From: Bdellovibrio bacteriovorus W
GTDB taxonomy: Bacteria > Bdellovibrionota > Bdellovibrionia > Bdellovibrionales > Bdellovibrionaceae
DNA: 64,000 bases
Direction of reading: 5' to 3'
NCBI GenBank assembly: GCA_000525675.1
Contig: CP002190.1
Location: 1,178,001-1,242,000 of the forward strand
In this document: positions 1-64,000 of the stretch, in pieces
How the letters are laid out: every line of letters starts with the position of its first letter
Position numbering within the stretch: the stretch's first letter is position 1
Program-made: the position numbers and the translations under genes
Notes under the pieces: model-generated
Databases searched by the model: none
The model's input: the letters and a program-made list of their open reading frames with translations, nothing else
What the model was told of the DNA's origin: nothing

Positions 1-1085
1 AGTTCTGTGACAAAAGTGCGCATAGACTTTTGCAGACTCTCACATTTGTCTTTAGAGCAACCGTCAAAGTCTTTTGTCGCTTTTGTAAACTCCAAAACAG
101 ATTGCTTTGATTGGCCGCGATCGTAATAGATTTGCGCTAGCTGAATAGAAGCTTCTAAACGCTCGTCTTTGCTTAAAGCGTTATTAGCCAAATAGCGGCT
201 CATGATTTCTTGAGCTGCTTTCTTTTGACCAATACGATCTGTCTCTTTTGCAAAGTGAAGCATCATCTCTTTGCGTTTTTCAACCGGAGTTAAGTTCTCA
301 AATGTAGATATCTCTTTTTCAGTGACCGATTTCTTAGTGTAGAAAGTAGCAAGGTCTCTAAGAATATCCGAGTGAAAAGGAGCATCGTAAGTTTTTCCGC
401 CTTCAGTTTCACGAGTGATTTGCGATGGGTCTTTTAATAGAGACTCCAGTGTGTTGATAGCGCGGTTCAGTTGATCCGTATTGTATTGACTCCAAGCAAG
501 GTTGTATTGAGTCAAGTAACGGTTCTGTAGGGATTTGCTCTTGAGAGCAATTTGGTAGTGTTCTTTAGCTTTATTGAATTCGCCTTTTTGGAATAAAAGA
601 TCACCAAGGCCAATGCGCGAACGGGTGACAATGTCACCCTTAATGCTTTTCTTTTTTTGATCCTTTATAATGTCTTCATAAAGGGAAATGGCTTTGTCGG
701 TTTTTCCGGCCATCTCATAAAGATGGGCTAGTTGGAAAAGAACCGGACCATGTTCATTCAGTTTCAAATCTTTTAAGAGAGTTTCATAGATGCCGATAGC
801 TTGTTCGCGATCGGTCATAGAGCCTTTGCACGAAGTATTGCAATTAGCTTCAATCTCAAGCATGAAGCGTGTACGAGCTCTCTCTGCAAGAAGATCCGCC
901 AAGCGCTGTTGGCTGACCATCCAAGAAGGGGAGTTCTTTTCAAGAGTAGAAAGGACTCGTTCCATCTTTTTGATAACGAGATCCTGTGTTTCAATATTCA
1001 TCTTCTCAGAAGCATAGGCCGGAGAGGCTGTTAACACGCCTGAAAAAAACGCACTTAAAATAAGGAAATCGTTTAGCTTTTTCAT
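1..1085 (-). CDS. TPR repeat protein, AglT-like (partial, 3' end outside window)
   Basis: Open on the minus strand from ATG at 1085 to the window edge, so the C-terminus is missing. The N-terminus is Lys-rich then hydrophobic and ends at a Pro-Ala-Tyr-Ala stretch, a probable signal peptide. The rest is helical with tetratricopeptide-like units, for example ones around LFQLAHLYEMAGKTDKAI and FQKGEFNKAKEHYQIAL. Its ATG overlaps the TGA of the preceding TolR gene (ATGA), so it is the last visible gene of the TolQ-TolR operon. In Myxococcus-type Agl clusters a periplasmic TPR protein accompanies the motor genes; that role here is by analogy. I do not see an enzyme domain. Confidence 0.8.
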   Translation of the reverse strand, partial: MKKLNDFLILSAFFSGVLTASPAYASEKMNIETQDLVIKKMERVLSTLEKNSPSWMVSQQRLADLLAERARTRFMLEIEANCNTSCKGSMTDREQAIGIYETLLKDLKLNEHGPVLFQLAHLYEMAGKTDKAISLYEDIIKDQKKKSIKGDIVTRSRIGLGDLLFQKGEFNKAKEHYQIALKSKSLQNRYLTQYNLAWSQYNTDQLNRAINTLESLLKDPSQITRETEGGKTYDAPFHSDILRDLATFYTKKSVTEKEISTFENLTPVEKRKEMMLHFAKETDRIGQKKAAQEIMSRYLANNALSKDERLEASIQLAQIYYDRGQSKQSVLEFTKATKDFDGCSKDKCESLQKSMRTFVTE

Positions 1086-1582
1086 TGTCTTGGTACCACC
1101 GCAAATTTCATTTTTTCAAAACCTGATAAAGAGCTCGCCTTTAAAAGAGGATCTAGATCCTGGTAGCGCATCTCTTGGTCTGCTTGAACAAGAAGCTCGA
1201 CAGTGTCGGCTTTTTTGTTCTTCGTAAGCTCCGCTTTAAGCTCGGCTAACTTCTGTGGAAGCTGTCTAATAGAAACAACTTTATCGTTGATCTTATAAAC
1301 GCCTTTTTCGATAGAGATCACGGGAACTTCTTTATCCAAAGAAACTCCGTGCTCTGCCATTGGAAGATTCATCTTTGCTGGAACATCGGATTCGATTCCG
1401 TTGTTTTGAGTCCCAATCAAAAGATAAATCACGATGATCGAGAAAGCATCGATCAGTGAAGTTAACGGCAAAGACATCGCGAGACCCGCAATGCCTTTTT
1501 TCTTTTTACCTGGCTTCATTCCCTGTATATCGGACAAGGGAGATCTGCGCTTACTAGAATCTAAAAAAGAAGTTGGTTTCAT
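1082..1582 (-). CDS. ExbD/TolR-family biopolymer transport protein (AglS-like)
   Basis: 166 residues. One membrane segment at about residues 32-57 carries the Asp (in SLIDAFSIIV) that in TolR/ExbD lines the proton path. It is followed by a periplasmic domain with the family's usual alternating strand-helix pattern, ending VQADQEMRYQDLDPLLKA. The cytoplasmic N-terminus is long and basic. It is expected to work with the TolQ-like protein encoded by 2041-2730, using the proton gradient to drive movement or envelope work. It lies 6 bases after the other TolR gene and overlaps the TPR gene by ATGA, so the four genes are one operon. Confidence 0.88.
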   Translation of the reverse strand: MKPTSFLDSSKRRSPLSDIQGMKPGKKKKGIAGLAMSLPLTSLIDAFSIIVIYLLIGTQNNGIESDVPAKMNLPMAEHGVSLDKEVPVISIEKGVYKINDKVVSIRQLPQKLAELKAELTKNKKADTVELLVQADQEMRYQDLDPLLKASSLSGFEKMKFAVVPRQ

Positions 1583-1588
1583 AAATTC

Positions 1589-2038
1589 CTACCCAAGAGG
1601 GGATAAACCCACGCCTTCAAATTGAAATTGTTTAAGTTTGTCCATAATGCGAATAACATCGCCGTAAGCGGCTTGCGCTTCCGGAGTTACCACACCTGTT
1701 TTTAGCTCAGGCCACTGAGCGCGTAAGCCTTCAAGCTTCTTTTCCAAAGCCGCCCAGTTTACACCGCCACGGCTTGCTTGAATGCTATCCTCATGTCTTT
1801 TTGCATTTGGAAGATCCCGCAAAGAGAGTTGAACTGCACCCTGTGTGTTTACCGTGATCCACAAGGAGGGAGGATTTGTCGCACCTGCCACAGAGTTATC
1901 ACCAATCGCTTGACGTGTGTCGATAGTACCAATCTGAACCCAAACCGCTGTTAGCAGAAGGAAGCAGATCATCACTGACAAGATGTCGAGGATCGGAAGA
2001 ATGTTTAATTCAAAGTTCAGCTCTTTTTGTTGGCTCAT
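1589..2038 (-). CDS. ExbD/TolR-family biopolymer transport protein (AglX-like)
   Basis: 149 residues. The short N-terminus leads straight into a membrane segment at about residues 12-33, with the expected Asp in LPILDILSVM. The periplasmic part ends QAAYGDVIRIMDKLKQFQFEGV, a typical TolR/ExbD C-terminal motif region. A GGGAGA ribosome site precedes the ATG, and the TolQ-like gene ends only 2 bases upstream. Two different TolR proteins with one TolQ protein is the arrangement of Agl-type motors in myxobacteria (AglR with AglQ/AglS/AglX), so a heteromeric stator is likely. The exact correspondence is inferred. Confidence 0.87.
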   Translation of the reverse strand: MSQQKELNFELNILPILDILSVMICFLLLTAVWVQIGTIDTRQAIGDNSVAGATNPPSLWITVNTQGAVQLSLRDLPNAKRHEDSIQASRGGVNWAALEKKLEGLRAQWPELKTGVVTPEAQAAYGDVIRIMDKLKQFQFEGVGLSPLG

Positions 2039-2040
2039 AA

Positions 2041-2730
2041 TTATCTCCCAGCGTTTGCAGGAATTTCTTTATTTGTGCTCACTGGCTCGTAGTGAAAGCC
2101 TAACTGAATGAATAAGTTCAAAGCCGCTTTGTTCAAGTCATCTGTCAAACGAGTGGCTCTGTTTTGAAGAACCGCGTACATGACTAGTGCTGGAACTGCT
2201 ACGATCAGACCGTAGGCTGTCGTATTCATCGCAAGGGAAATACCTGAAGATAGAATTGTTGCTTTTTCCATCGCGTTTGCATTGGCAATACCCGCAAACG
2301 AGTTAATAAGACCGACGATGGTTCCAAGAAGACCTAATAATGTAGCCACGTTGGCAAACATTGCTAAGAAACCAATACGCTTTTCAATGCGTGTGTTTTC
2401 TTCTAATAGAACCTCATCCATTTTAAGTTGGATCTCTTCCTTACCACCCATATCGATGGCAGCTTGGATACCAGCGGCTGCTACAACACCCAGAGGCTCG
2501 TTCTGGCCAATTTGTTGAGAGCGGCGAAGAGCTCTTTGCAGGTCCCCAGAACGAATATCGTCTGCGATCACCTTAGAGATCTCTTTCTGATTGATTTTAC
2601 GTTTCATAAATAGCGCCATTCCGCGCTCAGCAATAATAGCTACAGAAACAACTTGAGCACCTAAGATTGCCCACATCCAAATCGCGTCTGCTGCAAAAAA
2701 TCCACGTCCTAATGCTAAAAGGAATTCCAT
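2041..2730 (-). CDS. MotA/TolQ/ExbB proton channel family protein (AglR-like)
   Basis: 229 residues. Three membrane segments are visible: near residues 15-35, 140-165 and 175-200. The conserved TolQ/ExbB core is GFLAMFANVATLLGLLGTIV followed by the GLINSF and AMNTTAYGLIVAVPALV stretches. A cytoplasmic loop lies between segments 1 and 2. It forms the inner-membrane proton channel with the two TolR-like partners encoded directly downstream. The start is supported by AGGAGG 9 bases before the ATG. A sigma-54 promoter match lies about 40-55 bases upstream, so the operon is probably under RpoN and an enhancer-binding activator. Confidence 0.9.
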   Translation of the reverse strand: MEFLLALGRGFFAADAIWMWAILGAQVVSVAIIAERGMALFMKRKINQKEISKVIADDIRSGDLQRALRRSQQIGQNEPLGVVAAAGIQAAIDMGGKEEIQLKMDEVLLEENTRIEKRIGFLAMFANVATLLGLLGTIVGLINSFAGIANANAMEKATILSSGISLAMNTTAYGLIVAVPALVMYAVLQNRATRLTDDLNKAALNLFIQLGFHYEPVSTNKEIPANAGR

Positions 2731-3173
2731 AATTTAATCCTCCTACGGTAAATCCTGTGCAGTTATAGCAGCAACTAAAGTGCCACTATGAGACGGTGAG
2801 CATGTCTTTATAAAAGGTGAAAAAAGTGACGGGATTTGTCACTTTCGAAAATGGAAATGCAGTTAATAAGATTTGGTAAAAAAGAATAAAGAGTTCATGA
2901 ATTCTAAGTTTTGAAAATGAACAAATTTTGGCAAGTGGTGACGAAAATTGAAACTGCCTAAGGTTCGGGTTAGTTAATTGAAAAGGGCAACCGGCTAAGC
3001 AAAAAAAAGTTAGAACGTGCTCTTTATGTAAACAATTAAAGGATTTTTTAAAAAAACGCGAAGGATAAACTCATAAACAGGGAGATTATTTTTATTAATA
3101 TGTGAATTTCTTAAGTTTCACTCCGAACTGGCCGAAAAAATTATGAGCTGTGCACGTGTTTGGAGGAGCGATG
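2731..3173. other. Divergent intergenic region, about 440 bases
   Basis: AT-rich spacer between the minus-strand motor operon and the plus-strand lipoprotein gene. Apart from the sigma-54 site near its left end I see no RNA gene, no convincing ORF with a ribosome site and no strong sigma-70 promoter. Two TGACGN-like direct elements (gtgacggg near 2827 and gtgacgaa near 2938) could be activator sites, but this is not supported beyond the repetition. Confidence 0.4.
2770..2785 (-). promoter_or_regulatory. Sigma-54 (RpoN) promoter for the agl-type operon
   Basis: Read on the minus strand the sequence is TGGCAC-TTTAG-TTGCT, an exact match to the core sigma-54 consensus TGGCAC-N5-TTGCW with correct GG/GC spacing. 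Initiation would fall near 2758, about 28 bases upstream of the aglR-like ATG. I checked the other TGGCAC occurrences I could find on both strands and none has TTGC at the right distance. The activator binding site was not identified. Confidence 0.72.
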
Positions 3174-6100
3174 ATGAAGTGGAACTGCAAGAATGAGCTT
3201 TTTCAGTCAAAGCAAAGTCTTCAAGGCCATGCTTTAAGAAGTGAATCAGTATTCAATACTGAAAGCTTTGGTGGATTTGTGTTCCGGTTCATCGCAGGCA
3301 TTGCAGGTTTTCTTTCCCTTCTAGGTCTAACGGGTTGCTCTCTTGAGGCTGGGATCTTGAGTTCTGTTTTTGAAGAGAAGATTCAGGTGCAGCTACAATC
3401 AGTCGTGGCGCCACAAAACAATTTATCAGTGATTCCGATCACAGTTATATTTTCAGAAAATGTTGCAGATCTTTCCCTTGGCGACTTTGCGGTAGTTAAT
3501 GGAACTATCTCTGATCTGGTCAAAGGCGCCGATGCAAATGCATATTATCTAAATGTCCATCCTACACGTGATGGTCTTGTGACCGTCGTGTTTTCTGCAA
3601 AGACGGTGAAGCTAGAAGGAGGAGACGAGTACCGCCGAACAGTGGCAGGGGAGATCTCCTTTGTCGTGAATCGCACGGAAGCGTCGGTATCGATTGCTGG
3701 GCCCAGCAAGTTGTATGTGAACTCCGAAAAGTCTGTAGAGTTTACGTTGAACTTTTCGGGAGTGACTGAGGTTGAGGCTGATCTTGCGCCCTATCTATCT
3801 TTAATCAAAACGGGAACAGCAGATTGCACGATGAGTCTTGTCTCGATCAGCCAGCTTGAAAAGAAAGTCGTTCTATCAAGCTGTTCAGGGGACGGCGCAA
3901 TTCATTTGGCTCTAGCCTCAGGCAGTGCGAGTGGAGTCAATGGGCCGACGGCAGGCGTAGAGTCAAGTTATGCATTAACTGTCGATACAACCGCTCCAAA
4001 GTTAACGATAGCAAATCCGACTCCTTTATTAGGAAGCAAAGCTCATACATTTCGTTGGACAGTGACTTTGAGCGATTCCTCTTTGGATCTATCTGGTTTG
4101 TTGAGCAGTTTAGAGTGGGCTGGGGATACGACGGGATGTGTTTTTAGTGCCACGGGGAGTGGTTTTTCAAGAGTTGTTCAAGCAACATCTTGTGAGGGGA
4201 CGACAGAGTTATCATTCTCTATTCCCGAAGGACACATTGTCGATTTGGCTGGAAATAAGTCGGCTCAAGTATCGTCAGTTTTAGTCAAGGTAGACAACGC
4301 AGGCCCTTCCGCTCCGACCTCGGTATCTTTGGGAGTTGTGCCAGAAAACTTAACATCGACTCCTACTATTACCTTCACTGGGGGTGTTGATGTTGGTGGA
4401 AGTACAACTTCCAAAAACTATATTCGAATTTTACAGGGAACGAGTGTTATTCGCGATTGGGTTGTTTTTACCTCGGGCCAAGCGTTCGCGACGGGACTAA
4501 GTTTGGTAAAAACAACGGAGTATGAGGTGCAGATTCGTTCGGACGATGCTCTGGGGAATAAGGGAGCCACAGTCTCTGCAACTTGGACGTCAATGACGCC
4601 GAATTGTATTAAGGGCACGACTCAAGCAGGGGATGTTTGTGACGGAGGGGCTCGTTATCTGGGGGCTGCATCGGATATTGTAAATACGGAAAATATTCTC
4701 AGTCGATTTATGATTACTCCGTCGGGTTGCGGAGAAATACCTGCAGATAAAATTGCTGGCGGCAGTGGCGCTACAGCCTATTCCTTCGGTGAATTTGAAT
4801 CGACCTGTTCAGGTGTGGACGTAAAAAAAGCATGGAGTAATGGAAAGTCCTTTAATCACCCAGATCTATTTAATGCTTCTACTTATACAGACGACCGTTA
4901 CGGTGATGAAAATACAAGAGCTTTATCACTCAATTATAAAGATTCAGAAATGGGAATTAGTGCGGCAGCCAGATACTGTCAAAATCTAGTGTATGGTGGA
5001 TACGATGATTGGTATTTACCGTCTATCAACGAAAGTAAATTATTTAACAATATAAGGACCGCCAATCTTGTGCCGCTTGGTGTGAAGTTTTCAACTTCGA
5101 GTGAGTACTCAGAGAGCTACACATATACTTTTGAGCTGACGTCTTCTGGATATAGCAGAGGATCTGCAGGAAAAACCAACTCTGGGGATTATCTTGTGCG
5201 ATGTATTCGAAGAATTGGCCCTATGGCACCGAAAAATTTAAGCCTTCAAGGTGATGGAGCTACGACTGAAACTCCTAAAGTATTTTATGATAATGCGATA
5301 GCAGAAGTTGGGTTTCCTGTTCAAAGTTATGAAGTCCGTCTGATCAAGAAAGAGACCCGCGCGATTGTTAAAGCATGGAGTCCCCATGTAAGTGGCGACG
5401 CGATACCGGGTCTTTCGTTAGAAACAGGGGCCTATATTATTTCAGTCAGAGCTGTTGACGCCGCCGGGAATCGCGGAAAGATTTCTTCGACGGAATGGAT
5501 CTATCAAGTGGACTGTTCGAATCTGAATACGACCCTAGCAGGCACTTATTGTGACTCCGGTGTTATCTATGCGGGGAAATTAGCACCTGGGGCAGAGTCA
5601 GGGGGAGCATCGGTAGATCACTACATGGTGACTCCGGGCGGATGTGAGCCAACTCCAGACTCCGTTCGAGTTGGATCTATAGGAGTCTGGGCTTATCCAA
5701 GTGGGCGATTTACTCCGCAATGCGATCACGTATTGGATCAAAACCTTGTTCGCTGGAGCAATCAAACTTTTGATATTCCCGACATTTTTGGCTACGAGAA
5801 TAGCCAAGGGACAGGTTTTGGACTTATCAATAAGGATCTTCAATACGGCTCTGTGAATACAAATTTCATTGTTTTCTATGCCAGCTCTTCAAGGTACTAT
5901 CCAGCGGCGCAATATTGTGCAAATTTGGATTACGGAGGTTTTTCAGATTGGTTTTTACCAAATCGGTATGAGCTAAATCTTCTCTATACGAATCGTTCTA
6001 AGATCAATGGCTTAGAGAAAAAGAAATCTGGATTTGAAGGAAGGTATCTGTCGTCGACCGAAGCTCCTCCGCGGGATGAAATGGTGTGGATGCAAGATAT

Positions 6101-6182
6101 GTCATATGGGGAGCAGTCCGCTCATTGGAAAGAATCTCGAGATACTTTGTTCAGATGTATGAGAAGAGTTTCTACTCCTTAA
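3174..6182 (+). CDS. Large surface lipoprotein with Big-like repeats and two DUF1566 domains
   Basis: About 1002 residues from the ATG at 3174. I prefer this start because GGAGGA lies 6 bases before it; in-frame GTG 3150 and ATG 3171 are alternatives. A late lipobox, LLGLTGC near residue 51, marks a lipoprotein. Residues 70-470 are Ser/Thr-rich beta repeats of the Ig-like kind (phrases such as VDTTAPKLTIANP and VDNAGPSAPTSVSLG). Two copies of a DUF1566/Lcl-type module follow. Each has a paired-Cys region, then YGGYDDWYLP or YGGFSDWFLP, and each ends in a RCIRR/RCMRR motif. A second fibronectin-like stretch separates them. It is probably an exported adhesin or substrate-binding protein; the partner is unknown. 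Confidence 0.8.
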   Translation: MKWNCKNELFQSKQSLQGHALRSESVFNTESFGGFVFRFIAGIAGFLSLLGLTGCSLEAGILSSVFEEKIQVQLQSVVAPQNNLSVIPITVIFSENVADLSLGDFAVVNGTISDLVKGADANAYYLNVHPTRDGLVTVVFSAKTVKLEGGDEYRRTVAGEISFVVNRTEASVSIAGPSKLYVNSEKSVEFTLNFSGVTEVEADLAPYLSLIKTGTADCTMSLVSISQLEKKVVLSSCSGDGAIHLALASGSASGVNGPTAGVESSYALTVDTTAPKLTIANPTPLLGSKAHTFRWTVTLSDSSLDLSGLLSSLEWAGDTTGCVFSATGSGFSRVVQATSCEGTTELSFSIPEGHIVDLAGNKSAQVSSVLVKVDNAGPSAPTSVSLGVVPENLTSTPTITFTGGVDVGGSTTSKNYIRILQGTSVIRDWVVFTSGQAFATGLSLVKTTEYEVQIRSDDALGNKGATVSATWTSMTPNCIKGTTQAGDVCDGGARYLGAASDIVNTENILSRFMITPSGCGEIPADKIAGGSGATAYSFGEFESTCSGVDVKKAWSNGKSFNHPDLFNASTYTDDRYGDENTRALSLNYKDSEMGISAAARYCQNLVYGGYDDWYLPSINESKLFNNIRTANLVPLGVKFSTSSEYSESYTYTFELTSSGYSRGSAGKTNSGDYLVRCIRRIGPMAPKNLSLQGDGATTETPKVFYDNAIAEVGFPVQSYEVRLIKKETRAIVKAWSPHVSGDAIPGLSLETGAYIISVRAVDAAGNRGKISSTEWIYQVDCSNLNTTLAGTYCDSGVIYAGKLAPGAESGGASVDHYMVTPGGCEPTPDSVRVGSIGVWAYPSGRFTPQCDHVLDQNLVRWSNQTFDIPDIFGYENSQGTGFGLINKDLQYGSVNTNFIVFYASSSRYYPAAQYCANLDYGGFSDWFLPNRYELNLLYTNRSKINGLEKKKSGFEGRYLSSTEAPPRDEMVWMQDMSYGEQSAHWKESRDTLFRCMRRVSTP

Positions 6183-6184
6183 AT

Positions 6185-6214
6185 AAAAAAAGCGCTTTGA
6201 TAAGCGCTTTTTTT
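6185..6214. terminator. Bidirectional intrinsic terminator
   Basis: Stem AGCGCTT / AAGCGCT with a TGAT loop, flanked by A7 on the left and T7 on the right. It serves the lipoprotein gene (+) and the convergent chemoreceptor gene (-). Confidence 0.88.
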
Positions 6215-6230
6215 ATTTCTAGTTCAACTT

Positions 6231-7847
6231 TTAAAACCCACCCGTGGAGCCCACCTTACGGCGATCTTCCTCACCAAAAGGAAGAACGTCTTCTGGTGCC
6301 TCATAAGGGCGTGCTTCACGAGCCGATGACTGAGGGAAGTTAAGCACCTTTGAAGCTTCCGACTGTGAGCCAGAGGCGACTTGAGGGGAAGCAGCTGCGC
6401 TCACCCCATGAACGATGCTGCTCAAGGCGCCAGCTAGATCAGACATCTGCTTTGCTTGCGCACTGATCTCTTCTGAGGAGGCGGCAATTTCTTCGGAACT
6501 TGCAGCATTGCCTTGAGAAACTTCATCCAGTTGATTCATGGCACGGCTAATTTGCTCAATGCCTGTTGTCTGCTCATTGCTAGCAGCAGAGATTTCGCTA
6601 TTCAGGCTTGAAACCTTTTGAACAGAAGAGACGATGCTCATCAGGGCTGCTCCAGATTTATCAGCCATCTTACAGCCATTGTCGACCTTATGGGCGCTAT
6701 CGCGAATCAGCTCGCCGATATCTTTTGCGGCAATCGCTGAACGTTGAGCAAGGCTGCGAACCGCGTCAGCAACGACGGCAAAACCTTTTCCTTGTTCTCC
6801 AGCTCTAGCTGCCTCAACGGCGGCATTCAGAGCCAAGAGATTGGTCTGAAAAGAAATATCATCAATCACTGCAATAATCTCTTCGATTTTCTTCGAAGAG
6901 GCCGCGATTTCATGCATAGAAGAAATCAAAGATCCCATCTCGCGATGCCCTTGTTCAGCAATGGCACAAGAGTCATTGGAAAGAGTGGCTGCTTGTTTTG
7001 CATGATCCGAGTTGATTTTAACCATGGCAGAGAGTTCTTCTAAAGATGCTACAGTCTCTTCCAAAGAAGCTGCGGATTGAGTGGAGGTTTCAGAGAGAAC
7101 CTGTCCCGCTCCGCTGAGTTGATGGATGGCAAAAGAAAGTTGTTGGCCGGAACCGGCGAGATCTCCGACAACTTGACCAATAGATTTAGAAACACGATGA
7201 GCAATAATCATCAATGTCGCAAATAATGAAAGCGCACAGATTAGTGCAATGCCAATCAGAACTTGGGCTTGTCGCGCGCGTTCGTCTTTTTGCAGCTGAT
7301 TGTTTTCAACAGAGATTTTTTCAAAAAGACGCATATTCGCCGCGATAGCATCTTGAACAGAGATGGCTAGGACGTGCCACTCTCCGAAGTTCATGTATGT
7401 GTACGCCTTGGCATCAGACTCAGGGCTTGTGTCAGCAATGAGTTTTAAGAGCTCTTCGGTCTTAGCGTAAAAGAGATCCTTATCGGCTCGCGCCTTGGCG
7501 TAGTTTTTTTCCTCTTCTTCAGAGTGATAAGCTTTTTCATAGTCTTCTTGTGCTTTTTTAAATTGCTTAAAAGCCCCGCCGGCGCGGTCTAAGAATTTTT
7601 GACGAGCTTCAGGGTTTTCATTCGAGGCAAGGGCTGCCCAAATAAAGTATCCCACACGTGCTCTCTGAGTACCCATCTCTCCAAGAGAATCCATATTGGG
7701 AATAATCTGGGTATAGGTCTCATTTAATAAACCACCGAGTTTATTCATTGAGTGCAGAGAAATACCTGTTAAGAGGGCAAAGGCTACAACTGGAAGAAAT
7801 GCAGAAATAAAAAGCTTACCCTTTAAACCACGAAACCAAGATGACAT
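6231..7847 (-). CDS. Methyl-accepting chemotaxis protein
   Basis: 538 residues. Membrane segment 1 is at about 12-32 and segment 2 at about 196-217. Between them is a 160-residue helical periplasmic sensor of the four-helix-bundle type. No clear HAMP domain follows; the chain goes into a long coiled coil. The signalling hairpin tip is unmistakable ([20 protein letters not shown], then [19 protein letters not shown]). It should relay ligand binding to CheA/CheW. After the coil come a Ser/Ala-rich linker, VLNFP, and an acidic tail ending in Gly-Phe. The chemoreceptor at 49648-51294 has the same arrangement, which suggests a shared tail function. Confidence 0.95.
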
Positions 7848-8024
7848 GAATAGACTCCTTCGAAGAAACGATCTGGTTCAAGGTGTTTCGACGGAAGAGT
7901 GACGAACCTTTAATGAATATTGGTCGGTTGTAAGTATTAAAGTGTTTTTAAAACTGAAACTATTTTTATTCTCAATATAGAACGAATGCTGTCGCCCCAT
8001 AATGGGAATAGGGCGACAAAGGTA

Positions 8025-9059
8025 TTAGCCTCTCCAGAGGCCACTGAGCCAGCGGAAAATTTCTGTGCGACGTACGCCGATGTCGAAATGAGTTCCATCG
8101 AACTCGACGTATTCGTGAGGGATGTGGTGATTTTTTAAGAGGTCAGAAATTTGGCGCGCTCCAAATTGAAGATGGAAGTTGTCCTTGTTGCCGACATCCA
8201 GGTAAATCCCTTCAAGCTTTTTGAGCTGCACAAGGCGCTCTGCTAAAAAATGAAGCGGATCAAAGGAAAGCCATTTTTGCCATTCACTTTCAATGACAAG
8301 TCCTGTGTGAGAATCCACTGGCAGTGTAAAGTCACCATGTTCCCCTTTGGCAGAGTAGCAAGAGGCCATTCCGAAAACATTTAAGACCGTGTGCCAGTTG
8401 CGGAGCTTCGTAAGCTTTCCAGCGCGCAGTTCTTCTAAAGCGCGAAAGCCCGAGCGATTGAATTTTTCCCAGAGAGGAAGGACAGGGTAGATTTCGGGCA
8501 AAAGGCTAGCTTGAAAAAATGAGTCGGGTGCGATGGCGCCAATGAGACCAAAAACCTCCGGAAACTTTGAGCCGAGGTGAAGAGCACCATAGCCACCGCT
8601 AGACCCGCCCATGATACACCAAGTGCTCGGGTCCTTCGAAACAGGAAACGAAGCCTGAATCAGAGGCACAATCTCTTGAATGATATAGTCCTCGTATCGC
8701 CCTGTGGCCGCTGAGTTGATAAACTGTGAACCTCCCCAGGTCGTCATGGCATCTACAAAAACATAAAGGGCTGTCGGAGCCTCACCGCGGCCGTATGCCA
8801 GATCAAGTTCTTGAACGGTGTTGAGCTGATTGAACTTGGGATTGAAGTAATAAGGGGCATTGCCGGTAAAACCGCCCAGTATAAAAACAACAGGGAGGGG
8901 GCCATGGGGGTTTTTGGGTTCTAAAACGGGAATAAATCGAACGGAAGGATCTTTGAGAGGATTATCCTTTAAAACCTCGCTTTCAAGGCGCAGGGTTTTC
9001 GGGAAAAAGTGCTCGATTTCGTAAGTTCTTGTATTTTCAAGTATTTGAGAATTAATCAT
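8025..9059 (-). CDS. Alpha/beta-hydrolase esterase (esterase D/Fes-like family)
   Basis: 344 residues, no signal peptide seen, so probably cytoplasmic. The nucleophile elbow is GGSSGGYGAL near residue 155. Plausible Asp and His partners lie at DVGNKDNFHL and FDGTHFDIG near the C-terminus. An upstream FILGGFTGN provides the oxyanion turn. This fits the putative-esterase family (PF00756), which includes S-formylglutathione hydrolase and enterochelin esterase; the substrate cannot be named. The start is the ATG at 9059, which opens directly into the conserved N-terminal strand. It stands alone, divergent from the ribosomal protein genes. Confidence 0.8.
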   Translation of the reverse strand: MINSQILENTRTYEIEHFFPKTLRLESEVLKDNPLKDPSVRFIPVLEPKNPHGPLPVVFILGGFTGNAPYYFNPKFNQLNTVQELDLAYGRGEAPTALYVFVDAMTTWGGSQFINSAATGRYEDYIIQEIVPLIQASFPVSKDPSTWCIMGGSSGGYGALHLGSKFPEVFGLIGAIAPDSFFQASLLPEIYPVLPLWEKFNRSGFRALEELRAGKLTKLRNWHTVLNVFGMASCYSAKGEHGDFTLPVDSHTGLVIESEWQKWLSFDPLHFLAERLVQLKKLEGIYLDVGNKDNFHLQFGARQISDLLKNHHIPHEYVEFDGTHFDIGVRRTEIFRWLSGLWRG

Positions 9060-9199
9060 GGGCCATTATAGGCACTTGGGCTTGGGGGTTTTGAAGCTAT
9101 TTTTTAGGCGCGGCGCATCTTTGACTCCATAGACTTCATCGATTTGCGGGAACGGAGACTGGGGAGGGGCTTCGCCTTTCGGTAACCCCTTAAAAAAGC

Positions 9200-9228
9200 T
9201 TGATTTTGGCAGGCATTAATCCTAAAAC
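9200..9228 (+). promoter_or_regulatory. Possible sigma-70 promoter for rpmI-rplT-mevalonate operon
   Basis: TTGATT and TAAAAC separated by 17 bases. Each hexamer matches 4 of 6 consensus positions. It would give a leader of about 80 bases before rpmI. It is weak, but it is the best-placed candidate in the 256-base gap. Confidence 0.3.
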
Positions 9229-9315
9229 CATGAGTTCGTAATTATAACTGGCTAGGGCATGACTAAGAGCTGTTCCCATCGGAAGAGACGCCTTATCGGT
9301 AGCAAGGTACTTACT

Positions 9316-9507
9316 ATGAAAATGCGCACGCATTCAGGTGCTAAAAAACGCATGAAATTGACTGCAAGTGGTAAAGTTAAGAAGAAGAGCACTCGTCTTC
9401 GTCACTTAAACTCACACATGAGCTCCAAAGTAAAAAGACAACTAGGTAAAACATCATACGTTGAAGATGCGAACATGCTACAAGCACGTCGCTGCTTGGT
9501 GTTCTAA
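9316..9507 (+). CDS. rpmI: 50S ribosomal protein L35
   Basis: 63 residues from the ATG at 9316, beginning MKMRTHSGAKKRMKLTASGK, the L35 signature. The reading frame is open back to 9259, but those 19 extra residues do not belong to the family and AAGG precedes 9316. L35 is a small basic large-subunit protein. In most bacteria the order is infC-rpmI-rplT; infC is not next to it here and the upstream neighbour is a divergent esterase. Confidence 0.96.
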   Translation: MKMRTHSGAKKRMKLTASGKVKKKSTRLRHLNSHMSSKVKRQLGKTSYVEDANMLQARRCLVF

Positions 9508-9552
9508 TTTTAGTTTTGTCTTAAAGATTTTAAAGAATATTTGGAGTAAAAA

Positions 9553-9933
9553 ATGGCTCGTGTAAAAAGTGGTAAAACCAACAAAGCTCGTCACAAAAAG
9601 GTTCTAAAAAGAACATCTGGCTTCTACGCTGCAGGTTCTCGTTCATACACTCATGCAGTTGAGAAAATGGACCGCGCAATGGCTTACGCCTACCGCGATC
9701 GTAAAGTTAACAAACGTAACTTCCGTACTCTATGGACTCAGCGTATTAACGCTGCAGCTCGTTTGAATGGAACTACTTACTCTCGTCTAATCGGTGGCTT
9801 GATCAAAGCTGGTATCGAAGTTGACAGAAAAGTTCTAGCTGACATCGCTATTAACGATGCAGCAGGATTTACTGCACTTTGCAAACACGCTTTGGCTTTA
9901 TGCCAAAGCTCTGTTGCGAGGAGCGCTAAATGA
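9553..9933 (+). CDS. rplT: 50S ribosomal protein L20
   Basis: 126 residues starting [20 protein letters not shown], a clear L20. It binds 23S rRNA early in large-subunit assembly and in several bacteria represses its own operon. A GGAG site lies 6 bases before the ATG. Its TGA overlaps the ATG of the isopentenyl diphosphate isomerase gene (ATGA), so isoprenoid synthesis is translationally coupled to a ribosomal gene. The family is usually about 117-120 residues; the C-terminal few residues are extra. Confidence 0.97.
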
Positions 9934-11018
9934 AAGAGTCCCACTCACAGTTTGAACAACGTAAGCGCGATCACATAAGGATCGCCTTAGACCCGAAGTC
10001 TCAGACAGAAGGTCAAAGTGGGTTGGACTCGATCGAATTAATCCATGAGGCTTTGCCAGACATGGATTTTGAAGAGGTCGAAATTTCGGCCTCTTTTTCA
10101 TTTCAAAAACAGTCTCTTTCTTTAAGTTCACCTATATTTATATCTTCGATGACCGCAGGGCATGCCCAAGGGGAATCCATTAATCGTGCATTAGCGCGCT
10201 TAAGTGATCGTCGTCAGATTTTGATGGGTGTTGGTTCACAAAGAAAAGAACTGAGTGATTCCAATGCAGCCCTTGAGTGGAAGAAGGTTCGCGAGCAAGC
10301 GCCGAATGCAAGACTCATCGGAAATATTGGAATCAGTCAGTTAATTAAAACACCTCTTAGAGACATTCAAAATCTAGTAGAGAGTTTAGAGGCCTGTGCT
10401 CTCTTTATTCATCTCAATCCTCTTCAAGAGGTGATCCAACCAGAGGGAACTCCACAGTTTAAAGGTGGGCTGAAGGCTATCGCTGAGGCTGCTAAGTCTT
10501 TAAGTGTTCCTGTGGTCATCAAAGAGGTGGGCTCAGGTTTTTCGGTGAGCACCTTACAGCGACTGCAAGAGGCCGGTGTGGCCGCTGTGGATGTCAGCGG
10601 CAAAGGCGGAACTCACTGGGGGCGAGTCGAGACTTACCGCTCTTTAGAGGAAAGTTCTACATACCAAGTAGGGCAAACCTTTGCGAACTGGGGAATTAGC
10701 ACAGTTCAGTCTTTGATGAATGCAAAAACAGCCCAAGTAGGGTATGAAGTATGGGCTTCCGGTGGAGTGAGAAACGGCCTTGATGTCGCAAAACTCTGTG
10801 CACTGGGCGCGCAAAAAGTTGGTATGGCTCAGCCATTTTTAATGGCGGCTTTAGCTGGTTGTGAGCAAAAAGACGGAACGTCTGATAAATTTGATGATGA
10901 GAAAAGTGACCTGTCCTTGAATGCTTTCTTAGATCGAATGGAATTGGAGCTTAAGACAGCTCTGTTCTGCACGGGGGCACGCACACTTCGAGACCTTGAA
11001 TCGAAGCTTTCAACTTAG
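9930..11018 (+). CDS. fni: Type 2 isopentenyl-diphosphate delta-isomerase (FMN-dependent)
   Basis: 362 residues. It interconverts isopentenyl and dimethylallyl diphosphate with FMN and NADPH. The N-terminal [10 protein letters not shown] is the family signature. Further motifs are [53 protein letters not shown] and [19 protein letters not shown], in the order expected for a TIM-barrel flavoenzyme. It is the first of five mevalonate genes and overlaps rplT by 4 bases. This type 2 enzyme is the normal partner of bacterial mevalonate pathways. Confidence 0.95.
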
Positions 11019-11026
11019 AGGCGAGT

Positions 11027-12343
11027 ATGATGACAAAAAAACTAGAAGATATTTTCAAAGGATTTTCCAAGTTGTCTCGCGAAGAGCGTCTAGAGGCTCT
11101 TCAATCTGTAGGCGCGCTTAAACCTGAAGAAGCGCAATTTCTTTCAGAAGGTGGGTTGAAAGATACGAGCCTTGGTGAAAAGTTTATTGAAAATGTGATC
11201 GGCTATTTCCAACTGCCTTTGGGCGTTGCTACGAACTTCAATATCGACGGAAAAGATTTTGTTATTCCAATGGCCGTCGAAGAAACTTCGATTGTCGCTG
11301 CTGTTTGTAAAACGGCGAAATGGATTCGCGAATCAGGCTCTATTACGACTGAAGTTTTAGGCAACGAAATTATCGGGCAAATTCAATGTGCAAAGATCAA
11401 AAATTTTGCAAGTTTTGAAAAACAAATTCTTTCTCAGAAAAACTTCCTTATCGACTTAGCTAATCGCGAAGTGGCGTTTGGCCTAGTTCGACGTGGCGGT
11501 GGCGTGACTGATCTACGTGTGCGTCAAGTGCCTCGCGGTGATGGGCAAGACATGGCCGTGATTCATATTCTGATGGACCCTTGTGATGCAATGGGTGCCA
11601 ATATCATGAATCAAGTTTGTGAATTTTTAAAAAATCCTATTGAGGAGTTCACTGGCGAAAAAGTCACCATGTGTATTCTTTCAAATCTTGTGGATTCAAA
11701 AGTGACTCGCGCCACGGTTCATATTCGTAACGTCGATCCCGAGCTTGCAGAAAAGATTGAAGAAGCTTCTTTATTTGCTCAGCAAGACCCTTACCGTGCG
11801 GCGACGAATAACAAAGGTGTTCTTAACGGAATTGATCCAGTGGTTATCGCTACTGGCAATGACTGGAGAGCTGTTGAGGCAGGGATTCATGCCTACGCGG
11901 CTCGTGATGGTCAGTATCGCTCGATCACTCGTTGGCACCGTGATGGTGAAGGTGGGTTGATCGGGATTTTTGAAGCTCCATTGGTTGTCGGAACAGTTGG
12001 GGGAGTAACAGCTCTTCACCCAACGGCAATGATGAGCATGCGTATGCTCGGCACTCAATCCGCAAATGAGCTTTCACGTGTGATGGCTGCCGTGGGACTT
12101 GTGCAAAACTTAGGTGCTTTAAAGGCACTGACCACTGTTGGAATTATCGAAGGTCACATGAAGCTTCACACTAAGAACTTAGCTTTAGGTGCTGGTGCTG
12201 AAGAAAAAGAACTGCCTTTAGTTCAGAAGAAGTTAGAAGAGATCCTTGCTGTGAGAAAGCGTATTTCTTTAAGCAATGCTATCGAAGTTCTAATGGAACT
12301 TCGTCAAACTCAACACGCTTCCCAGACTCAACATCATTCTTAG
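11027..12343 (+). CDS. mvaA: Hydroxymethylglutaryl-CoA reductase, class II
   Basis: 438 residues. It converts HMG-CoA to mevalonate. The N-terminal GFSKLSREERLEAL and the ENVIGYFQLPLGVATNF stretch are typical of class II reductases. DPCDAMGANIMNQVCE is the conserved catalytic and cofactor region, and VGTVGGVTALHP lies later. Length fits the class II (Pseudomonas mevalonii-like) group. GAGG lies 5 bases before the ATG. It sits 8 bases after fni and 9 before the phosphomevalonate kinase gene. Context argues for biosynthetic use although the family is often labelled degradative. Confidence 0.95.
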   Translation: MMTKKLEDIFKGFSKLSREERLEALQSVGALKPEEAQFLSEGGLKDTSLGEKFIENVIGYFQLPLGVATNFNIDGKDFVIPMAVEETSIVAAVCKTAKWIRESGSITTEVLGNEIIGQIQCAKIKNFASFEKQILSQKNFLIDLANREVAFGLVRRGGGVTDLRVRQVPRGDGQDMAVIHILMDPCDAMGANIMNQVCEFLKNPIEEFTGEKVTMCILSNLVDSKVTRATVHIRNVDPELAEKIEEASLFAQQDPYRAATNNKGVLNGIDPVVIATGNDWRAVEAGIHAYAARDGQYRSITRWHRDGEGGLIGIFEAPLVVGTVGGVTALHPTAMMSMRMLGTQSANELSRVMAAVGLVQNLGALKALTTVGIIEGHMKLHTKNLALGAGAEEKELPLVQKKLEEILAVRKRISLSNAIEVLMELRQTQHASQTQHHS

Positions 12344-12352
12344 GAAGCACCG

Positions 12353-13252
12353 ATGTCTTTGGTGTTTTCTATTCCTGGAAAAACATTCTTAGCGGGAGAG
12401 TATCTTGTTTTACAAGAGGGGCCCGCACTTGTTTTTCTATCAGAGCCTCGCTTTGAGTTAGAAGCTGATAAAGGCCAAGGCAATGTTCTTGGTATTCATC
12501 CGGATTCTCCAGCGGGTTTATTTATTCAAAGTCACAAAGAGTACTTTGCAGGATGGGATTTGAAGTTTCACGATTCTTATCAAAGTAAAGGTGGCTTCGG
12601 AGCTTCAACAGCGCAGTTCTTAGGTGTGTATTCTCTTTGGCTTTACCAAGAGGCTCCACAACAGGATATGGAAAAGATTCTCGATTTCCGTCATCTCTTA
12701 GAGGAGTACTATAAAGTCGCTTGGAACGGAGAAGGATTTCGCCCAAGTGGTGTCGATCTTGTGGGCCAGTTAAAAGGGTCATTGACCTTTGTTGATAAGC
12801 GCCAAGGTGTCATCGCGGTGAAGGCGTGGCCATTTTCAAATTTAGAATTTTTCATTGTACATACTGGAAATAAAGTTGCGACCCATGAACATTTAAAAAC
12901 TTTGAAGCCCTTCGATAGCTCGGGTCTTCTCAAAGCTTTTAATAGCATCCGCCTTTCAATGGATAAGATGGATGAGGGATTATTTATTTCTGGTATCAAT
13001 GGTTACGCGCAAGAGCTGGCAGATTTGCAACTTACTTGCGCTCCGACTAGCAAGCTCTTGGAAGAAGTGCAGGGGCTTGAAGGGGTTGTTGCAGCCAAAG
13101 GCTGTGGCGCTCTTGGGGCCGATGTTATTATGGTGGTCACTCTGAAAGGACATCATCTCGCACTTTCAGAATATTTAGAGCATCGTGGTCTTTCAGTATT
13201 AGCATCTTCGTCAGATATTGCATCTGGTTTACAAATTAAGGGTACAGTATGA
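12353..13252 (+). CDS. GHMP kinase, probable phosphomevalonate kinase
   Basis: 299 residues. It opens FSIPGKTFLAGEYLVLQEGP, the GHMP N-terminal motif in its phosphomevalonate kinase form (GEY rather than GEH). The phosphate-binding loop is diverged (SKGGFGASTAQ instead of PxxxGLGSSAA). PSGVDLVGQLKG is the substrate-side motif and KGCGALGAD the C-terminal one. Its place between mvaA and mvaD supports phosphorylation of mevalonate 5-phosphate. It overlaps mvaD by 4 bases (ATGA). The weaker P-loop makes the assignment partly contextual. Confidence 0.82.
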   Translation: MSLVFSIPGKTFLAGEYLVLQEGPALVFLSEPRFELEADKGQGNVLGIHPDSPAGLFIQSHKEYFAGWDLKFHDSYQSKGGFGASTAQFLGVYSLWLYQEAPQQDMEKILDFRHLLEEYYKVAWNGEGFRPSGVDLVGQLKGSLTFVDKRQGVIAVKAWPFSNLEFFIVHTGNKVATHEHLKTLKPFDSSGLLKAFNSIRLSMDKMDEGLFISGINGYAQELADLQLTCAPTSKLLEEVQGLEGVVAAKGCGALGADVIMVVTLKGHHLALSEYLEHRGLSVLASSSDIASGLQIKGTV

Positions 13253-14229
13253 ATCAGGTTTTAGTTTCAGCTCCATCAAATATCGCGTTGATTAAGTATA
13301 TGGGGAAAATCGAAGGCACAGGCAATAAGCCTACGAATGCTTCTTTATCTTATACCTTAGAAAACTTAAAAACTTTCGTGCGACTCACAGAGATTTCTGA
13401 AGATCAAGATCGTTGGGCGCCGCTTGTAAGGGAAGATCTAGAAAAGATCGAACTATCTGAAAAAGGTCAGAAAAGATTTCTTAATCACTTACAGCTTATA
13501 AAATCTAAATTCGGTGTTTCTAAAAACTATCTTGTGGAATCGGCGAATAACTTTCCTTCAGACTGTGGACTTGCATCTTCGGCTTCAAGCTTTGCCGCTT
13601 TGACAATGGCAGCAGCTAAAATGTTTCAAGGAATAAACCCTCAACCTTGGGGAGAAGACCCGAAGGTTCTTTCTGAGCTTTCAAGACAGGGTTCAGGGTC
13701 CTCGTGCCGTTCGTTCTTTACGCCATGGGCGCTTTGGAAAGAAGAATATGCTCAGCCAGTAAATCTTGAGCTTAAAAATCTTCATCACATGGTTGTTGTT
13801 GTAGAAGACTCAAAAAAAGAAGTCTCTAGCTCAGACGCACACAAACAAGTTACAACGAGTCCACGCTTTACGGGGCGTGTAGAGAGAGCAGAGCTTCGCT
13901 TAGCGGATTTGCTTCAGGCCTTGCAGTTTAACGATTGGCACATGGCTCAGCAGATTGTTTGGGATGAGTTTATTGATATGCATAGATTGTTTGAGACAGC
14001 TCAGCCTGCGTTTAGCTATATGACCGCTGGCTCTCATCAGGTGATTGAAGACTGCAAAAACTTCTTTAATCGTTGGCAAGACGGTCCGCTGGTAACAATG
14101 GATGCGGGGGCTAATGTGCATTTACTTTTCAGATATGATCAAAAGAAATCATTTGAAGAATATCGTGAACACTTCCAGAAGGATTTCAAAGTCCTAGCTT
14201 TTGAAGGTATCAAAGAAGATGTCCACTGA
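13249..14229 (+). CDS. mvaD: Diphosphomevalonate decarboxylase
   Basis: 326 residues. It makes isopentenyl diphosphate from mevalonate diphosphate with ATP. Diagnostic motifs are APSNIALIKYMGK near residue 9, the NASLSYTLE stretch, NFPSDCGLASSASSFAAL (phosphate-binding loop), SRQGSGSSCRSF and MDAGANVHLL at the C-terminus. These distinguish it from the neighbouring GHMP kinases. It overlaps the genes on both sides, so expression of the three is coupled. Confidence 0.95.
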   Translation: MNQVLVSAPSNIALIKYMGKIEGTGNKPTNASLSYTLENLKTFVRLTEISEDQDRWAPLVREDLEKIELSEKGQKRFLNHLQLIKSKFGVSKNYLVESANNFPSDCGLASSASSFAALTMAAAKMFQGINPQPWGEDPKVLSELSRQGSGSSCRSFFTPWALWKEEYAQPVNLELKNLHHMVVVVEDSKKEVSSSDAHKQVTTSPRFTGRVERAELRLADLLQALQFNDWHMAQQIVWDEFIDMHRLFETAQPAFSYMTAGSHQVIEDCKNFFNRWQDGPLVTMDAGANVHLLFRYDQKKSFEEYREHFQKDFKVLAFEGIKEDVH

Positions 14230-15106
14230 TTTTGAATGTCGCTCTTTTGGTAAATGGATTCTAGCAGGTGAGCACTCTGTCTTAAGAGGTGTTCCGGCTT
14301 TAGTTTTCCCAATCCAATCTCGCGAAATGCATTTGCAATATACTCGTACAAATGAACCTTTGCGCTTTGATCTACTGGGTGCTCACGGAGAAGAATTGCA
14401 ACTTCTTGTGTGGGGAGTTTTAGATAAAGCCTGTGATCTTTTAAAGATTAAAAAGTCTGATTTACAGGGAACAGTGGTTTTAAGTTCGACGGTGCCTGTC
14501 GGGGCAGGCATGGGCGCTTCTGCGGCTCTTTGTGTGGCTTTGACTCGTTGGTTGGGCTATTTAGGTCATGTGAGTGAAAGTGAGTTCTATGATTTCGCGA
14601 GAAACTTAGAAAATCTTTTCCATGGTGAAAGCAGTGGAGTGGATATTGCTGTGGCACTGTCGGGCTCTGGACTGCATTTTGAAAGACATGGGGAGCGCTT
14701 ATCTCTGACAACCTCGTGGCAGCCTCAATGGTATATCTCTTATTGTGGCGAAAGAGGTGTGACTCTCGACGCTGTTAATAAAGTGAAAGCTCTTATTGCA
14801 AGCAATGAGGAACTTGGAAGTGCCCTTGATCAACAAATGCATGATGCCGTCTTAATGGCGAAAAAGGCTTTGGCTAAAACCGAGAGTGAAGGTTTTTCTG
14901 AACTTGTGAAAGCGATCGATCTTGCTGGAGATTGTTTTGAAAAGTGGGATTTAAACCGTGGCGCTCCAGAGAAGCACATGATGTGGTTGAAGTCTCAAGG
15001 GGCTGTGGCCGTAAAGCCCACGGGTTCTGGTGGTGGGGGATATGTTCTCTCGCTGTGGAAGCAGGCGCCACCGAGTGAAGTCTTAAATCAGCTCATTCCT
15101 TGTTAA
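14219..15106 (+). CDS. mvk: Mevalonate kinase
   Basis: About 295 residues from the ATG at 14219, inside the end of mvaD; an in-frame TTG at 14201 is the alternative. Motifs in order: FGKWILAGEHSVLRGVPALV (GHMP N-terminus in its GEH form), VPVGAGMGASAALCVALTRW (ATP loop), GESSGVDIAVALSGSG and KPTGSGGGGYVLSLW. It phosphorylates mevalonate, the first kinase step of the pathway. It is the last gene of the operon; the stop is followed by a short spacer and the convergent oxidase genes. Confidence 0.92.
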   Translation: MSTDFECRSFGKWILAGEHSVLRGVPALVFPIQSREMHLQYTRTNEPLRFDLLGAHGEELQLLVWGVLDKACDLLKIKKSDLQGTVVLSSTVPVGAGMGASAALCVALTRWLGYLGHVSESEFYDFARNLENLFHGESSGVDIAVALSGSGLHFERHGERLSLTTSWQPQWYISYCGERGVTLDAVNKVKALIASNEELGSALDQQMHDAVLMAKKALAKTESEGFSELVKAIDLAGDCFEKWDLNRGAPEKHMMWLKSQGAVAVKPTGSGGGGYVLSLWKQAPPSEVLNQLIPC

Positions 15107-15164
15107 AGAAAATATAAATTTTGGAAGCTGATCTATGAAAGTAAATCCTTCACAGGATCAGCTC

Positions 15165-16166
15165 CTAAACCTTTCTAAAAACCTTAAAAAGATAAAAAAG
15201 ACTTGGGAAGATAAAAAGACTTCCCACTAAAAGTGCAATCACCAGCATTTTTAGCGTGCTTTCTGGGGCGGCGGCATTTTGAAAACTAATCGCGCCTTCC
15301 GTAGTTCTAATAACATCAGGAAAATAAAGCGCAAACCATCCCGAAAGTATCAAAACAACTTGGCCTGCTGATGTCACCCGAGTGGCAATAGATTTTTTTG
15401 TGCGAATAAAAATCCACTGGATAAAAAATAAAACTGTTGCGGCAATTAAGCAGCTTAAAGCAAAAGGATGGGTGATAAAGTCCTTAAAAAGTGAGTGCAT
15501 TTCTGAATGAGAAAGAACGAATAGCAGTAAACTTGTAAGGATGACGGCAATGTTGGCGCCGAACGCTCTTCGAGTAAAGAGCTTTCGTAACTCTGAAGAT
15601 CTGGCTTCTCCGATGAGGTAAACGCTTGCTAAAAATGTGAAGATCGCCGCGACAAATAGACCCATGGCAAAGGGATAGAGTCCCCACCATGGATGAATAT
15701 AGGCTTCAAAGAAATCTAAACTTTTTGGAGCGATTAATCCTCGGTGCAGACTGCCTGCTAAAACGCCGAGCCAAATAGCTGTCCAAAGACTCGAGAAACC
15801 GAAAAGAACTGTATAGGTTTTTTGCGACGTTTCAGTTTGAACGGCATCGTAGTGACGGAACGTAAAAGCAGTTCCGCGCACGACGATTCCGATCAGTAGT
15901 GCCACCATCGGAATGTGCAAACTTGTCATCAGCGTTGTGAAGATTAAGGGGAAACCGTTAAAGAGAATCACAATAATTAAAACTAACCACATGTGATTGG
16001 CTTCCCAGACGGGACCCATCGCATAGTTAATGAGTTCCTTTTGTCCATCTCGTAGGCGGGCAGGGGTGGGTAGAAGCTCCAATATTCCAGCTCCATAATC
16101 CGCACCACCGAAAAGCACGTAAAGAACTAAAGAGGCCCCAATAAAGAAGATTAATATTTCAATCAC
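15165..16166 (-). CDS. cydB: Cytochrome bd-type quinol oxidase subunit II
   Basis: 333 residues from the GTG at 16166, which overlaps the TGA of cydA (GTGA) and has GGAGG upstream; the longer upstream frame has no support. Hydrophobic with eight or nine membrane segments. FGGADYGAGILELLP near the N-terminus and the AMGPVWEANHMWLVLIIVIL stretch (normally GPVWEANHVW) are family signatures. With CydA it oxidises quinol and reduces oxygen to water at high affinity. The length and short partner suggest the CIO-like branch. Confidence 0.93.
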   Translation of the reverse strand: MIEILIFFIGASLVLYVLFGGADYGAGILELLPTPARLRDGQKELINYAMGPVWEANHMWLVLIIVILFNGFPLIFTTLMTSLHIPMVALLIGIVVRGTAFTFRHYDAVQTETSQKTYTVLFGFSSLWTAIWLGVLAGSLHRGLIAPKSLDFFEAYIHPWWGLYPFAMGLFVAAIFTFLASVYLIGEARSSELRKLFTRRAFGANIAVILTSLLLFVLSHSEMHSLFKDFITHPFALSCLIAATVLFFIQWIFIRTKKSIATRVTSAGQVVLILSGWFALYFPDVIRTTEGAISFQNAAAPESTLKMLVIALLVGSLFIFPSLFYLFKVFRKV

Positions 16167-17470
16167 TTTGTAGCCTCCGAAAACTTCTTCTGAGAGGCAA
16201 GAACTTGACGGCGCAAAAGCCAAACAGTGATGAAAGCTAAAAATAAATAAAGCACTAAGAAAAGATAAAAATGATAGACCATTCCTGGCATTGGAGTGAG
16301 AGCATCTTTAGTTTTTAAAAAACCATAAATAATCCAAGGTTGCCTTCCGACCTCAGTAACGATCCAGCCAGCTTCAATCGCTAAAAATCCGAAGGGAATA
16401 CAGAAGGTGAGAAGGCGAAGGAGAAAACGTGAATAGCTGTTTTTCTTCCAACTCCAGAGGTAGTAAAGACTTACGAGGGCAAGGAAGGTACCAATGGCGA
16501 CCATGATTTGAAAAGCGACGTGTGTGATCAGAACAGGTGGCCATTCGTCTTTTGGAAATTGATCAAGCCCTTTGATCTCGGCATTGAAATCATTTGTTGC
16601 CAAGAAGCTCAACGCTCCGGGAATTGCGATTCCCCACTCCATGGTTTGATTTTCTTCATCAGGAATACCGCCAATATAAAGTGGCGCACGCGACGAAGTT
16701 TTAAAGTGACCTTCCATGGCGGCTAGTTTAGCAGGTTGATACTCGGCAACTTTCTGAGCAGCAAAGTGCCCAATCAATGGCTGTGCAAATGAGCTGATAA
16801 CGGCAAAGCTCATGGCGATTTTTAGACCGATTTTATTTAGTTTGGGCGCAGAGCCTTTTAATAGTAAATAGGCATGAATGCCTGCCACTGCAAAGCCCAC
16901 TGCTTGAAGAGCTGCGACTTGCATATGAAGACTTTGATGAAGCCAAGCTTTATTGAACATGGCCTTTACTGGGTCTATATTTGTCGCTACTCCGTTCACC
17001 CAGTCAAAACCTTGTGGGGTGTTCATCCACGAATTGGCGGCGACGACAAAAATTCCAGAGACAAATCCCGAGATTCCCACCAAGAGTCCTGCGCTCCAGT
17101 GGACCCATGGCTTCATCCGATCCCAACCATAAAGAAAAAGACCAATGGCGATGGCTTCGATAAAGAATGCAGTTCCTTCCCAAGAAAATGGCATACCGAT
17201 GATAGGACCTGCATAGGTCATAAAGCCTGGCCACAAGAGGCCCAGTTCAAAAGATAGGACAGTGCCAGACACAGCGCCCACTGCAAATAATATTGCCACA
17301 CCCTTCATCCACATCTTGGTGAGTTCAAGGTACTCAGGCTCTTTCTTTTTTAGATAGTACCAATGTGCCACACTCATAAAGAATGGCATCGTCATGCCGA
17401 TAGCGGCAAAGATGATATGAAAGCCTAAAGAAAATGCCATCGTTGAGCGGGCGGCAAGCAGGTCTGTCAT
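16163..17470 (-). CDS. cydA: Cytochrome bd-type quinol oxidase subunit I
   Basis: 435 residues, about nine membrane segments. FSLGFHIIFAAIGMTMPFFM carries the haem-ligating His of helix 1. Later come NSWMNTPQGF, the AALQAVGFAV helix and VGRQPWIIYGFLKT, all CydA signatures. At 435 residues the quinol-binding Q loop is short, unlike the long loop of E. coli CydA (522 residues), which is the CioA/short-loop type. It catalyses quinol oxidation at the haem b558 side. The start is the ATG at 17470, with a short promoter region toward the osmC gene. Confidence 0.95.
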   Translation of the reverse strand: MTDLLAARSTMAFSLGFHIIFAAIGMTMPFFMSVAHWYYLKKKEPEYLELTKMWMKGVAILFAVGAVSGTVLSFELGLLWPGFMTYAGPIIGMPFSWEGTAFFIEAIAIGLFLYGWDRMKPWVHWSAGLLVGISGFVSGIFVVAANSWMNTPQGFDWVNGVATNIDPVKAMFNKAWLHQSLHMQVAALQAVGFAVAGIHAYLLLKGSAPKLNKIGLKIAMSFAVISSFAQPLIGHFAAQKVAEYQPAKLAAMEGHFKTSSRAPLYIGGIPDEENQTMEWGIAIPGALSFLATNDFNAEIKGLDQFPKDEWPPVLITHVAFQIMVAIGTFLALVSLYYLWSWKKNSYSRFLLRLLTFCIPFGFLAIEAGWIVTEVGRQPWIIYGFLKTKDALTPMPGMVYHFYLFLVLYLFLAFITVWLLRRQVLASQKKFSEATK

Positions 17471-17541
17471 AGCTCCCTTTTAAATTCATAGAATCAAGAG
17501 CGCAATAGCGAATTCACTAGAGCAATAAAATGTGGCACCGT

Positions 17542-17964
17542 TTAGAGCTCGGCAACTTTTAGTTCCATATCAATTTTAAGAGCTTGAGAAACTGGACAAG
17601 ATTTTTTGACCTCTTCAGCAATCTTTAAAAGTTGGGCATGCTCAAGTCCTGGCACCTTTGCTTTGAGGTTTAGTTGTGACTTTGTGATTTTAAAACCATC
17701 GCCAGATTTTTCTATGCTCACAGTGCATTGAGTTTCTAGATTCTCGGCGGTGTGTCCGTTCTTTTTTAGAGCACCCGAAAGAGCCATGGTGAAGCAGCCA
17801 GCATGAGCAGCAGCAATGAGTTCTTCGGGATTTGTCCCCGGAGTATCTTCGAAGCGAGTTGCAAATGAATAGGGTACACTTTGCAAGACTTTGCTTTCAG
17901 TTGAGAGCTGACCTTTGCCAGAAAGAATATCGCCTGTCCACAGGGCTGTCGCGCGTCGATTCAT
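17542..17964 (-). CDS. osmC: OsmC-family peroxiredoxin
   Basis: 140 residues from the ATG at 17964, where GGAGG is well placed; the frame is open further upstream to 18051, but that part does not match the family. The sequence MNRRATALWTGDILSGKG and TNPEELIAAAHAGCFTMAL follow the E. coli OsmC pattern closely. The two catalytic Cys are in AHAGCF and KKSCPVSQAL. It reduces organic hydroperoxides in the cytoplasm. The gene lies upstream of cydAB on the same strand, with a 71-base gap. Confidence 0.93.
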   Translation of the reverse strand: MNRRATALWTGDILSGKGQLSTESKVLQSVPYSFATRFEDTPGTNPEELIAAAHAGCFTMALSGALKKNGHTAENLETQCTVSIEKSGDGFKITKSQLNLKAKVPGLEHAQLLKIAEEVKKSCPVSQALKIDMELKVAEL

Positions 17965-18235
17965 AAGAGACCTCCATTGTATTTGTCCCTTAGGATATAG
18001 AGACCTCAGGAGGTGAGGGTAGGCTGAAGAGAGATATTTGGTGGAAGTCATAGTGTGAGCAAAGATTGTCTGCTTTTCGTTAGAATCCTTAAACGCACTT
18101 TGTCTTTTGAAAGAAGGACATTGTGTTTTTAACTAAGAATAGGTAATTTTTTTTCATGGACCCTGACCCCGCGGGCTCGATGCCCTTGTCATCTAAAAGA
18201 TTCTCCATTTATTTACCACTCATAAAGTTGGATTT

Positions 18236-19288
18236 ATGTATCAGATAATCGTCGTCTTGATTTGTCTGTTTATCAATATGCTCTTGTCAGGTGCTGAGAT
18301 GGCATTCGTGACGGTGAGTAAACAGCAACTAAAACAAATCTCTAATCAAAGTCGCAATGCGCGTCGACTCTTGCAGCTTAAGAAAAACCCAGAGCGTACA
18401 TTGTCAGTCATTCAAATTGGTATCACTGTTGTGGGTGCGATAGCGGCTGCCGTTGGGGGAGCTGGAGCTGAGGGGGCTTTGGGACCCTGGTTGGTAAAGA
18501 CCTATGGGTTGAGTGTTAAAACCGCCGAAGTGGTGGCTATTCTTTCAGTGGTTCTGCCGATTTCCTATTTAAGTGTGGTGGTGGGGGAGCTAGTTCCTAA
18601 AACGATGGCTTTGCGTTACCCCACAGGAATTGCACTTGCCGTAGCTCCAGGTCTTTACTTTGCAGAAAAGATTCTAATGCCCGCCGTGCGAGCTTTGGAG
18701 TGGTCTACACATTTTGTCTTAAAGTTGATGCGCTTTGCGGTGCCGGAAAATTCTGGCAAAGATGAAACGATTTACATTGAGGATCTGCCACGCCAAACAA
18801 AACAGTATGTGATTAACTTAGTGAATACGGAAAAAAAACTAGCGCGTGAAATTATGGACCCATGGGAGAAGGTAATTTCTGTGGATCGCGCGAACACTTT
18901 AGAAGAAGTTGTCTCTAAAGTGTCAGAGTTTAGACATACGCGATTGCCAGTCACTTCAGGAAAAGAAGTCGTAGGACTTTTAAATACCAAAGAGTTGCTG
19001 ACAGCTCTTCGTCATGGGTCGACAGATTGGCAAAGTCTAGAGCGTCCTATTCTTCGTTTTAAATCTTTTGATACGCTCTTTACGATTCTTCGCAAGATGC
19101 AAGAGCAGAAGTCTCACTTAGCAGTGATTTATGATCAGGTGACTCCGGTAGGAATCGTCACAATGGAGGACATCTTTGAAGAAATCATCGGGGATGTTTT
19201 TGACGAGGATGATGACGGTGCTTTGATGCGAATTCTTGCTGCCAAAGCAAAGCGTCGTCCAGGAGGGGGAGTTATAACTGGTGAGTGA
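18236..19288 (+). CDS. CNNM/HlyC-CorC family membrane protein with CBS pair
   Basis: 350 residues. The N-terminal DUF21 region has three or four membrane segments, starting with IVVLICLFINMLLSGAEMAF (the SGxExA signature), then QIGITVVGAIAAAVGGAG and YLSVVVGELVPKTMAL. Two CBS units follow (about residues 200-320), ending GIVTMEDIFEEIIGDVFDE. The family is associated with magnesium or cobalt efflux and membrane integrity; older annotations call it hemolysin or TlyC. The C-terminal transporter-associated domain is absent, so this is a short form. Confidence 0.88.
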   Translation: MYQIIVVLICLFINMLLSGAEMAFVTVSKQQLKQISNQSRNARRLLQLKKNPERTLSVIQIGITVVGAIAAAVGGAGAEGALGPWLVKTYGLSVKTAEVVAILSVVLPISYLSVVVGELVPKTMALRYPTGIALAVAPGLYFAEKILMPAVRALEWSTHFVLKLMRFAVPENSGKDETIYIEDLPRQTKQYVINLVNTEKKLAREIMDPWEKVISVDRANTLEEVVSKVSEFRHTRLPVTSGKEVVGLLNTKELLTALRHGSTDWQSLERPILRFKSFDTLFTILRKMQEQKSHLAVIYDQVTPVGIVTMEDIFEEIIGDVFDEDDDGALMRILAAKAKRRPGGGVITGE

Positions 19289-19348
19289 AGCGAGAGAATG
19301 CAAGGGACTTCTTGTGCGAGGAGTGCTCCTCTCAACAGCTAGAGGCTT

Positions 19349-19366
19349 AAGAGTGAAACTCTTTTT
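19349..19366 (+). terminator. Short terminator hairpin after the CNNM gene
   Basis: Stem AAGAGT / ACTCTT with a GAA loop running into five T. It lies between convergent genes. The stem is only 6 pairs, so efficiency is uncertain. Confidence 0.4.
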
Positions 19367-19371
19367 CTGAC

Positions 19372-20172
19372 CTATGTGTCGCGATGTTCTTCTGAAGTGC
19401 CAATCATCTCACAAGGGAAGAATTGCATCGATAGTTGATAGATCGCAGATTTGTCGCCTTTACCTTTAAACTTCTTTACGAATCCTCTCTTCATTTTATC
19501 GAGATACTCAATCGCCTCAGGAACAAGTTTATGATCAAACACACTGAACATCATGCTGAAGCTTGATTTGTCTTGAAGTGGTGCTGTTTCTAAGGCTTGA
19601 AGGGCGTTCTTCAAAGCGTGGCGTTTGCTTACATGGATGCTATCATTGATCTTAGAGCGATCCGTGATGTAGAACTGAGCGCTGTTGACATAGCGACCGT
19701 TCTTTTCGTTAATGATCCCTAAGCGTAAAAGGCGGCTCGTGGCATCGATAGCGTCCTCTTTAGATATTCCAAAATAATTCGCAATACTATCCGGAGTTCC
19801 GTCATAGCGATGGCTATCGAAGAAGGTGACGATAGCTAAGTGATACCATTTCTCAAAAAGAAGAGCTTCATCACCTTCGATTCGCAGAGTCTCAATGGTG
19901 TCAGTCTTGTACGGTGAGTAATGCTCATCCAAGTGATTGAGGTGATAGAGAGCCTCGCTATTTTCTGGATCTAGAATTTGAATGATGTTGGCCGCTGTAG
20001 TTTTAGAAATCTTTCTTTTTTTGCGAAGAATTTCAGAAAGAGTCGAAGGACTTACTTGGAGCTTCGTTGCAAAAGCGCGTAGAGAGTAGCGATTGTTTCG
20101 TTGTTGGTAGGACTCAAACTGATTTTGAATAAGCTCTACAAAAAAATCATTGGCCAAAACTGATTTATCCAT
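19372..20172 (-). CDS. TIGR02147-family regulator (HTH plus DUF4423)
   Basis: 266 residues. The N-terminal helix-turn-helix is plain (FATKLQVSPSTLSEILRKKR then ISKTTAANIIQIL). A second part, from about residue 90, has KWYHLAIVTF and a winged-helix-like DSIANYFGISKEDAIDATSR stretch, as in DUF4423. This family is expanded in Bdellovibrio and Fibrobacter. It is probably a cytoplasmic transcription factor; targets are unknown. It faces the CNNM gene and diverges from the secreted protein at 20334, which it may regulate. Confidence 0.85.
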   Translation of the reverse strand: MDKSVLANDFFVELIQNQFESYQQRNNRYSLRAFATKLQVSPSTLSEILRKKRKISKTTAANIIQILDPENSEALYHLNHLDEHYSPYKTDTIETLRIEGDEALLFEKWYHLAIVTFFDSHRYDGTPDSIANYFGISKEDAIDATSRLLRLGIINEKNGRYVNSAQFYITDRSKINDSIHVSKRHALKNALQALETAPLQDKSSFSMMFSVFDHKLVPEAIEYLDKMKRGFVKKFKGKGDKSAIYQLSMQFFPCEMIGTSEEHRDT

Positions 20173-20333
20173 ATGAGAACATTAAAGGTTTTTTTTGAAA
20201 TGTTAAGGAAATAATGCGAGTCATCGCAAAAGCTGCGGACGTTCTGTGCGGAACAACTTAAAAATAATTCTTCTTCAATCATGACAAACCAAATTTTATA
20301 GGGTACGAATTTTCCATCTTTTGGGGAGAGATT

Positions 20334-20930
20334 ATGATTAAATCAATTTTTGTATTCTTATTTGCAGTTTCAGCTCAGGCTAATATCGGAGTTGATAGTT
20401 CTAAATTGGTGCCTGTGTGGGATGGAAAACTGGCTATTTGTTCAGCGGCAACTGACATTGGCAAAGCTGGAATGTTTTTAAGAAATCTTGGTATTGAGAA
20501 AGACGAGAATTCTCAATGGCTTTCCGTAACGCCTCTTTATGTGACTTGTGTTGCTGATGGTTCCGAGAAAGCGAAGTGGGTAGAGGTATCTTTTGAAGAT
20601 ATCAGTTCATCAAGAATTGCAGACTCTTTTGGAAAAGAGTTTCACGTAGTTATTGAATCCCGTGAGTTGGTAGCTCAGGTGAATGAGGCTGACGCATTTG
20701 TTGGGCAGCCTTCTTTACGAGGTGACAAGAATGTCGCTATCGACGTTCGCGTATTTGAACTTCTTAAACAACGGCATGCGGATGATTTAGCAGAGTCTGG
20801 TAAAATCTTTGTGCCGGTAGATCTCGCGATCCGCAACACAATTGCTGTTTATGACGAAGACAGTAAATTAGTAGATCGCTATTATAACTTTACGGGTTGG
20901 CACCGAGTTCAACTCAGTGTTTCTCAGTAG
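20334..20930 (+). CDS. Secreted protein of unknown function
   Basis: 198 residues. The N-terminus MIKSIFVFLFAVSAQA is a signal peptide with a cleavage site after Ala-Gln-Ala. The mature part is about 180 residues with two Cys (near residues 36 and 62) that could form a disulfide, and it looks like a mixed alpha/beta fold. I do not recognise a family. GGGGAGA lies before the ATG. It is monocistronic, with its own strong terminator, and divergent from the TIGR02147 regulator. Confidence 0.75.
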   Translation: MIKSIFVFLFAVSAQANIGVDSSKLVPVWDGKLAICSAATDIGKAGMFLRNLGIEKDENSQWLSVTPLYVTCVADGSEKAKWVEVSFEDISSSRIADSFGKEFHVVIESRELVAQVNEADAFVGQPSLRGDKNVAIDVRVFELLKQRHADDLAESGKIFVPVDLAIRNTIAVYDEDSKLVDRYYNFTGWHRVQLSVSQ

Positions 20931-20935
20931 TGCAG

Positions 20936-20970
20936 AAAAAAAAGAGGACTCTTAAAGAGTCCTCTTTTTT
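20936..20970. terminator. Strong bidirectional terminator
   Basis: A-rich lead, stem AGAGGACTCTT / AGAGTCCTCT with a TAA loop region, then T6. It serves the secreted-protein gene (+) and the methyltransferase gene (-). Confidence 0.9.
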
Positions 20971-20995
20971 TAGAAGCCTAATGATAAAAACTTCT

Positions 20996-21745
20996 TCAGA
21001 GTCTTTTAGAAGCCTCATAGAGAGCAATGCTCACTGCTACGGTGGCATTGAGTGACTCGACTCCTTGTGTGGGGATAGAGAGCTTGTTAAGCCCCTGTAC
21101 GCCGCTAAATCCCGGCCCCTCTTCACCAACAGCTAAATATAAATCTTTAGGCCAAGGGAAGCGCGCTATGTTTTCACCTTTTAAATCCAAGGCGAAAATG
21201 TCATCTCTCCCTGAAATGAACTCAGAAAATTTCCCAACCTTCGCGATCGGCATTTTTAAAAGAGCGCCGGCAGAGGCTTTGATAGCCTTAGGCAAGTAAG
21301 GAGAGCAGGACTCTTCCGTCAGAATGATTTTTGAGGCGCCAAAAGCTAAAGCCGAGCGAGCGAGGGCTCCTAGATTAGTAGGGTCCCCCAGAGGGCAGAT
21401 GAGCTCTAGTCCCTTAGCTTTGCTTTCGCTTAAGGGTAGGATTTCTTTAGGTTCAAGAATCAGTAAGTTAAATCCAGTGCCAATGGTATCCACTTCGCGA
21501 AATAGGTTCTTCGCCAACTTAAAGACAGTGACCTTTTCGGATTGGGCCAGCTTTCCAGAAGTTAAAGGTCTTTGCCCTTCGCAAATGATTTCGCTTTTAA
21601 TTTTGAAACTCGGGTTTTTTAGAAACTCGTGTACAAGCTTTTCACCCATAAGGATAAACTCTTGATGTTTCTTGATTCCACGAGAGGTATTAAGATCTAC
21701 CCAGCGGCGAAAATGTGGATTTGTATTCGAAGAGATATCGATCAT
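20996..21745 (-). CDS. SpoU/TrmH-family RNA 2'-O-methyltransferase
   Basis: 249 residues. The C-terminal SPOUT domain shows all three motifs: PLGDPTNLGALARSALAFGA (motif 1), YLAVGEEGPGF (motif 2) and IPTQGVESLNATVAVSIALY (motif 3, the trefoil-knot SAM site). The N-terminal part, with KKHQEFILMGEKLVHEFLKN, resembles the substrate-binding domain of 23S rRNA methyltransferases. The target nucleotide cannot be named. It overlaps rsmG by 4 bases, forming a two-gene RNA-modification operon. Confidence 0.9.
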   Translation of the reverse strand: MIDISSNTNPHFRRWVDLNTSRGIKKHQEFILMGEKLVHEFLKNPSFKIKSEIICEGQRPLTSGKLAQSEKVTVFKLAKNLFREVDTIGTGFNLLILEPKEILPLSESKAKGLELICPLGDPTNLGALARSALAFGASKIILTEESCSPYLPKAIKASAGALLKMPIAKVGKFSEFISGRDDIFALDLKGENIARFPWPKDLYLAVGEEGPGFSGVQGLNKLSIPTQGVESLNATVAVSIALYEASKRL

Positions 21746-22638
21746 TTATAAATACTCCAACGACGTTTTTCTTCACCTGAGAGTTCCTCTAGAAGCAACT
21801 CTTCGCCTTCGTCTTCTTCAGGAAGCTCTTGGTGTTTGATTTTTTCATAGACTACCAAGCGACGTTCATGGGGTGTTTCTGGGAGGTTGTAAGCCACGTC
21901 CTGCACAAGTTTATAGAATTCGCCCCAGTTCTCTTTTGCGGCTTTGATCTCTGGATCAACTCCAGGGCCTTTCATGAAATAAACTCGGCCGCCCAACTGG
22001 AGGCCACTCATGACATTGTTAAGAGTGTTGCCGATGTCTTCCACCGCGCGCGTGATAGCTCCGTTGATAGGGTATACGCAATGACGATTGATGTTGCGAC
22101 CTAAGATATCTAAATTCTCAAGACTCATTTCCGAGCGCACGTGCTTTAAAAATTCCACACGGCGCTGAACTCCTTCGCCCAAAAGGATTTTCTCTTCCGG
22201 GAACATAATCTTTAAAGGAATTCCTGGAAACCCAGGCCCTGTGCCCACGTCTAAGAGTGGGAATTGTAGCTCTGTGTGTTTCAGGATGATGATGCTGTCA
22301 ATGAAGTGACGAATGGCAACGTCACGCAGTTTGAGGAGGCGTGTGAAGTTTTCTTTTTCCTGATTGAGCATAAGGAGGCGGTAAAAGTGCGCTAATTGAT
22401 GGCGCTGCTCATGGGAGACCAAGTCGAAGCCATGATTGCGGAAAATATCAGCAAGTCTGTCATTAGCTTCGTTTAATTCATAGATCATCTCAGGTTTTTT
22501 ATGCTTTCCGCGCAGGCTGGAAGATCCTGCTGAGGTCGCTGAGGACGACACGGACCCTTGTTTTGGGCTATCTTGCTTACGGCGGGCTTCTTGGCGCGCC
22601 TTATAGGGGCTGTAATTGGATTTATTCTTATGTGCCAT
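21742..22638 (-). CDS. rsmG: 16S rRNA (guanine527-N7)-methyltransferase with extensions
   Basis: About 298 residues from the ATG at 22638 (TTG 22650 is an alternative). The core is RsmG: QEKENFTRLLKLRDVAIRHF, then LLDVGTGPGFPGIPLKIMFP, the SAM loop, then RVEFLKHV. E. coli RsmG is 207 residues. This one adds an N-terminal basic and Ser-rich region of about 60 residues (KNKSNYSPYKARQEARRKQD) and a C-terminal acidic run (EEDEGEELLLEELSGEEKRR). The extensions may help RNA or ribosome contact; this is inference. Confidence 0.9.
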   Translation of the reverse strand: MAHKNKSNYSPYKARQEARRKQDSPKQGSVSSSATSAGSSSLRGKHKKPEMIYELNEANDRLADIFRNHGFDLVSHEQRHQLAHFYRLLMLNQEKENFTRLLKLRDVAIRHFIDSIIILKHTELQFPLLDVGTGPGFPGIPLKIMFPEEKILLGEGVQRRVEFLKHVRSEMSLENLDILGRNINRHCVYPINGAITRAVEDIGNTLNNVMSGLQLGGRVYFMKGPGVDPEIKAAKENWGEFYKLVQDVAYNLPETPHERRLVVYEKIKHQELPEEDEGEELLLEELSGEEKRRWSIYK

Positions 22639-22737
22639 TTGTCGAAGCAAGATAGGGGGAAAGTGACCTATCTACAAGTATATTCTGCACCGTGTGTAAA
22701 AGCTAAACGCTTGAAAATACACTATTCTGGGGGGATT

Positions 22738-22776
22738 ATGAGACCCTATGTCGACATCAAAATTAGAATCAATTAA
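22738..22776 (+). CDS. Possible 12-codon upstream ORF overlapping pheS start
   Basis: ATG at 22738 follows a G6 run and encodes [12 protein letters not shown], ending at TAA 22774-22776. The pheS ATG (22748) lies inside it in another frame. The pheS start itself has a poor ribosome site, so the short frame may influence its translation. It is not Phe-rich, so it is not a pheM-type attenuator peptide. Confidence 0.25.
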
Positions 22777-23773
22777 AGAAACCGCCTTAGCTGCTTTTAA
22801 AGCCGCTGAGAACTCCAAAACGCTTTATGATCTAAAAGTGCAGTACCTTGGTAAATCTGGGTCACTGACAGAGATTATGAAAGAAATGGCCACTTTGCCA
22901 AAAGAGGAAAAACCGCTTTTTGGTAAAATGGTGAATGAAGTAAAGCAAGTCCTTGAAGCTGCCTACTTGGAAGCAGAAGAAAATCTTAAGAAGAAAGAAA
23001 TCTCTGCGAAGATGGCCTCTGAAGAGATTGACATGACTCTTCCAAGTTTTGCTCGCCCTAAGGGAACTCAACATCCGGTGCAAATCGTCACGGATGAGAT
23101 TTTCTCAATCATGGCGCGCCTTGGGTATAGTGTGCGCACAGGGCCACTTATAGAAAAAGATTATTACAATTTCGAGGCCTTGAATATTCCTGCAGACCAT
23201 CCTGCGCGTGACATGCAGGATACTTTCTTTATTGATAAGACACACGTTCTGCGCACTCATACATCTCCGATTCAAATTCACTCTTTAGAGTCAGAAAAAT
23301 TGCCTCTAAGAATCGTAGGTACGGGGCCAGTGTTCCGTTGCGATAGCGATATTTCTCACTTACCAAATTTCCATCAGATTGAAGCTCTTTGTGTCGACGA
23401 AAAGGTTTCAATGGCGGATCTAAAAGGTACGATCTCATTCTTCGTAAGAGAGTTTTTCGGAGCGGGATTGAAAACTCGTTTCCGTCCTAGCTTCTTCCCA
23501 TTTACAGAACCTTCAGCAGAAGTGGATTGCTCTTGCCCGATTTGTAAAGGCAAGGGATGCAGCCTGTGTAAGCAGTCAGGTTGGATTGAAATCGGTGGTT
23601 GTGGACTTGTGAATCCAAAAGTTTTCCAAGCCGCTAAAATTGAATATCCGAAATGGCAAGGTTTTGCGTTTGGTTTTGGTATCGAGCGCATGGCGATCAT
23701 TAAATACGGTATCGAAGATATTCGCCTCTTCCCTGAAAACGACGTTAAATTCTTAAGGCAGTTTGTAAAATGA
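22748..23773 (+). CDS. pheS: Phenylalanyl-tRNA synthetase alpha subunit
   Basis: 341 residues. The N-terminal coiled coil (to about residue 90) binds tRNA. The class II core follows: [27 protein letters not shown] (motif 2 region), [17 protein letters not shown] and [19 protein letters not shown] (motif 3). Insert Cys residues near [16 protein letters not shown] form a candidate zinc knuckle. It charges tRNA-Phe with PheT. It overlaps pheT by 4 bases. Confidence 0.98.
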
Positions 23774-26208
23774 AAATAAGCTTAAAGTGGTTACAAGACT
23801 ATGTAGATGTCACTGAATTCTTCGCAAATCCAGACACTCTGGCTGAGGCTCTGACTCGTGCGGGCCTTGAAGTTGAAGAAATCGTCAATCGCGCTAAAGA
23901 TTTTAATCATGTGGTGATTGGTCATATCCTAGAAAAAGACAAACATCCTAATGCTGATAAACTAAGTTTGTGCCGAGTTTCAACAGGGGATGTGGTTCAT
24001 CAAATCGTCTGTGGAGCGCAAAACCACAAGGCAGGGGATCGCGTGATCGTCGCTCTTCCAGGAGCGGTATTGCCAGGGAATTTTGCTATTAAAAAGTCAG
24101 CGGTGCGTGGTGTGGATTCAGCGGGAATGCTTTGCTCTTTAAAAGAGTTAGGCCTTGCCACAGAGTCAGAAGGCATTGCTATTTTGCCGGCCGATGCTCC
24201 CGTTGGTAAGTCTTACGCTGAGTACGGTGGTTACGACGATATCACTTTTGAACTTAAAGTGACTCCGAACCGCGCGGATTGTCTCAGTCATTTCGGCTTA
24301 GCGCGCGAGGTGGCTTGTCTGTTTGGTAAAGAGTTAAAAGAGCCCCAAGGTCAAACTGAGTTCGCGGCAGGTTCTACAAAATCTCAAATCGCACTTGAAG
24401 TGAAAGCTTCAGATCTTTGTCCACGTTACACGGGAAGATATTTGAAAGGTGTGAAAGTGGGCCCTTCTCCAGAGTGGCTTCGTCAGCGCCTAGAGTCTGT
24501 GGGGCTAAACTCGATCAACAACATCGTCGACGTTACAAATTATGTGATGATGGAATTGGGTCAGCCTCTTCATGCGTTCGATGCTTCTCAGGTAAAAGGC
24601 AAAAAGATCGTCGTCGATCGCGCTCAAGCGGGAGAGAAATTCATCACTCTTGATGGGACAGAAATGTCTTTGAAAGGTGAAGAATTGTCGATTCGTGACA
24701 CTGAAAGAGCTGTTTGCTTGGCGGGAGTTGTAGGTGGTCAAAATTCTGGCGTCAGTGAGACGACAACAGATATTTTCCTAGAGGCGGCTTACTTCTTGCC
24801 GATGGCTGTACGTAAAACTTCTCGTTCTTTAGGGATTGATACAGATTCTTCTTATAGATTCTCTCGCGGTGTAGACCCAGATGGTGTTCTTCGCGGACTC
24901 AATCGTGCGACGAAGTTAATTCTTGAAGTGGGTGGTGGAGAGGCTTTTGGTGAGCACCATGACTTCTATCCAAACCCAGTGGTAAAATCGGCAGTCGAAA
25001 CTTCTGTAGCGACTGTGAGCACTCGTTTAGGTTATGAGGCCGAAGAGGCTAAGTTTTTAGACTTTATGAAGCGTCTTGGTTGTCAGGTGACTAAAAAAGG
25101 AAACGGCTACAGCGTCCTTCCTCCGACATTCCGCTTCGATCTAGAACAAGAGATGGATTTAGTAGAAGAATATGCACGCTTGAATGGCTATGAGCATATC
25201 CCTGAAGCTATTCCGGCTTTGGCTGCGGAGCCATCCGTTCAAGATAAAGCTTTTATGTTGAATCAAAAGGTCAATGAGATCATGCGCGGTGAAGGCTTTC
25301 ATCAAGCTGTGAACTTTGCGTTTGTGGGATCTAAAGCCGAGAAGAAATTCTTGGGTGATTTTGCCAAGCTTCGTGCAACGGGGATCGCGGCAACTGATAA
25401 AGAGATCCGTCTTCTAAATCCTTTGAATGAAGAGATGGACGTCATGCGTTCTTCTTTGAGCTTTGGATTATTTAAGAATCTTCATTCCAATTTCCATTCT
25501 GGTAATCATGCCGGCAAAATTTTTGAAATGGGTTCTGCGTTCTCTTGTGGGGACGAAGGGCAATACATAGAAACAGCTCGTTTAGGGCTTGTGATGTGGG
25601 GACGCTCTGAAAATCTTTGGTCAAAGGCTTTAGATTATCCAGTGGTGTTTGAGTTAAAGGCGGCTATTGAGTCCCTCATGAAGTTCTTGAACATTTCTTC
25701 TTACACATGGGTGACTTTAGAGAATAAGTCCGAAGTGCCAGATTTCCTTCATCAAGGGCAATTTGCTCAACTATTGGTTGAAGGTAAAAAGGTGGGTTTC
25801 ATCGGAACTGTTCATCCTTTGATTTTAGATGACGAAAAGATCCGTGTTCCAGCAGCACTGGCTGAATTGGATATGGAAATGCTCTATAAGGGGCAACCTC
25901 GTCCTTACAGAGTTCAATCTGTTTCTAAGTTCCCAGTGGTTGAGAGAGATTTCTCATTCGTGATGCCGAAGACACTCAAAGTGGGCGATGTTCTGAAGGA
26001 CGTTCGCAAAGCGGGTGGCGCGGTTGTTGTGAATGCAGAGGTTTTTGACGTCTACGAAGGTGATAAAATGGAGGCGGGTAAGAAGTCCGTAGCTATTCGT
26101 GTCTACCTTCAGGATAAGAATGCCACACTGCAAGAAGCGCAGATTACAGAGGTAACAACGAAGGTGTTGGACTCATTGAAGAAGAATTTTGATCTTTCGG
26201 TGAGATAA
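23770..26208 (+). CDS. pheT: Phenylalanyl-tRNA synthetase beta subunit
   Basis: 812 residues, full length. Domains in order: N-terminal [13 protein letters not shown], tRNA-binding EMAP/OB domain ([23 protein letters not shown]) at about 40-150, B3/B4 editing domain ([19 protein letters not shown] to LDGTEM), B5 domain, a catalytic-like core ([20 protein letters not shown]) and the C-terminal FDX anticodon-binding domain ([15 protein letters not shown]). It forms the heterotetramer with PheS. It is followed by an 83-base gap and the ihfA gene. Confidence 0.98.
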
Positions 26209-26300
26209 ATTCTTGATTGTTTTCAGTTAGTTGTTACGCTTATACCAAGCAAGAGGTTGAAGTTTTGCTTGTAAGTTAGAAGAATGAGGAAATGAAAGCT

Positions 26301-26666
26301 ATGGCTGGCCAGAATTTAGGAAAATCCACAGTGACTAAAGCTGATATCGTGGAGAACGTTTATCAGAAGATTGGCTTTTCAAAAAAAGAAGCTTCTGAAC
26401 TTGTTGAGCTCTGCTTTGACACTTTAAAAACAGTTCTTCAAAACGGAGATAAAGTTAAGATCTCTGGTTTTGGAAACTTCGTTGTTCGCGGTAAAAACGA
26501 AAGAATCGGTCGCAACCCTCAAACAGGTGAGCAAATTAAAATTTCTGCTCGTCGTGTACTTACTTTTAGACCTTCTCAAGTTCTTAAAGCGATGTTGAAC
26601 GGCGAAGAATATGCTCACTTAAAGGATGACGACGATGACGACGACGACTTCGATGACAATGAATAA
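26301..26666 (+). CDS. ihfA: Integration host factor alpha / HU-family DNA-binding protein with acidic tail
   Basis: 121 residues from the ATG at 26301, preferred because GAGGA is 10 bases upstream; the ATG at 26292 is too close to it. The HU/IHF fold is clear: TKADIVENVYQKIGFSKKEA, then KVKISGFGNFVVRGKNERIG and RNPQTGEQIKI, which carries the intercalating Pro arm. It bends DNA as a dimer. After the normal end there is a tail of eight Asp followed by FDDNE, not found in E. coli IhfA. The pheST-ihfA-merR order is common in proteobacteria. Confidence 0.93.
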   Translation: MAGQNLGKSTVTKADIVENVYQKIGFSKKEASELVELCFDTLKTVLQNGDKVKISGFGNFVVRGKNERIGRNPQTGEQIKISARRVLTFRPSQVLKAMLNGEEYAHLKDDDDDDDDFDDNE

Positions 26667-26688
26667 TCATCCCGCTGGAGAAAGTGAA

Positions 26689-27177
26689 ATGGAGCTTTCT
26701 TTAGATGAACACTTAGACTTCGTAGAAGAGGTATCGACTCAGGAAGGAGCTCCTGTTTCGGCTTCTGAGCCATTATCAATTCCTGCGATGCTTTGTGATG
26801 ATAAGTTACTTGAAGAAATCAATTCAATTCCAGATAAAATGGGATTTAAGATTGGTGATGTCGCAGATATCTTAGGCATCAAGCAATACGTTCTTCGTTA
26901 CTGGGAGACAGAGTTTGATATTCTTAAGCCAAAAAAGGCTGCGAATAATCAGCGTATGTACACTCGCAAAGACGTAGAAAATGCTCTTTTGATCCGCAAG
27001 CTTTTGCATAGAGATCGCTTCTCTATTGAAGGCGCTCGCAATGCAATGAAAGAGTTGAAAGCTCACGTTCGCCGCGAGAAAGATATGACTCAAGTGTTTA
27101 CGAAGCTTGAGAATATCAATGACCGCGTGGAGGATCTTGTTTTAGATATCCGCCGTGTTCGTCAGCTATTCCGCTAA
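26689..27177 (+). CDS. MerR-family transcriptional regulator
   Basis: 162 residues from the ATG at 26689, which has GGAG 8 bases upstream. The frame is open to 26626 inside the Asp-tail repeat, but that part is a low-complexity shadow. An acidic leader of about 45 residues precedes the winged HTH: GFKIGDVADILGIKQYVLRY, WETEF and NNQRMYTRKDVENALLIRKL. A short C-terminal coil ends in RRVRQLF with no ligand domain. This is the MerR type that normally follows ihfA. Function beyond DNA binding is unknown. Confidence 0.9.
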   Translation: MELSLDEHLDFVEEVSTQEGAPVSASEPLSIPAMLCDDKLLEEINSIPDKMGFKIGDVADILGIKQYVLRYWETEFDILKPKKAANNQRMYTRKDVENALLIRKLLHRDRFSIEGARNAMKELKAHVRREKDMTQVFTKLENINDRVEDLVLDIRRVRQLFR

Positions 27178-27205
27178 ATCTCAGTTTAAAAAATAGTGTT
27201 AAAAG

Positions 27206-27233
27206 AGGCTCGTCTGTTGACGGGCCTTTTTTT
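27206..27233 (+). terminator. Terminator of the pheST-ihfA-merR operon
   Basis: Stem AGGCTCGTC / GACGGGCCT (one G-T pair) with a TGTT loop and then seven T. Confidence 0.88.
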
Positions 27234-27369
27234 ATTTTCGAGTTTTGAGTCTTGGCAAATGTTTATTGTGTAAGATCACAAGGACTCTGTATCCGTTCGA
27301 AAATTTGGCTTCTTTGGCGAGACAATGAGGAGATGAGAATCAAGTTGAATCAAGGTCAAGGAGGACATG

Positions 27370-27774
27370 ATGATTCCAAACCCATCTCAAGACAGCGATA
27401 CAGAAAAAGCGATAAAATCTAATTTCACCTGCTCGAGAGTTTGTTTAGAGACTCTTCAATACTGTTTGAATCAAAAGTCTATAAAGTTCTCAGGTCAGCA
27501 TTTGGCTGTGATGCAGTTCTGCGCAGATGCCTGCCTTTTATCTGCACGGATGATGATGGCTAATCATAGCGTGCACCATCAAAGCTGCGAGTTGTCCTTT
27601 GAGTTATGTACGGCATGCGCAGATGAGTGTGAACGGCATCAAGATGATCCGGTAATTGCTCGATGTGCAGAGGAATGTCGTCGTTGTGCTGAGATTTGCA
27701 AAAGCATGGTGGGGATGTCAGTAGATATAAGAGGTCCTGAAGGAAAGCGCGAGAAGACGTCAACAAGACCTTAA
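27370..27774 (+). CDS. Four-helix Cys-rich protein, DUF326/copper storage-like
   Basis: 134 residues from the ATG at 27370 (AAGGAGG 5 bases upstream; ATG 27367 is adjacent). It has 13 Cys, many as CxxxC or CxxC along helices: FTCSRVC, QFCADAC, LCTACADEC and CAEECRRCAEIC. It has a His-rich stretch (MMANHSVHHQSC). This is the pattern of DUF326/Csp proteins, which load many Cu(I) ions inside a four-helix bundle. There is no signal peptide, so it would be cytosolic (Csp3-like). It is 13 bases ahead of a Rieske fusion gene, so metal or redox stress is the likely theme. Confidence 0.8.
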   Translation: MIPNPSQDSDTEKAIKSNFTCSRVCLETLQYCLNQKSIKFSGQHLAVMQFCADACLLSARMMMANHSVHHQSCELSFELCTACADECERHQDDPVIARCAEECRRCAEICKSMVGMSVDIRGPEGKREKTSTRP

Positions 27775-27787
27775 AAGGACTTCAACC

Positions 27788-28900
27788 ATGGCTGAACGTA
27801 ACGAATGGTATGATCTCGGGCCGATTTCAAAACTTATCACAAAGCCAGTGCAGCAGATTGAAGTTAAAGATGTCAGGCTGGCTTTGATTTACAAGGATTC
27901 CGTTTTTAGTGCGATTTCCGGTGATTGCAACCATGTGGGGGGACCCCTTGGTCAAGGGATTCTCGAGGGCGATTACATCGTTTGCCCTTGGCATTACTAT
28001 AAGTTTCACTGGCAAACTGGCGAAGGGGAGCCTGGATTTGAGGCAGACCGAGTCGCAACTTATCCTTTAAAAACTGAAGATGATCACCTATGGGTTTCTT
28101 TAGTGCCAAAGACTTCAAAAAATAAAGCGCCCCATGCTCCGGCTCGATTGGCGCGCAAGCCAGAAAGGGCAGTCGGGCCATTGCGAGTGGCGGGTATATC
28201 CACAACCGTGATGGACCTTAAGTATCCTCGAGTCTCAACATCGGAGATGCTCTTAGAGGATGCTCTCTTGCGCGCTCGAGAAAAGGGCTTCGATACTCAC
28301 ATGGTTAAACTTCGCGAACTTAAGTTTCGCCATTGTGAAGGTTTTTATTCCAAAGCAGCTCATGCTTGTATTTGGCCTTGTTCGATCACACAAATTGATA
28401 ATACGGACGAATTAGAGTCCGTCTATGAAGACCTTGTGCATTGGGCAGATGTGATTATTGTTGCGACCCCCATTCGTTGGGGCTCTGCAAGTTCTTTGTA
28501 TTTTAAATTGGTGGAGCGGCTCAACTGTATTCAGAATCAAATAACGACCCATAACAACCAACTCATCCAAAACAAAGTGGCGGGATTTATTATCACCGGT
28601 GGACAAGACAATGTGCAGGCAGTGGCCGGAAGCATGATGGGCTTTTTCTCAGAGCTGGGGTTCCATTTGCCCCCATTTCCTTATATAGCGCATTCCTTAG
28701 GGTGGAGCATGGAGAACATGGCCCATAATGTTCAGTACGTGCAGCGCAGTCGCGCGTTGAAGGAAGCGGCTGAAGAGTTAGTCGATCGTTGCTCTGAACT
28801 TTCACAATACCTTATTAGTTCCAATGTGCCAGGAACTTTGGTGCATCGTGCGGGGAGAAAGGCCTATAAGGCTGAGCGACACAAGGATATCGAAATTTAA
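27788..28900 (+). CDS. Rieske [2Fe-2S] / NADPH-dependent FMN reductase fusion
   Basis: 370 residues in two parts. Residues 8-105 are a Rieske domain with the full ligand set Cys47-x-His49 and Cys66-x-x-His69 (CNHVGG and CPWHYYKFHW). Residues about 130-340 are flavodoxin-like, of the NADPH-dependent FMN reductase family: LRVAGISTTVMDLKYPRVST (phosphate loop region), then VIIVATPIRWGSASSLYFKL and GFIITGGQDNVQ. The linker is Ala/Pro/Arg-rich (APHAPARLARKPERAVG). The fusion could pass electrons between flavin and cluster. No substrate can be named. It is co-transcribed with the Cys-rich protein. Confidence 0.85.
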   Translation: MAERNEWYDLGPISKLITKPVQQIEVKDVRLALIYKDSVFSAISGDCNHVGGPLGQGILEGDYIVCPWHYYKFHWQTGEGEPGFEADRVATYPLKTEDDHLWVSLVPKTSKNKAPHAPARLARKPERAVGPLRVAGISTTVMDLKYPRVSTSEMLLEDALLRAREKGFDTHMVKLRELKFRHCEGFYSKAAHACIWPCSITQIDNTDELESVYEDLVHWADVIIVATPIRWGSASSLYFKLVERLNCIQNQITTHNNQLIQNKVAGFIITGGQDNVQAVAGSMMGFFSELGFHLPPFPYIAHSLGWSMENMAHNVQYVQRSRALKEAAEELVDRCSELSQYLISSNVPGTLVHRAGRKAYKAERHKDIEI

Positions 28901-28969
28901 GTTAAGTGCCTAAAGCTAAAGATTAAGTTTCGCCTTATGGGCACCTCATCTTGACTTAAAATTGGCCCC

Positions 28970-29860
28970 ATGGTCTTAAAGGCTATGAAGACAAAGAGAT
29001 TCACCAAGGTGAATATTGAAATCAGCAATGTGTGCAACCTCCAGTGCAGTTTTTGCCCTGAGGTTATCCGATCTAAAAAACTGATGGATTTGGATCTCTT
29101 TCGCAATATTATTCAGCAGGTGGCCCCTCTGACTGAGCAGGTCTGCTTTCATTTGATGGGTGATCCTTTAGTTCACCCGAAGCTCTCTGAATTGATTGGT
29201 ATTTGTGAAGAGAATCAGGTGAAGATCTTCTTTGTCACAAATGGTGTATTGCTGCGAGAAAAACAGGTAGAGCTTTTGTTAAACCCAACTATTCGACAGG
29301 TGAATTTTTCTCTGCATAGCTTCCATGATAATTTTGGTGATAAAGATCCTACGGCGTATCTTTCGCGTATTTTTAGTTTTACAGAGCGGGCGTTTATTGA
29401 GCGACCTGAATTGTATATTAATTATCGCCTTTGGAATTTAAATGATCCAAGAGGGACTGCGACTAATAATAAAAGCATGTTGCATAGAATTGCCGAACAC
29501 TTTGGTGTTGAGCTTCCTCAAGAGTTCGATGTGCGCCGTAAAAAGAGTATTCTTATCAAGAATCGTCTCTATCTTCACTTTGACACGGAATTTGTCTGGC
29601 CGGACTTGGCGCTTCCCGTTTTGGGAACGAAGGGAACTTGTTATGGGTTGGACTCCCACTTTGGAATTCTTGCTGATGGTACAGTAGTGCCTTGTTGTCT
29701 AGATAAGGAAGCGGCGATTCCATTGGGAAAAGTCCAAGAGAGCTCTATTGTAGACATTCTCGACAACCCAAGATCGCAGGCAATCCTCAAGGGATTTCGC
29801 GAGCGCAGGCTCGTAGAGAGCCTGTGCCAGCGTTGTCAGTATATCGAACGATTTCAGTGA
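28970..29860 (+). CDS. Radical SAM protein with SPASM-type C-terminal domain
   Basis: 296 residues. The radical SAM triad is Cys22, Cys26 and Cys29 (VCNLQCSFCPE) when started at ATG 28970; ATG 28985 is equally possible. The TIM-barrel part carries FHLMGDPLVHP and VTNGVLL. The C-terminus GILADGTVVPCCLDKE plus ESLCQRCQYIE is a SPASM-like auxiliary iron-sulfur site. Such proteins modify peptides or small molecules. No precursor peptide is evident in the flanks. It follows the Rieske fusion gene by 69 bases on the same strand. Confidence 0.87.
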   Translation: MVLKAMKTKRFTKVNIEISNVCNLQCSFCPEVIRSKKLMDLDLFRNIIQQVAPLTEQVCFHLMGDPLVHPKLSELIGICEENQVKIFFVTNGVLLREKQVELLLNPTIRQVNFSLHSFHDNFGDKDPTAYLSRIFSFTERAFIERPELYINYRLWNLNDPRGTATNNKSMLHRIAEHFGVELPQEFDVRRKKSILIKNRLYLHFDTEFVWPDLALPVLGTKGTCYGLDSHFGILADGTVVPCCLDKEAAIPLGKVQESSIVDILDNPRSQAILKGFRERRLVESLCQRCQYIERFQ

Positions 29861-29880
29861 GTAGAGTTTAAAATTATCTA

Positions 29881-30441
29881 CTAGATGGCCAGTGGAAGTT
29901 GGGTCTCGTAGAGATATTCTTCCTCTGGGTTGATTGGAAGTTCTGGGGCTAGATTATTACCTTTTTCCATTCCGTAGAGAACATCATCAATCATCACAAA
30001 ACCATGATCATGGTAGGAATTAGATTTGTGCACCCAGTGAATGATCGCTCCGTCTGGTGAAGCACGGTATTTTCCGTTAGAAGCTTTTGCCGTGATATAA
30101 TCACCACAAGCTTGCACGCGTGATCCTGGAGTAAGAGCCTCTGTTGGGATTTTACCGAAAGACTGGTTATAGATAATCTCGATAGTTTCGCGAGGGTTTT
30201 CACCGAGGATCACCTGAAAATGTCTGTGGCCTGTTTTGTCTTTATAGACCTTGCCAAGAATACCTTCAACGTTGCCACGATTCTTATAGGCATTTTTAGA
30301 ATTAAATTTCCAATTCAGAACTTGCTCGTTATTGATAGGCAGGGGTTGTCCCTTGGCCATGCAGAGTGGAGACTCTGCTTGAGCGGTAAGGGTAAAAAAA
30401 CACAGAAGAAGCGCCACAAAACCAAAAGCTGAACGATGCAT
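29881..30441 (-). CDS. Secreted DUF3465-like protein
   Basis: 186 residues with a clear signal peptide (FGFVALLLCFFTLTAQAE). The mature part contains GKVYKDKTGHRHFQVIL, SRVQACGDYI and SPDGAIIHWVHKSNSYHDHG. This order resembles DUF3465 proteins (small OB-like exported domain), but I name it from memory of the pattern only. It may act in the periplasm; partner unknown. It is convergent with the radical SAM gene at 20 bases. Confidence 0.68.
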   Translation of the reverse strand: MHRSAFGFVALLLCFFTLTAQAESPLCMAKGQPLPINNEQVLNWKFNSKNAYKNRGNVEGILGKVYKDKTGHRHFQVILGENPRETIEIIYNQSFGKIPTEALTPGSRVQACGDYITAKASNGKYRASPDGAIIHWVHKSNSYHDHGFVMIDDVLYGMEKGNNLAPELPINPEEEYLYETQLPLAI

Positions 30442-30667
30442 GAAGTGTCCTTAGGTAAGGTTGTTACCAAATTTTTCATGAAAGAAAATAGAAAGTCATA
30501 GAAATAATCTCAGACGCCACTAGTCCAAACGAAAAAACAACAAATAGGGGCTGATTGAAATAGAAAAGCCCTTGGGGGGAGAGCTTTGACAGGGTTATGC
30601 GGAGGCTTTTTCTTTCGTGTCTGTGCTAGATTCTTGTCTTTTACTCAGTCAAAAATGGGACGCGAAA

Positions 30668-30705
30668 ATAGAAAGCCCGATCTGTTATGAGATAGGGCTT
30701 TCTAT
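30668..30705 (-). terminator. Hairpin terminator of the formaldehyde operon
   Basis: Perfect 11-base inverted repeat ATAGAAAGCCC / GGGCTTTCTAT with a 16-base loop, 23 bases beyond the fghA stop. On the minus strand it is followed by TTTTCG, so it is a moderate terminator. Confidence 0.65.
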
Positions 30706-30727
30706 GTGTGAAAGCTATTCTTTCCGA

Positions 30728-31552
30728 TTAGTTCATGGCATTGGCGTGAAAGCGGATGTGCTCTTCAATAAAAGTCGCAATAAAATAGTAGCTATGGTCA
30801 TAGCCTTCAGCCATCACTACTTTAGTAGATTGCTGCTGGTCTTGAGCGGTTTGGCTCCAGTTCGCAGTTAAGAGTTGCCCAGACTTTAAGAAGTCATCTT
30901 CACTTCCTTGATGAATAAGAATGGAATGAGGGTGTTTCTTTCCAGCCTTCAGTAATTCGCAGGCATCATAATTAGCCCAAGCTTCTTTGTTTTCTCCTAA
31001 GTATCCCGTGAAAGCCTTAGTTCCCCAAGGACACTGCATAGGGTTTACGATAGGTGAAAACGCCGAGATCGCTTTAAACTTTTCTGCTTCTTTGAGGCCC
31101 ATGATTAAAGCGCCATGACCGCCCATAGAGTGGCCTGTGATAGAAATATTTTTGCATTTGAAATGGTTTAAAATAATATTGTAAAGCTCTACAGTCACAT
31201 AGTCATACATGCGGTAGTGGTCGCGATACCCTTCAGTGGTTGCATTCACGTAAAAACCTGCACCAGAACCAAAATCGTAAGAATCATGTTCTTGTGGAAG
31301 TTGCAATCCACGAGGAGAAGTGTCAGGACAGATCACCATCAGGTTTTCTTCGGCAAGATACTTTTGTGCTCCTGCCTTCGTGATAAAGTTTTCGTCGGTG
31401 CATGTAAGGCCCGATAGCCAAATGATACAACCTTTGACTTCTCCATCAGGGATGAATGTAGAAAACTTCATTTCCGTTTTTGTAGTTTCTGAATTATGAG
31501 ACCAGAATTGTGTGCGGCCGTTAAATGTTTTGTGGGTTTTAAGAAGATTCAT
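30728..31552 (-). CDS. fghA: S-formylglutathione hydrolase
   Basis: 274 residues. It hydrolyses S-formylglutathione to formate and glutathione, the second step of formaldehyde removal. Motifs: WLSGLTCTDENFI (oxyanion region, hallmark of the family), YVTVELYNIIL, ISITGHSMGGHGALIMGL with nucleophile Ser, and EGYDHSYYFIATFIEEHI with the catalytic His. Length matches the human and E. coli enzymes (278-282). It lies 81 bases downstream of frmA on the same strand. Confidence 0.95.
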   Translation of the reverse strand: MNLLKTHKTFNGRTQFWSHNSETTKTEMKFSTFIPDGEVKGCIIWLSGLTCTDENFITKAGAQKYLAEENLMVICPDTSPRGLQLPQEHDSYDFGSGAGFYVNATTEGYRDHYRMYDYVTVELYNIILNHFKCKNISITGHSMGGHGALIMGLKEAEKFKAISAFSPIVNPMQCPWGTKAFTGYLGENKEAWANYDACELLKAGKKHPHSILIHQGSEDDFLKSGQLLTANWSQTAQDQQQSTKVVMAEGYDHSYYFIATFIEEHIRFHANAMN

Positions 31553-31633
31553 GGGGTCGCTCCTAATTAAATGTCTTAAGACTGAAACAAAAGAAAGGCA
31601 GGTCAGAGGCTAATTACCTCTGACCTAACAGAT

Positions 31634-32749
<1,116 letters not shown>

Positions 32750-32852
32750 TTATTCCTTTGTTGTTCAGCTGTGGCCATCAAGAATGGCAAATTAAAGACG
32801 GCTAAATTTTATAAGACGCAATGGATGTTGACTATAGCATCATTTAAAACAC

Positions 32853-32874
32853 ATTGTTTCTATATGGAAACAAT
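32853..32874. promoter_or_regulatory. Inverted repeat over the LysR gene start, possible operator
   Basis: Perfect 8-base repeat ATTGTTTC / GAAACAAT with a 6-base centre, straddling the LysR start ATG (32864). It sits in the 117-base divergent region shared with frmA. Binding here would allow autorepression; it could also be a mRNA hairpin hiding the start. Confidence 0.4.
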
Positions 32875-33760
32875 CAAGCAAATGCAAAACAGTCTGATTT
32901 TCGTAAAACTTGCCGAAAGTGGTTCATTTTCAGGAGCAGGTAAGGCTCTTGGGATTAGCAAGTCGCAGGTCTCCAAAGCTTTAAAGGCTCTTGAGGAAGA
33001 TCTCGGAGTGACGCTCTTAAATCGCAATACTCGTCAGATCCACTTGACGGAGCGGGGGCGTCAGTACCTGAGCCATTGTCAGCAGGCGGTGAATTTGCTC
33101 GAAAGCGGGAAGACAGAACTGCTTGCTACGGCAAGGGAGCCTCGCGGGAACCTTCGAGTCACCATGGCAGGAGTCTTTAGCGAGAAATTCATTGCTCCAT
33201 GCCTGATTCAGATGGCCAAGAAGTATCCGCACTTAAATGTTCAGGCTCATTTTGATTCTCGGGTTGTAAATATCTTAGAAAATAATTTTGATGTCGCTAT
33301 TCGTATTGGGAATTTGCCAGACTCTAGTTTGCGCTCCAAAAAAATTGGCACCCGAGAAGAGGTGATTCTTGCTAGCCCACAATATTTAAAAAATGTATCC
33401 ATTGAAACACCTTCGGACTTGAAGAAGGCCAATTGTATTGGCGTAGAGGCAGAGTGGACTCTGCGGCGCTCGGGAAAAAACATCAAACTGGATGTTAAAG
33501 GTAACTTTCGCTCGAACAATCCAAGGGTGATGGTAGAAGCCTTACTAAAAGGCCTGGGCGTGGCAAAACTACCCATCGCATACGTCGAGCAAGAACTCAA
33601 AAAAGGAAAGCTTGTCTCTATTCTAGAAGAGTATCGTGAGCCTGCAAAAGATATTTGGTTTATCACGCCTCATAAGATTAAACATAATCACAACGTAGAG
33701 CTATTTTATGAAGAACTAATGCAGTTTTTAGAGAAGAACGGTCAGGGCGAGATTTTCTAG
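32864..33760 (+). CDS. LysR-family transcriptional regulator
   Basis: 298 residues from the ATG at 32864; the frame is open upstream but overlaps frmA and does not match the family. The N-terminal HTH is SFSGAGKALGISKSQVSKAL, then LLNRNTRQIHLTERG. The rest is a periplasmic-binding-like effector domain (DVAIRIGNLPDSSLRSKKIG). Divergence from frmA suggests it controls formaldehyde detoxification, which is inference. Sequence style is of the CrgA/DsdC-like group. Confidence 0.93.
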   Translation: METIKQMQNSLIFVKLAESGSFSGAGKALGISKSQVSKALKALEEDLGVTLLNRNTRQIHLTERGRQYLSHCQQAVNLLESGKTELLATAREPRGNLRVTMAGVFSEKFIAPCLIQMAKKYPHLNVQAHFDSRVVNILENNFDVAIRIGNLPDSSLRSKKIGTREEVILASPQYLKNVSIETPSDLKKANCIGVEAEWTLRRSGKNIKLDVKGNFRSNNPRVMVEALLKGLGVAKLPIAYVEQELKKGKLVSILEEYREPAKDIWFITPHKIKHNHNVELFYEELMQFLEKNGQGEIF

Positions 33761-33807
33761 TTATGAGGGCGTCAGAGGAAGCTCCGACGCCTATGAATTT
33801 CGAAGTC

Positions 33808-34300
33808 TTATTTGAGCGGTTTGACATTGCCACAGTTCGCGTTGACGAACTTAGAAGTGCTAGTCATTTCGTATTTTTGACCTTCGCGGTCTCCAGAGAT
33901 ATTTAGCACAAAAAGAATTGTCGCTTTTCTTTTCTAAATTAAATGTGCCTTTGATCTGTTTGCAATTAGCAGAGCCGGACATTTGTTTGTCAGTGTTTTT
34001 TGTGACATTAAATTTGCAGCCTTCTTCTTTCATCAAAGAATTTGGATCGGTGATCTTTGCTTCTTTAAGGCATAAACGACCGTCGTCATCGGGCATTGAA
34101 TTTTTCATGTGCTTTTCTAAATTTTTGCGTTGGCTTTCTGGCATTGCGGCAAGGGCAGTGCGCATCGCAGCCATAGGATCAAAGCGAATGCCATTTAAGT
34201 TAATATCAATTTGCACTTCCCAAAGGCCCGCTTTCATTTCCATTGCAGCAGATGCAGACGTAGCGATGATAGTCGAAAGTACGATGATAAGATATTTCAT
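33808..34300 (-). pseudogene. DUF3617-like exported protein, C-terminus frameshifted
   Basis: Read straight, the frame from ATG 34300 stops at 33860 (146 residues) and ends in an unlikely CAKYLWRPRRSKIRND. Removing one A of the A5 run at 33910-33914 (plus strand) restores SFVLNISGDREGQKYEMTST, then SKFVNANCGNVKPLK and a stop at 33808-33810. That is the kind of end seen in DUF3617 proteins, with the conserved Cys. The N-terminus is a signal peptide (TIIATSASAA) followed by KAGLWEV, the family opening. The body has four Cys. It is either a real one-base insertion, a sequencing error, or slippage. Confidence 0.75.
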
Positions 34301-34415
34301 GAGATCACTCCTTTGGATAGTATTTAAATATTGGAGTTAATCTTTGCTTTAAAAGCAATCTTAATAACTTATTTAGCCGTGAATTCTCAGAAGGAAGCGC
34401 AGTGTCTTTTTAGAG

Positions 34416-36416
34416 CTAAAATAAATAGACCAAAGCGCCTGATGTTTTACGATCTGTTCCTGATTTGCTCGAAATTCCATTTGCGGAACCGGAGCGTTGA
34501 ATGACTTCATGTGAAACCTGCAGACTTAAGTTCTTTCTCAATTGAAATCTAACGTAAACTTTATGGGTTACAAATTCATCTTGAAAGCTCGCAGGATTAT
34601 TCATCAACTCAGGTGAACGCGATCGACTGTTCGTACTTGTTGCATTAGAAAATTGTCCTTCATAGCCGGCGGTGATTCTTCCCTTGCTGATAGAGATAGC
34701 GGCCAAAGTGGAAGTTCCCCAGCCCCAGTAGTAGCCGCGTTTACGAACAACGGCATTTTGCTCTTGAAGATTCCCACCTTGGTAAGTGATATGATCATCC
34801 AGAGCCCAAGATTTCACCATGGCAAAGTCGCCATAGTAAGCAATCTCCGCACGAATATTATAGCCGTTATAAAAGACATTGGCGTGCGCTGTGGCGCCTA
34901 AAATATTAATTGTTCCATAGAAATCTTCATTCGCACTTTTTTCTTTTGATCCGCGATCTCTCCATGTGGTGCCAGTGCCAACACCCAGAATAAGATCATA
35001 ACCGCGAAGTTCTCCGCGCTCATCTTTTTGTAGATCTTTTTGATTATAGGCGGCTGCTACGACTTGAGCGATGACTTTAAGGTCACCCATTCCATCGCCG
35101 CCAGATTTTTCAATCATCGCCTTTACCATAGCGGTATCGTAAACAAGTTGGCGAGCCTGTCCTGGTTTAGAGTACCCATCAATAGTCACAACTTGCGCAT
35201 CTAAACCAACGACATAGGTATTGCTCGGATCATGTTGATAAGATTTTTGTCCTTTTTCTAAACCAAGGTACATCGAAATATCTGACCAACGCGGTTTTTT
35301 ACAGTCAGGTTGGGAAGCATATTTATTTCCGCTGCTTGCTTTATCGATGGCGTGATTCATCGCAAGACCAGGATTGATGGTGTAGCCCACGATTTTTCCG
35401 GCGGTGCCTTTTTGCAGGAGGGCACAAGAAATTTGGTAAGAGGCTTCACCAATGGCGTAGCCACCAATAGGAGTTAAGATTTGATCATTGATAGAGAGAA
35501 CTTCATGATACTCCATGAACTCCCATGCAACCGACGAAGCAAAGCTGACTAAAAAGGATTCTAAAGAATTAAATCCATTGGCTCTGGCTGTCTGATAGTA
35601 AAGAACTCCTGCATAGACGTGTCCGTAGTTTGCGAATTTATCGTTATCATCAAAGAGCACAGCTTGGCCGTTGGTTTTTTTGCGCAGACCTTCTGTGAAT
35701 CCATAGTCAAAGTCAGCGCGGTTATAGACAAGATTTTTATAATAGATAGCCATTCCAGCAGAGAGCATAGCTCCGAGTTGAATGCCCGTACGTAGGTAGT
35801 TCTTTTTACGTTCGCTTTCTCCTTCATAGATTGCGAAAGCTTTGTTAAATGGGATCGGCTCATTGGAGAGGCGATCAATAAATAGACCTCGCTTTTGATC
35901 GTAGTCTACGAATTTCGACTCCGAAACTCCGTTGACTAGTAAGCCAGCTTTAAAGGCTCTATCGTGAGTGATATAAAGAAAAAAGTTTGCCAAGGCCTTT
36001 ACTAGAGCTTGCTCTTTGGTGATGGAGCCGTCCTTAGAGTCTTTAAATTTCCAGCCGACATTGGTAAAGTCACTGCTGTGAATAGGGCTCCAGTTATGAG
36101 CGTCAACGCTGACAACTTGAGGACTTGAACGCAAAACTCTTAAGTGAAATTCATATTGATGTCTGATGTTTTGTAAAGAGCGATCGGCGAAGTCAGTTGT
36201 GTCATAGTGACGACAAGTTAAATCCACTTTTACATCACTGACTTGATTGGCAACGGAGTGTAAGAGTGCGCAGGTTTCTTTTCTCCACTGTAAGCTATTG
36301 TTTTGGTAAAGGTCACCGATTGAGACGAGAACTTTTCTCGTTGGTTGAAAGGCCTCTGCAGGTTTTCCAGAAAGAACAAAAAGAGAAAGCAATAGAATAA
36401 AATTTAGAATTTTCAA
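34416..36416 (-). CDS. Exported DUF3943-like protein with outer-membrane-type C-terminus
   Basis: About 666 residues from the TTG at 36416, which has AAAGGAGGAG upstream and is followed by a good signal peptide (ILNFILLLSLFVLSGKPAEA). The upstream frame from 36476 lacks these. The middle has the DUF3943 pattern: NYGHVYAGVLYYQTARANGF, SSVAWEFMEYHEVLSINDQI and TPIGGYAIGEA. The C-terminal third is strand-rich and ends GALVYLF, like a beta barrel with terminal Phe. It is probably an outer-membrane protein. No transport substrate can be named. Confidence 0.75.
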   Translation of the reverse strand: MKILNFILLLSLFVLSGKPAEAFQPTRKVLVSIGDLYQNNSLQWRKETCALLHSVANQVSDVKVDLTCRHYDTTDFADRSLQNIRHQYEFHLRVLRSSPQVVSVDAHNWSPIHSSDFTNVGWKFKDSKDGSITKEQALVKALANFFLYITHDRAFKAGLLVNGVSESKFVDYDQKRGLFIDRLSNEPIPFNKAFAIYEGESERKKNYLRTGIQLGAMLSAGMAIYYKNLVYNRADFDYGFTEGLRKKTNGQAVLFDDNDKFANYGHVYAGVLYYQTARANGFNSLESFLVSFASSVAWEFMEYHEVLSINDQILTPIGGYAIGEASYQISCALLQKGTAGKIVGYTINPGLAMNHAIDKASSGNKYASQPDCKKPRWSDISMYLGLEKGQKSYQHDPSNTYVVGLDAQVVTIDGYSKPGQARQLVYDTAMVKAMIEKSGGDGMGDLKVIAQVVAAAYNQKDLQKDERGELRGYDLILGVGTGTTWRDRGSKEKSANEDFYGTINILGATAHANVFYNGYNIRAEIAYYGDFAMVKSWALDDHITYQGGNLQEQNAVVRKRGYYWGWGTSTLAAISISKGRITAGYEGQFSNATSTNSRSRSPELMNNPASFQDEFVTHKVYVRFQLRKNLSLQVSHEVIQRSGSANGISSKSGTDRKTSGALVYLF

Positions 36417-36584
36417 AAGCTCCTCCTTTAGGGTGATAAAAGAGGTAGAGCAAAGACTTGGCCAACTATAAATCACTCATTCTGAGTTATTTTCGAGTTC
36501 AGGAGAAAGGCAATTCTAAATGCCAAAAAATGTTGTACACGGTGACTGATAGGTGAGCAGGGTTCGCTGAATAATTACGCGTAT

Positions 36585-39500
36585 TTAAGGATCTTTTGAG
36601 TCAATTTTTTCGATCAGCTTTTGGTTTTGCTCAAGAAGAAGGCGGTTCTGGGCCTTTAAGAGTTCCATCTCTTCTTCAAGTCTTGCAAGGCGATCATCGT
36701 GGTTTTTAAAGAGACCATGGAATTGATTATACATTTCTTGGATTGCCTTTGTTAACGGCGCAATCAATTGCATGTAGGAAACTGTTTTAATTCCAGTCTC
36801 TTTGTTTGTAGTAACGATTTCTGGAAAAACTTCTTCTAGCTCTTGAGCGATGAAACCGTATTGTTTGGTTTCACCTCGTGTAGAATCTTTCCAGAAATAA
36901 GAACTAGGTTTTAAACTCAGAACATCATCTAGTGAGTTGTTGAGGCTTTGAATCTCGCGTTTAAGTCTTCTATCCGAGTAGTTTTGATATGCTCCTAATA
37001 GTTGGGCATTACCATCCGGAGTTAATGTCATTACGTTCCTCGCAGCTGTTCCGAGATATGTGCCGAAGTTGATATTCCCTCCAGCAGTTTCGTTGAAGAC
37101 ATTTAAGTCATTAACACCATTGTTCGGAAAGCCAAGGTAGGCATTTCGAACATCTGGAGTCGCAGTTCTTGCAAAAAAGCTGATGTATGTATGATTGGCT
37201 GTTCCAGGTTTTAGCAGTAGGACGCCAGCTCCACTGCCATTTTCTCCGACAATTAAGTGTCCAAGGTCATTAATACCAAGAAACGATTTATTTGACGAAG
37301 CCGTTCCATTTTTAATTCTAAAAAATCTTTTCCCGCCTTCGACTTCATTGGCGATATAGTAATTATTAACATTCGTGGATTCATTGCCTAACTGAATACT
37401 GCTGTATTTACTTCCCGCAGTGCCAAAAGAACCGATATGCAATGGTGCCAGCGGAGTTCCTTCGTTAATTCCAAGAAACCCAGAATTTGCGAGGCGCATG
37501 CGCTCTTTTGATTGAGTCTCAAACACGAGGGCGTTGGCTTTGCCGTTACTGATATAAAAATCATTGGAAGCACCATCGGTGTAACCAAAAGCTCCCAGCC
37601 AAGATCCATTGCGAAGAAAGTCGATAGCAGAGCTTCCGTTAGCGACAGTGTCTAAAGAAAGTGGATTCTGAGAGGTCGTACTCGCTTTGACAATGAGCTT
37701 GGCATTGGCGTCATCGACAGCCGAGTTGATCGCAAAGTTCCCAGCGCTGGAAACAGTCATGCGGGTAGCGTTAGATGTTTTAATACTTAAATCAAAAGCG
37801 TCATTGGTTCCGATTGAAGCGGGGATGCCAAAGCTATTGCCACCATTTTTAAAGACAGTCGCATCACAAATCATTTTTCCGGCACTATCAAAAGAAACGA
37901 TCTGGCCTAATGGACAATTAAACGGAACAATGGCAGAGCCCGATGCATTGGAAGCTAAAAGACGATCGCCAGTTAAGCTAGTGACTCCTGTTCCGCCTTT
38001 GTTAACGGGCACCGCAGAGACAAAGGTCGCTGGGTTCACACTGACTAAGCCCGTTCCATCCACGCTGAGGCCCGTACCAATTTGCACAACACCTTTAGCC
38101 GCACTCGTCGCGGCATCCACACTGATTTGTGGAGTCGAAGAGGGGGACGTCACCCGTACGGGCAAAGTTGCTGAGACATTCGTCACAGTGCCTGGGTTGC
38201 CAGCAGGAAGTGTACTTGGTGTCCAAGCCGATCCATTCCACTGTAGCACTTGATTGTTGGTGGGAGCTGTTGCAGAAACATCTTTTCCTTGGATGCGTTC
38301 CACTTTAGAAGTGCCAATGCTTCCAGTAACGTCACCAGCTAGTCCGACGTTGATACTTTGACAAGTGAACCCCGCCACAGAAGTGTATGTCATTGTCTGG
38401 TGAACAGCACAACCTGCATTCGCAACCGCCGTATTAAAATCAGCTGTCTTTAAATAAGGAGCCAGCATAGCACTCAAACCCGTCACATCACTTGCTTGTA
38501 AAGTTGCGGGAACCCACTGGTTCGATTTATAAGTAAGCAGTTGTCCCTCTGTAACGCCTGTTAGAGCTAATGATTGTCCTTGGATTCTATTCACCGAAGG
38601 ATTGGGATAAGTTCCACTTAAATCTCCACCTGCTGCACCCTTAGGGATTCGTGAGTCAGCGAAGCGAGCATCGTCTCCAGCAGCCACTGTGTTAGCTGTT
38701 GTACCAATGGCAAGAGTTAAAGTCGGTGTCGTTGTAGGATTAGAGACACTGAGTGCTGTTGTTGATGATCCCACTGAGGTCACAGTTCCGGCATTGCCAG
38801 CAGGAAGTGTACTTGGTGTCCAAGCCGATCCATTCCACTGTAGCACTTGATTGTTTGTGGGAGCTGTTGCAGAAATATTTTTTCCTTGAATGCGCTCTAC
38901 TTTAGACACGCCAATGCTTCCCGTAACGTCACCAGCTAGTCCCACGTTGATACTTTGGCAAGTAAATCCAGCCACAGAAGTGTATGTCATAGTCTGGTGA
39001 GCAGCACAACTTGCATTCGCTACGGCCGTATTAAAATCAGCAGTCTTTAAATAAGGAGCCAGCATAGCACTCAAACCCGTCACATCATTTGCTTGTAAAG
39101 TGGCTGGAACCCATTGGTTGGATTTATAACTTAGAAACTGCCCCTCACTGACTCCCGTTAAGGCTAGGGACTGACCCTGAATCTTTTCAACGGACGGAGC
39201 AGGGTAGTTGCCACCTAAATCTCCACTGGCACTTCCTGTGGGAGTGCGTGCATCGCTAAATCTGATGTCATCGCCAGCAGCAAGAGTATTTGCTGTTGAA
39301 CCAACGGATAAGTTTAGCTGAGGCGTTGTGGTGGAGTTTGTAATCGATAAGGCTGCGTGCAAAGAAGTTACAGAAGTTACAGTTCCAGGCGAAGTCGTAT
39401 CATTGTCATTGGCAGGCTTCCATGAACTGCCGTCGTATTTTAAAACCTGACCCGCAGAAATATTTGTGACATCAACGGGGATGCCTTGAATGCGCTCCAC

Positions 39501-40598
39501 CTTAGAAACACCAATGCTTCCGGTAACGTCACCCGCAAGACCAACGTTGATACTCTGACAAGTAAATCCAGCCACAGAAGTGTAAGTCATCGTCTGGTGA
39601 GCTGCACAACTTGCATTGGCAACAGCAGTATTAAAATCAGCTGTCTTTAAATAAGGAGCCAGCATAGCACTCAAACCCGTCACATCACTTGCTTGTAAAG
39701 TGGCGGGCACCCATTGGTTCGATTTATAACTTAGAAATTGTCCCTCGCTCGAACCTGTTAAAGAGAGCGTTTGACCTTGAAGCGATTGAATAGAGGGATC
39801 TGGGTACGACCCTTTTAGATCACCACTTGCTGCTCCGGTTGGGGTGCGCGCATCAGAAAAACGAGGGTCATTTCCGGCAGCGACAGTGTTTGCTGATGTT
39901 CCAATCGCAAGGCTTAAAGTCGGAGTGGAAGTTGGATTGGTTACACTCAGAGCAGGAGTGAGTGAAGTAACTGAAGTGACGGTGCCTATAGAGTTAGCTA
40001 AGTCGGCGGAGCAAATAAATTTGGAACCATCCCAGTTTAAAAAAGTATTGTTCGTACAGGTTGGAAGCAGGTCTTTCAGTAAGAGGTCATCTAAAGACTT
40101 ATCACCAATTAAGTGAGTTGAGTGCGAGTAGGCTGCATAGGGAACACTGCGGATCTCGTTAGATGGGGAGATTACTTTCCAACCGGAACCATCATGAAAC
40201 TGCACCTGTAGAACACGCACGTCGCCAAGTTTGGCATTGTATTTACTTCCGCCTGCGCAATTATGAATGCGAGAGTTATCAAAGGAGTCGATGAGTTTAA
40301 AAATGGGATCTGCAGGGAAGAGTTTGACTCCAGAACCGATGGGCACGTCAAAAACTCCGTTGGAGTTAACCATATTTACGCCATCTTTTTGCTCACGATA
40401 GATCACGCAATTCCCTATGGGATTTAAAATCTCAAATAGAAAACTGACATTATTATAGTTAAGACCTTTTCCTTTAGAGTCTAAGATTCTGCCCTGATAT
40501 GTGAGTGAGTTTGGCGCTGCCTGCACACGGGGTGCAAACCACGGCAAAAGAAGAATAACCAGTAACGTCCAATAATTCATATGACTATTTTTCGGCAT
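36585..40598 (-). CDS. Repetitive surface/tail-fibre-like protein with S74 chaperone domain
   Basis: About 1337 residues from ATG 40598 (40580 is an alternative). A signal peptide is visible (WTLLVILLLPWFAPRVQAAP). An N-terminal domain with YQGRILDSKGKGLNY follows. Three repeats of about 200 residues come next (see the repeat entry), then a Gly/Ser-rich shaft with phage-fibre-like phrases (NKGGTGVTSLTGDRLLAS). The C-terminal 130 residues are a peptidase S74/endosialidase intramolecular chaperone: SDRRLKREIQSLNNSLDDVL, then YGFIAQELEEVFPEIV, ending in a coiled coil. The S74 domain normally trimerises the fibre and cuts itself off. Confidence 0.85.
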   Translation of the reverse strand: MPKNSHMNYWTLLVILLLPWFAPRVQAAPNSLTYQGRILDSKGKGLNYNNVSFLFEILNPIGNCVIYREQKDGVNMVNSNGVFDVPIGSGVKLFPADPIFKLIDSFDNSRIHNCAGGSKYNAKLGDVRVLQVQFHDGSGWKVISPSNEIRSVPYAAYSHSTHLIGDKSLDDLLLKDLLPTCTNNTFLNWDGSKFICSADLANSIGTVTSVTSLTPALSVTNPTSTPTLSLAIGTSANTVAAGNDPRFSDARTPTGAASGDLKGSYPDPSIQSLQGQTLSLTGSSEGQFLSYKSNQWVPATLQASDVTGLSAMLAPYLKTADFNTAVANASCAAHQTMTYTSVAGFTCQSINVGLAGDVTGSIGVSKVERIQGIPVDVTNISAGQVLKYDGSSWKPANDNDTTSPGTVTSVTSLHAALSITNSTTTPQLNLSVGSTANTLAAGDDIRFSDARTPTGSASGDLGGNYPAPSVEKIQGQSLALTGVSEGQFLSYKSNQWVPATLQANDVTGLSAMLAPYLKTADFNTAVANASCAAHQTMTYTSVAGFTCQSINVGLAGDVTGSIGVSKVERIQGKNISATAPTNNQVLQWNGSAWTPSTLPAGNAGTVTSVGSSTTALSVSNPTTTPTLTLAIGTTANTVAAGDDARFADSRIPKGAAGGDLSGTYPNPSVNRIQGQSLALTGVTEGQLLTYKSNQWVPATLQASDVTGLSAMLAPYLKTADFNTAVANAGCAVHQTMTYTSVAGFTCQSINVGLAGDVTGSIGTSKVERIQGKDVSATAPTNNQVLQWNGSAWTPSTLPAGNPGTVTNVSATLPVRVTSPSSTPQISVDAATSAAKGVVQIGTGLSVDGTGLVSVNPATFVSAVPVNKGGTGVTSLTGDRLLASNASGSAIVPFNCPLGQIVSFDSAGKMICDATVFKNGGNSFGIPASIGTNDAFDLSIKTSNATRMTVSSAGNFAINSAVDDANAKLIVKASTTSQNPLSLDTVANGSSAIDFLRNGSWLGAFGYTDGASNDFYISNGKANALVFETQSKERMRLANSGFLGINEGTPLAPLHIGSFGTAGSKYSSIQLGNESTNVNNYYIANEVEGGKRFFRIKNGTASSNKSFLGINDLGHLIVGENGSGAGVLLLKPGTANHTYISFFARTATPDVRNAYLGFPNNGVNDLNVFNETAGGNINFGTYLGTAARNVMTLTPDGNAQLLGAYQNYSDRRLKREIQSLNNSLDDVLSLKPSSYFWKDSTRGETKQYGFIAQELEEVFPEIVTTNKETGIKTVSYMQLIAPLTKAIQEMYNQFHGLFKNHDDRLARLEEEMELLKAQNRLLLEQNQKLIEKIDSKDP
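38190..39987 (-). repeat. Three-unit tandem repeat, about 600 bases each, within the fibre gene
   Basis: Matching points recur at about 38190, 38790, 39387 and 39987, so the period is 597-600 bases. The most conserved part of each unit runs for about 265 bases, at 38287-38550, 38884-39149 and 39484-39749. It encodes QTMTYTSVAGFTCQSINVGL and APYLKTADFNTAVANA with few changes, while the rest of each unit has diverged more. Confidence 0.85.
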
Positions 40599-40732
40599 AT
40601 CCAACGGACAGCTAAAGAAAATGTTAAGTAAAATGCATAAAACCGAGGCCTATTCAAAAGTAGAGGAGTGCAGGGCGTCTTTCAGAACCGAAAATATGTG
40701 TTATCCTTCTAGCTCGGCAAGGAGGCTTCAAA

Positions 40733-41476
40733 GTGAATCTTAAAGGTGGCGTGAACTTTAGATGCTTAGGCGGATATCGCAGCGACTGTGGTCGCACGGT
40801 AAAGTCGGGGATATTGTATCGTTCAGGGACATTGTCTCGCTTGACGAAAGAAGATCTCGAGCTTCTGGGGCGCTCTGAAATTTCTTTTATACTCGACTAT
40901 AGGGACGAACAAGAATCAGCCAAGGACCAAGATCAGGTCTGGCAAGGGGTTCGTTATGAGTTATGGCCAGCCAACCCAAAGGATGAATCCAGCAGCGCCG
41001 CCGTGGGCGACTTTTTTTCAAACGATCATTTAGAGGCGTTGCCAGAGGACTTCATGGAGGTTCTCTATAAGAAGCTTCCGTTTGATAATAAAGCCTACCA
41101 AAGACTCTTTGAAGAGATGCGCAAGGGGAAGGGGATTGTTCAGCACTGTGCTGTTGGCAAAGATCGTACAGGCGTTGGTTCAGCACTATTACTTTTATCC
41201 CTGGGTGTTTCAGAAGATCAGGTCATCAGCGATTATCTCATTACAGAAAAAACTCTAGCACCTTACCGCGAGCATGTTTTTAAAGAACTAGGTTCGGGTT
41301 GGAGTGCCCGTGCTCAGGAAGTTTTTAGAACAATGATGAGTGCAAATGCAGACTGGTTAGAAGCAAGCTTTCAAGAAATTAAAAAGAAGTACCAAAACTG
41401 GGATTCTTATTTCGTTTCAGAGTACTCCTTGGATATGGAGCAGAGAGAATCTCTGAAAGGTGTTTATTTAGAGTAA
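40733..41476 (+). CDS. Tyrosine phosphatase family protein (Y_phosphatase3-like)
   Basis: 247 residues from the GTG at 40733, with AAGGAGG upstream. The P-loop is HCAVGKDRTGVGSALLL (Cys-x5-Arg signature with GKDRTG), and the N-terminal NFRCLGGYRSDCGRTVKSG with YRSGTLSRL is the family opening. The general-acid Asp lies in the FILDYRDEQE region. It likely dephosphorylates protein tyrosine or an inositide-type substrate in the cytoplasm. It follows a probable promoter and is separated by a hairpin from the HD-GYP gene. Confidence 0.88.
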   Translation: MNLKGGVNFRCLGGYRSDCGRTVKSGILYRSGTLSRLTKEDLELLGRSEISFILDYRDEQESAKDQDQVWQGVRYELWPANPKDESSSAAVGDFFSNDHLEALPEDFMEVLYKKLPFDNKAYQRLFEEMRKGKGIVQHCAVGKDRTGVGSALLLLSLGVSEDQVISDYLITEKTLAPYREHVFKELGSGWSARAQEVFRTMMSANADWLEASFQEIKKKYQNWDSYFVSEYSLDMEQRESLKGVYLE

Positions 41477-41505
41477 GTCTTTAGGGACAGGGTGTTTCTA
41501 AAGAC
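41477..41505 (+). terminator. Hairpin after the phosphatase gene
   Basis: Perfect GTCTTTAG / CTAAAGAC stem with a 13-base loop starting just after the stop codon. There is no T tract after it, so it may protect mRNA or pause rather than terminate. Confidence 0.4.
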
Positions 41506-41608
41506 AGAGCAGCGGGCGTTTTAAGCTCCTTCGTCAAAGGTCTTGTACAAGAGTTCGACAAATTCGAAAACATTCTAGTTGTATTACAAATACTCCGATA
41601 GTTCTCAT

Positions 41609-42595
41609 ATGGATACAAAACGGGTGGACGAAGAGTATGTAGCATTGTCAAAGTCAGAGTTTATCGCAGGGACTTCTGCTCCTGCGGATATTTTTTTAAA
41701 ACTCTCGGCGACAAACTATGTACTCTTATTAAAAGAGGGCCATACTGTTCTCTTTGATCAAATGCATTCTCCAGATAAAACCGAGTGGCTGTATGTACGT
41801 CGCTCTGATTATCATAAATGTGTCGGGCAAACCTTAGCGATTGCTGGGCTTGTTATTGATAGCAGTAAGATCACGGATATCAAAAAAACAGTTTTTCTTT
41901 CAAAGGCTGCAGATTCTACCTTCCGAGAAATTGAGCATTTGGGTTTTGATCATCAAACACTTGAACACTCCAAGATCATTAGTAAATCCATTCAAGCCTT
42001 AGTTGAAAGTAAAGACGACTTATTTTCTGTCATCAATATTATGGGAAATCTCGGCGATGGTTTTATCAAACACTCCATGATGGTTTCTGCTATTTCAGTG
42101 GTGATTGCCAAATCCATGAAATGGACGCTGGCGCAAAACCTAGAAAAGTTAGCTCTGGGGGCTTTGCTTCATGATATTGGAATGAAAGAGTTGCCAGAAG
42201 AGTTACTCAATCTCCCACGACATGCCATGACCCGCGAACAAGCTTATCAGTATGAAACCCATGTGCATCGTGGAGTAGAAATTTTAAGAAGTATGCCTTC
42301 TGTTTCCGACGACATTATCGCCATGGCATTAGAGCATCATGAGAATGCTCCAGGGCAAGGGTATCCACGAAGGTTGCGTGATATTAAGACCAATCCATTT
42401 GCAAGAATTGTCGCCTTGGCGGACTGTTTTTCAGAGCTTGTGATGAAGACGCCGAACAATCCCCATCCTAAGACAGCGCAGGCAGCTATTCAATTTATTG
42501 AAATCACGCTGGGGCAACCATTTCATAAGCCGGCCTTTGTGGCATTGAAACAGGCCTTGAATGAATCTCAAGATGCTTTAAAGAAAGCTGTTTAA
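41609..42595 (+). CDS. HD-GYP domain protein (cyclic di-GMP phosphodiesterase candidate)
   Basis: 328 residues from the ATG at 41609; a TTG at 41579 opens the frame earlier. Residues 1-140 are an unclassified N-terminal domain. The HD-GYP core has HSMMVSAISVVIAKSM, ALLHDIGMKELPEELLN (HD pair), then THVHRGVEILRSMPSVSDDI and ALEHHENAPGQGYPRRLRDI, so HHE and GYP are present with GQ in place of the usual GS/GT. Family members hydrolyse cyclic di-GMP in the cytoplasm. No receiver domain is attached, so the input is unknown. Confidence 0.88.
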   Translation: MDTKRVDEEYVALSKSEFIAGTSAPADIFLKLSATNYVLLLKEGHTVLFDQMHSPDKTEWLYVRRSDYHKCVGQTLAIAGLVIDSSKITDIKKTVFLSKAADSTFREIEHLGFDHQTLEHSKIISKSIQALVESKDDLFSVINIMGNLGDGFIKHSMMVSAISVVIAKSMKWTLAQNLEKLALGALLHDIGMKELPEELLNLPRHAMTREQAYQYETHVHRGVEILRSMPSVSDDIIAMALEHHENAPGQGYPRRLRDIKTNPFARIVALADCFSELVMKTPNNPHPKTAQAAIQFIEITLGQPFHKPAFVALKQALNESQDALKKAV

Positions 42596-42615
42596 ATATA
42601 ACCGAAAAATGAAAA

Positions 42616-42649
42616 ATAAAAAAGGGCGCTTGTGGCGCCCTTGTTATTT
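42616..42649. terminator. Bidirectional terminator
   Basis: A-rich lead, stem AAGGGCGC / GCGCCCTT with a short loop, then a T-rich run. Shared by the HD-GYP gene (+) and the acidic-protein gene (-). Confidence 0.8.
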
Positions 42650-42666
42650 CTTAAAGAAAGAATTCT

Positions 42667-43185
42667 TTAGTGTTTCATAGCCTCTGCTACGTTTTCGCTA
42701 GCAGCAATGTGCAGGCTATCAACGAAAAATTTGCAGATAATGAAAAGGTGAGTTTGCTCATCAGCTTCAAGAGTTGGCTCTAGATCTGGAGACATAAATA
42801 ACTCTTCGATGATGTAGTTGATAACTTCAGGTTGGCCATTCTTCTTAGCTTCTTCTTGGATTTCGACGATAAGATCATCGTTGATTTCTAAGTAGCGTGT
42901 GAAGTCAGCTTCTGAAGCTTCAAACTTAGCTACGACTTCGTCTTCAGTCAGAGCGCGCATATTTGGATAATGCTCTTCAAAAGCTTTGTTCAAAATTAGC
43001 GCCATCATGAAACCAAGATCTTGCGCCCCCTCTGACATGTCTTCGATAAACTCCATGAAGAAGCCAGACAAATCCGGCTGAGCATCAAAAAGATGCTGAG
43101 AAGCTTGTTCAAGAGCCTCTTCTTCTGCGATTCCACAAATTAGGTCAATCGAGTTTTGTACAGTTTGAAACGGGATTTTTTCCAT
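42667..43185 (-). CDS. Acidic cytoplasmic protein of unknown function
   Basis: 172 residues, strongly acidic, with no signal peptide or membrane segment. Mostly predicted helices, with a Cys near residue 17 and another near 152. No domain is recognised. GAGG lies before the ATG at 43185, and the protein starts MEKIPFQTVQNSIDLICGI. It has its own promoter region upstream (43186-43300) and shares a terminator with the HD-GYP gene. Confidence 0.75.
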   Translation of the reverse strand: MEKIPFQTVQNSIDLICGIAEEEALEQASQHLFDAQPDLSGFFMEFIEDMSEGAQDLGFMMALILNKAFEEHYPNMRALTEDEVVAKFEASEADFTRYLEINDDLIVEIQEEAKKNGQPEVINYIIEELFMSPDLEPTLEADEQTHLFIICKFFVDSLHIAASENVAEAMKH

Positions 43186-43320
43186 TAGGACCTCGGTAAA
43201 ATAGGAAACTCATTATGAGAATCAACAGCAGAATAACCACATCCGCGAAGCAGGGTAAAGTAAAAAACTAAAACCGTTATTTTATCTTGCCACAATGAAG
43301 GAGTCTTTTAGAATGTGTTT

Positions 43321-44040
43321 ATGAGTCAAATGTTCAAGTCACTACGCCAAGCTTTTGAGTCCCTATTTCGCCTAAAGATGCTCTCATTGGTCTTTATTCC
43401 ACCTGTGATTTCATTTTTTGTGATTTTGGTGGTTTTTATTGTCAATTGGGGGACTTGGATCAATGGACTTGTTGGTTTTCTAGCGGGGCTGCGTATTTTT
43501 GATTGGCTGCAGGGGACTGTGGGGCTACAGGATTTAAGCTATTGGTTGGCGCTGATCTTTCTTATTTTGGCTTTTATCCCTCTGGTTTTTATCTCTGCTC
43601 TGGTCATCACATCAATATTTGTGATGCCTATCGTTCTTAGAGAAATTGAAAAGTCTGACTTTCCAAATCTTGAAAAGAAAAAGGGCGGGAGTGTTGTCGG
43701 AAGTCTCTGGAATACTCTTTTTACAACAGTGGCATTTATATTTATTTTCGTAGTCACGCTTCCTTTATGGTTGATTCCTGGTTTGCAGGTAGCGCTTCCA
43801 TTACTCTTAACGGCTTGGCTCAATAAAAGAATTTTCTTATATGATGTTTTGCAAGATTTCGCTTCTAAGGACGAGCGAAAAATCATTGAAAAGGAAGAGT
43901 CGCTCTCTATGTACTTTATGGGGGCTCTGCTGGCTTTGCTTTCTTATTTCCCATTTGCCTTCTTCTTTATCCCTATTATTTCTGCATTGGCCTTCACATT
44001 CCATGGGCTCAATGCCTTGGAAAATCTGCGTAAAAGGTAA
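43321..44040 (+). CDS. EI24/CysZ-like integral membrane protein
   Basis: About 239 residues; start is uncertain among GTG 43315, ATG 43321 and ATG 43330. Six hydrophobic segments alternate with short loops, first FRLKMLSLVFIPPVISFFVI. The YDVLQDFASKDER stretch before the last segments is typical of the EI24/CysZ family, which in E. coli imports sulfate. Sulfate transport here is not shown. The neighbouring gene encodes a Fur-family regulator 85 bases downstream. Confidence 0.78.
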   Translation: MSQMFKSLRQAFESLFRLKMLSLVFIPPVISFFVILVVFIVNWGTWINGLVGFLAGLRIFDWLQGTVGLQDLSYWLALIFLILAFIPLVFISALVITSIFVMPIVLREIEKSDFPNLEKKKGGSVVGSLWNTLFTTVAFIFIFVVTLPLWLIPGLQVALPLLLTAWLNKRIFLYDVLQDFASKDERKIIEKEESLSMYFMGALLALLSYFPFAFFFIPIISALAFTFHGLNALENLRKR

Positions 44041-44124
44041 TATTCAAGGGGTTTCTGGGGCGGGACCGGTACTTTTACAGCCGAGATTGTGGATTTATAA
44101 AAAGAACTGGTGTATTTATGGGGT

Positions 44125-44577
44125 ATGAAAAGCTGTCACCACGAAAGAAAAGATATTGATTTAGACTCATTGAATGAACGAGTCCGTGCGGCAGGGATGA
44201 AGTTAACATCTCAGCGAAGTCAGCTTTTGAAAATTCTTTTGAATCATCCAAGTCCAATCTCTGCAGATGAAATTTTTAAAAAATTTGAAAACAAATCCAA
44301 GGGAATGGATCTTGTTACCATCTATCGAATTTTAAAGAAATTTGAAGAAGCATTTTTGGTGACGCGCCTCGAATTTGGCGACGGGGTGGCTCGCTTTGAA
44401 CTAAATCTTGAGACAGGCCATCATCACCATCATGTGATCTGTCGTGTCTGTCAAAAAGTCGAAGCCTTACATCTTTGTGACCTTGAGGAACACCTAAAAA
44501 TCGTTGAAAAAATGGGATATGCTCAGCTCTCCCATCGCCTCGATTTTTTTGGAATCTGTTCCGCCTGCCAATCTTAA
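44125..44577 (+). CDS. Fur-family metalloregulator
   Basis: 150 residues from ATG 44125 (GTG 44110 is possible). N-terminal winged helix: GMKLTSQRSQLLKILLNHPS, ISADEIFKKF, then VTIYRILKKFEEAFLVTRLE. The dimerisation domain has an ETGHHHHHVICRVCQKVEAL region and GICSACQS, giving two CxxC pairs for structural zinc. It should sense iron, zinc or peroxide; metal specificity is not readable. It may regulate the upstream membrane protein or the facing histidine kinase gene. Confidence 0.92.
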   Translation: MKSCHHERKDIDLDSLNERVRAAGMKLTSQRSQLLKILLNHPSPISADEIFKKFENKSKGMDLVTIYRILKKFEEAFLVTRLEFGDGVARFELNLETGHHHHHVICRVCQKVEALHLCDLEEHLKIVEKMGYAQLSHRLDFFGICSACQS

Positions 44578-44588
44578 AAGACGAAATT

Positions 44589-45314
44589 TTATGAAGATTG
44601 TCTCTGCCATCTCGGAAAGCAAAGCCCGAATTCATTGGGGCTATTAAGAGTCAGCTTCCCTCTGTGGCGATCGACTGTGTCGCTGACTATAGGAAGGCCT
44701 AAGCCTTGAGAGCCTACATGGTCTTTTGTCGTTACGAAGGGCTTTAAAGCCTCTTCAAGAGCCATCGAAAGGCCGGGCCCTGAGTCTTTGACGAGTATTT
44801 GAATCGACTCATCAAACTCTTTAATTTCTATGCTGAGGATCGGAGCGTCTTGGTCAGAAGTTGCTTCTGCTGAATTTGTTAATAAATGCACAAGAGCTGC
44901 CGTCACTAAAAAGGGCATGCACTCAATTTCGATTTCATCGCTAAAGGGAGCAACCTGAACCTCATAGGTTAACTTTGGAAAGCGTGCTTTGAAAAGACGC
45001 AATGTCTTTTCGATTAGAAAATCCATGGTTACAAACTGAAAAGAGTCATCTCCGTGATCCAGTCTACTGAAAGTACGAACAGTTTTTAGTTGGCGGGTCA
45101 TTTGATCAGCACTGCGCTGAAGGCTTTCCACAGAGGCTTTAATTTTTTCAAGATTAGGGTAAGGATTTTCCAAGAGCTGAGAGAGCTGAAAAGCGCGGGC
45201 TTGGATCACAGTTAAGGGATTGCTTAACTCGTGGGCAATAGTGGAGGCCATGGCACCCAAAGTGAGTTGATGGTGGCGAATTTTAAGCGCTTCAGTGAGT
45301 TCCTTTTTTTCCAT
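44589..45314 (-). CDS. Soluble sensor histidine kinase
   Basis: 241 residues, no membrane segment and no PAS domain visible. Phospho-acceptor His28 lies in STIAHELSNPLTVIQ. The ATP-binding domain shows VHLLTNSAEAT (N box), KDSGPGLSMA (G1), KPFVTTKDHVGSQGLGLPIV (F/G2) and a final GLCFP. There is no response regulator next to it. Its divergence from pstS invites a phosphate-related role (PhoR-like), but PhoR proteins are usually membrane-bound, so this is weak. Confidence 0.88.
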   Translation of the reverse strand: MEKKELTEALKIRHHQLTLGAMASTIAHELSNPLTVIQARAFQLSQLLENPYPNLEKIKASVESLQRSADQMTRQLKTVRTFSRLDHGDDSFQFVTMDFLIEKTLRLFKARFPKLTYEVQVAPFSDEIEIECMPFLVTAALVHLLTNSAEATSDQDAPILSIEIKEFDESIQILVKDSGPGLSMALEEALKPFVTTKDHVGSQGLGLPIVSDTVDRHRGKLTLNSPNEFGLCFPRWQRQSS

Positions 45315-45402
45315 GCTTTATTGTGTGTTGAAAACCAAGGGGCTGTAAAGTCTCTGTGTAAAACTTCTGTATGACGCGAATTGCCTAAATCATAATAAAA
45401 CC

Positions 45403-45420
45403 CTGACATTACTCTGATCT
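45403..45420 (+). promoter_or_regulatory. Candidate Pho-box-like direct repeat before pstS
   Basis: CTGACAT and CTGATCT start 11 bases apart, the spacing of PhoB half-sites (consensus CTGTCAT). The first matches 6 of 7 and the second 4 of 7. It lies 44 bases ahead of the pstS ATG. Confidence 0.35.
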
Positions 45421-45463
45421 TTAAGGGTGTTAATTTTTCTCTAACGCCAAAAGGGGGATCTCT

Positions 45464-46471
45464 ATGCTAGCCAAGTTAGCGACAGCGTTTGTTTTAGCTC
45501 AGTTCGTTCTTGCAGGATTTGCGAAAGCTCAAGTGCCTGTGGTGCGCATTGATGGATCAAGCACTGTGTTCCCAATTACGGAGGCCGTCTCTGAAGAGTA
45601 CCAAACCTCTAAGCGAGGCAAGGTGCGTGTCACCGTAGGTATTTCCGGAACGGGCGGGGGCTTTAAAAAACTTTGCCGCGGAGAGATCGACGTTCAGAAT
45701 GCATCTCGTCCGATTCAAAAAAATGAGATGGATGCTTGTAAAGCAAAAGGCATCGCGTTCATTGAAATCCCCGTTGCCTATGATGCAACAGCTGTGGTGG
45801 TGAATCCAAAGAACACATGGATGGATTCTGTAACAATCACGGATCTTAAAAAACTGTGGGAACCTTCAGCTCAAGGTAAGGTCTTGATGTGGAGTGATGT
45901 AAATCCCGCTTGGCCAAAACAAAAGATCAAACTTTTTGGAGCAGGATCTGATTCTGGAACTTTTGATTACTTTACAGAAGCCGTCGTCGGAAAAGCTAAG
46001 TCTTCTCGCGGTGACTACACAGCCAGTGAAGATGACAATACTCTTGTGACGGGAATTGCAAACGATACTTATGCTCTTGGTTACTTACCCTTGGCATACT
46101 ACGAAGAGAACAAATCTAAGCTAAAGGTTCTCGGAATTATCGGTGGCGATAAGGCTCCGATGAAAGATCAGGCTGTCTTGCCGAACAAGGACACCGTTGA
46201 AAAAGGCACATATTTTCCTTTAGCTCGTCCAATTTTTATTTATGTGAATGAGACATCTCTCAAGAGAGCTGAGATTCGCGAGTTTGTGGAGTTTTATTTA
46301 AAGCATGCACCTGAATTGGTTTTAGAGGCAAAGTATGTTCCACTTCCGGCGAAGGCCTATGAAATTGGTAAAGAGCATTTAAAAGCCAATAAAGTTGGAA
46401 CAGTCTTTAGAGGCCAAATGGAAATCGGGATAAAGATTGACGAGTTGATGAAAAGAGAAGGATCTTTATAG
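45464..46471 (+). CDS. pstS: Phosphate ABC transporter substrate-binding protein
   Basis: 335 residues. Signal peptide ([16 protein letters not shown]). Phosphate-binding motifs [18 protein letters not shown] and [17 protein letters not shown] are of the PstS (long-form) kind, as are [14 protein letters not shown] and the later [12 protein letters not shown]. It binds phosphate in the periplasm and delivers it to PstCA. It starts the four-gene pst operon, 3 bases ahead of pstC. Confidence 0.95.
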
Positions 46472-46474
46472 TCT

Positions 46475-47425
46475 GTGAACGAAGCAATCACTAAAAAGCA
46501 ACTCAAGAAGCTCTCCGAGTTTTCATCGGCCAATCACCCCGTGCGACGCATGCGTCGTATTCGTGAGTTTTTCATTGAAGCCGTTTTGTTCCTTGCAGCT
46601 GCATCATCTGTTCTAGTCACAATGGGGATTGTGGGAATTCTTGTCGTTGAAAGTATTCCTTTCTTTGAGCATGTTAGTTTCAAAGAGTTTCTCACGGACA
46701 CCGAGTGGACACCCTTATTTGAAAACGCTCGCTACGGAATTTTACCTCTTCTTGCTGGCACCTTCCTTTCAACATTTATCGCGCTGATCGTCGCTATTCC
46801 ATTGGGGACAGTGGCTGCGGCTTTTTTAAGTGAATATGTCAGACCTTCTGCGCGAGAAGTTCTAAAGCCTATTCTTGAGCTTTTAGCGGCAGTTCCAACG
46901 GTGGTTTATGGTTACTTCGCGCTACTATTTGTAACCCCTCTATTGCAAAAGATTTTCCCAACAATGGGTGGATTCAACGTACTCAGTGCAGGGCTTGTTA
47001 TCGGCGTGATGATTGTGCCCTATGTGTCGTCTTTAAGTGAAGATGCTATGCGCTCAGTACCGAATCATTTCCGTGAGGCCTCTTTTGCTGTGGGAGCTTC
47101 GCGAATGCAGACAGCGTTCCGTGTGGTTATCCCAGCGGCCTTTTCAGGAATTACTTCAGCTTATGTTCTAGGCATTTCTCGCGCTCTCGGTGAGACCATG
47201 GTAGTTGCTATTGCTGCAGGGATGCAGCCAAACCTGACTATCAATCCACTAGAGCCGGCAGCGACTATCACAGCCTTTATCGTTCAAGTGAGCCTCGGAG
47301 ATCTTCCCCATGGATCTGTTGGCTATCAGTCCATCTATGTCGCTGGATTATCGCTTTTATTTTTAACTCTTTGTTTTAATATTGTCGGGCTTTGGTTGCG
47401 TAAAAAGTTCCAGGAGAAAGAGTAA
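46475..47425 (+). CDS. pstC: Phosphate ABC transporter permease PstC
   Basis: 316 residues from the GTG at 46475. Six membrane segments; the EAA loop is FREASFAVGASRMQTAFRVV then IPAAFSGITSAY. KPILELLAAVPTVVYGYFAL is a PstC signature. N-terminal 40 residues are basic and cytoplasmic. It pairs with PstA to form the channel. It overlaps pstA by 1 base (TAATG). Confidence 0.95.
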   Translation: MNEAITKKQLKKLSEFSSANHPVRRMRRIREFFIEAVLFLAAASSVLVTMGIVGILVVESIPFFEHVSFKEFLTDTEWTPLFENARYGILPLLAGTFLSTFIALIVAIPLGTVAAAFLSEYVRPSAREVLKPILELLAAVPTVVYGYFALLFVTPLLQKIFPTMGGFNVLSAGLVIGVMIVPYVSSLSEDAMRSVPNHFREASFAVGASRMQTAFRVVIPAAFSGITSAYVLGISRALGETMVVAIAAGMQPNLTINPLEPAATITAFIVQVSLGDLPHGSVGYQSIYVAGLSLLFLTLCFNIVGLWLRKKFQEKE

Positions 47426-48354
47426 TGGCTTCTCGCGAAGAACGGACTTTAGAAATTCGAGCAGATATCAAACGTCGCCAGAGAGCTGACTTCCTTTTTG
47501 CTTTCTTGGGCCTTCTATCTCTCTTATTTGCACTGGTCACTTTATTAACTCTGATTATTGATCTTGCAGTGACCGGTGTTCCACGTATTAATTGGGATTT
47601 TTTTACGAACTTCCCATCACGCTTTCCAGAAAAGGCGGGGATTTTATCTGCGTGGGTTGGATCTTTTTGCATCATGATCACCACAGCTCTTTGCGCGATT
47701 CCATTAGGGGTGGCGGCAGGAGTTTACTTAGAAGAATACTCTAAGAAAAACTGGGTTTCGCAAATTATCGAGTTAAACATCATCAATCTTGCAGGTATTC
47801 CGTCCATCACTTATGGACTGATGGCTTTAGGATTATTCGTTTATAAATTGAAACTAGGGCAGAGTATTCTGACTGCCGGATTGACTTTAGGTTTGTTGGT
47901 CTTGCCGATTATTATCGTAACAACTCGTGAAGCCATCCGCGCCATTCCCAATACTATTCGCGAAGCAAGTTATGCTATGGGTGCCAGTAAGTGGCAGACC
48001 ATTCGCTATCATATTTTGCCATACTCTTCGGGCGGTATCTTAACGGGAGTGATTATTTCTCTCTCACGCGCTATTGGAGAGACTGCACCATTGATTACGA
48101 TTGGGGCTTTGACATTTATTGCCTTCTTGCCGACGTCTCCGATTGAAGGGCATTTTCCTTATTTGAATGCTCAATGGTTGATGGACCCATTTACGGTCAT
48201 GCCGATTCAAATGTTTAATTGGTTATCTCGCCCTCAGGCTGAATTCCACGTGAATGCTGCCGCGACAGGAATTGTTTTACTTGTCATGACCCTTGTGATG
48301 AATGGGGGAGCGATTTACTTGCGCTCTCGTTTCCGTAAAAGGATGAAGTGGTAA
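47425..48354 (+). CDS. pstA: Phosphate ABC transporter permease PstA
   Basis: 309 residues. Six membrane segments. EAA loop [36 protein letters not shown] and [18 protein letters not shown] are PstA signatures. A cytoplasmic basic N-terminus ([14 protein letters not shown]) precedes the first segment. Its stop overlaps the pstB ATG. Confidence 0.95.
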
Positions 48355-49127
48355 TGGAAAAGAGTTTAGAATTCAGAGCTGAAGTAAAAGATTTATTATT
48401 TTCTTATGGTGATAAGAAAGTATTAAACGGCATCACTCTTCCTATTTATGAAAACGGTGTGACGGCACTCATTGGCCCTTCAGGCTGTGGGAAGACGACG
48501 CTTTTACGTTGTTTTAATCGCATGCACGATCTTTACCCGAACGCGAACTACCATGGCGAGATTCTTCTTTATCCAGATAAAAGAAATATTCTGAGTAAAG
48601 AAATCGATCCGATGGAAGTTCGGATGCGTATCGGAATGGTTTTTCAAAAGCCCAATCCGTTTCCAAAAACAATCTATGAGAACGTCGCTTATGGCCTAAA
48701 AGTTCGCGGTGTTAAAAAGAAAAGCTTTATTGAAGAGCGCGTAGAAAAATCTTTGCAACAAGCCAGCCTTTGGAATGAAGTTAAAGATCGACTGCACTCT
48801 TACGCTACGGCTTTATCTGGTGGCCAGCAGCAGAGGCTTTGTATTGCGCGTGCCTTAGCGACGGAGCCAGAGATTCTTCTATTGGACGAGCCGACATCGG
48901 CTTTAGATCCTATTTCTACTCGACACATTGAAGAGTTGATTCAAGAGCTTCGTAAAGACGTGACGATTGTCATTGTGACTCACAGTTTGCATCAAGCAGC
49001 CAGAGTGTCAGACCATACAGCTTTTATGTATATGGGTGACTTGATCGAATTCGGAGCCAGTGAGCAAATATTCACGAACCCGAAGGATCAGCGCACAGAG
49101 AATTACATCACAGGGCGATTTGGATAG
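48354..49127 (+). CDS. pstB: Phosphate ABC transporter ATP-binding protein
   Basis: 257 residues from the ATG at 48354, which overlaps the pstA stop (TAATG). Walker [11 protein letters not shown] loop [19 protein letters not shown], signature [16 protein letters not shown], Walker [13 protein letters not shown], and H loop [13 protein letters not shown]. The NPFP phrase is specific to PstB. It powers phosphate import. It ends the operon; phoU and phoB, common partners, are not present here. Confidence 0.97.
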
Positions 49128-49185
49128 TTGAGGATAAAGAGGGGGCGGGTAAGTGGGGCCTTCGCAAAGCCTTTGAACCTCGCTC

Positions 49186-49206
49186 GATGGGATTTAAAGT
49201 CCCATC
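49186..49206. terminator. Hairpin after pstB
   Basis: Perfect GATGGGA / TCCCATC stem with a 7-base loop, 58 bases past the pstB stop. No T tract follows, so terminator strength is doubtful. Confidence 0.4.
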
Positions 49207-49250
49207 CTTGGTCCTAGTATGAAACAACTAGAAACGTACCAGAAGAGTCC

Positions 49251-49355
49251 TTAAAAAAACTTCGAGATAATTTCGATGAAAACCAGAATTATTTCTAAAA
49301 CTAGCTTAATTATTTTCAGAACACGCCGAAAAAGAAGATGGTTGGTTCTTCTCAT
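49251..49355 (-). CDS. Novel 34-codon small hydrophobic protein
   Basis: ATG at 49355 on the minus strand, stop TAA at 49251-49253. Product of 34 residues: basic start (MRRTNHLLFRR), then a long hydrophobic helix with a few charges (VLKIIKLVLEIILVFIEIIS) ending KFF. The ribosome site AAGGAGGT is close to ideal, with 5 bases between GGAGG and ATG. Upstream the CCTTGCT / AGCAAGG stem folds part of that site away. Size, charge pattern and hidden ribosome site resemble type I toxin or small regulatory membrane peptides, but no homologue is claimed. It is too short to have appeared among long ORFs. Confidence 0.55.
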   Translation of the reverse strand: MRRTNHLLFRRVLKIIKLVLEIILVFIEIISKFF

Positions 49356-49363
49356 TTCGACCT

Positions 49364-49464
49364 CCTTGCTTTAGGAATCGAGCAAGGTTCGTCCTTATAA
49401 GGTGGCTCTGCGAAGGCAGCTGTCACCTTTTGCATTTTAGGCACCTCTCTTAGGCGAGGTGCCT
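49364..49464 (-). promoter_or_regulatory. Structured leader with three hairpins before the 34-codon gene
   Basis: Reading on the minus strand: a 9-pair stem AGGCACCTC / GAGGTGCCT (49439-49464), a two-tier stem AAGGTG...CTGC / GCAG...CACCTT (49399-49429), and CCTTGCT / AGCAAGG (49364-49387), which includes part of the ribosome site. Read on the plus strand, the first stem is followed by TTCTCTT and could act as a terminator, so an antisense RNA on the plus strand is also possible. Direction of transcription is not known. Confidence 0.5.
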
Positions 49465-49569
49465 TTCTCTTGTATCAGATCAGTTGTCCGATTGTTGGAT
49501 TTTAAAAAGTCATCGCTATCAGTTCTTTAAAACGAAGAGCTATTCTTTGCAGCAACAAGGCTCAAGGTG

Positions 49570-49603
49570 AAAAAAAAAGCTCTAGCAGATGTGCCAGAGC
49601 TTT
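49570..49603 (-). terminator. Terminator of the second chemoreceptor gene
   Basis: On the minus strand AAAGCTCT / AGAGCTTT stem with a 12-base loop, then nine T. Confidence 0.88.
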
Positions 49604-49647
49604 AGAGGGGATCGAATTACTGTTTCAAGACAGAGATGCGTAGATTT

Positions 49648-51294
49648 TTAAAAACCCTCTGCAGTACCAACTCCGCGCCCATCGCCATCGTCGTCAAAGG
49701 GGATCACAGACTTAGCATCGGACTTCGCCGTTGGTGCGGGCTTATGGAACTTTTTAGTCGGGAACTTATGCACGTTGCTAGCAGGGGACTTCGCTGCCAC
49801 AACGGTTTTTTCTTTCTTAGCAGCCACGGGTGTGGAACTAACAAAGACGTGCTGACTTTCCCCATAGACCACAGTGTTTAGTTGGGCAGTTAGATCTTGC
49901 GAAGTATTCGCCAAATCGTTGAACTCATCAATAATGGTTACAATCTGTTCCGCAGAAGCAGAGTTCGACTGTGTTGCAGTGTCTAGTTGATTCATCGCTG
50001 CGCTGATTTGATGAATTCCAATGGATTGTTCTTTGGAGGCCGCCGCGATTTCAGAGTTCAAGTCAGAAACTTTTTTAACAGATGTTACGATTTCACTCAG
50101 AACCTCGCCGCTGCGATCAGCAACTTTGGCACCTTCTTCGATCTGATCTACAGAGTCTTTAATAAGGCTTGAAATATCTTTCGCAGCATTCGCGCTTCGT
50201 TGTGCTAAAGAGCGAACAGCATCTGCAACAACGGCGAAGCCTTTTCCTTGCTCACCCGCACGAGCCGCTTCCACAGAAGCGTTCAGTGCCAGTAAGTTTG
50301 TTTGGAAGGCAATATCGTCAATGACATTGATAATTTCTTCGATCTTTTTAGAAGACGCTGAAATCACAGACATTGATTGAATTAGATTTTTCATTTCATG
50401 TTCGCCACTTTCAGCAGCTACACGGGAAGCACTGGAAAGGGCCGCAGCTTCTTGCGCATGCTCAGAGTTGCGTTTCACCATTGAAGTGAGTTCTTCAAGG
50501 GATGTTACGGTTTGCTCTAACGATGCCGCCGAGTTTGAAGAAGCACTTGAAAGTTCTTTGCTGGATTCACCAAGAGTGCCGATTGATAAAGAGATTTGCT
50601 TTCCTGCAGTTGTTAACTCAGAGGCTACTTGTGCAAGCATTGTAGAAATCTTTTTAGAGAACAACCAAGCAAAACTCATCGCTGCGAGAATTGAAGATGC
50701 AGCAATAAGAATAATCATAGAGCTGCCATTGGTTTCAGCTTTTGTAGCAGAAATTACGGACGCATCAGCGGCTTTCATGGCAAGTTCGGTTTCAACGACC
50801 ACCGCATCGTAAACGGCTTGAGCCTTCACAGGGCAGACTTCTTTTACAAGGTGAACGATTTCATCTTGGTGTTTAGAGTAGTCGGCAGAAAGCTTAATCA
50901 GTTCGCCTCCAAAACTTTTGAACTCACCCCAGGCCTTAACAAGATCCTGATAGGATTGACGAGTGGAGGCAGAAGGGTCCACCTTCGGGAACTCTGTGAT
51001 CAGACGTTCGACGGCGTTGATTTCCGGAAGAGTGTTGTTGATATAGTTTTTAGCATCTTCGTCTGTGGTCCCTACAAAAGCGACGGATCTAATTTGTAAA
51101 CGAAGTTCCCGAAAGTGACCACGCAGATCACCAAGATTTTTAACCGCAGGTAGATCTTTAGAGGTTACTTGGTGGTATTCACTCGTTACACTTCCGAGAG
51201 TCCAATAACCTACCACACCCGCAGAAACTCCTAGTGAAGTCACTGTTAGGCAAAGAGCGATCATCTTTGATTTTAAACTCAGTGTCTTTTTCAT
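49648..51294 (-). CDS. Methyl-accepting chemotaxis protein
   Basis: 548 residues. Membrane segment 1 at about 10-32, segment 2 at about 193-214 (MIILIAASSILAAMSFAWLF). The periplasmic part is helical, with one Cys. No clear HAMP. The tip is [20 protein letters not shown] then [19 protein letters not shown], nearly the same as in the chemoreceptor at 6231-7847. The end has the same plan: VHKFP in a Lys/Pro/Ala-rich linker, an acidic run and a final Gly-Phe. GGAGAT lies 10 bases before the ATG. Confidence 0.95.
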   Translation of the reverse strand: MKKTLSLKSKMIALCLTVTSLGVSAGVVGYWTLGSVTSEYHQVTSKDLPAVKNLGDLRGHFRELRLQIRSVAFVGTTDEDAKNYINNTLPEINAVERLITEFPKVDPSASTRQSYQDLVKAWGEFKSFGGELIKLSADYSKHQDEIVHLVKEVCPVKAQAVYDAVVVETELAMKAADASVISATKAETNGSSMIILIAASSILAAMSFAWLFSKKISTMLAQVASELTTAGKQISLSIGTLGESSKELSSASSNSAASLEQTVTSLEELTSMVKRNSEHAQEAAALSSASRVAAESGEHEMKNLIQSMSVISASSKKIEEIINVIDDIAFQTNLLALNASVEAARAGEQGKGFAVVADAVRSLAQRSANAAKDISSLIKDSVDQIEEGAKVADRSGEVLSEIVTSVKKVSDLNSEIAAASKEQSIGIHQISAAMNQLDTATQSNSASAEQIVTIIDEFNDLANTSQDLTAQLNTVVYGESQHVFVSSTPVAAKKEKTVVAAKSPASNVHKFPTKKFHKPAPTAKSDAKSVIPFDDDGDGRGVGTAEGF

Positions 51295-51608
51295 AATCTA
51301 TAAATCTCCTAAGACTCAACATTACAGTTCGGTTAGTCTTTTCAGAATTGTGAGGAAAGTCGCGCAAATCTGGACGTAAACGAAATGTCATTAGGGATTG
51401 ATAATGGACCCAAAGAGATCAAATTTCAGAGGAGAAATGAGCGTTTTTGAGGAGGCTTCATAATTGCGATCTGCGAGCTAAGCTATTGTTTTTAAACGTG
51501 AGGAACTCGCTGAAAAACCCACATGACTTGTATATTCCTCGTGGGGCTAAATATATTTCCAATCACTGTTTCGTGCAGAATGATATAAATCTAATAATAT
51601 TTATATAT

Positions 51609-52661
51609 CTAAAAACGGAAGCGCAGATTGAGTTTTAAGTAAGGTGCATTTTCAACTAAAACTGCATTCGTTGGGTCGCGCTGATAGTTCTCATCTGAAA
51701 AGAAACGACGATCAAAAGCGTAGCCAGATTCAAGTTCTACGAAAGTAATTTTGTTCAGCGGAGACTTTATTCCTAGGAAGAGTTTTTTCTCGTCATAGAA
51801 AAGACGATCATTTTTATTGGCTCTACCAAAAATATAATAAGTCATCTGTGAAAAATCTAAACCTGTATAAACTTTTGCATAGTCGTTGATATGATAGTTA
51901 AGACTTCCTTGAATGATCCAAGGAAAGAGAGTGAAGAACTCTAAACTCCAGTGGTCGATAAAGCGCCAACTGATATTGGCAAACGGCGCCCCATAGATGC
52001 CGCGAAACTTCTCTGAAGGGGTATGAAAGTATGCAAATCCGGGTAGGGGGATATTATTGAGAATCGGACGATTGTTGGAATAATCCAAAAGCAATAGCCA
52101 ACGCCCATCTGGGGAAGACGAGGGGTAGGAATATAGCGCTGTGGCGCCCAGAGTGCTCACACTTCCATCTTTAAAGGGACGATCGCTGGCAGAACCATAT
52201 CTTGCTGAAACAGACCACACACGGTCGTTCTCAAGCATTTTAGTATAACCTAAACCCAGCCTTAGGTCGTAAAGCTCTGAGATATTTGATTGAGTTGGGC
52301 GTACCGAGAGTTGGTTTCCAGAAAGGCTGACGGAAACGATTTCTTTTTCTGTTTTCCAAACGGGTGTGGAGATACTCAGTGCTTGATAGGTCATTTGACT
52401 CTGAGAGTTTTGGAATTCGGAACTGGAATGAAGCAAGCCTGTGTAACTAAAAGTGGGCCTCTGATATTTCGGTGGCGTGAGGCCAGCTCCTAGATCGAAG
52501 GCTTGAGAGGTCGTCGAAAATAGCAGAGAAGAGGTCAATGTAAAAAGGCATAAAAGAGTTCGCCAAGGTCTGGCTGTACCTAAGAGGCCGCAATTTAGTT
52601 GGCGACCATTGTTTTTACGACTTAAAATAGAGGCACTATGAATACAAATTCTGAAGATCAT
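51609..52661 (-). CDS. Outer-membrane beta-barrel protein, DUF6268-like
   Basis: About 350 residues. The start is uncertain; ATG 52661 precedes a long basic stretch, then a signal peptide (LLCLFTLTSSLLFSTTSQAF). The mature chain is rich in alternating strands with aromatic girdles (WSVSARYGSASDRP, RWLLLLDYSNNRP, YYIFGRANKNDRLFYDEKK) and ends RFRF, the terminal Phe expected for Bam-dependent insertion. The family name is a best fit only. The 5' end overlaps the divergent GNAT-like gene by about 24 bases. Confidence 0.7.
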   Translation of the reverse strand: MIFRICIHSASILSRKNNGRQLNCGLLGTARPWRTLLCLFTLTSSLLFSTTSQAFDLGAGLTPPKYQRPTFSYTGLLHSSSEFQNSQSQMTYQALSISTPVWKTEKEIVSVSLSGNQLSVRPTQSNISELYDLRLGLGYTKMLENDRVWSVSARYGSASDRPFKDGSVSTLGATALYSYPSSSPDGRWLLLLDYSNNRPILNNIPLPGFAYFHTPSEKFRGIYGAPFANISWRFIDHWSLEFFTLFPWIIQGSLNYHINDYAKVYTGLDFSQMTYYIFGRANKNDRLFYDEKKLFLGIKSPLNKITFVELESGYAFDRRFFSDENYQRDPTNAVLVENAPYLKLNLRFRF

Positions 52662-52949
52662 TATCACATCCGTAATTCTTTTTTTAGTTTAGTTGAGCTT
52701 TCGTTATTGGCAAAGCTTTATGAAGAAAACTGCACTCCTATGGCCAGCAAAGATTCTTTGAATAATAATTCAGTGGCTCAAACCCTTTTAAAAATGAAGG
52801 CGACAGAGAACCAAGGGGAGCTTAGAGTTGCTATCCACGGTTCTGATCCGATCGGATTTTATTGGCAATACGAAGGAAAAACTTTAGCTCATTGGGTTCA
52901 TCCAGAGCATCAGGGGCAGGGTGTAGAGCAACGACTGCTTTCCATGTAA
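52638..52949 (+). CDS. Short GNAT-like protein, probably C-terminally truncated
   Basis: 103 residues. The end HWVHPEHQGQGVEQRLLS is the acetyl-CoA-binding motif A of GNAT acetyltransferases (usual form VxPxxRGxGxGxxLL). Normal members continue another 40-50 residues after this, but here the stop follows at once. Upstream residues give the preceding strand (PIGFYWQYEGKTLAHW). It may be a decayed gene or a small partner of the next protein. It is 8 bases ahead of the epimerase-like gene. Confidence 0.55.
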   Translation: MNTNSEDHYHIRNSFFSLVELSLLAKLYEENCTPMASKDSLNNNSVAQTLLKMKATENQGELRVAIHGSDPIGFYWQYEGKTLAHWVHPEHQGQGVEQRLLSM

Positions 52950-52957
52950 AAATAGTG

Positions 52958-54016
52958 ATGTCTGCAAACTCTGATATCAACTTCTGGAAAAATAAAAAAG
53001 TTTTCGTGACCGGAGCTAAGACCTTTACGGGAGCTTGGCTTTGTCAGAAGTTGCTTTCGCTGAATGCAGAAGTCTTCGCCTTTGGCGAAGTCACGTCTTC
53101 GATAGATAAGAATCCAGAGCTGCCCTTTGAACAGAATCTTTTCGACCTGTTGGGCTTAGGATTAAAAGTCCGCCTGACAGAGGGAAGTCTTTTAGATAAA
53201 GAGCTTCTTGCCGAAGCCCTTAATTTTGCCCAAGCCGACATCATTATTCATTCAGGAGAGAGTTCCTCTCTGCGTCTTGATGCCCAAGATGCTTCCGAGC
53301 TTATAAAAAAGGAAGTTCTTGGCACCGCAAACCTGATGGAGTTACTGCGAGAAACAGGCAGCATACGAGCAGCCGTCGTCTTAAGTAGTGACAAGGTCTA
53401 TGCAAGAAATTCAGAGCAAGGTGCCCACAAAGAATCCGACTGTGTGGCGGCTCAAGAGATTTCTGTCACAGCTAAGCTTTGTTCAGAGTTCATAGCAACG
53501 AGTTATCGCCATCAGTTTTTTAATCCGCAAAAATACAATAAGCATAAAATTGCTATAAGCACTCTTCGAACTTGCCGTCCCTATGGACCAGGGGAGTTTG
53601 GTGGGCAAAGTCTTTTTTTTGATTTAGTTTCAGCGGCCTTAAAAAATGAAATGCTTGAAATACGCAATCCCAACTCGGTTCGTCCCTGGCTTCACATTGA
53701 AGATTTTTTATCAGGAGTATTAACTCTTGCTCAAGGACTTTACGAAAAGGGCCCAAAGCTTGAGCCCGTCTACAATCTTTTTCCTACAGAGGTTGCCTCG
53801 GTCATCGACGTTGCGAAATTGTTTGAAAAGGCTTGGGGAGTGCAAGTGGGGAGTTTAGTTCAAATCTCTGAAAATGCGAAAGTTCAGAGCTTTTCTTTAC
53901 ACAACGAGCTTTCTATTGAGCAGATTAAAAAGGATCTTCAGTGGCAGCCTGTCGTTGATCTTCAGGTGGGAGTTCGCGAAACTGCGCAGTGGTATAAGGC
54001 CTATTTAAAATCTTAA
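52958..54016 (+). CDS. NAD-dependent epimerase/dehydratase-like protein, degenerate active site
   Basis: 352 residues from the ATG at 52958; the longer frame from 52862 overlaps the GNAT-like gene and is not family-like. The fold is that of CDP-glucose 4,6-dehydratase (RfbG-like): FWKNKKVFVTG at the start, then VVLSSDKVYARN and IRNPNSVRPWLHIEDFLSGV. However the Gly-rich turn reads GAKTFTG instead of GxxGFxG, and the YxxxK catalytic pair has lost Tyr (SVTAK). It may bind nucleotide sugar without acting, or be inactive. The protein lies next to envelope polysaccharide genes. Confidence 0.8.
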   Translation: MSANSDINFWKNKKVFVTGAKTFTGAWLCQKLLSLNAEVFAFGEVTSSIDKNPELPFEQNLFDLLGLGLKVRLTEGSLLDKELLAEALNFAQADIIIHSGESSSLRLDAQDASELIKKEVLGTANLMELLRETGSIRAAVVLSSDKVYARNSEQGAHKESDCVAAQEISVTAKLCSEFIATSYRHQFFNPQKYNKHKIAISTLRTCRPYGPGEFGGQSLFFDLVSAALKNEMLEIRNPNSVRPWLHIEDFLSGVLTLAQGLYEKGPKLEPVYNLFPTEVASVIDVAKLFEKAWGVQVGSLVQISENAKVQSFSLHNELSIEQIKKDLQWQPVVDLQVGVRETAQWYKAYLKS

Positions 54017-54035
54017 AAAGGCCTTAGCGAAAATA

Positions 54036-54305
54036 TTAGAGAATTTTTGACATCTTCTTTTTAAAGTCGATCGTTACCTGTTGAAGAGTGTCTTGCAGTA
54101 AGCAATCAAACATGTCTTCGGCCGGCGTCTTATAGAGCTGAGCTAGTTTTTTTAGAGTCTTCATCGGAGGAGTTGAAATGCCGCGCTCCCAGTTGGAAAT
54201 AAATTGGGGAGTCGAATATCCAAAGTGATCCGAGACATCCTTTTGCGATAGGCCTGCTTCAAGTCTTTTGGTTTTGATGTATTCAGAGAATTTCATTTTA
54301 GTCAT
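54036..54305 (-). CDS. XRE-family HTH regulator
   Basis: About 89 residues from ATG 54305; ATG 54296 also fits. Core EYIKTKRLEAGLSQKDVSDH, then FGYSTPQFISNWERGISTP, is a textbook XRE helix-turn-helix. A C-terminal helix (KKLAQLYKTPAEDMFDCLLQ) follows. It is the last gene behind the ThiF-like and hydrolase genes on the minus strand, 71 bases after the hydrolase, so it probably regulates that cluster. Confidence 0.88.
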   Translation of the reverse strand: MTKMKFSEYIKTKRLEAGLSQKDVSDHFGYSTPQFISNWERGISTPPMKTLKKLAQLYKTPAEDMFDCLLQDTLQQVTIDFKKKMSKIL

Positions 54306-54376
54306 TTCCATCCAGCTTTCAGAATATGATCCATTCGTCGTGATAATACTACCGCTGTACATACACTATCACAAGT

Positions 54377-55117
54377 TTACTTTTTAAAGAAATTTTGCGC
54401 TACGTCTGAATTTTCAAAATGCAGATAGTGGCCACCTTTTGTAAATTCAGTGTAATTTACATTAGGATATATATTTCTCCAGCTCTCCACAGACTTACGG
54501 TTTCGGACGAGTGCATCATCAATAGAGTATAAAATGGTAGCTTTTCCGGGCCATGAAATATTTGGTTCAGGAGTGTTTAAATACTCCATGTAAACCTTCA
54601 TGAAGCTGCTGATACTCAATGCTGGTTTAGAAGCGGACAACGCCTCGTGTCGAGAGCGAGTTTCTGTGCATCGCCAATAGTGAGAAGTGAGGCGTAGATC
54701 GGCGGACAATTTAAAGATAAGAACCATTTTCTCATCAATGGTCTTTTCTTTCCAGTAATCAAAACCTAAGGCAGACTCCGGAAACATTTCCTCTTCAAGC
54801 GAGGTGAACGAGGAAAAGCTATGAAAAGGGGAGTTTAAAAAACGTACTTCCTCGATGAGATCTTGGACACCGGGCAATGCCGCTGCTGCGATCTGAGAAC
54901 CAAAGCTATGGCCTAAAAGTGTTAGTTTAGATTTAGAGATTGCGTACTGGGCGCGGATAGTTTCTTGAGCCCAATATTTAAGATCGGTAAAACCCATATT
55001 CAAGGGTTGATCGATAAAAAGTACGTGAGGAAATAAATTTTCAAACTGGGCGGCCTCTACTTGAGAGTGAAGCCCGGGGCCCATATGAAAGAAAATAGAA
55101 GTTTTCTGCTCTTGCAT
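54377..55117 (-). CDS. Alpha/beta hydrolase of the proline-iminopeptidase-like type
   Basis: 246 residues. FFHMGPGLHSQ near the start matches the HGGPG oxyanion motif. LLGHSFGSQIAAAALPG holds nucleophile Ser71. Candidate Asp and His lie in YSIDDALVRN and KGGHYLHFEN. No signal peptide. The ATG is 1 base after the TAA of the ThiF-like gene, so the two are tightly coupled. It may cleave or load the product of the adenylating enzyme; that is inference. Confidence 0.85.
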   Translation of the reverse strand: MQEQKTSIFFHMGPGLHSQVEAAQFENLFPHVLFIDQPLNMGFTDLKYWAQETIRAQYAISKSKLTLLGHSFGSQIAAAALPGVQDLIEEVRFLNSPFHSFSSFTSLEEEMFPESALGFDYWKEKTIDEKMVLIFKLSADLRLTSHYWRCTETRSRHEALSASKPALSISSFMKVYMEYLNTPEPNISWPGKATILYSIDDALVRNRKSVESWRNIYPNVNYTEFTKGGHYLHFENSDVAQNFFKK

Positions 55118-55118
55118 C

Positions 55119-55964
55119 TTATGTCTTTACGGTTGCCGTTTTAAGTTCCAATGTTAAGGGATCTAAAACCAAAAACTCCGGCAATTCGGGAGTTCTTGGA
55201 GCAGAGTCGCCGCCTCTAATATAGCCTAAATCGTTGAGGACACGAATTGCTAGTAAAGATTGCCCTAAATAGCAACTTGCTCCAAAAATAGGAATACCAC
55301 CCCGTATTCTAATTTCATCAATGAAGTCGTTCAGATTCGAGTTTTTCATGTATTCAGGAAGGGGATGGCCGAGGATAGCCAAAAGATTCTCAAGGCTTGA
55401 GTCTTTTAGCAGGGATCCCAGAAAGTCCTCTGGGGTAAAAGAGCTGGTTGGAGAATATTTATAGAGGTGAATTCCAACTCCGACTACAAGGGTCGTGTAT
55501 ACGGGAATGCCTTTTTTTCTGGCAGCATTTAATAGGTGAATCTGTTCCTGAATATGTAGAACGTCGATCTCATTGATGACGACATCCATATTTTCAACAA
55601 AGGCCTCAGCGTTCTTTGCGTTTATACCCTCAGGGAACTTGTTTAAGGTAATGCTCGGATCGATATTGATAATCTCTTTAACGGACGTGTCTAGCTTCTT
55701 TTCACCGACGCTAGCAATGGAGGCGATAACTTGCCTATTGATGTTGCTGACTTCGATGACGTCGTTGTCGGCCAGATTAAAATGTCCCACACCAAGGCGG
55801 GCAAAGATCTCAGCGATATTGCTGCCCATTCCTCCAAGGCCAGCAACTCCTATTTTTAGGTTCTTTAGTCTAGTTTGCCCCTCTACGCCTTGGGTCCAGA
55901 AGTGATTGCGTTTGGTTCTTTCGAAATAGAAGTCGTCAATAGCCTTGGAAATCGTTAATGGCAT
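55119..55964 (-). CDS. ThiF/MoeB/E1-like adenylating enzyme
   Basis: 281 residues. ATP site: IGVAGLGGMGSNIAEIFARL (residues about 38-57), then NLADNDVIEVSNINRQ with the conserved Asp and NRQ (about 63-78). The family usually adenylates a C-terminal carboxylate of a protein or peptide, and members such as MccB modify short peptides. A CxxC zinc pair is not found, and there is no rhodanese domain. The only clear downstream Cys is in GASCYLGQS. GGGAGG lies 7 bases ahead of the ATG. A partner ubiquitin-like protein is not encoded nearby. Confidence 0.9.
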   Translation of the reverse strand: MPLTISKAIDDFYFERTKRNHFWTQGVEGQTRLKNLKIGVAGLGGMGSNIAEIFARLGVGHFNLADNDVIEVSNINRQVIASIASVGEKKLDTSVKEIINIDPSITLNKFPEGINAKNAEAFVENMDVVINEIDVLHIQEQIHLLNAARKKGIPVYTTLVVGVGIHLYKYSPTSSFTPEDFLGSLLKDSSLENLLAILGHPLPEYMKNSNLNDFIDEIRIRGGIPIFGASCYLGQSLLAIRVLNDLGYIRGGDSAPRTPELPEFLVLDPLTLELKTATVKT

Positions 55965-56085
55965 TTTGTAGCCTCCCGTCGACAGATTAACATAAATATA
56001 TTTATAAACAAAATAAAGTAAAATTTAGACTTTTGAACATCAAAAAACATGACGATAGAGCGGAAATAGATTCGAGGAGTAGTCA

Positions 56086-56841
56086 GTGAGTCAATTCCGC
56101 CTAGTCATTTTGGACAATGTTAAAGCTCAGTTGGATTCTTGTGAAGCTCAAAAAGTTTTTATGGACATGCTGTTTGCAAAACAAAAGAACTTTCTGAGAA
56201 CAGACGAAAATTATGTAGTTATGGACAAGCATGACATGATAGGGACTCACTATCTAATCTATGACACTAGTGATTTCCAAAATCCAACTCCAATCCTAGC
56301 CATTCGTACGACATTTACCAGCAGAGCCTCTGCTCATAAGTTAGAGACTCCATTGGTGTCATTACTACCTCATATGGACGATAGGGCTCGGGGGTTGTTT
56401 ACAGACTTTAAGAGACGGCATCAAGAGATTGTGGACTGCAATGCTTGGTTTGTTGACCCTCAGTTTTCAAAGAAGCACTCTGGCTTAAGACTTTCAGATA
56501 TTGCGTACCTAATGGTGGTCATGAATATCCTTCAAGAAGGTGCTGGCAACTTTATAGGATGCGCTAACGAGAAGTACTCAGCATCCAGATGGTTAGCTGG
56601 GATGGGAGATACACCGCAAGATTCGTTCTTTGAGCACCCTGCGGTTCAGTGCATTCATAAGCTTGTTCTTATGGAGAATTTCAACCTTTATCACTTTGCT
56701 AATATCTTTGCTCAGTACGAAGAATTAATGAAGGACTTGGTGGAGATTCGACCATCGAAAGAAGGGCGAGTCTCCCTTTACGAGTTTACGAAAAGCACTC
56801 TCGCACCGTACTTGTCTAAACAAGAGCCAAGGGCGGCCTAG
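56086..56841 (+). CDS. GNAT-fold acyltransferase candidate, autoinducer-synthase/FeeM-like
   Basis: 251 residues from the GTG at 56086 (GAGGAG 7 bases ahead). The N-terminal half looks like the autoinducer-synthase/N-acyl amino acid synthase fold: VVMDKHDMIGTHYLIYDTSD followed by PILAIRTTFTSRA, where an Arg and acidic residues line up with those positions. Then DCNAWFVDPQFSKKHSG and a helical C-terminus. I give the family only as likely; a generic GNAT is the alternative. It diverges from the ThiF-like gene across a 121-base AT-rich region and overlaps the next minus gene by 26 bases tail to tail. Confidence 0.5.
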   Translation: MSQFRLVILDNVKAQLDSCEAQKVFMDMLFAKQKNFLRTDENYVVMDKHDMIGTHYLIYDTSDFQNPTPILAIRTTFTSRASAHKLETPLVSLLPHMDDRARGLFTDFKRRHQEIVDCNAWFVDPQFSKKHSGLRLSDIAYLMVVMNILQEGAGNFIGCANEKYSASRWLAGMGDTPQDSFFEHPAVQCIHKLVLMENFNLYHFANIFAQYEELMKDLVEIRPSKEGRVSLYEFTKSTLAPYLSKQEPRAA

Positions 56842-57715
56842 ATATTTTTTCAGAGCGCAAATTCAGTTCATAGCGCGTTCTGACGATGTCATTTTTAGAT
56901 AGCGACTCTGACTTCGGAAATATCGGAGTCAATCCCGCCAAGTAGGGAATCCACGCTGTGCAAATCATGCGATAGCGTAAGAGCAGATCAATCTTATGGG
57001 GTTCACCGATCAGATCTTTATGTTCTGATAACGGAAGAGTCATGGTTAAGATGCATTTCTTCCCAACGAATTTACTTTCACACTCGAAATTATTATCAAA
57101 GTAGTCAAAGTTCTTCGAAAGAGTTTGATATGCATCATGATGATCTAAAGAAAGCCCAATCTCTTGTCCTAGAGGGCGATTTTTTAAGCTTAGAAAGATC
57201 ACTGCTGCCAGAGTATCGAGTTCGTCTTTACCTAGTCCTTTTTCAACAAGCTTAGCTAAAAGGTCCGCAAAGAAAGTGAGATTGATCTTAAGATCTGCTT
57301 GAACATACATTTCAGAAGTGACATTCAGCTCTGAATACACCTGATTTGTAAATAGATCACCGCGAGTCAGTTTCAAATATTTATAAATATGTTCAGATGT
57401 GCGCACGAAACTATTCTGGTTTTTTAAATAGCGTTCTGGCAAAGCTTCAAGCTTTCCGTGAGCTCGTTCTTTTGCAAGTTTTAGATCATAGTTACCGCGA
57501 AACAAATCATTATCATTGATGCCGAGACTGCTTGAGAGCTTTAGGAAATGTTTTTCGGTCGGGATAAAATCCAGGTTTCCATTCCACCATTGAAGTGTCT
57601 CAAGCGCTGAAATATTAAATAACTCCGGCAGACGTTTTAAGGGTAAGCCTATTTCTTCGATGAGTTGGCGAAGGCGCGAGTCAAAAAGATCGGGAGAGCT
57701 AAGCTCAGAGCTCAT
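56816..57715 (-). CDS. HTH protein with C-terminal sensor-like domain
   Basis: 299 residues. The first 70 residues are a weak XRE-like helical region (RLRQLIEEIGLPLKRLPELF). The rest has mixed strands and helices with YFDNNFECESKFVGKKCILT and LLLRYRMICTAWIPYLAGLT, like a ligand-binding regulatory domain. I do not recognise it. It overlaps the downstream edge of the acyltransferase gene and is translated from ATGA overlap with the short HTH gene ahead of it. Probably a regulator of the cluster. Confidence 0.7.
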   Translation of the reverse strand: MSSELSSPDLFDSRLRQLIEEIGLPLKRLPELFNISALETLQWWNGNLDFIPTEKHFLKLSSSLGINDNDLFRGNYDLKLAKERAHGKLEALPERYLKNQNSFVRTSEHIYKYLKLTRGDLFTNQVYSELNVTSEMYVQADLKINLTFFADLLAKLVEKGLGKDELDTLAAVIFLSLKNRPLGQEIGLSLDHHDAYQTLSKNFDYFDNNFECESKFVGKKCILTMTLPLSEHKDLIGEPHKIDLLLRYRMICTAWIPYLAGLTPIFPKSESLSKNDIVRTRYELNLRSEKISRPPLALV

Positions 57716-57996
57716 TCCGTGTCCTCTTCAAAAAACTGTAAAGCCAAGGCGTTTGCCTGAGCGATATTTCCAAACTGAAGCAGGTCGTTGATGTCTTCTT
57801 CTTGCAGCTGAAGGATGGGGGCGAGTTTTTCAAGAGTCTCAAGCGAGAAATCAAGTTCCCCATTTTCCATGTGTAAGTACTGATCCTGATCCAAAGCTAG
57901 AGCTTCGGCGATATCCGGGGAAGATAAGCCTAGGAATTCCCTCTTCTGGCGTATATGCGCCGATAAATAAAATTTAGAGAAGGGATTTTGTTCCAT
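57712..57996 (-). CDS. Short XRE-family HTH protein
   Basis: 94 residues from the ATG at 57996 (AAGGAA upstream, distant). Core SAHIRQKREFLGLSSPDIAE then DQDQYLHMENGELDFS is XRE-like. The C-terminal part is acidic and helical. Its stop overlaps the ATG of the longer HTH protein, so the pair may act together. Confidence 0.8.
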   Translation of the reverse strand: MEQNPFSKFYLSAHIRQKREFLGLSSPDIAEALALDQDQYLHMENGELDFSLETLEKLAPILQLQEEDINDLLQFGNIAQANALALQFFEEDTE

Positions 57997-58128
57997 GAGC
58001 GTAGAGGTTCCTTTTACCGTCAATCCTTGAAGGAAAGGCTAATCAGGGATGGGTTGGTTGTAAAGGATAGAGCGGCTAAGTAACTCAAATTTAGGATGCG
58101 TCGCGTAGTTTGTCGAAGTAATCCCTTA

Positions 58129-59538
58129 TTATGATGCCACCAAAAGAATACACATGAGCGTGAAGAGGCACACCCAGCTTGTTCGGTCTTTTATTGCGTA
58201 TACAACAGGGTCATCCGCAATCATATCCCTGCTTGTCTTCAACCACGTCAATGAAATCCAGTACAGTAGGACAGGGGTCGATAGCCATAAAATTGTAGGA
58301 TTACTGTAAAGGGCTCTCACATCGTTACTTTGCAAGTAAAGTAAAATGACAAGGGTCGACAGCAGGCCAGCGCCAATACCTAGCGCAAAAACAACGGCGT
58401 AGTCACTTTGGCGATACCCTCTACCATCAATAGTGATTTTGTTTTTACTGCGCGAAATTTCTGTACATCGCTTAACACAAGCTAAGCTAAAAAAGAAAAG
58501 TGTAGAGAAGCTGAGCAACCACTCGGAAACTAGAATACCTGTGGCAGTAGAGCCCGCAAAAATTCTTAAGGTATACATCGACGATAAAATGATAATGTCG
58601 AGAATCTCCATCTTTTTGAGATAGAAAGAATAGAGTAAATTAAGAATAAGATAAGTGAGAATTACGAGTGCATAACTCAATGGGAGAAAAAGAGTTGTTC
58701 CAAAGGCCACGGCTAAAAGAGCTGGTAGTAATAAAATTCCCCACAAAATGCTCAAAGATCCAGATGCAAATGGGCGGTTCTTTTTGGTTCGATGGTTACG
58801 ATCGGCGCTGAGATCTAAAAGATCATTTAGAACGTAGACAAAAGAAGCCGAAGCACTAAACCCAACAAAAGCAATAAGACCTGTTTGGATAATAGTAGCG
58901 TCAAAAATCCTATGACCAGCTATTGCAGGCAAGAAGATTAACGCATTCTTGACCCATTGATGAGGGCGAAGCTGCTTGATAAGAGCCCTTGTGGTTTTCT
59001 TGCGATCAAAAATTGTATCAGCAGGTTTATTGAATTTTCTAATTTGAGATTGAACCAGTGAAGATGGGTTTACCGCAATAATATCAGAAGAATGTTTCCA
59101 GATATCCAAATCGGCTTTGGAGTCTCCGGCATATACGAAGTCTTGCCCCTGAAGGTGGCTTTGGATCGCCTTCAATTTATTAGTTCCTTTTAGATTCAAG
59201 CCCTCTGAAGTACCTAAAGCTAAATCGAAGAGGCCTAAATGACCGGCAATCCGATCTACCCATTCTTGAGGGCTTGCACTTGCTAGGATGACTTTACCGG
59301 AATTAGCTTTCTTCCATGCCTTGATTTTTTCAATCAACTCTTCGCGGTAGGGAAGTTCTTTTGGATCTAATGATGTCACAGAGGCTAATCGAAGCTTTAA
59401 ATATGACTTCCCTTGGAGTGCCCAAAAAAAGCTTGAGAAAATAAGTAAAGGATTTTTTTTAATGGCTTTAAGCCATTGCTCTAAGAGTAAATCAGTTTTG
59501 ATTAAACAGTCATCAAGATCACAAACAAAATTTTTCAT
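58129..59538 (-). CDS. HAD hydrolase-UbiA prenyltransferase fusion
   Basis: About 469 residues from ATG 59538, which follows the preceding gene's TAG by 1 base. Residues 1-195 are a HAD phosphatase: DLDDCLIKTD (motif I), ASASPQEW (II), YAGDSKADLDIW (III). Residues about 196-469 are a UbiA-type membrane enzyme with RPHQWVKNALIFLPA and the Asp motif NDLLDLSADRNHRTKKNRPF. Such fusions resemble decaprenyl-phosphate 5-phosphoribose synthesis enzymes, with the HAD part removing phosphate. It probably makes a lipid-linked sugar for envelope polymers. Confidence 0.88.
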   Translation of the reverse strand: MKNFVCDLDDCLIKTDLLLEQWLKAIKKNPLLIFSSFFWALQGKSYLKLRLASVTSLDPKELPYREELIEKIKAWKKANSGKVILASASPQEWVDRIAGHLGLFDLALGTSEGLNLKGTNKLKAIQSHLQGQDFVYAGDSKADLDIWKHSSDIIAVNPSSLVQSQIRKFNKPADTIFDRKKTTRALIKQLRPHQWVKNALIFLPAIAGHRIFDATIIQTGLIAFVGFSASASFVYVLNDLLDLSADRNHRTKKNRPFASGSLSILWGILLLPALLAVAFGTTLFLPLSYALVILTYLILNLLYSFYLKKMEILDIIILSSMYTLRIFAGSTATGILVSEWLLSFSTLFFFSLACVKRCTEISRSKNKITIDGRGYRQSDYAVVFALGIGAGLLSTLVILLYLQSNDVRALYSNPTILWLSTPVLLYWISLTWLKTSRDMIADDPVVYAIKDRTSWVCLFTLMCILLVAS

Positions 59539-59539
59539 T

Positions 59540-60973
59540 CTAATTCTCACTCACGAGTTTAGACTTTCGCTCGAAAAGTCTGTAGATGCCAACGGACTTC
59601 GTCAGTTGAAATTCAGAAAGGGCATTTTCAGTCATTTTATATCTTTTCCAGTTGGACGGGTCGAAGATTACCGCGTCAATAGAGTAGGTATCTAGAGCTT
59701 TTCCAAGAGCTTCATGGGTGAATGCAAAATGCTTGTGGGCCTCTTTAAATTGATAAGAGATAAAACCCTGAAGGCGGTATTTAGGAACTCCCCAAAAGAC
59801 GGCGTCCTCAGGAGCTAAAAAATCAGTGCCAGGAGGGAGATGTCCAGCGAGTTCTTCATAGTCACGTCCTGTCGTATCTTTTGTGAAGGTGTAGTGGACG
59901 TTGCTCATCCACTGGGTCACAAAGAAAACGCATAGCAATCCTACTGCTACTTTCGGACGTTTTTTTAGAAGATCTACTAATCCAACCACTGTCAGGAATG
60001 TGATGAGAGGTATAACAATATTTAGATATTTCGAAGTTTTTCCATGTGCAATCAGAGCTAGAAAAAAACACGCCCCAAAGGTGAATATGGCTGAGTTGCG
60101 ATAATCTTTCCAAATAGTTTTTCGAGCAAAAAAGATGGAGCTTGCAAATAGCAAAGTGAATCCAATTTCTTTAGGTGAATGTAGGTAGCGGCGCTGCTCA
60201 TCAATAAGGTTAAAAAGATAATGGAGTATGGATCCATGCTCACTTCCAATATCTTGAGCATGCTTAAATTGATTAATCATCAATGTAAAATCAGCCATGC
60301 TATGGACGCCTAGGAGATAGAACAGAAATCCCGTTGCGGCAATTGTACCAAAGATGAGAAATGGCAGAAAGCGACGATGGTAAAGAAGGAGGATGCAGCC
60401 TCCACCAGGAATAATCACCCCGTTAAGATGGTTTCCAATAGCCATGCTTGCAGCAAAGCCGGCAATAAGGAGGTCCGACCATCTGAGATCTTTTAAGTAT
60501 CGGTTTAAGAACAGTAGGCAAAGACTTCCGTTAAAGGCCACTGCGATTTCAGGTCTGTAGACGAAAGAGAATTCGTAGATATGGCCATTTGTTAGAAGTA
60601 AAAGGGCAAAGAGTAGAAAATAGTCTTTAGAAAGTTTTAGATATTTGAAGGCCAGAGCCCATGTGCCTAATAAGAGAATGGTATAGAAAAGACTAACGGA
60701 TTTTACGGCCGCCGCCGACCACCCGAAAACGGCAATAAAAAGAGCACCGACATAAAGATATAACTTATGAGTAAATATGAATTTTTCCTCTCCTTGCCAC
60801 CAGCCCCTAAATGCATCGCTGCGCATAACGCCATCTTTTAAAAGAAAATATGTCGGTTCGGCGAGGATGCCGTCATCAACGTGGATGAGGCGGTGATAGA
60901 AGGAATATAAAAGAACCAGAAGCGTGATGCCTAATGCCGAATATAAAATCTTAGAATTTAAAAAAGACTTCAT
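59540..60973 (-). CDS. GT-C family membrane glycosyltransferase (GT39-like)
   Basis: 477 residues, about ten membrane segments. The first periplasmic loop carries VDDGILAEPTYFLLKDG, the acidic motif of GT-C enzymes such as ArnT. These use a lipid-linked sugar donor. A C-terminal periplasmic part of about 110 residues ends ...RLFERKSKLVSEN. It is directly upstream of the HAD-UbiA gene, which could supply the donor. Acceptor unknown. Confidence 0.82.
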   Translation of the reverse strand: MKSFLNSKILYSALGITLLVLLYSFYHRLIHVDDGILAEPTYFLLKDGVMRSDAFRGWWQGEEKFIFTHKLYLYVGALFIAVFGWSAAAVKSVSLFYTILLLGTWALAFKYLKLSKDYFLLFALLLLTNGHIYEFSFVYRPEIAVAFNGSLCLLFLNRYLKDLRWSDLLIAGFAASMAIGNHLNGVIIPGGGCILLLYHRRFLPFLIFGTIAATGFLFYLLGVHSMADFTLMINQFKHAQDIGSEHGSILHYLFNLIDEQRRYLHSPKEIGFTLLFASSIFFARKTIWKDYRNSAIFTFGACFFLALIAHGKTSKYLNIVIPLITFLTVVGLVDLLKKRPKVAVGLLCVFFVTQWMSNVHYTFTKDTTGRDYEELAGHLPPGTDFLAPEDAVFWGVPKYRLQGFISYQFKEAHKHFAFTHEALGKALDTYSIDAVIFDPSNWKRYKMTENALSEFQLTKSVGIYRLFERKSKLVSEN

Positions 60974-61021
60974 GCCTATTGGTTCCTGTGCATTTTTTTT
61001 ATTTTGGCCACTCTATTTTGT

Positions 61022-62017
61022 TTACTTGAGTGAGGCAATGTCTTTTGAGGGAGAAATTGGAGATTTTACGAGTAAACGATCCGCCCCATTAATCACAAAT
61101 GCATTCAATTTCTGAATAAAATTTGTGCTAAGTATCCAACAAGCAAAGAGAGCTAATAATCCCGCGACTGGAAGGCGTAACCAATCTCCATGAAGCTTTA
61201 AGTTTAATTCGTGTCCTAAATTCATCACAAAAAATGCATGAAGAATATAAATGGTTAAACTGGCTTCTCCAAATCTTTGAAAGAACCTAAGGCGGGGAGC
61301 TAAATAAAACACAAAAATAAGACCCATTGAGCCAAGTGCTAAAGAGGCCGCGGTATAGCCTAGTCCTTCAAGCTTAGGAAGAGGTATCTGAGAATAGGTG
61401 TAGCTGCCATAAAGTATTTTTGTCGGAATTCGGTACGCAAAACAAAGGGCTACAAAGCTAAAAACTATGATGCCAATAGAGGACGTTGATAGCTTCGAGT
61501 TTAGCCCCCTGGCTAGCTTTTCTTTGAAGACCAAACCTATAAGAAAAAATGGGAAGAAATGTAAAATTCGTCCCAACGAGAAAAGATATCCATCAGCATT
61601 GAAAGTCGGGAAGAGAAAGGCCAAACCAAGCGAAGTCAGCAGAGGCCAACGAAGAGTCATGAAAGCCGGAGTCAGGATCTTCCATAGGAAAAGAGCCAAT
61701 AAAAACCACAAGTGCCAGTGAGGGGCTCCTCCATAAAAATGATGTGTGAAGCGCCCGAAGGAGGTAAATGAAGATATCTCGAAAATAACGTTATATGCCA
61801 CAAAAGGAATAAGAACGGTTTTGACGAGTTTAGAAGGAGCGTTCTCGGCTTTAAATAAGAATCCAGATATTGCTACGAAAGCAGGCATGTGGAATGAGTA
61901 AATAAAGTTATAGAGCCAATCTTTCGCTATGCTCGAGGAGAAGCCCTCAATTACATGGCCAAAGACGACTAGAAATACGAGAAAACCCTTAAGTTGTGTA
62001 ATAGCTGGATTGCGCAT
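61022..62017 (-). CDS. Acyltransferase family 3 (OafA/YrhL-like) membrane protein
   Basis: 331 residues, about ten membrane segments. It opens AITQLKGFLVFLVVFGHVIE, the family signature with the catalytic His, and has HMPAFVAISGFLF and HWHLWFLLALFLWK further on. It transfers acyl groups to sugars of surface polysaccharides. AGAAGG lies 5 bases before the ATG. It heads the three-gene minus-strand operon 62017-58129. Confidence 0.92.
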   Translation of the reverse strand: MRNPAITQLKGFLVFLVVFGHVIEGFSSSIAKDWLYNFIYSFHMPAFVAISGFLFKAENAPSKLVKTVLIPFVAYNVIFEISSFTSFGRFTHHFYGGAPHWHLWFLLALFLWKILTPAFMTLRWPLLTSLGLAFLFPTFNADGYLFSLGRILHFFPFFLIGLVFKEKLARGLNSKLSTSSIGIIVFSFVALCFAYRIPTKILYGSYTYSQIPLPKLEGLGYTAASLALGSMGLIFVFYLAPRLRFFQRFGEASLTIYILHAFFVMNLGHELNLKLHGDWLRLPVAGLLALFACWILSTNFIQKLNAFVINGADRLLVKSPISPSKDIASLK

Positions 62018-62198
62018 AGTGCCTTCTGAATATTGAGGAATCCGTAATACTCTAGTTTTTTTACCGAACTCAAGAAGAAATCGAGAGAGGCCCTTCTTTT
62101 AAAAATCTAAATAGGCAATTTGTTGCGCGGTGAGTAAGTATTTAGGTTAACGTTGAATATGGGTTTAGTATTGCGGACTGGAATATGAGGTTTGAAGC

Positions 62199-63863
62199 GT
62201 GATCGACAAATTGAAAGATGAGATGTTATTTATAGTGGGCGCTGTTTTAGTGACAGTGATTTCTCATTTAAGCTTTAGCAACTACTTTAGCAATCAGTCA
62301 CTTGGGATGCTTCTTTCTGCCATTTTAGTAGGTTATTCGTTCCGCGCTTTCTTTACGAGACTTTTTTCGCTCCATTTAATGCTTGTTGCCGGGCTTATTT
62401 TTTATGGAGTTAGTAATATTAAATATGCCAACATGGGGCGTGTAATTGAAGGGCGGGATTTGCTTTTTTTGGGGCAGGCGACGGATGTTTCTGACTATCT
62501 TCCTTGGTTGCACATACTTTTTGCGATAGTTCTTCTTGGTAGTTTAATCTTTCATAAGCCGAAGTTGAAATTGAACTTCCATCTTGTTCCGGTTTTTCTA
62601 CTACTTTTGTGCGGCGTCTTTTTCTATTCAAAAAGTACCAAGGTATTCGCCAACACGAATTCTTTTTTACAGCGCTCTGTGAACATCCATTTGGACTTCT
62701 GGAGCGCCAAAAGTAATCTAGAAACAAATGGCATCTTTCTGCATCTTTTGCAGACTAGTCCCACATCTATTCTGCCTAAATCAGGCGAGCATAGTTTTTA
62801 CGCTAAGAAAGCCACATCAGTTAAGTCGTCAATGGATACACCTGATATCTTTTATGTGATTTGTGAATCTTGTTTTTACAGTGAAGATCCAAACTCACCA
62901 TTTCATAACAGTCTGAAAAAGTTAAAAGATCTTGGTCTTTCACACTTTGAAATGGTCTCTCCGACCTATGGGGGTGGGACATCAGAGGCTGAATTTGAGT
63001 TGCTGACGGGGTTGCCGGCAAGTGGATTGGTCGGAATCAAATACCAAGTTTATGGTGGAAGTTTTTCCATGAATAGTAAGACTCTTCCCAAAGAGCTGCT
63101 AACTTCTGGTTATAGAACTTACTTCATGCACAATACGCCGGCTTCACATTGGCGTAGAGATGAGGTTGTTCCTAAGTTTGGGTTTGAAGAGTCTTATTAT
63201 ATCGATTCTATGTCAGACATAGGAAGTGAGCGCTGGGCCCGAGACAAGGCTTTATACAATAAAGCTCTAGAAAAATATAAGGAGGCACTTCAGCAGCCTG
63301 CATCGGAGCCTGTTTTTATGAACTTATTGGCCGTTTATAGTCATGGTGGCTACGATTCTGACGAGCAAATGGGAGTTCTCCATTTTAACAAAAAAATTGA
63401 TGTAGTAGTTAACGACTTTATTGATTTTTATAACGAAATCAATAAGGCTTCCGCGAAAGCACACCGAAAAGCTGTTTTCATCGTGCTTGGCGATCACAAA
63501 CCGTCTTTGTTAGATGCATTTGAGGCCTATGGCGAAATTCCTTTATCCGCAATCCAAGTTGGAGTCAGCGGAATAAAAACCTTGAACAATCAGCTGACGT
63601 CCGAAGAAAAGATAGCTGTTGGTAAAGTGCCTGTTTTTATTAGCGGAAGTTTAAAGGAAATCATAAGCCCAAACACTCTAAGTCTTAAACCGTTTTTCTG
63701 TTTACCGGCCTATATAAATTTGTTATCTATAAATTCGTCAAAGTCTTATTTAGAATCTGTTCGCTTTTACTGTGATGCCGAAAGACCCATCGACATGAAT
63801 GACGATAGTTTTTTACAAAAGATTTTTGTTCAAGAACTTTATTCTGAAAACCTATTTGAGTAG
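62199..63863 (+). CDS. LTA-synthase-like sulfatase / phosphoglycerol transferase
   Basis: 554 residues from the GTG at 62199. The first about 170 residues hold five membrane segments. The periplasmic enzyme domain starts DIFYVICESCFY and has PTYGGGTSEAEFELLTGLP with the candidate Thr nucleophile, AVYSHGGY and VLGDHKPS as metal ligands. This is the layout of LtaS/OpgB/EptA-type enzymes, which attach phosphate-linked head groups to envelope glycans or lipids. Substrate not determined. It is divergent from the acyltransferase operon. Confidence 0.85.
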   Translation: MIDKLKDEMLFIVGAVLVTVISHLSFSNYFSNQSLGMLLSAILVGYSFRAFFTRLFSLHLMLVAGLIFYGVSNIKYANMGRVIEGRDLLFLGQATDVSDYLPWLHILFAIVLLGSLIFHKPKLKLNFHLVPVFLLLLCGVFFYSKSTKVFANTNSFLQRSVNIHLDFWSAKSNLETNGIFLHLLQTSPTSILPKSGEHSFYAKKATSVKSSMDTPDIFYVICESCFYSEDPNSPFHNSLKKLKDLGLSHFEMVSPTYGGGTSEAEFELLTGLPASGLVGIKYQVYGGSFSMNSKTLPKELLTSGYRTYFMHNTPASHWRRDEVVPKFGFEESYYIDSMSDIGSERWARDKALYNKALEKYKEALQQPASEPVFMNLLAVYSHGGYDSDEQMGVLHFNKKIDVVVNDFIDFYNEINKASAKAHRKAVFIVLGDHKPSLLDAFEAYGEIPLSAIQVGVSGIKTLNNQLTSEEKIAVGKVPVFISGSLKEIISPNTLSLKPFFCLPAYINLLSINSSKSYLESVRFYCDAERPIDMNDDSFLQKIFVQELYSENLFE

Positions 63864-63867
63864 AAGC

Positions 63868-64000
63868 ATGATCGCAGACGGAGTCTCTTTGGAAAATAAT
63901 CAAAAAGTTATGCCAAAATTTGTTTTATGGTTTTGGCGTTTTAGCTGGGTGATGTTTGGACTGTCTTTTTTTACATCCAAGAGTGGTTTGAGTATCTTCT
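63868..64000 (+). CDS. Start of a membrane protein (partial)
   Basis: ATG at 63868, 4 bases after the LTA-synthase-like stop, open to the window edge. 44 residues are visible: MIADGVSLENNQKVMPKFVL followed by a hydrophobic stretch (WFWRFSWVMFGLSFF). It is probably in the same operon. The family cannot be judged from so little. Confidence 0.5.
   Translation, partial: MIADGVSLENNQKVMPKFVLWFWRFSWVMFGLSFFTSKSGLSIF

Follow-up and report, generated by a model that had tools for sequence, protein, structure and literature searches.

The closest described counterparts of the locus studied here are OxzAB of P. rubra, TyzACB, and TrzAS of M. tuberculosis, in which a FeeM/LuxI-fold amino-acid N-acyltransferase adjoins a ThiF-like ATP-dependent enzyme. 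TyzA and TrzA acylate amino acids from acyl-CoA, FeeM and BjaI being the nearest folds of TyzA (compare ACT below), and the ThiF homologues TyzB and TrzS form oxazolones by ATP-dependent cyclisation; TrzS cyclises before it desaturates, and the saturated oxazolone accumulates under oxygen limitation (PMC10404671, PMC12856293). N-acyl amino acid or oxazolone lipids whose roles are unresolved are the products of Oxz/Tyz/Trz and of the stieleriacine clusters (PMC10404671, PMC12856293, PMC12479983). Methyl esters of N-acyl amino acids (NAMEs) are already known and reportedly take no part in AHL signalling (PMC11580390). The stieleriacine and NAME systems resemble the cassette described here in that N-acyl amino acids are methylated or their synthase is clustered with ThiF or methyltransferase genes, but a dedicated regulator is not reported in the available parts of these papers (PMC12479983, PMC11580390), whereas our cassette has one, which we call REG.

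A second point of comparison is given by the LuxI/LuxR circuits, such as those of BjaI, RpaI, LasI and EsaI, in which a LuxI-fold synthase is closely linked to an HTH regulator that has a sensor domain for small molecules, as is predicted for the cluster that we analysed in a 64,000-nucleotide stretch of Bdellovibrio bacteriovorus W (the window). Compared with Oxz/Tyz/Trz, the cassettes described here add a linked sensor-regulator, a methyltransferase can replace ThiF in them, and their proposed synthase, ACT, is not recognisable by sequence profiles. Compared with LuxI/LuxR, REG joins an XRE-type HTH to a predicted H-NOX/VirS/V4R-like fold, whereas LuxR joins an autoinducer domain to a GerE HTH; moreover, the signal is expected to be an amino-acid derivative, and there is an additional enzyme, dependent on ATP or SAM, for the proposed capping. 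We give about an even chance to the reading that the cassette is a small-molecule synthesis-and-sensing unit that follows LuxI/LuxR logic with a non-LuxR receptor and with an acylated amino acid derivative as its signal.

Six ORFs were confirmed in the window (54036-58023). The minus-strand run begins with a ThiF/E1-like adenylating enzyme (55119-55964; Pfam ThiF, 6e-34), proposed to be a carboxylate-activating cyclase, continues after a single base with an alpha/beta hydrolase (54377-55117; Pfam Abhydrolase_1, 6.5e-9) that has a GHSFG nucleophile elbow and whose S71 and G73 are invariant among relatives, and terminates in an XRE-type regulator (54036-54362; Pfam HTH_3, 6.4e-13) that is kept in the cassettes of relatives. 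ACT (plus strand, 56086-56841), a proposed N-acyl-amino-acid synthase that starts with GTG preceded by GAGGAG and ends in ...PRAA, diverges from ThiF across 121 bp (55965-56085), a putative promoter region containing the palindrome ATAAATATATTTAT at 55992-56005. The 3' end of ACT overlaps by 26 bases that of REG (minus strand, 56816-57715), the proposed receptor-regulator, which in turn overlaps by 4 bases H103 (minus strand, 57712-58023; Pfam HTH_31, 3.8e-6), a small XRE-type HTH protein found upstream of REG in relatives. A previous sequence-only reading had given the gene positions, the 1-base gap between ThiF and hydrolase, the divergence of ACT and the 26-base overlap, all of which were confirmed. 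It had also placed a last HTH gene overlapping REG, which is indeed present, but the end that it gave, 57996, is an internal ATG (possibly an alternative start) and the first start codon is a TTG at 58023.

Sequence comparison did not place ACT: it had no Pfam match at E <= 1, profile searches against PDB sequences returned no LuxI or FeeM chain and nothing useful among solved structures, and neither Autoind_synth nor FeeM nor any other relevant PDB chain was matched at the level of sequence. The AlphaFold2 model (pLDDT 88, pTM 0.88) was more informative. Foldseek ranked FeeM (2g0b) first (E 8e-6), and a second structural aligner gave RpaI (Z 17.1), BjaI (16.2), LasI (15.2) and FeeM (14.6), AHL synthases and FeeM thus being the top fold matches with Z 14-17 over 176-201 residues. 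ACT is confidently predicted to have the LuxI/FeeM variant of the GNAT fold, in line with the GNAT/FeeM-like acyltransferase candidate of the sequence-only reading, and it is this predicted fold that ties ACT to LuxI and FeeM. CoA-dependent AHL synthases are its nearest folds, since RpaI and BjaI head the Z ranking; ACT shares its fold with FeeM but differs from it in sequence, with ~9% identity and no sequence-profile relation detected. GNAT folds acylate many different substrates.

For REG, a protein of 299 aa, Pfam gave just a sub-threshold HTH match, and no LuxR domain was found by the Pfam search in REG or its relatives. In the AlphaFold2 model (pLDDT 84), the C-terminal ~190 residues (aa 100-292) matched the VirS sensor 8rcw, solved with a drug lead bound, with Z 12.8, H-NOX (over ~170 residues) and soluble guanylate cyclase with Z ~12, and TRAPP proteins with ~8; distant REG homologues show a weak Pfam V4R match (2.4e-5). 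REG is predicted to consist of an HTH and a small-molecule sensor fold and, taken with the fold of ACT, this makes plausible, and largely supports, the earlier suggestion that the locus builds and senses an acylated or adenylated small molecule. The likeness to H-NOX (Z ~12) would also suit a true H-NOX, that is, a haem-based sensor of NO or O2 controlling lipid synthesis. However, VirS, whose ligand is drug-like, scores equally, and the sole conserved histidine of the sensor domain, H109, lies at the domain start and is absent from the second of the two clades described below. With no conserved haem-ligating histidine, haem binding is unlikely, and we consider a haem-based sensor very improbable.

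The cluster is more than a chance grouping, since at least eight other genomes in the family have the same genes side by side. ACT homologues occur in 14 of the 66 family genomes, nearly all within ~3 kb of a ThiF homologue, and the set of XRE, H103, REG, ACT, ThiF and hydrolase is present in eight further genomes (L022, L023, L024, L049, L050, L051, L053 and L054 in the synteny table). These eight loci show several gene orders and orientations, with ACT and REG always tail to tail and mostly with overlapping 3' ends, an arrangement also seen in some LuxI/LuxR pairs. In the second clade, ACT and ThiF are accompanied by a PLP enzyme and by a REG whose C-terminus is recognisably V4R-like, and some genomes contain one cassette of each clade. 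ThiF, hydrolase and acyltransferase, the grouping put forward by the sequence-only reading, therefore co-occur in relatives instead of being scattered; that three-enzyme grouping recurs, but the near-obligate unit of ACT and the 299-aa HTH protein had been overlooked.

The strength of this unit was assessed with a REG profile built from ACT neighbours and then run genome-wide irrespective of ACT. Strong matches numbered 26 in 141 genomes of the order, and 24 of them adjoin ACT; the other matches were weak and nearly all limited to the HTH part. One of the two strong matches away from ACT is cut by a contig end, and the other is a solo REG (G012) at a locus that in a sister genome is occupied by ACT, ThiF and the PLP gene. 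Over 18 loci, the correlation of pairwise distances is r 0.92 between ACT and REG, compared with 0.52 between ACT and ThiF. At the level of the phylum, 89 of the 369 Bdellovibrionota genomes sampled, about a quarter, have ACT. We tabulated 48 ACT loci, sampled from the better matches, partly related to each other and including 20 from outside the order: REG lies within 3 kb of ACT in 42 and within 1 kb in 39, and the six that lack it include four with a different protein family of 235-251 aa that has no Pfam match. The linkage of ACT and REG is a functional association, which says nothing on the chemistry.

The same linkage and regulation would be just as expected if the cluster made a metabolite under a regulator of its own without any role between cells, and this counts against the signalling model. 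In such an ordinary specialised-metabolite cluster, the N-acyl amino acid or oxazolone would serve as antibiotic, surfactant or membrane lipid, and REG, H103 and XRE would be local regulators. Lipids of this kind are the products of the Oxz/Tyz/Trz and stieleriacine clusters, and the tailoring repertoire does vary between cassettes, but REG is tied to ACT more tightly than any tailoring gene is, has a predicted small-molecule sensor fold, and persists alone where the biosynthetic genes were lost; we judge this alternative possible but less likely than not. Other neighbours in the cassettes are a fatty-acid desaturase, Haem_oxygenas_2, acyl-CoA dehydrogenase, PLP enzymes, a PGA_cap protein, and GAF and other histidine kinases. 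The desaturase, Haem_oxygenas_2, acyl-CoA dehydrogenase and PLP enzyme are handlers of acyl or amino-acid parts and support a synthesis-and-sensing cassette.

ThiF and hydrolase, in comparison with the near-obligate ACT and REG, are exchangeable tailoring genes. Among the 48 tabulated loci, 27 have ThiF, 14 a methyltransferase, none both and seven neither (Fisher p 2.4e-7, with relatedness ignored), and on the ACT tree the state switches between ThiF and methyltransferase at least five times, at least three of them forced by well-supported branches. AU tests showed an exchange of ThiF with respect to ACT as well as to REG: G060 goes with G058 and G059 by ACT and REG and with G062 and G000 by ThiF, and the ACT and REG of the window group with G006 and G034 whereas its ThiF does not. 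By sequence, the methyltransferase profile is nearest to a mixture of small-molecule methyltransferases (one unnamed, phosphoethanolamine N-methyltransferases and, lower, juvenile hormone acid O-methyltransferase), so carboxyl methylation stays putative.

The adenylation residues of the ThiF-like protein are intact: R19, the glycine-rich loop (G42, G44, G47), N74 and N76-R77-Q78 (NxNRQ), K90 and D134 are invariant in relatives, and D66 is near-invariant. Its scores fall far under the NCBIfam cut-offs for ThiF, MoeB, TcdA and Rv1355c-type families; a second ThiF homologue in the genome of the window (G000:C1:1836419) is presumably a housekeeping TcdA-like protein. The ThiF domain was matched by E1-E2 models of PADLOC, as would be expected of an E1-like system for defence or for the modification of peptides or proteins, of MccB-like, bacterial ubiquitin-like or CBASS Cap2-like type. 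These matches are, however, generic to the ThiF fold, the single Cys of the protein is non-conserved and the alignment of relatives contains no conserved Cys, no E2, JAB, ubiquitin-like or precursor-peptide gene was found in the neighbourhoods read (for peptide genes above the very short), and the partner of ThiF is a LuxI-fold acyltransferase by prediction. An E1-like system of this kind is thus extremely improbable, and the peptide contemplated in the sequence-only reading found no support, nor did a ubiquitin-like partner or the suggested use in attack on prey.

Under the signalling model, ACT would N-acylate an amino acid, with acyl-CoA or acyl-ACP as the donor of the fatty acyl group, a reaction suggested by its predicted fold. 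By analogy with TyzB and TrzS, the carboxylate left free in this N-acyl amino acid would then be adenylated by the ThiF-like enzyme at the expense of ATP, after which the amide oxygen would close an oxazolone (azlactone) ring. In Oxz/Tyz/Trz, a flavin desaturase of the nitroreductase family (FDO) lies beside ThiF or is fused with it, whereas the cassettes here are without it and have an alpha/beta hydrolase or a PLP enzyme; PF00881, the corresponding domain, occurs at one distant site in the genome of the window and, in 13 relatives, was not found close to any cassette. Membership in Oxz/Tyz/Trz oxazolone biosynthesis was rejected on the absence of the FDO, and a ring made where no dedicated desaturase is close by would remain saturated. 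The methyltransferase that replaces ThiF in other cassettes would plausibly yield a methyl ester, and capping by either enzyme would give a neutral, AHL-like molecule; that the two never occur together among the tabulated loci supports a shared substrate. The hydrolase is a candidate for opening, recycling or editing the product. REG, given its predicted fold and its observed linkage, would bind the product and act together with H103 and XRE in controlling the cassette and its targets.

The exchange of ThiF subtypes between near-identical ACT-REG pairs implies that REG may sense the product of ACT itself, or that the subtypes make the same thing. The former corresponds to a variant of the main reading, in which REG senses the plain N-acyl amino acid and ThiF with the hydrolase, or the methyltransferase, inactivates, exports or diversifies the signal. 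It agrees with the co-diversification of ACT and REG, which ThiF follows less closely and with phylogenetic swapping, and with locus L085, which contains ACT, REG, H103 and XRE and where neither ThiF nor methyltransferase was found. Against it, one or other capping gene is present in 41 of the 48 loci, as though capping were nearly required, and we regard the variant as possible but doubtful.

Returning to the capped product, we put at slightly less than even the likelihood of a new class of autoinducer circuit across Bdellovibrionota, in which the N-acyl amino acid produced by a LuxI-fold synthase is capped at its carboxylate by ThiF-type cyclisation or methylation and read by a haem-free, H-NOX-fold XRE receptor encoded tail to tail with the synthase, the exchangeable tailoring genes creating chemical dialects. 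If true, this would give N-acyl oxazolones and methyl esters, the function of which is an acknowledged open question (PMC10404671, PMC12856293, PMC11580390), a possible role and would add an H-NOX-fold receptor to the known autoinducer receptors. The open-access literature searched contained no LuxI-like circuit in Bdellovibrio, none of LuxI/LuxR type in predatory Bdellovibrionota, and no link among the cassette genes. It is, to our knowledge, an open question whether these predators respond to a diffusible signal that they make themselves, and the presence of ACT, usually with a receptor candidate, in so many of the sampled genomes of the phylum makes it directly testable.

As for the genomic setting, the cassette is all that lies in the window between the flanking epimerase and HAD-UbiA genes. 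In G006, G015, G009 and G021 these two genes are ~10-15 kb apart and in opposite orientation, and in G006 the cassette is on a contig other than theirs, so the cassette seems to move between sites. No ACT relative was found in the phage records, plasmid records or viral contigs searched, which led us to rule against a phage or plasmid origin. Within the divergent ThiF/ACT promoter, the palindromes are AT-rich and unremarkable, and a promoter scan gave no result above chance. The 10-bp word GATAGAGCGG, on the plus strand upstream of ACT (56054-56063), has its only other copy in the window upstream of H103 (58066-58075), two copies being found against 0.10 expected, and is a possible operator, recognised post hoc.

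Among homologues of ACT, the predicted LuxI/FeeM-fold N-acyltransferase, across the phylum Bdellovibrionota, 27 of 47 proteins terminate in -Ala-Ala, compared with 17 of 503 background ORFs, and in the window this end is encoded at 56836-56841. The same terminus is also present at loci where the end of the ACT gene does not overlap REG, the proposed receptor-regulator gene, and it is similar to the LAA terminus of ssrA tags. By analogy, it could be a candidate ClpXP degron, which would imply rapid turnover of the synthase.

ACT and REG also occur separately. REG stands alone at L117 (G012, 6684-7565), flanked by FKBP, HAD, MFS and PAS kinase genes, whereas between the same flanks L030 (G015) carries ACT, ThiF (the E1-like adenylating enzyme) and a PLP enzyme; judged from this gene content, L117 is a deletion in which the putative receptor was retained. 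Conversely, 4 loci (L052, L093, L094 and L118) have ACT but lack REG, and share a protein family of 235-251 amino acids (alignment A8) that gave no match in Pfam comparison, frequently lies close to an XRE gene and is possibly an alternative receptor. In other families of the phylum, REG-like genes adjoin ACT as tandem duplicates (L127, L130, L132, L134, L138, L140 and L141).

The word GATAGAGCGG occurs upstream of ACT (56054-56063) and upstream of the small XRE-type gene H103 (58066-58075), the only 2 copies in the 64-kb window (0.10 expected), and is a possible operator.

At the cassette flanks, a GNAT-like ORF of 103 amino acids (52638-52949), which overlaps an upstream extension of the epimerase ORF and terminates mid-domain, looks like a truncated acetyltransferase gene. 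On the other side, a UbiA-type prenyltransferase with a fused HAD domain (58129-59550) borders a region whose two flanking genes are separated by 10-15 kb in relatives.
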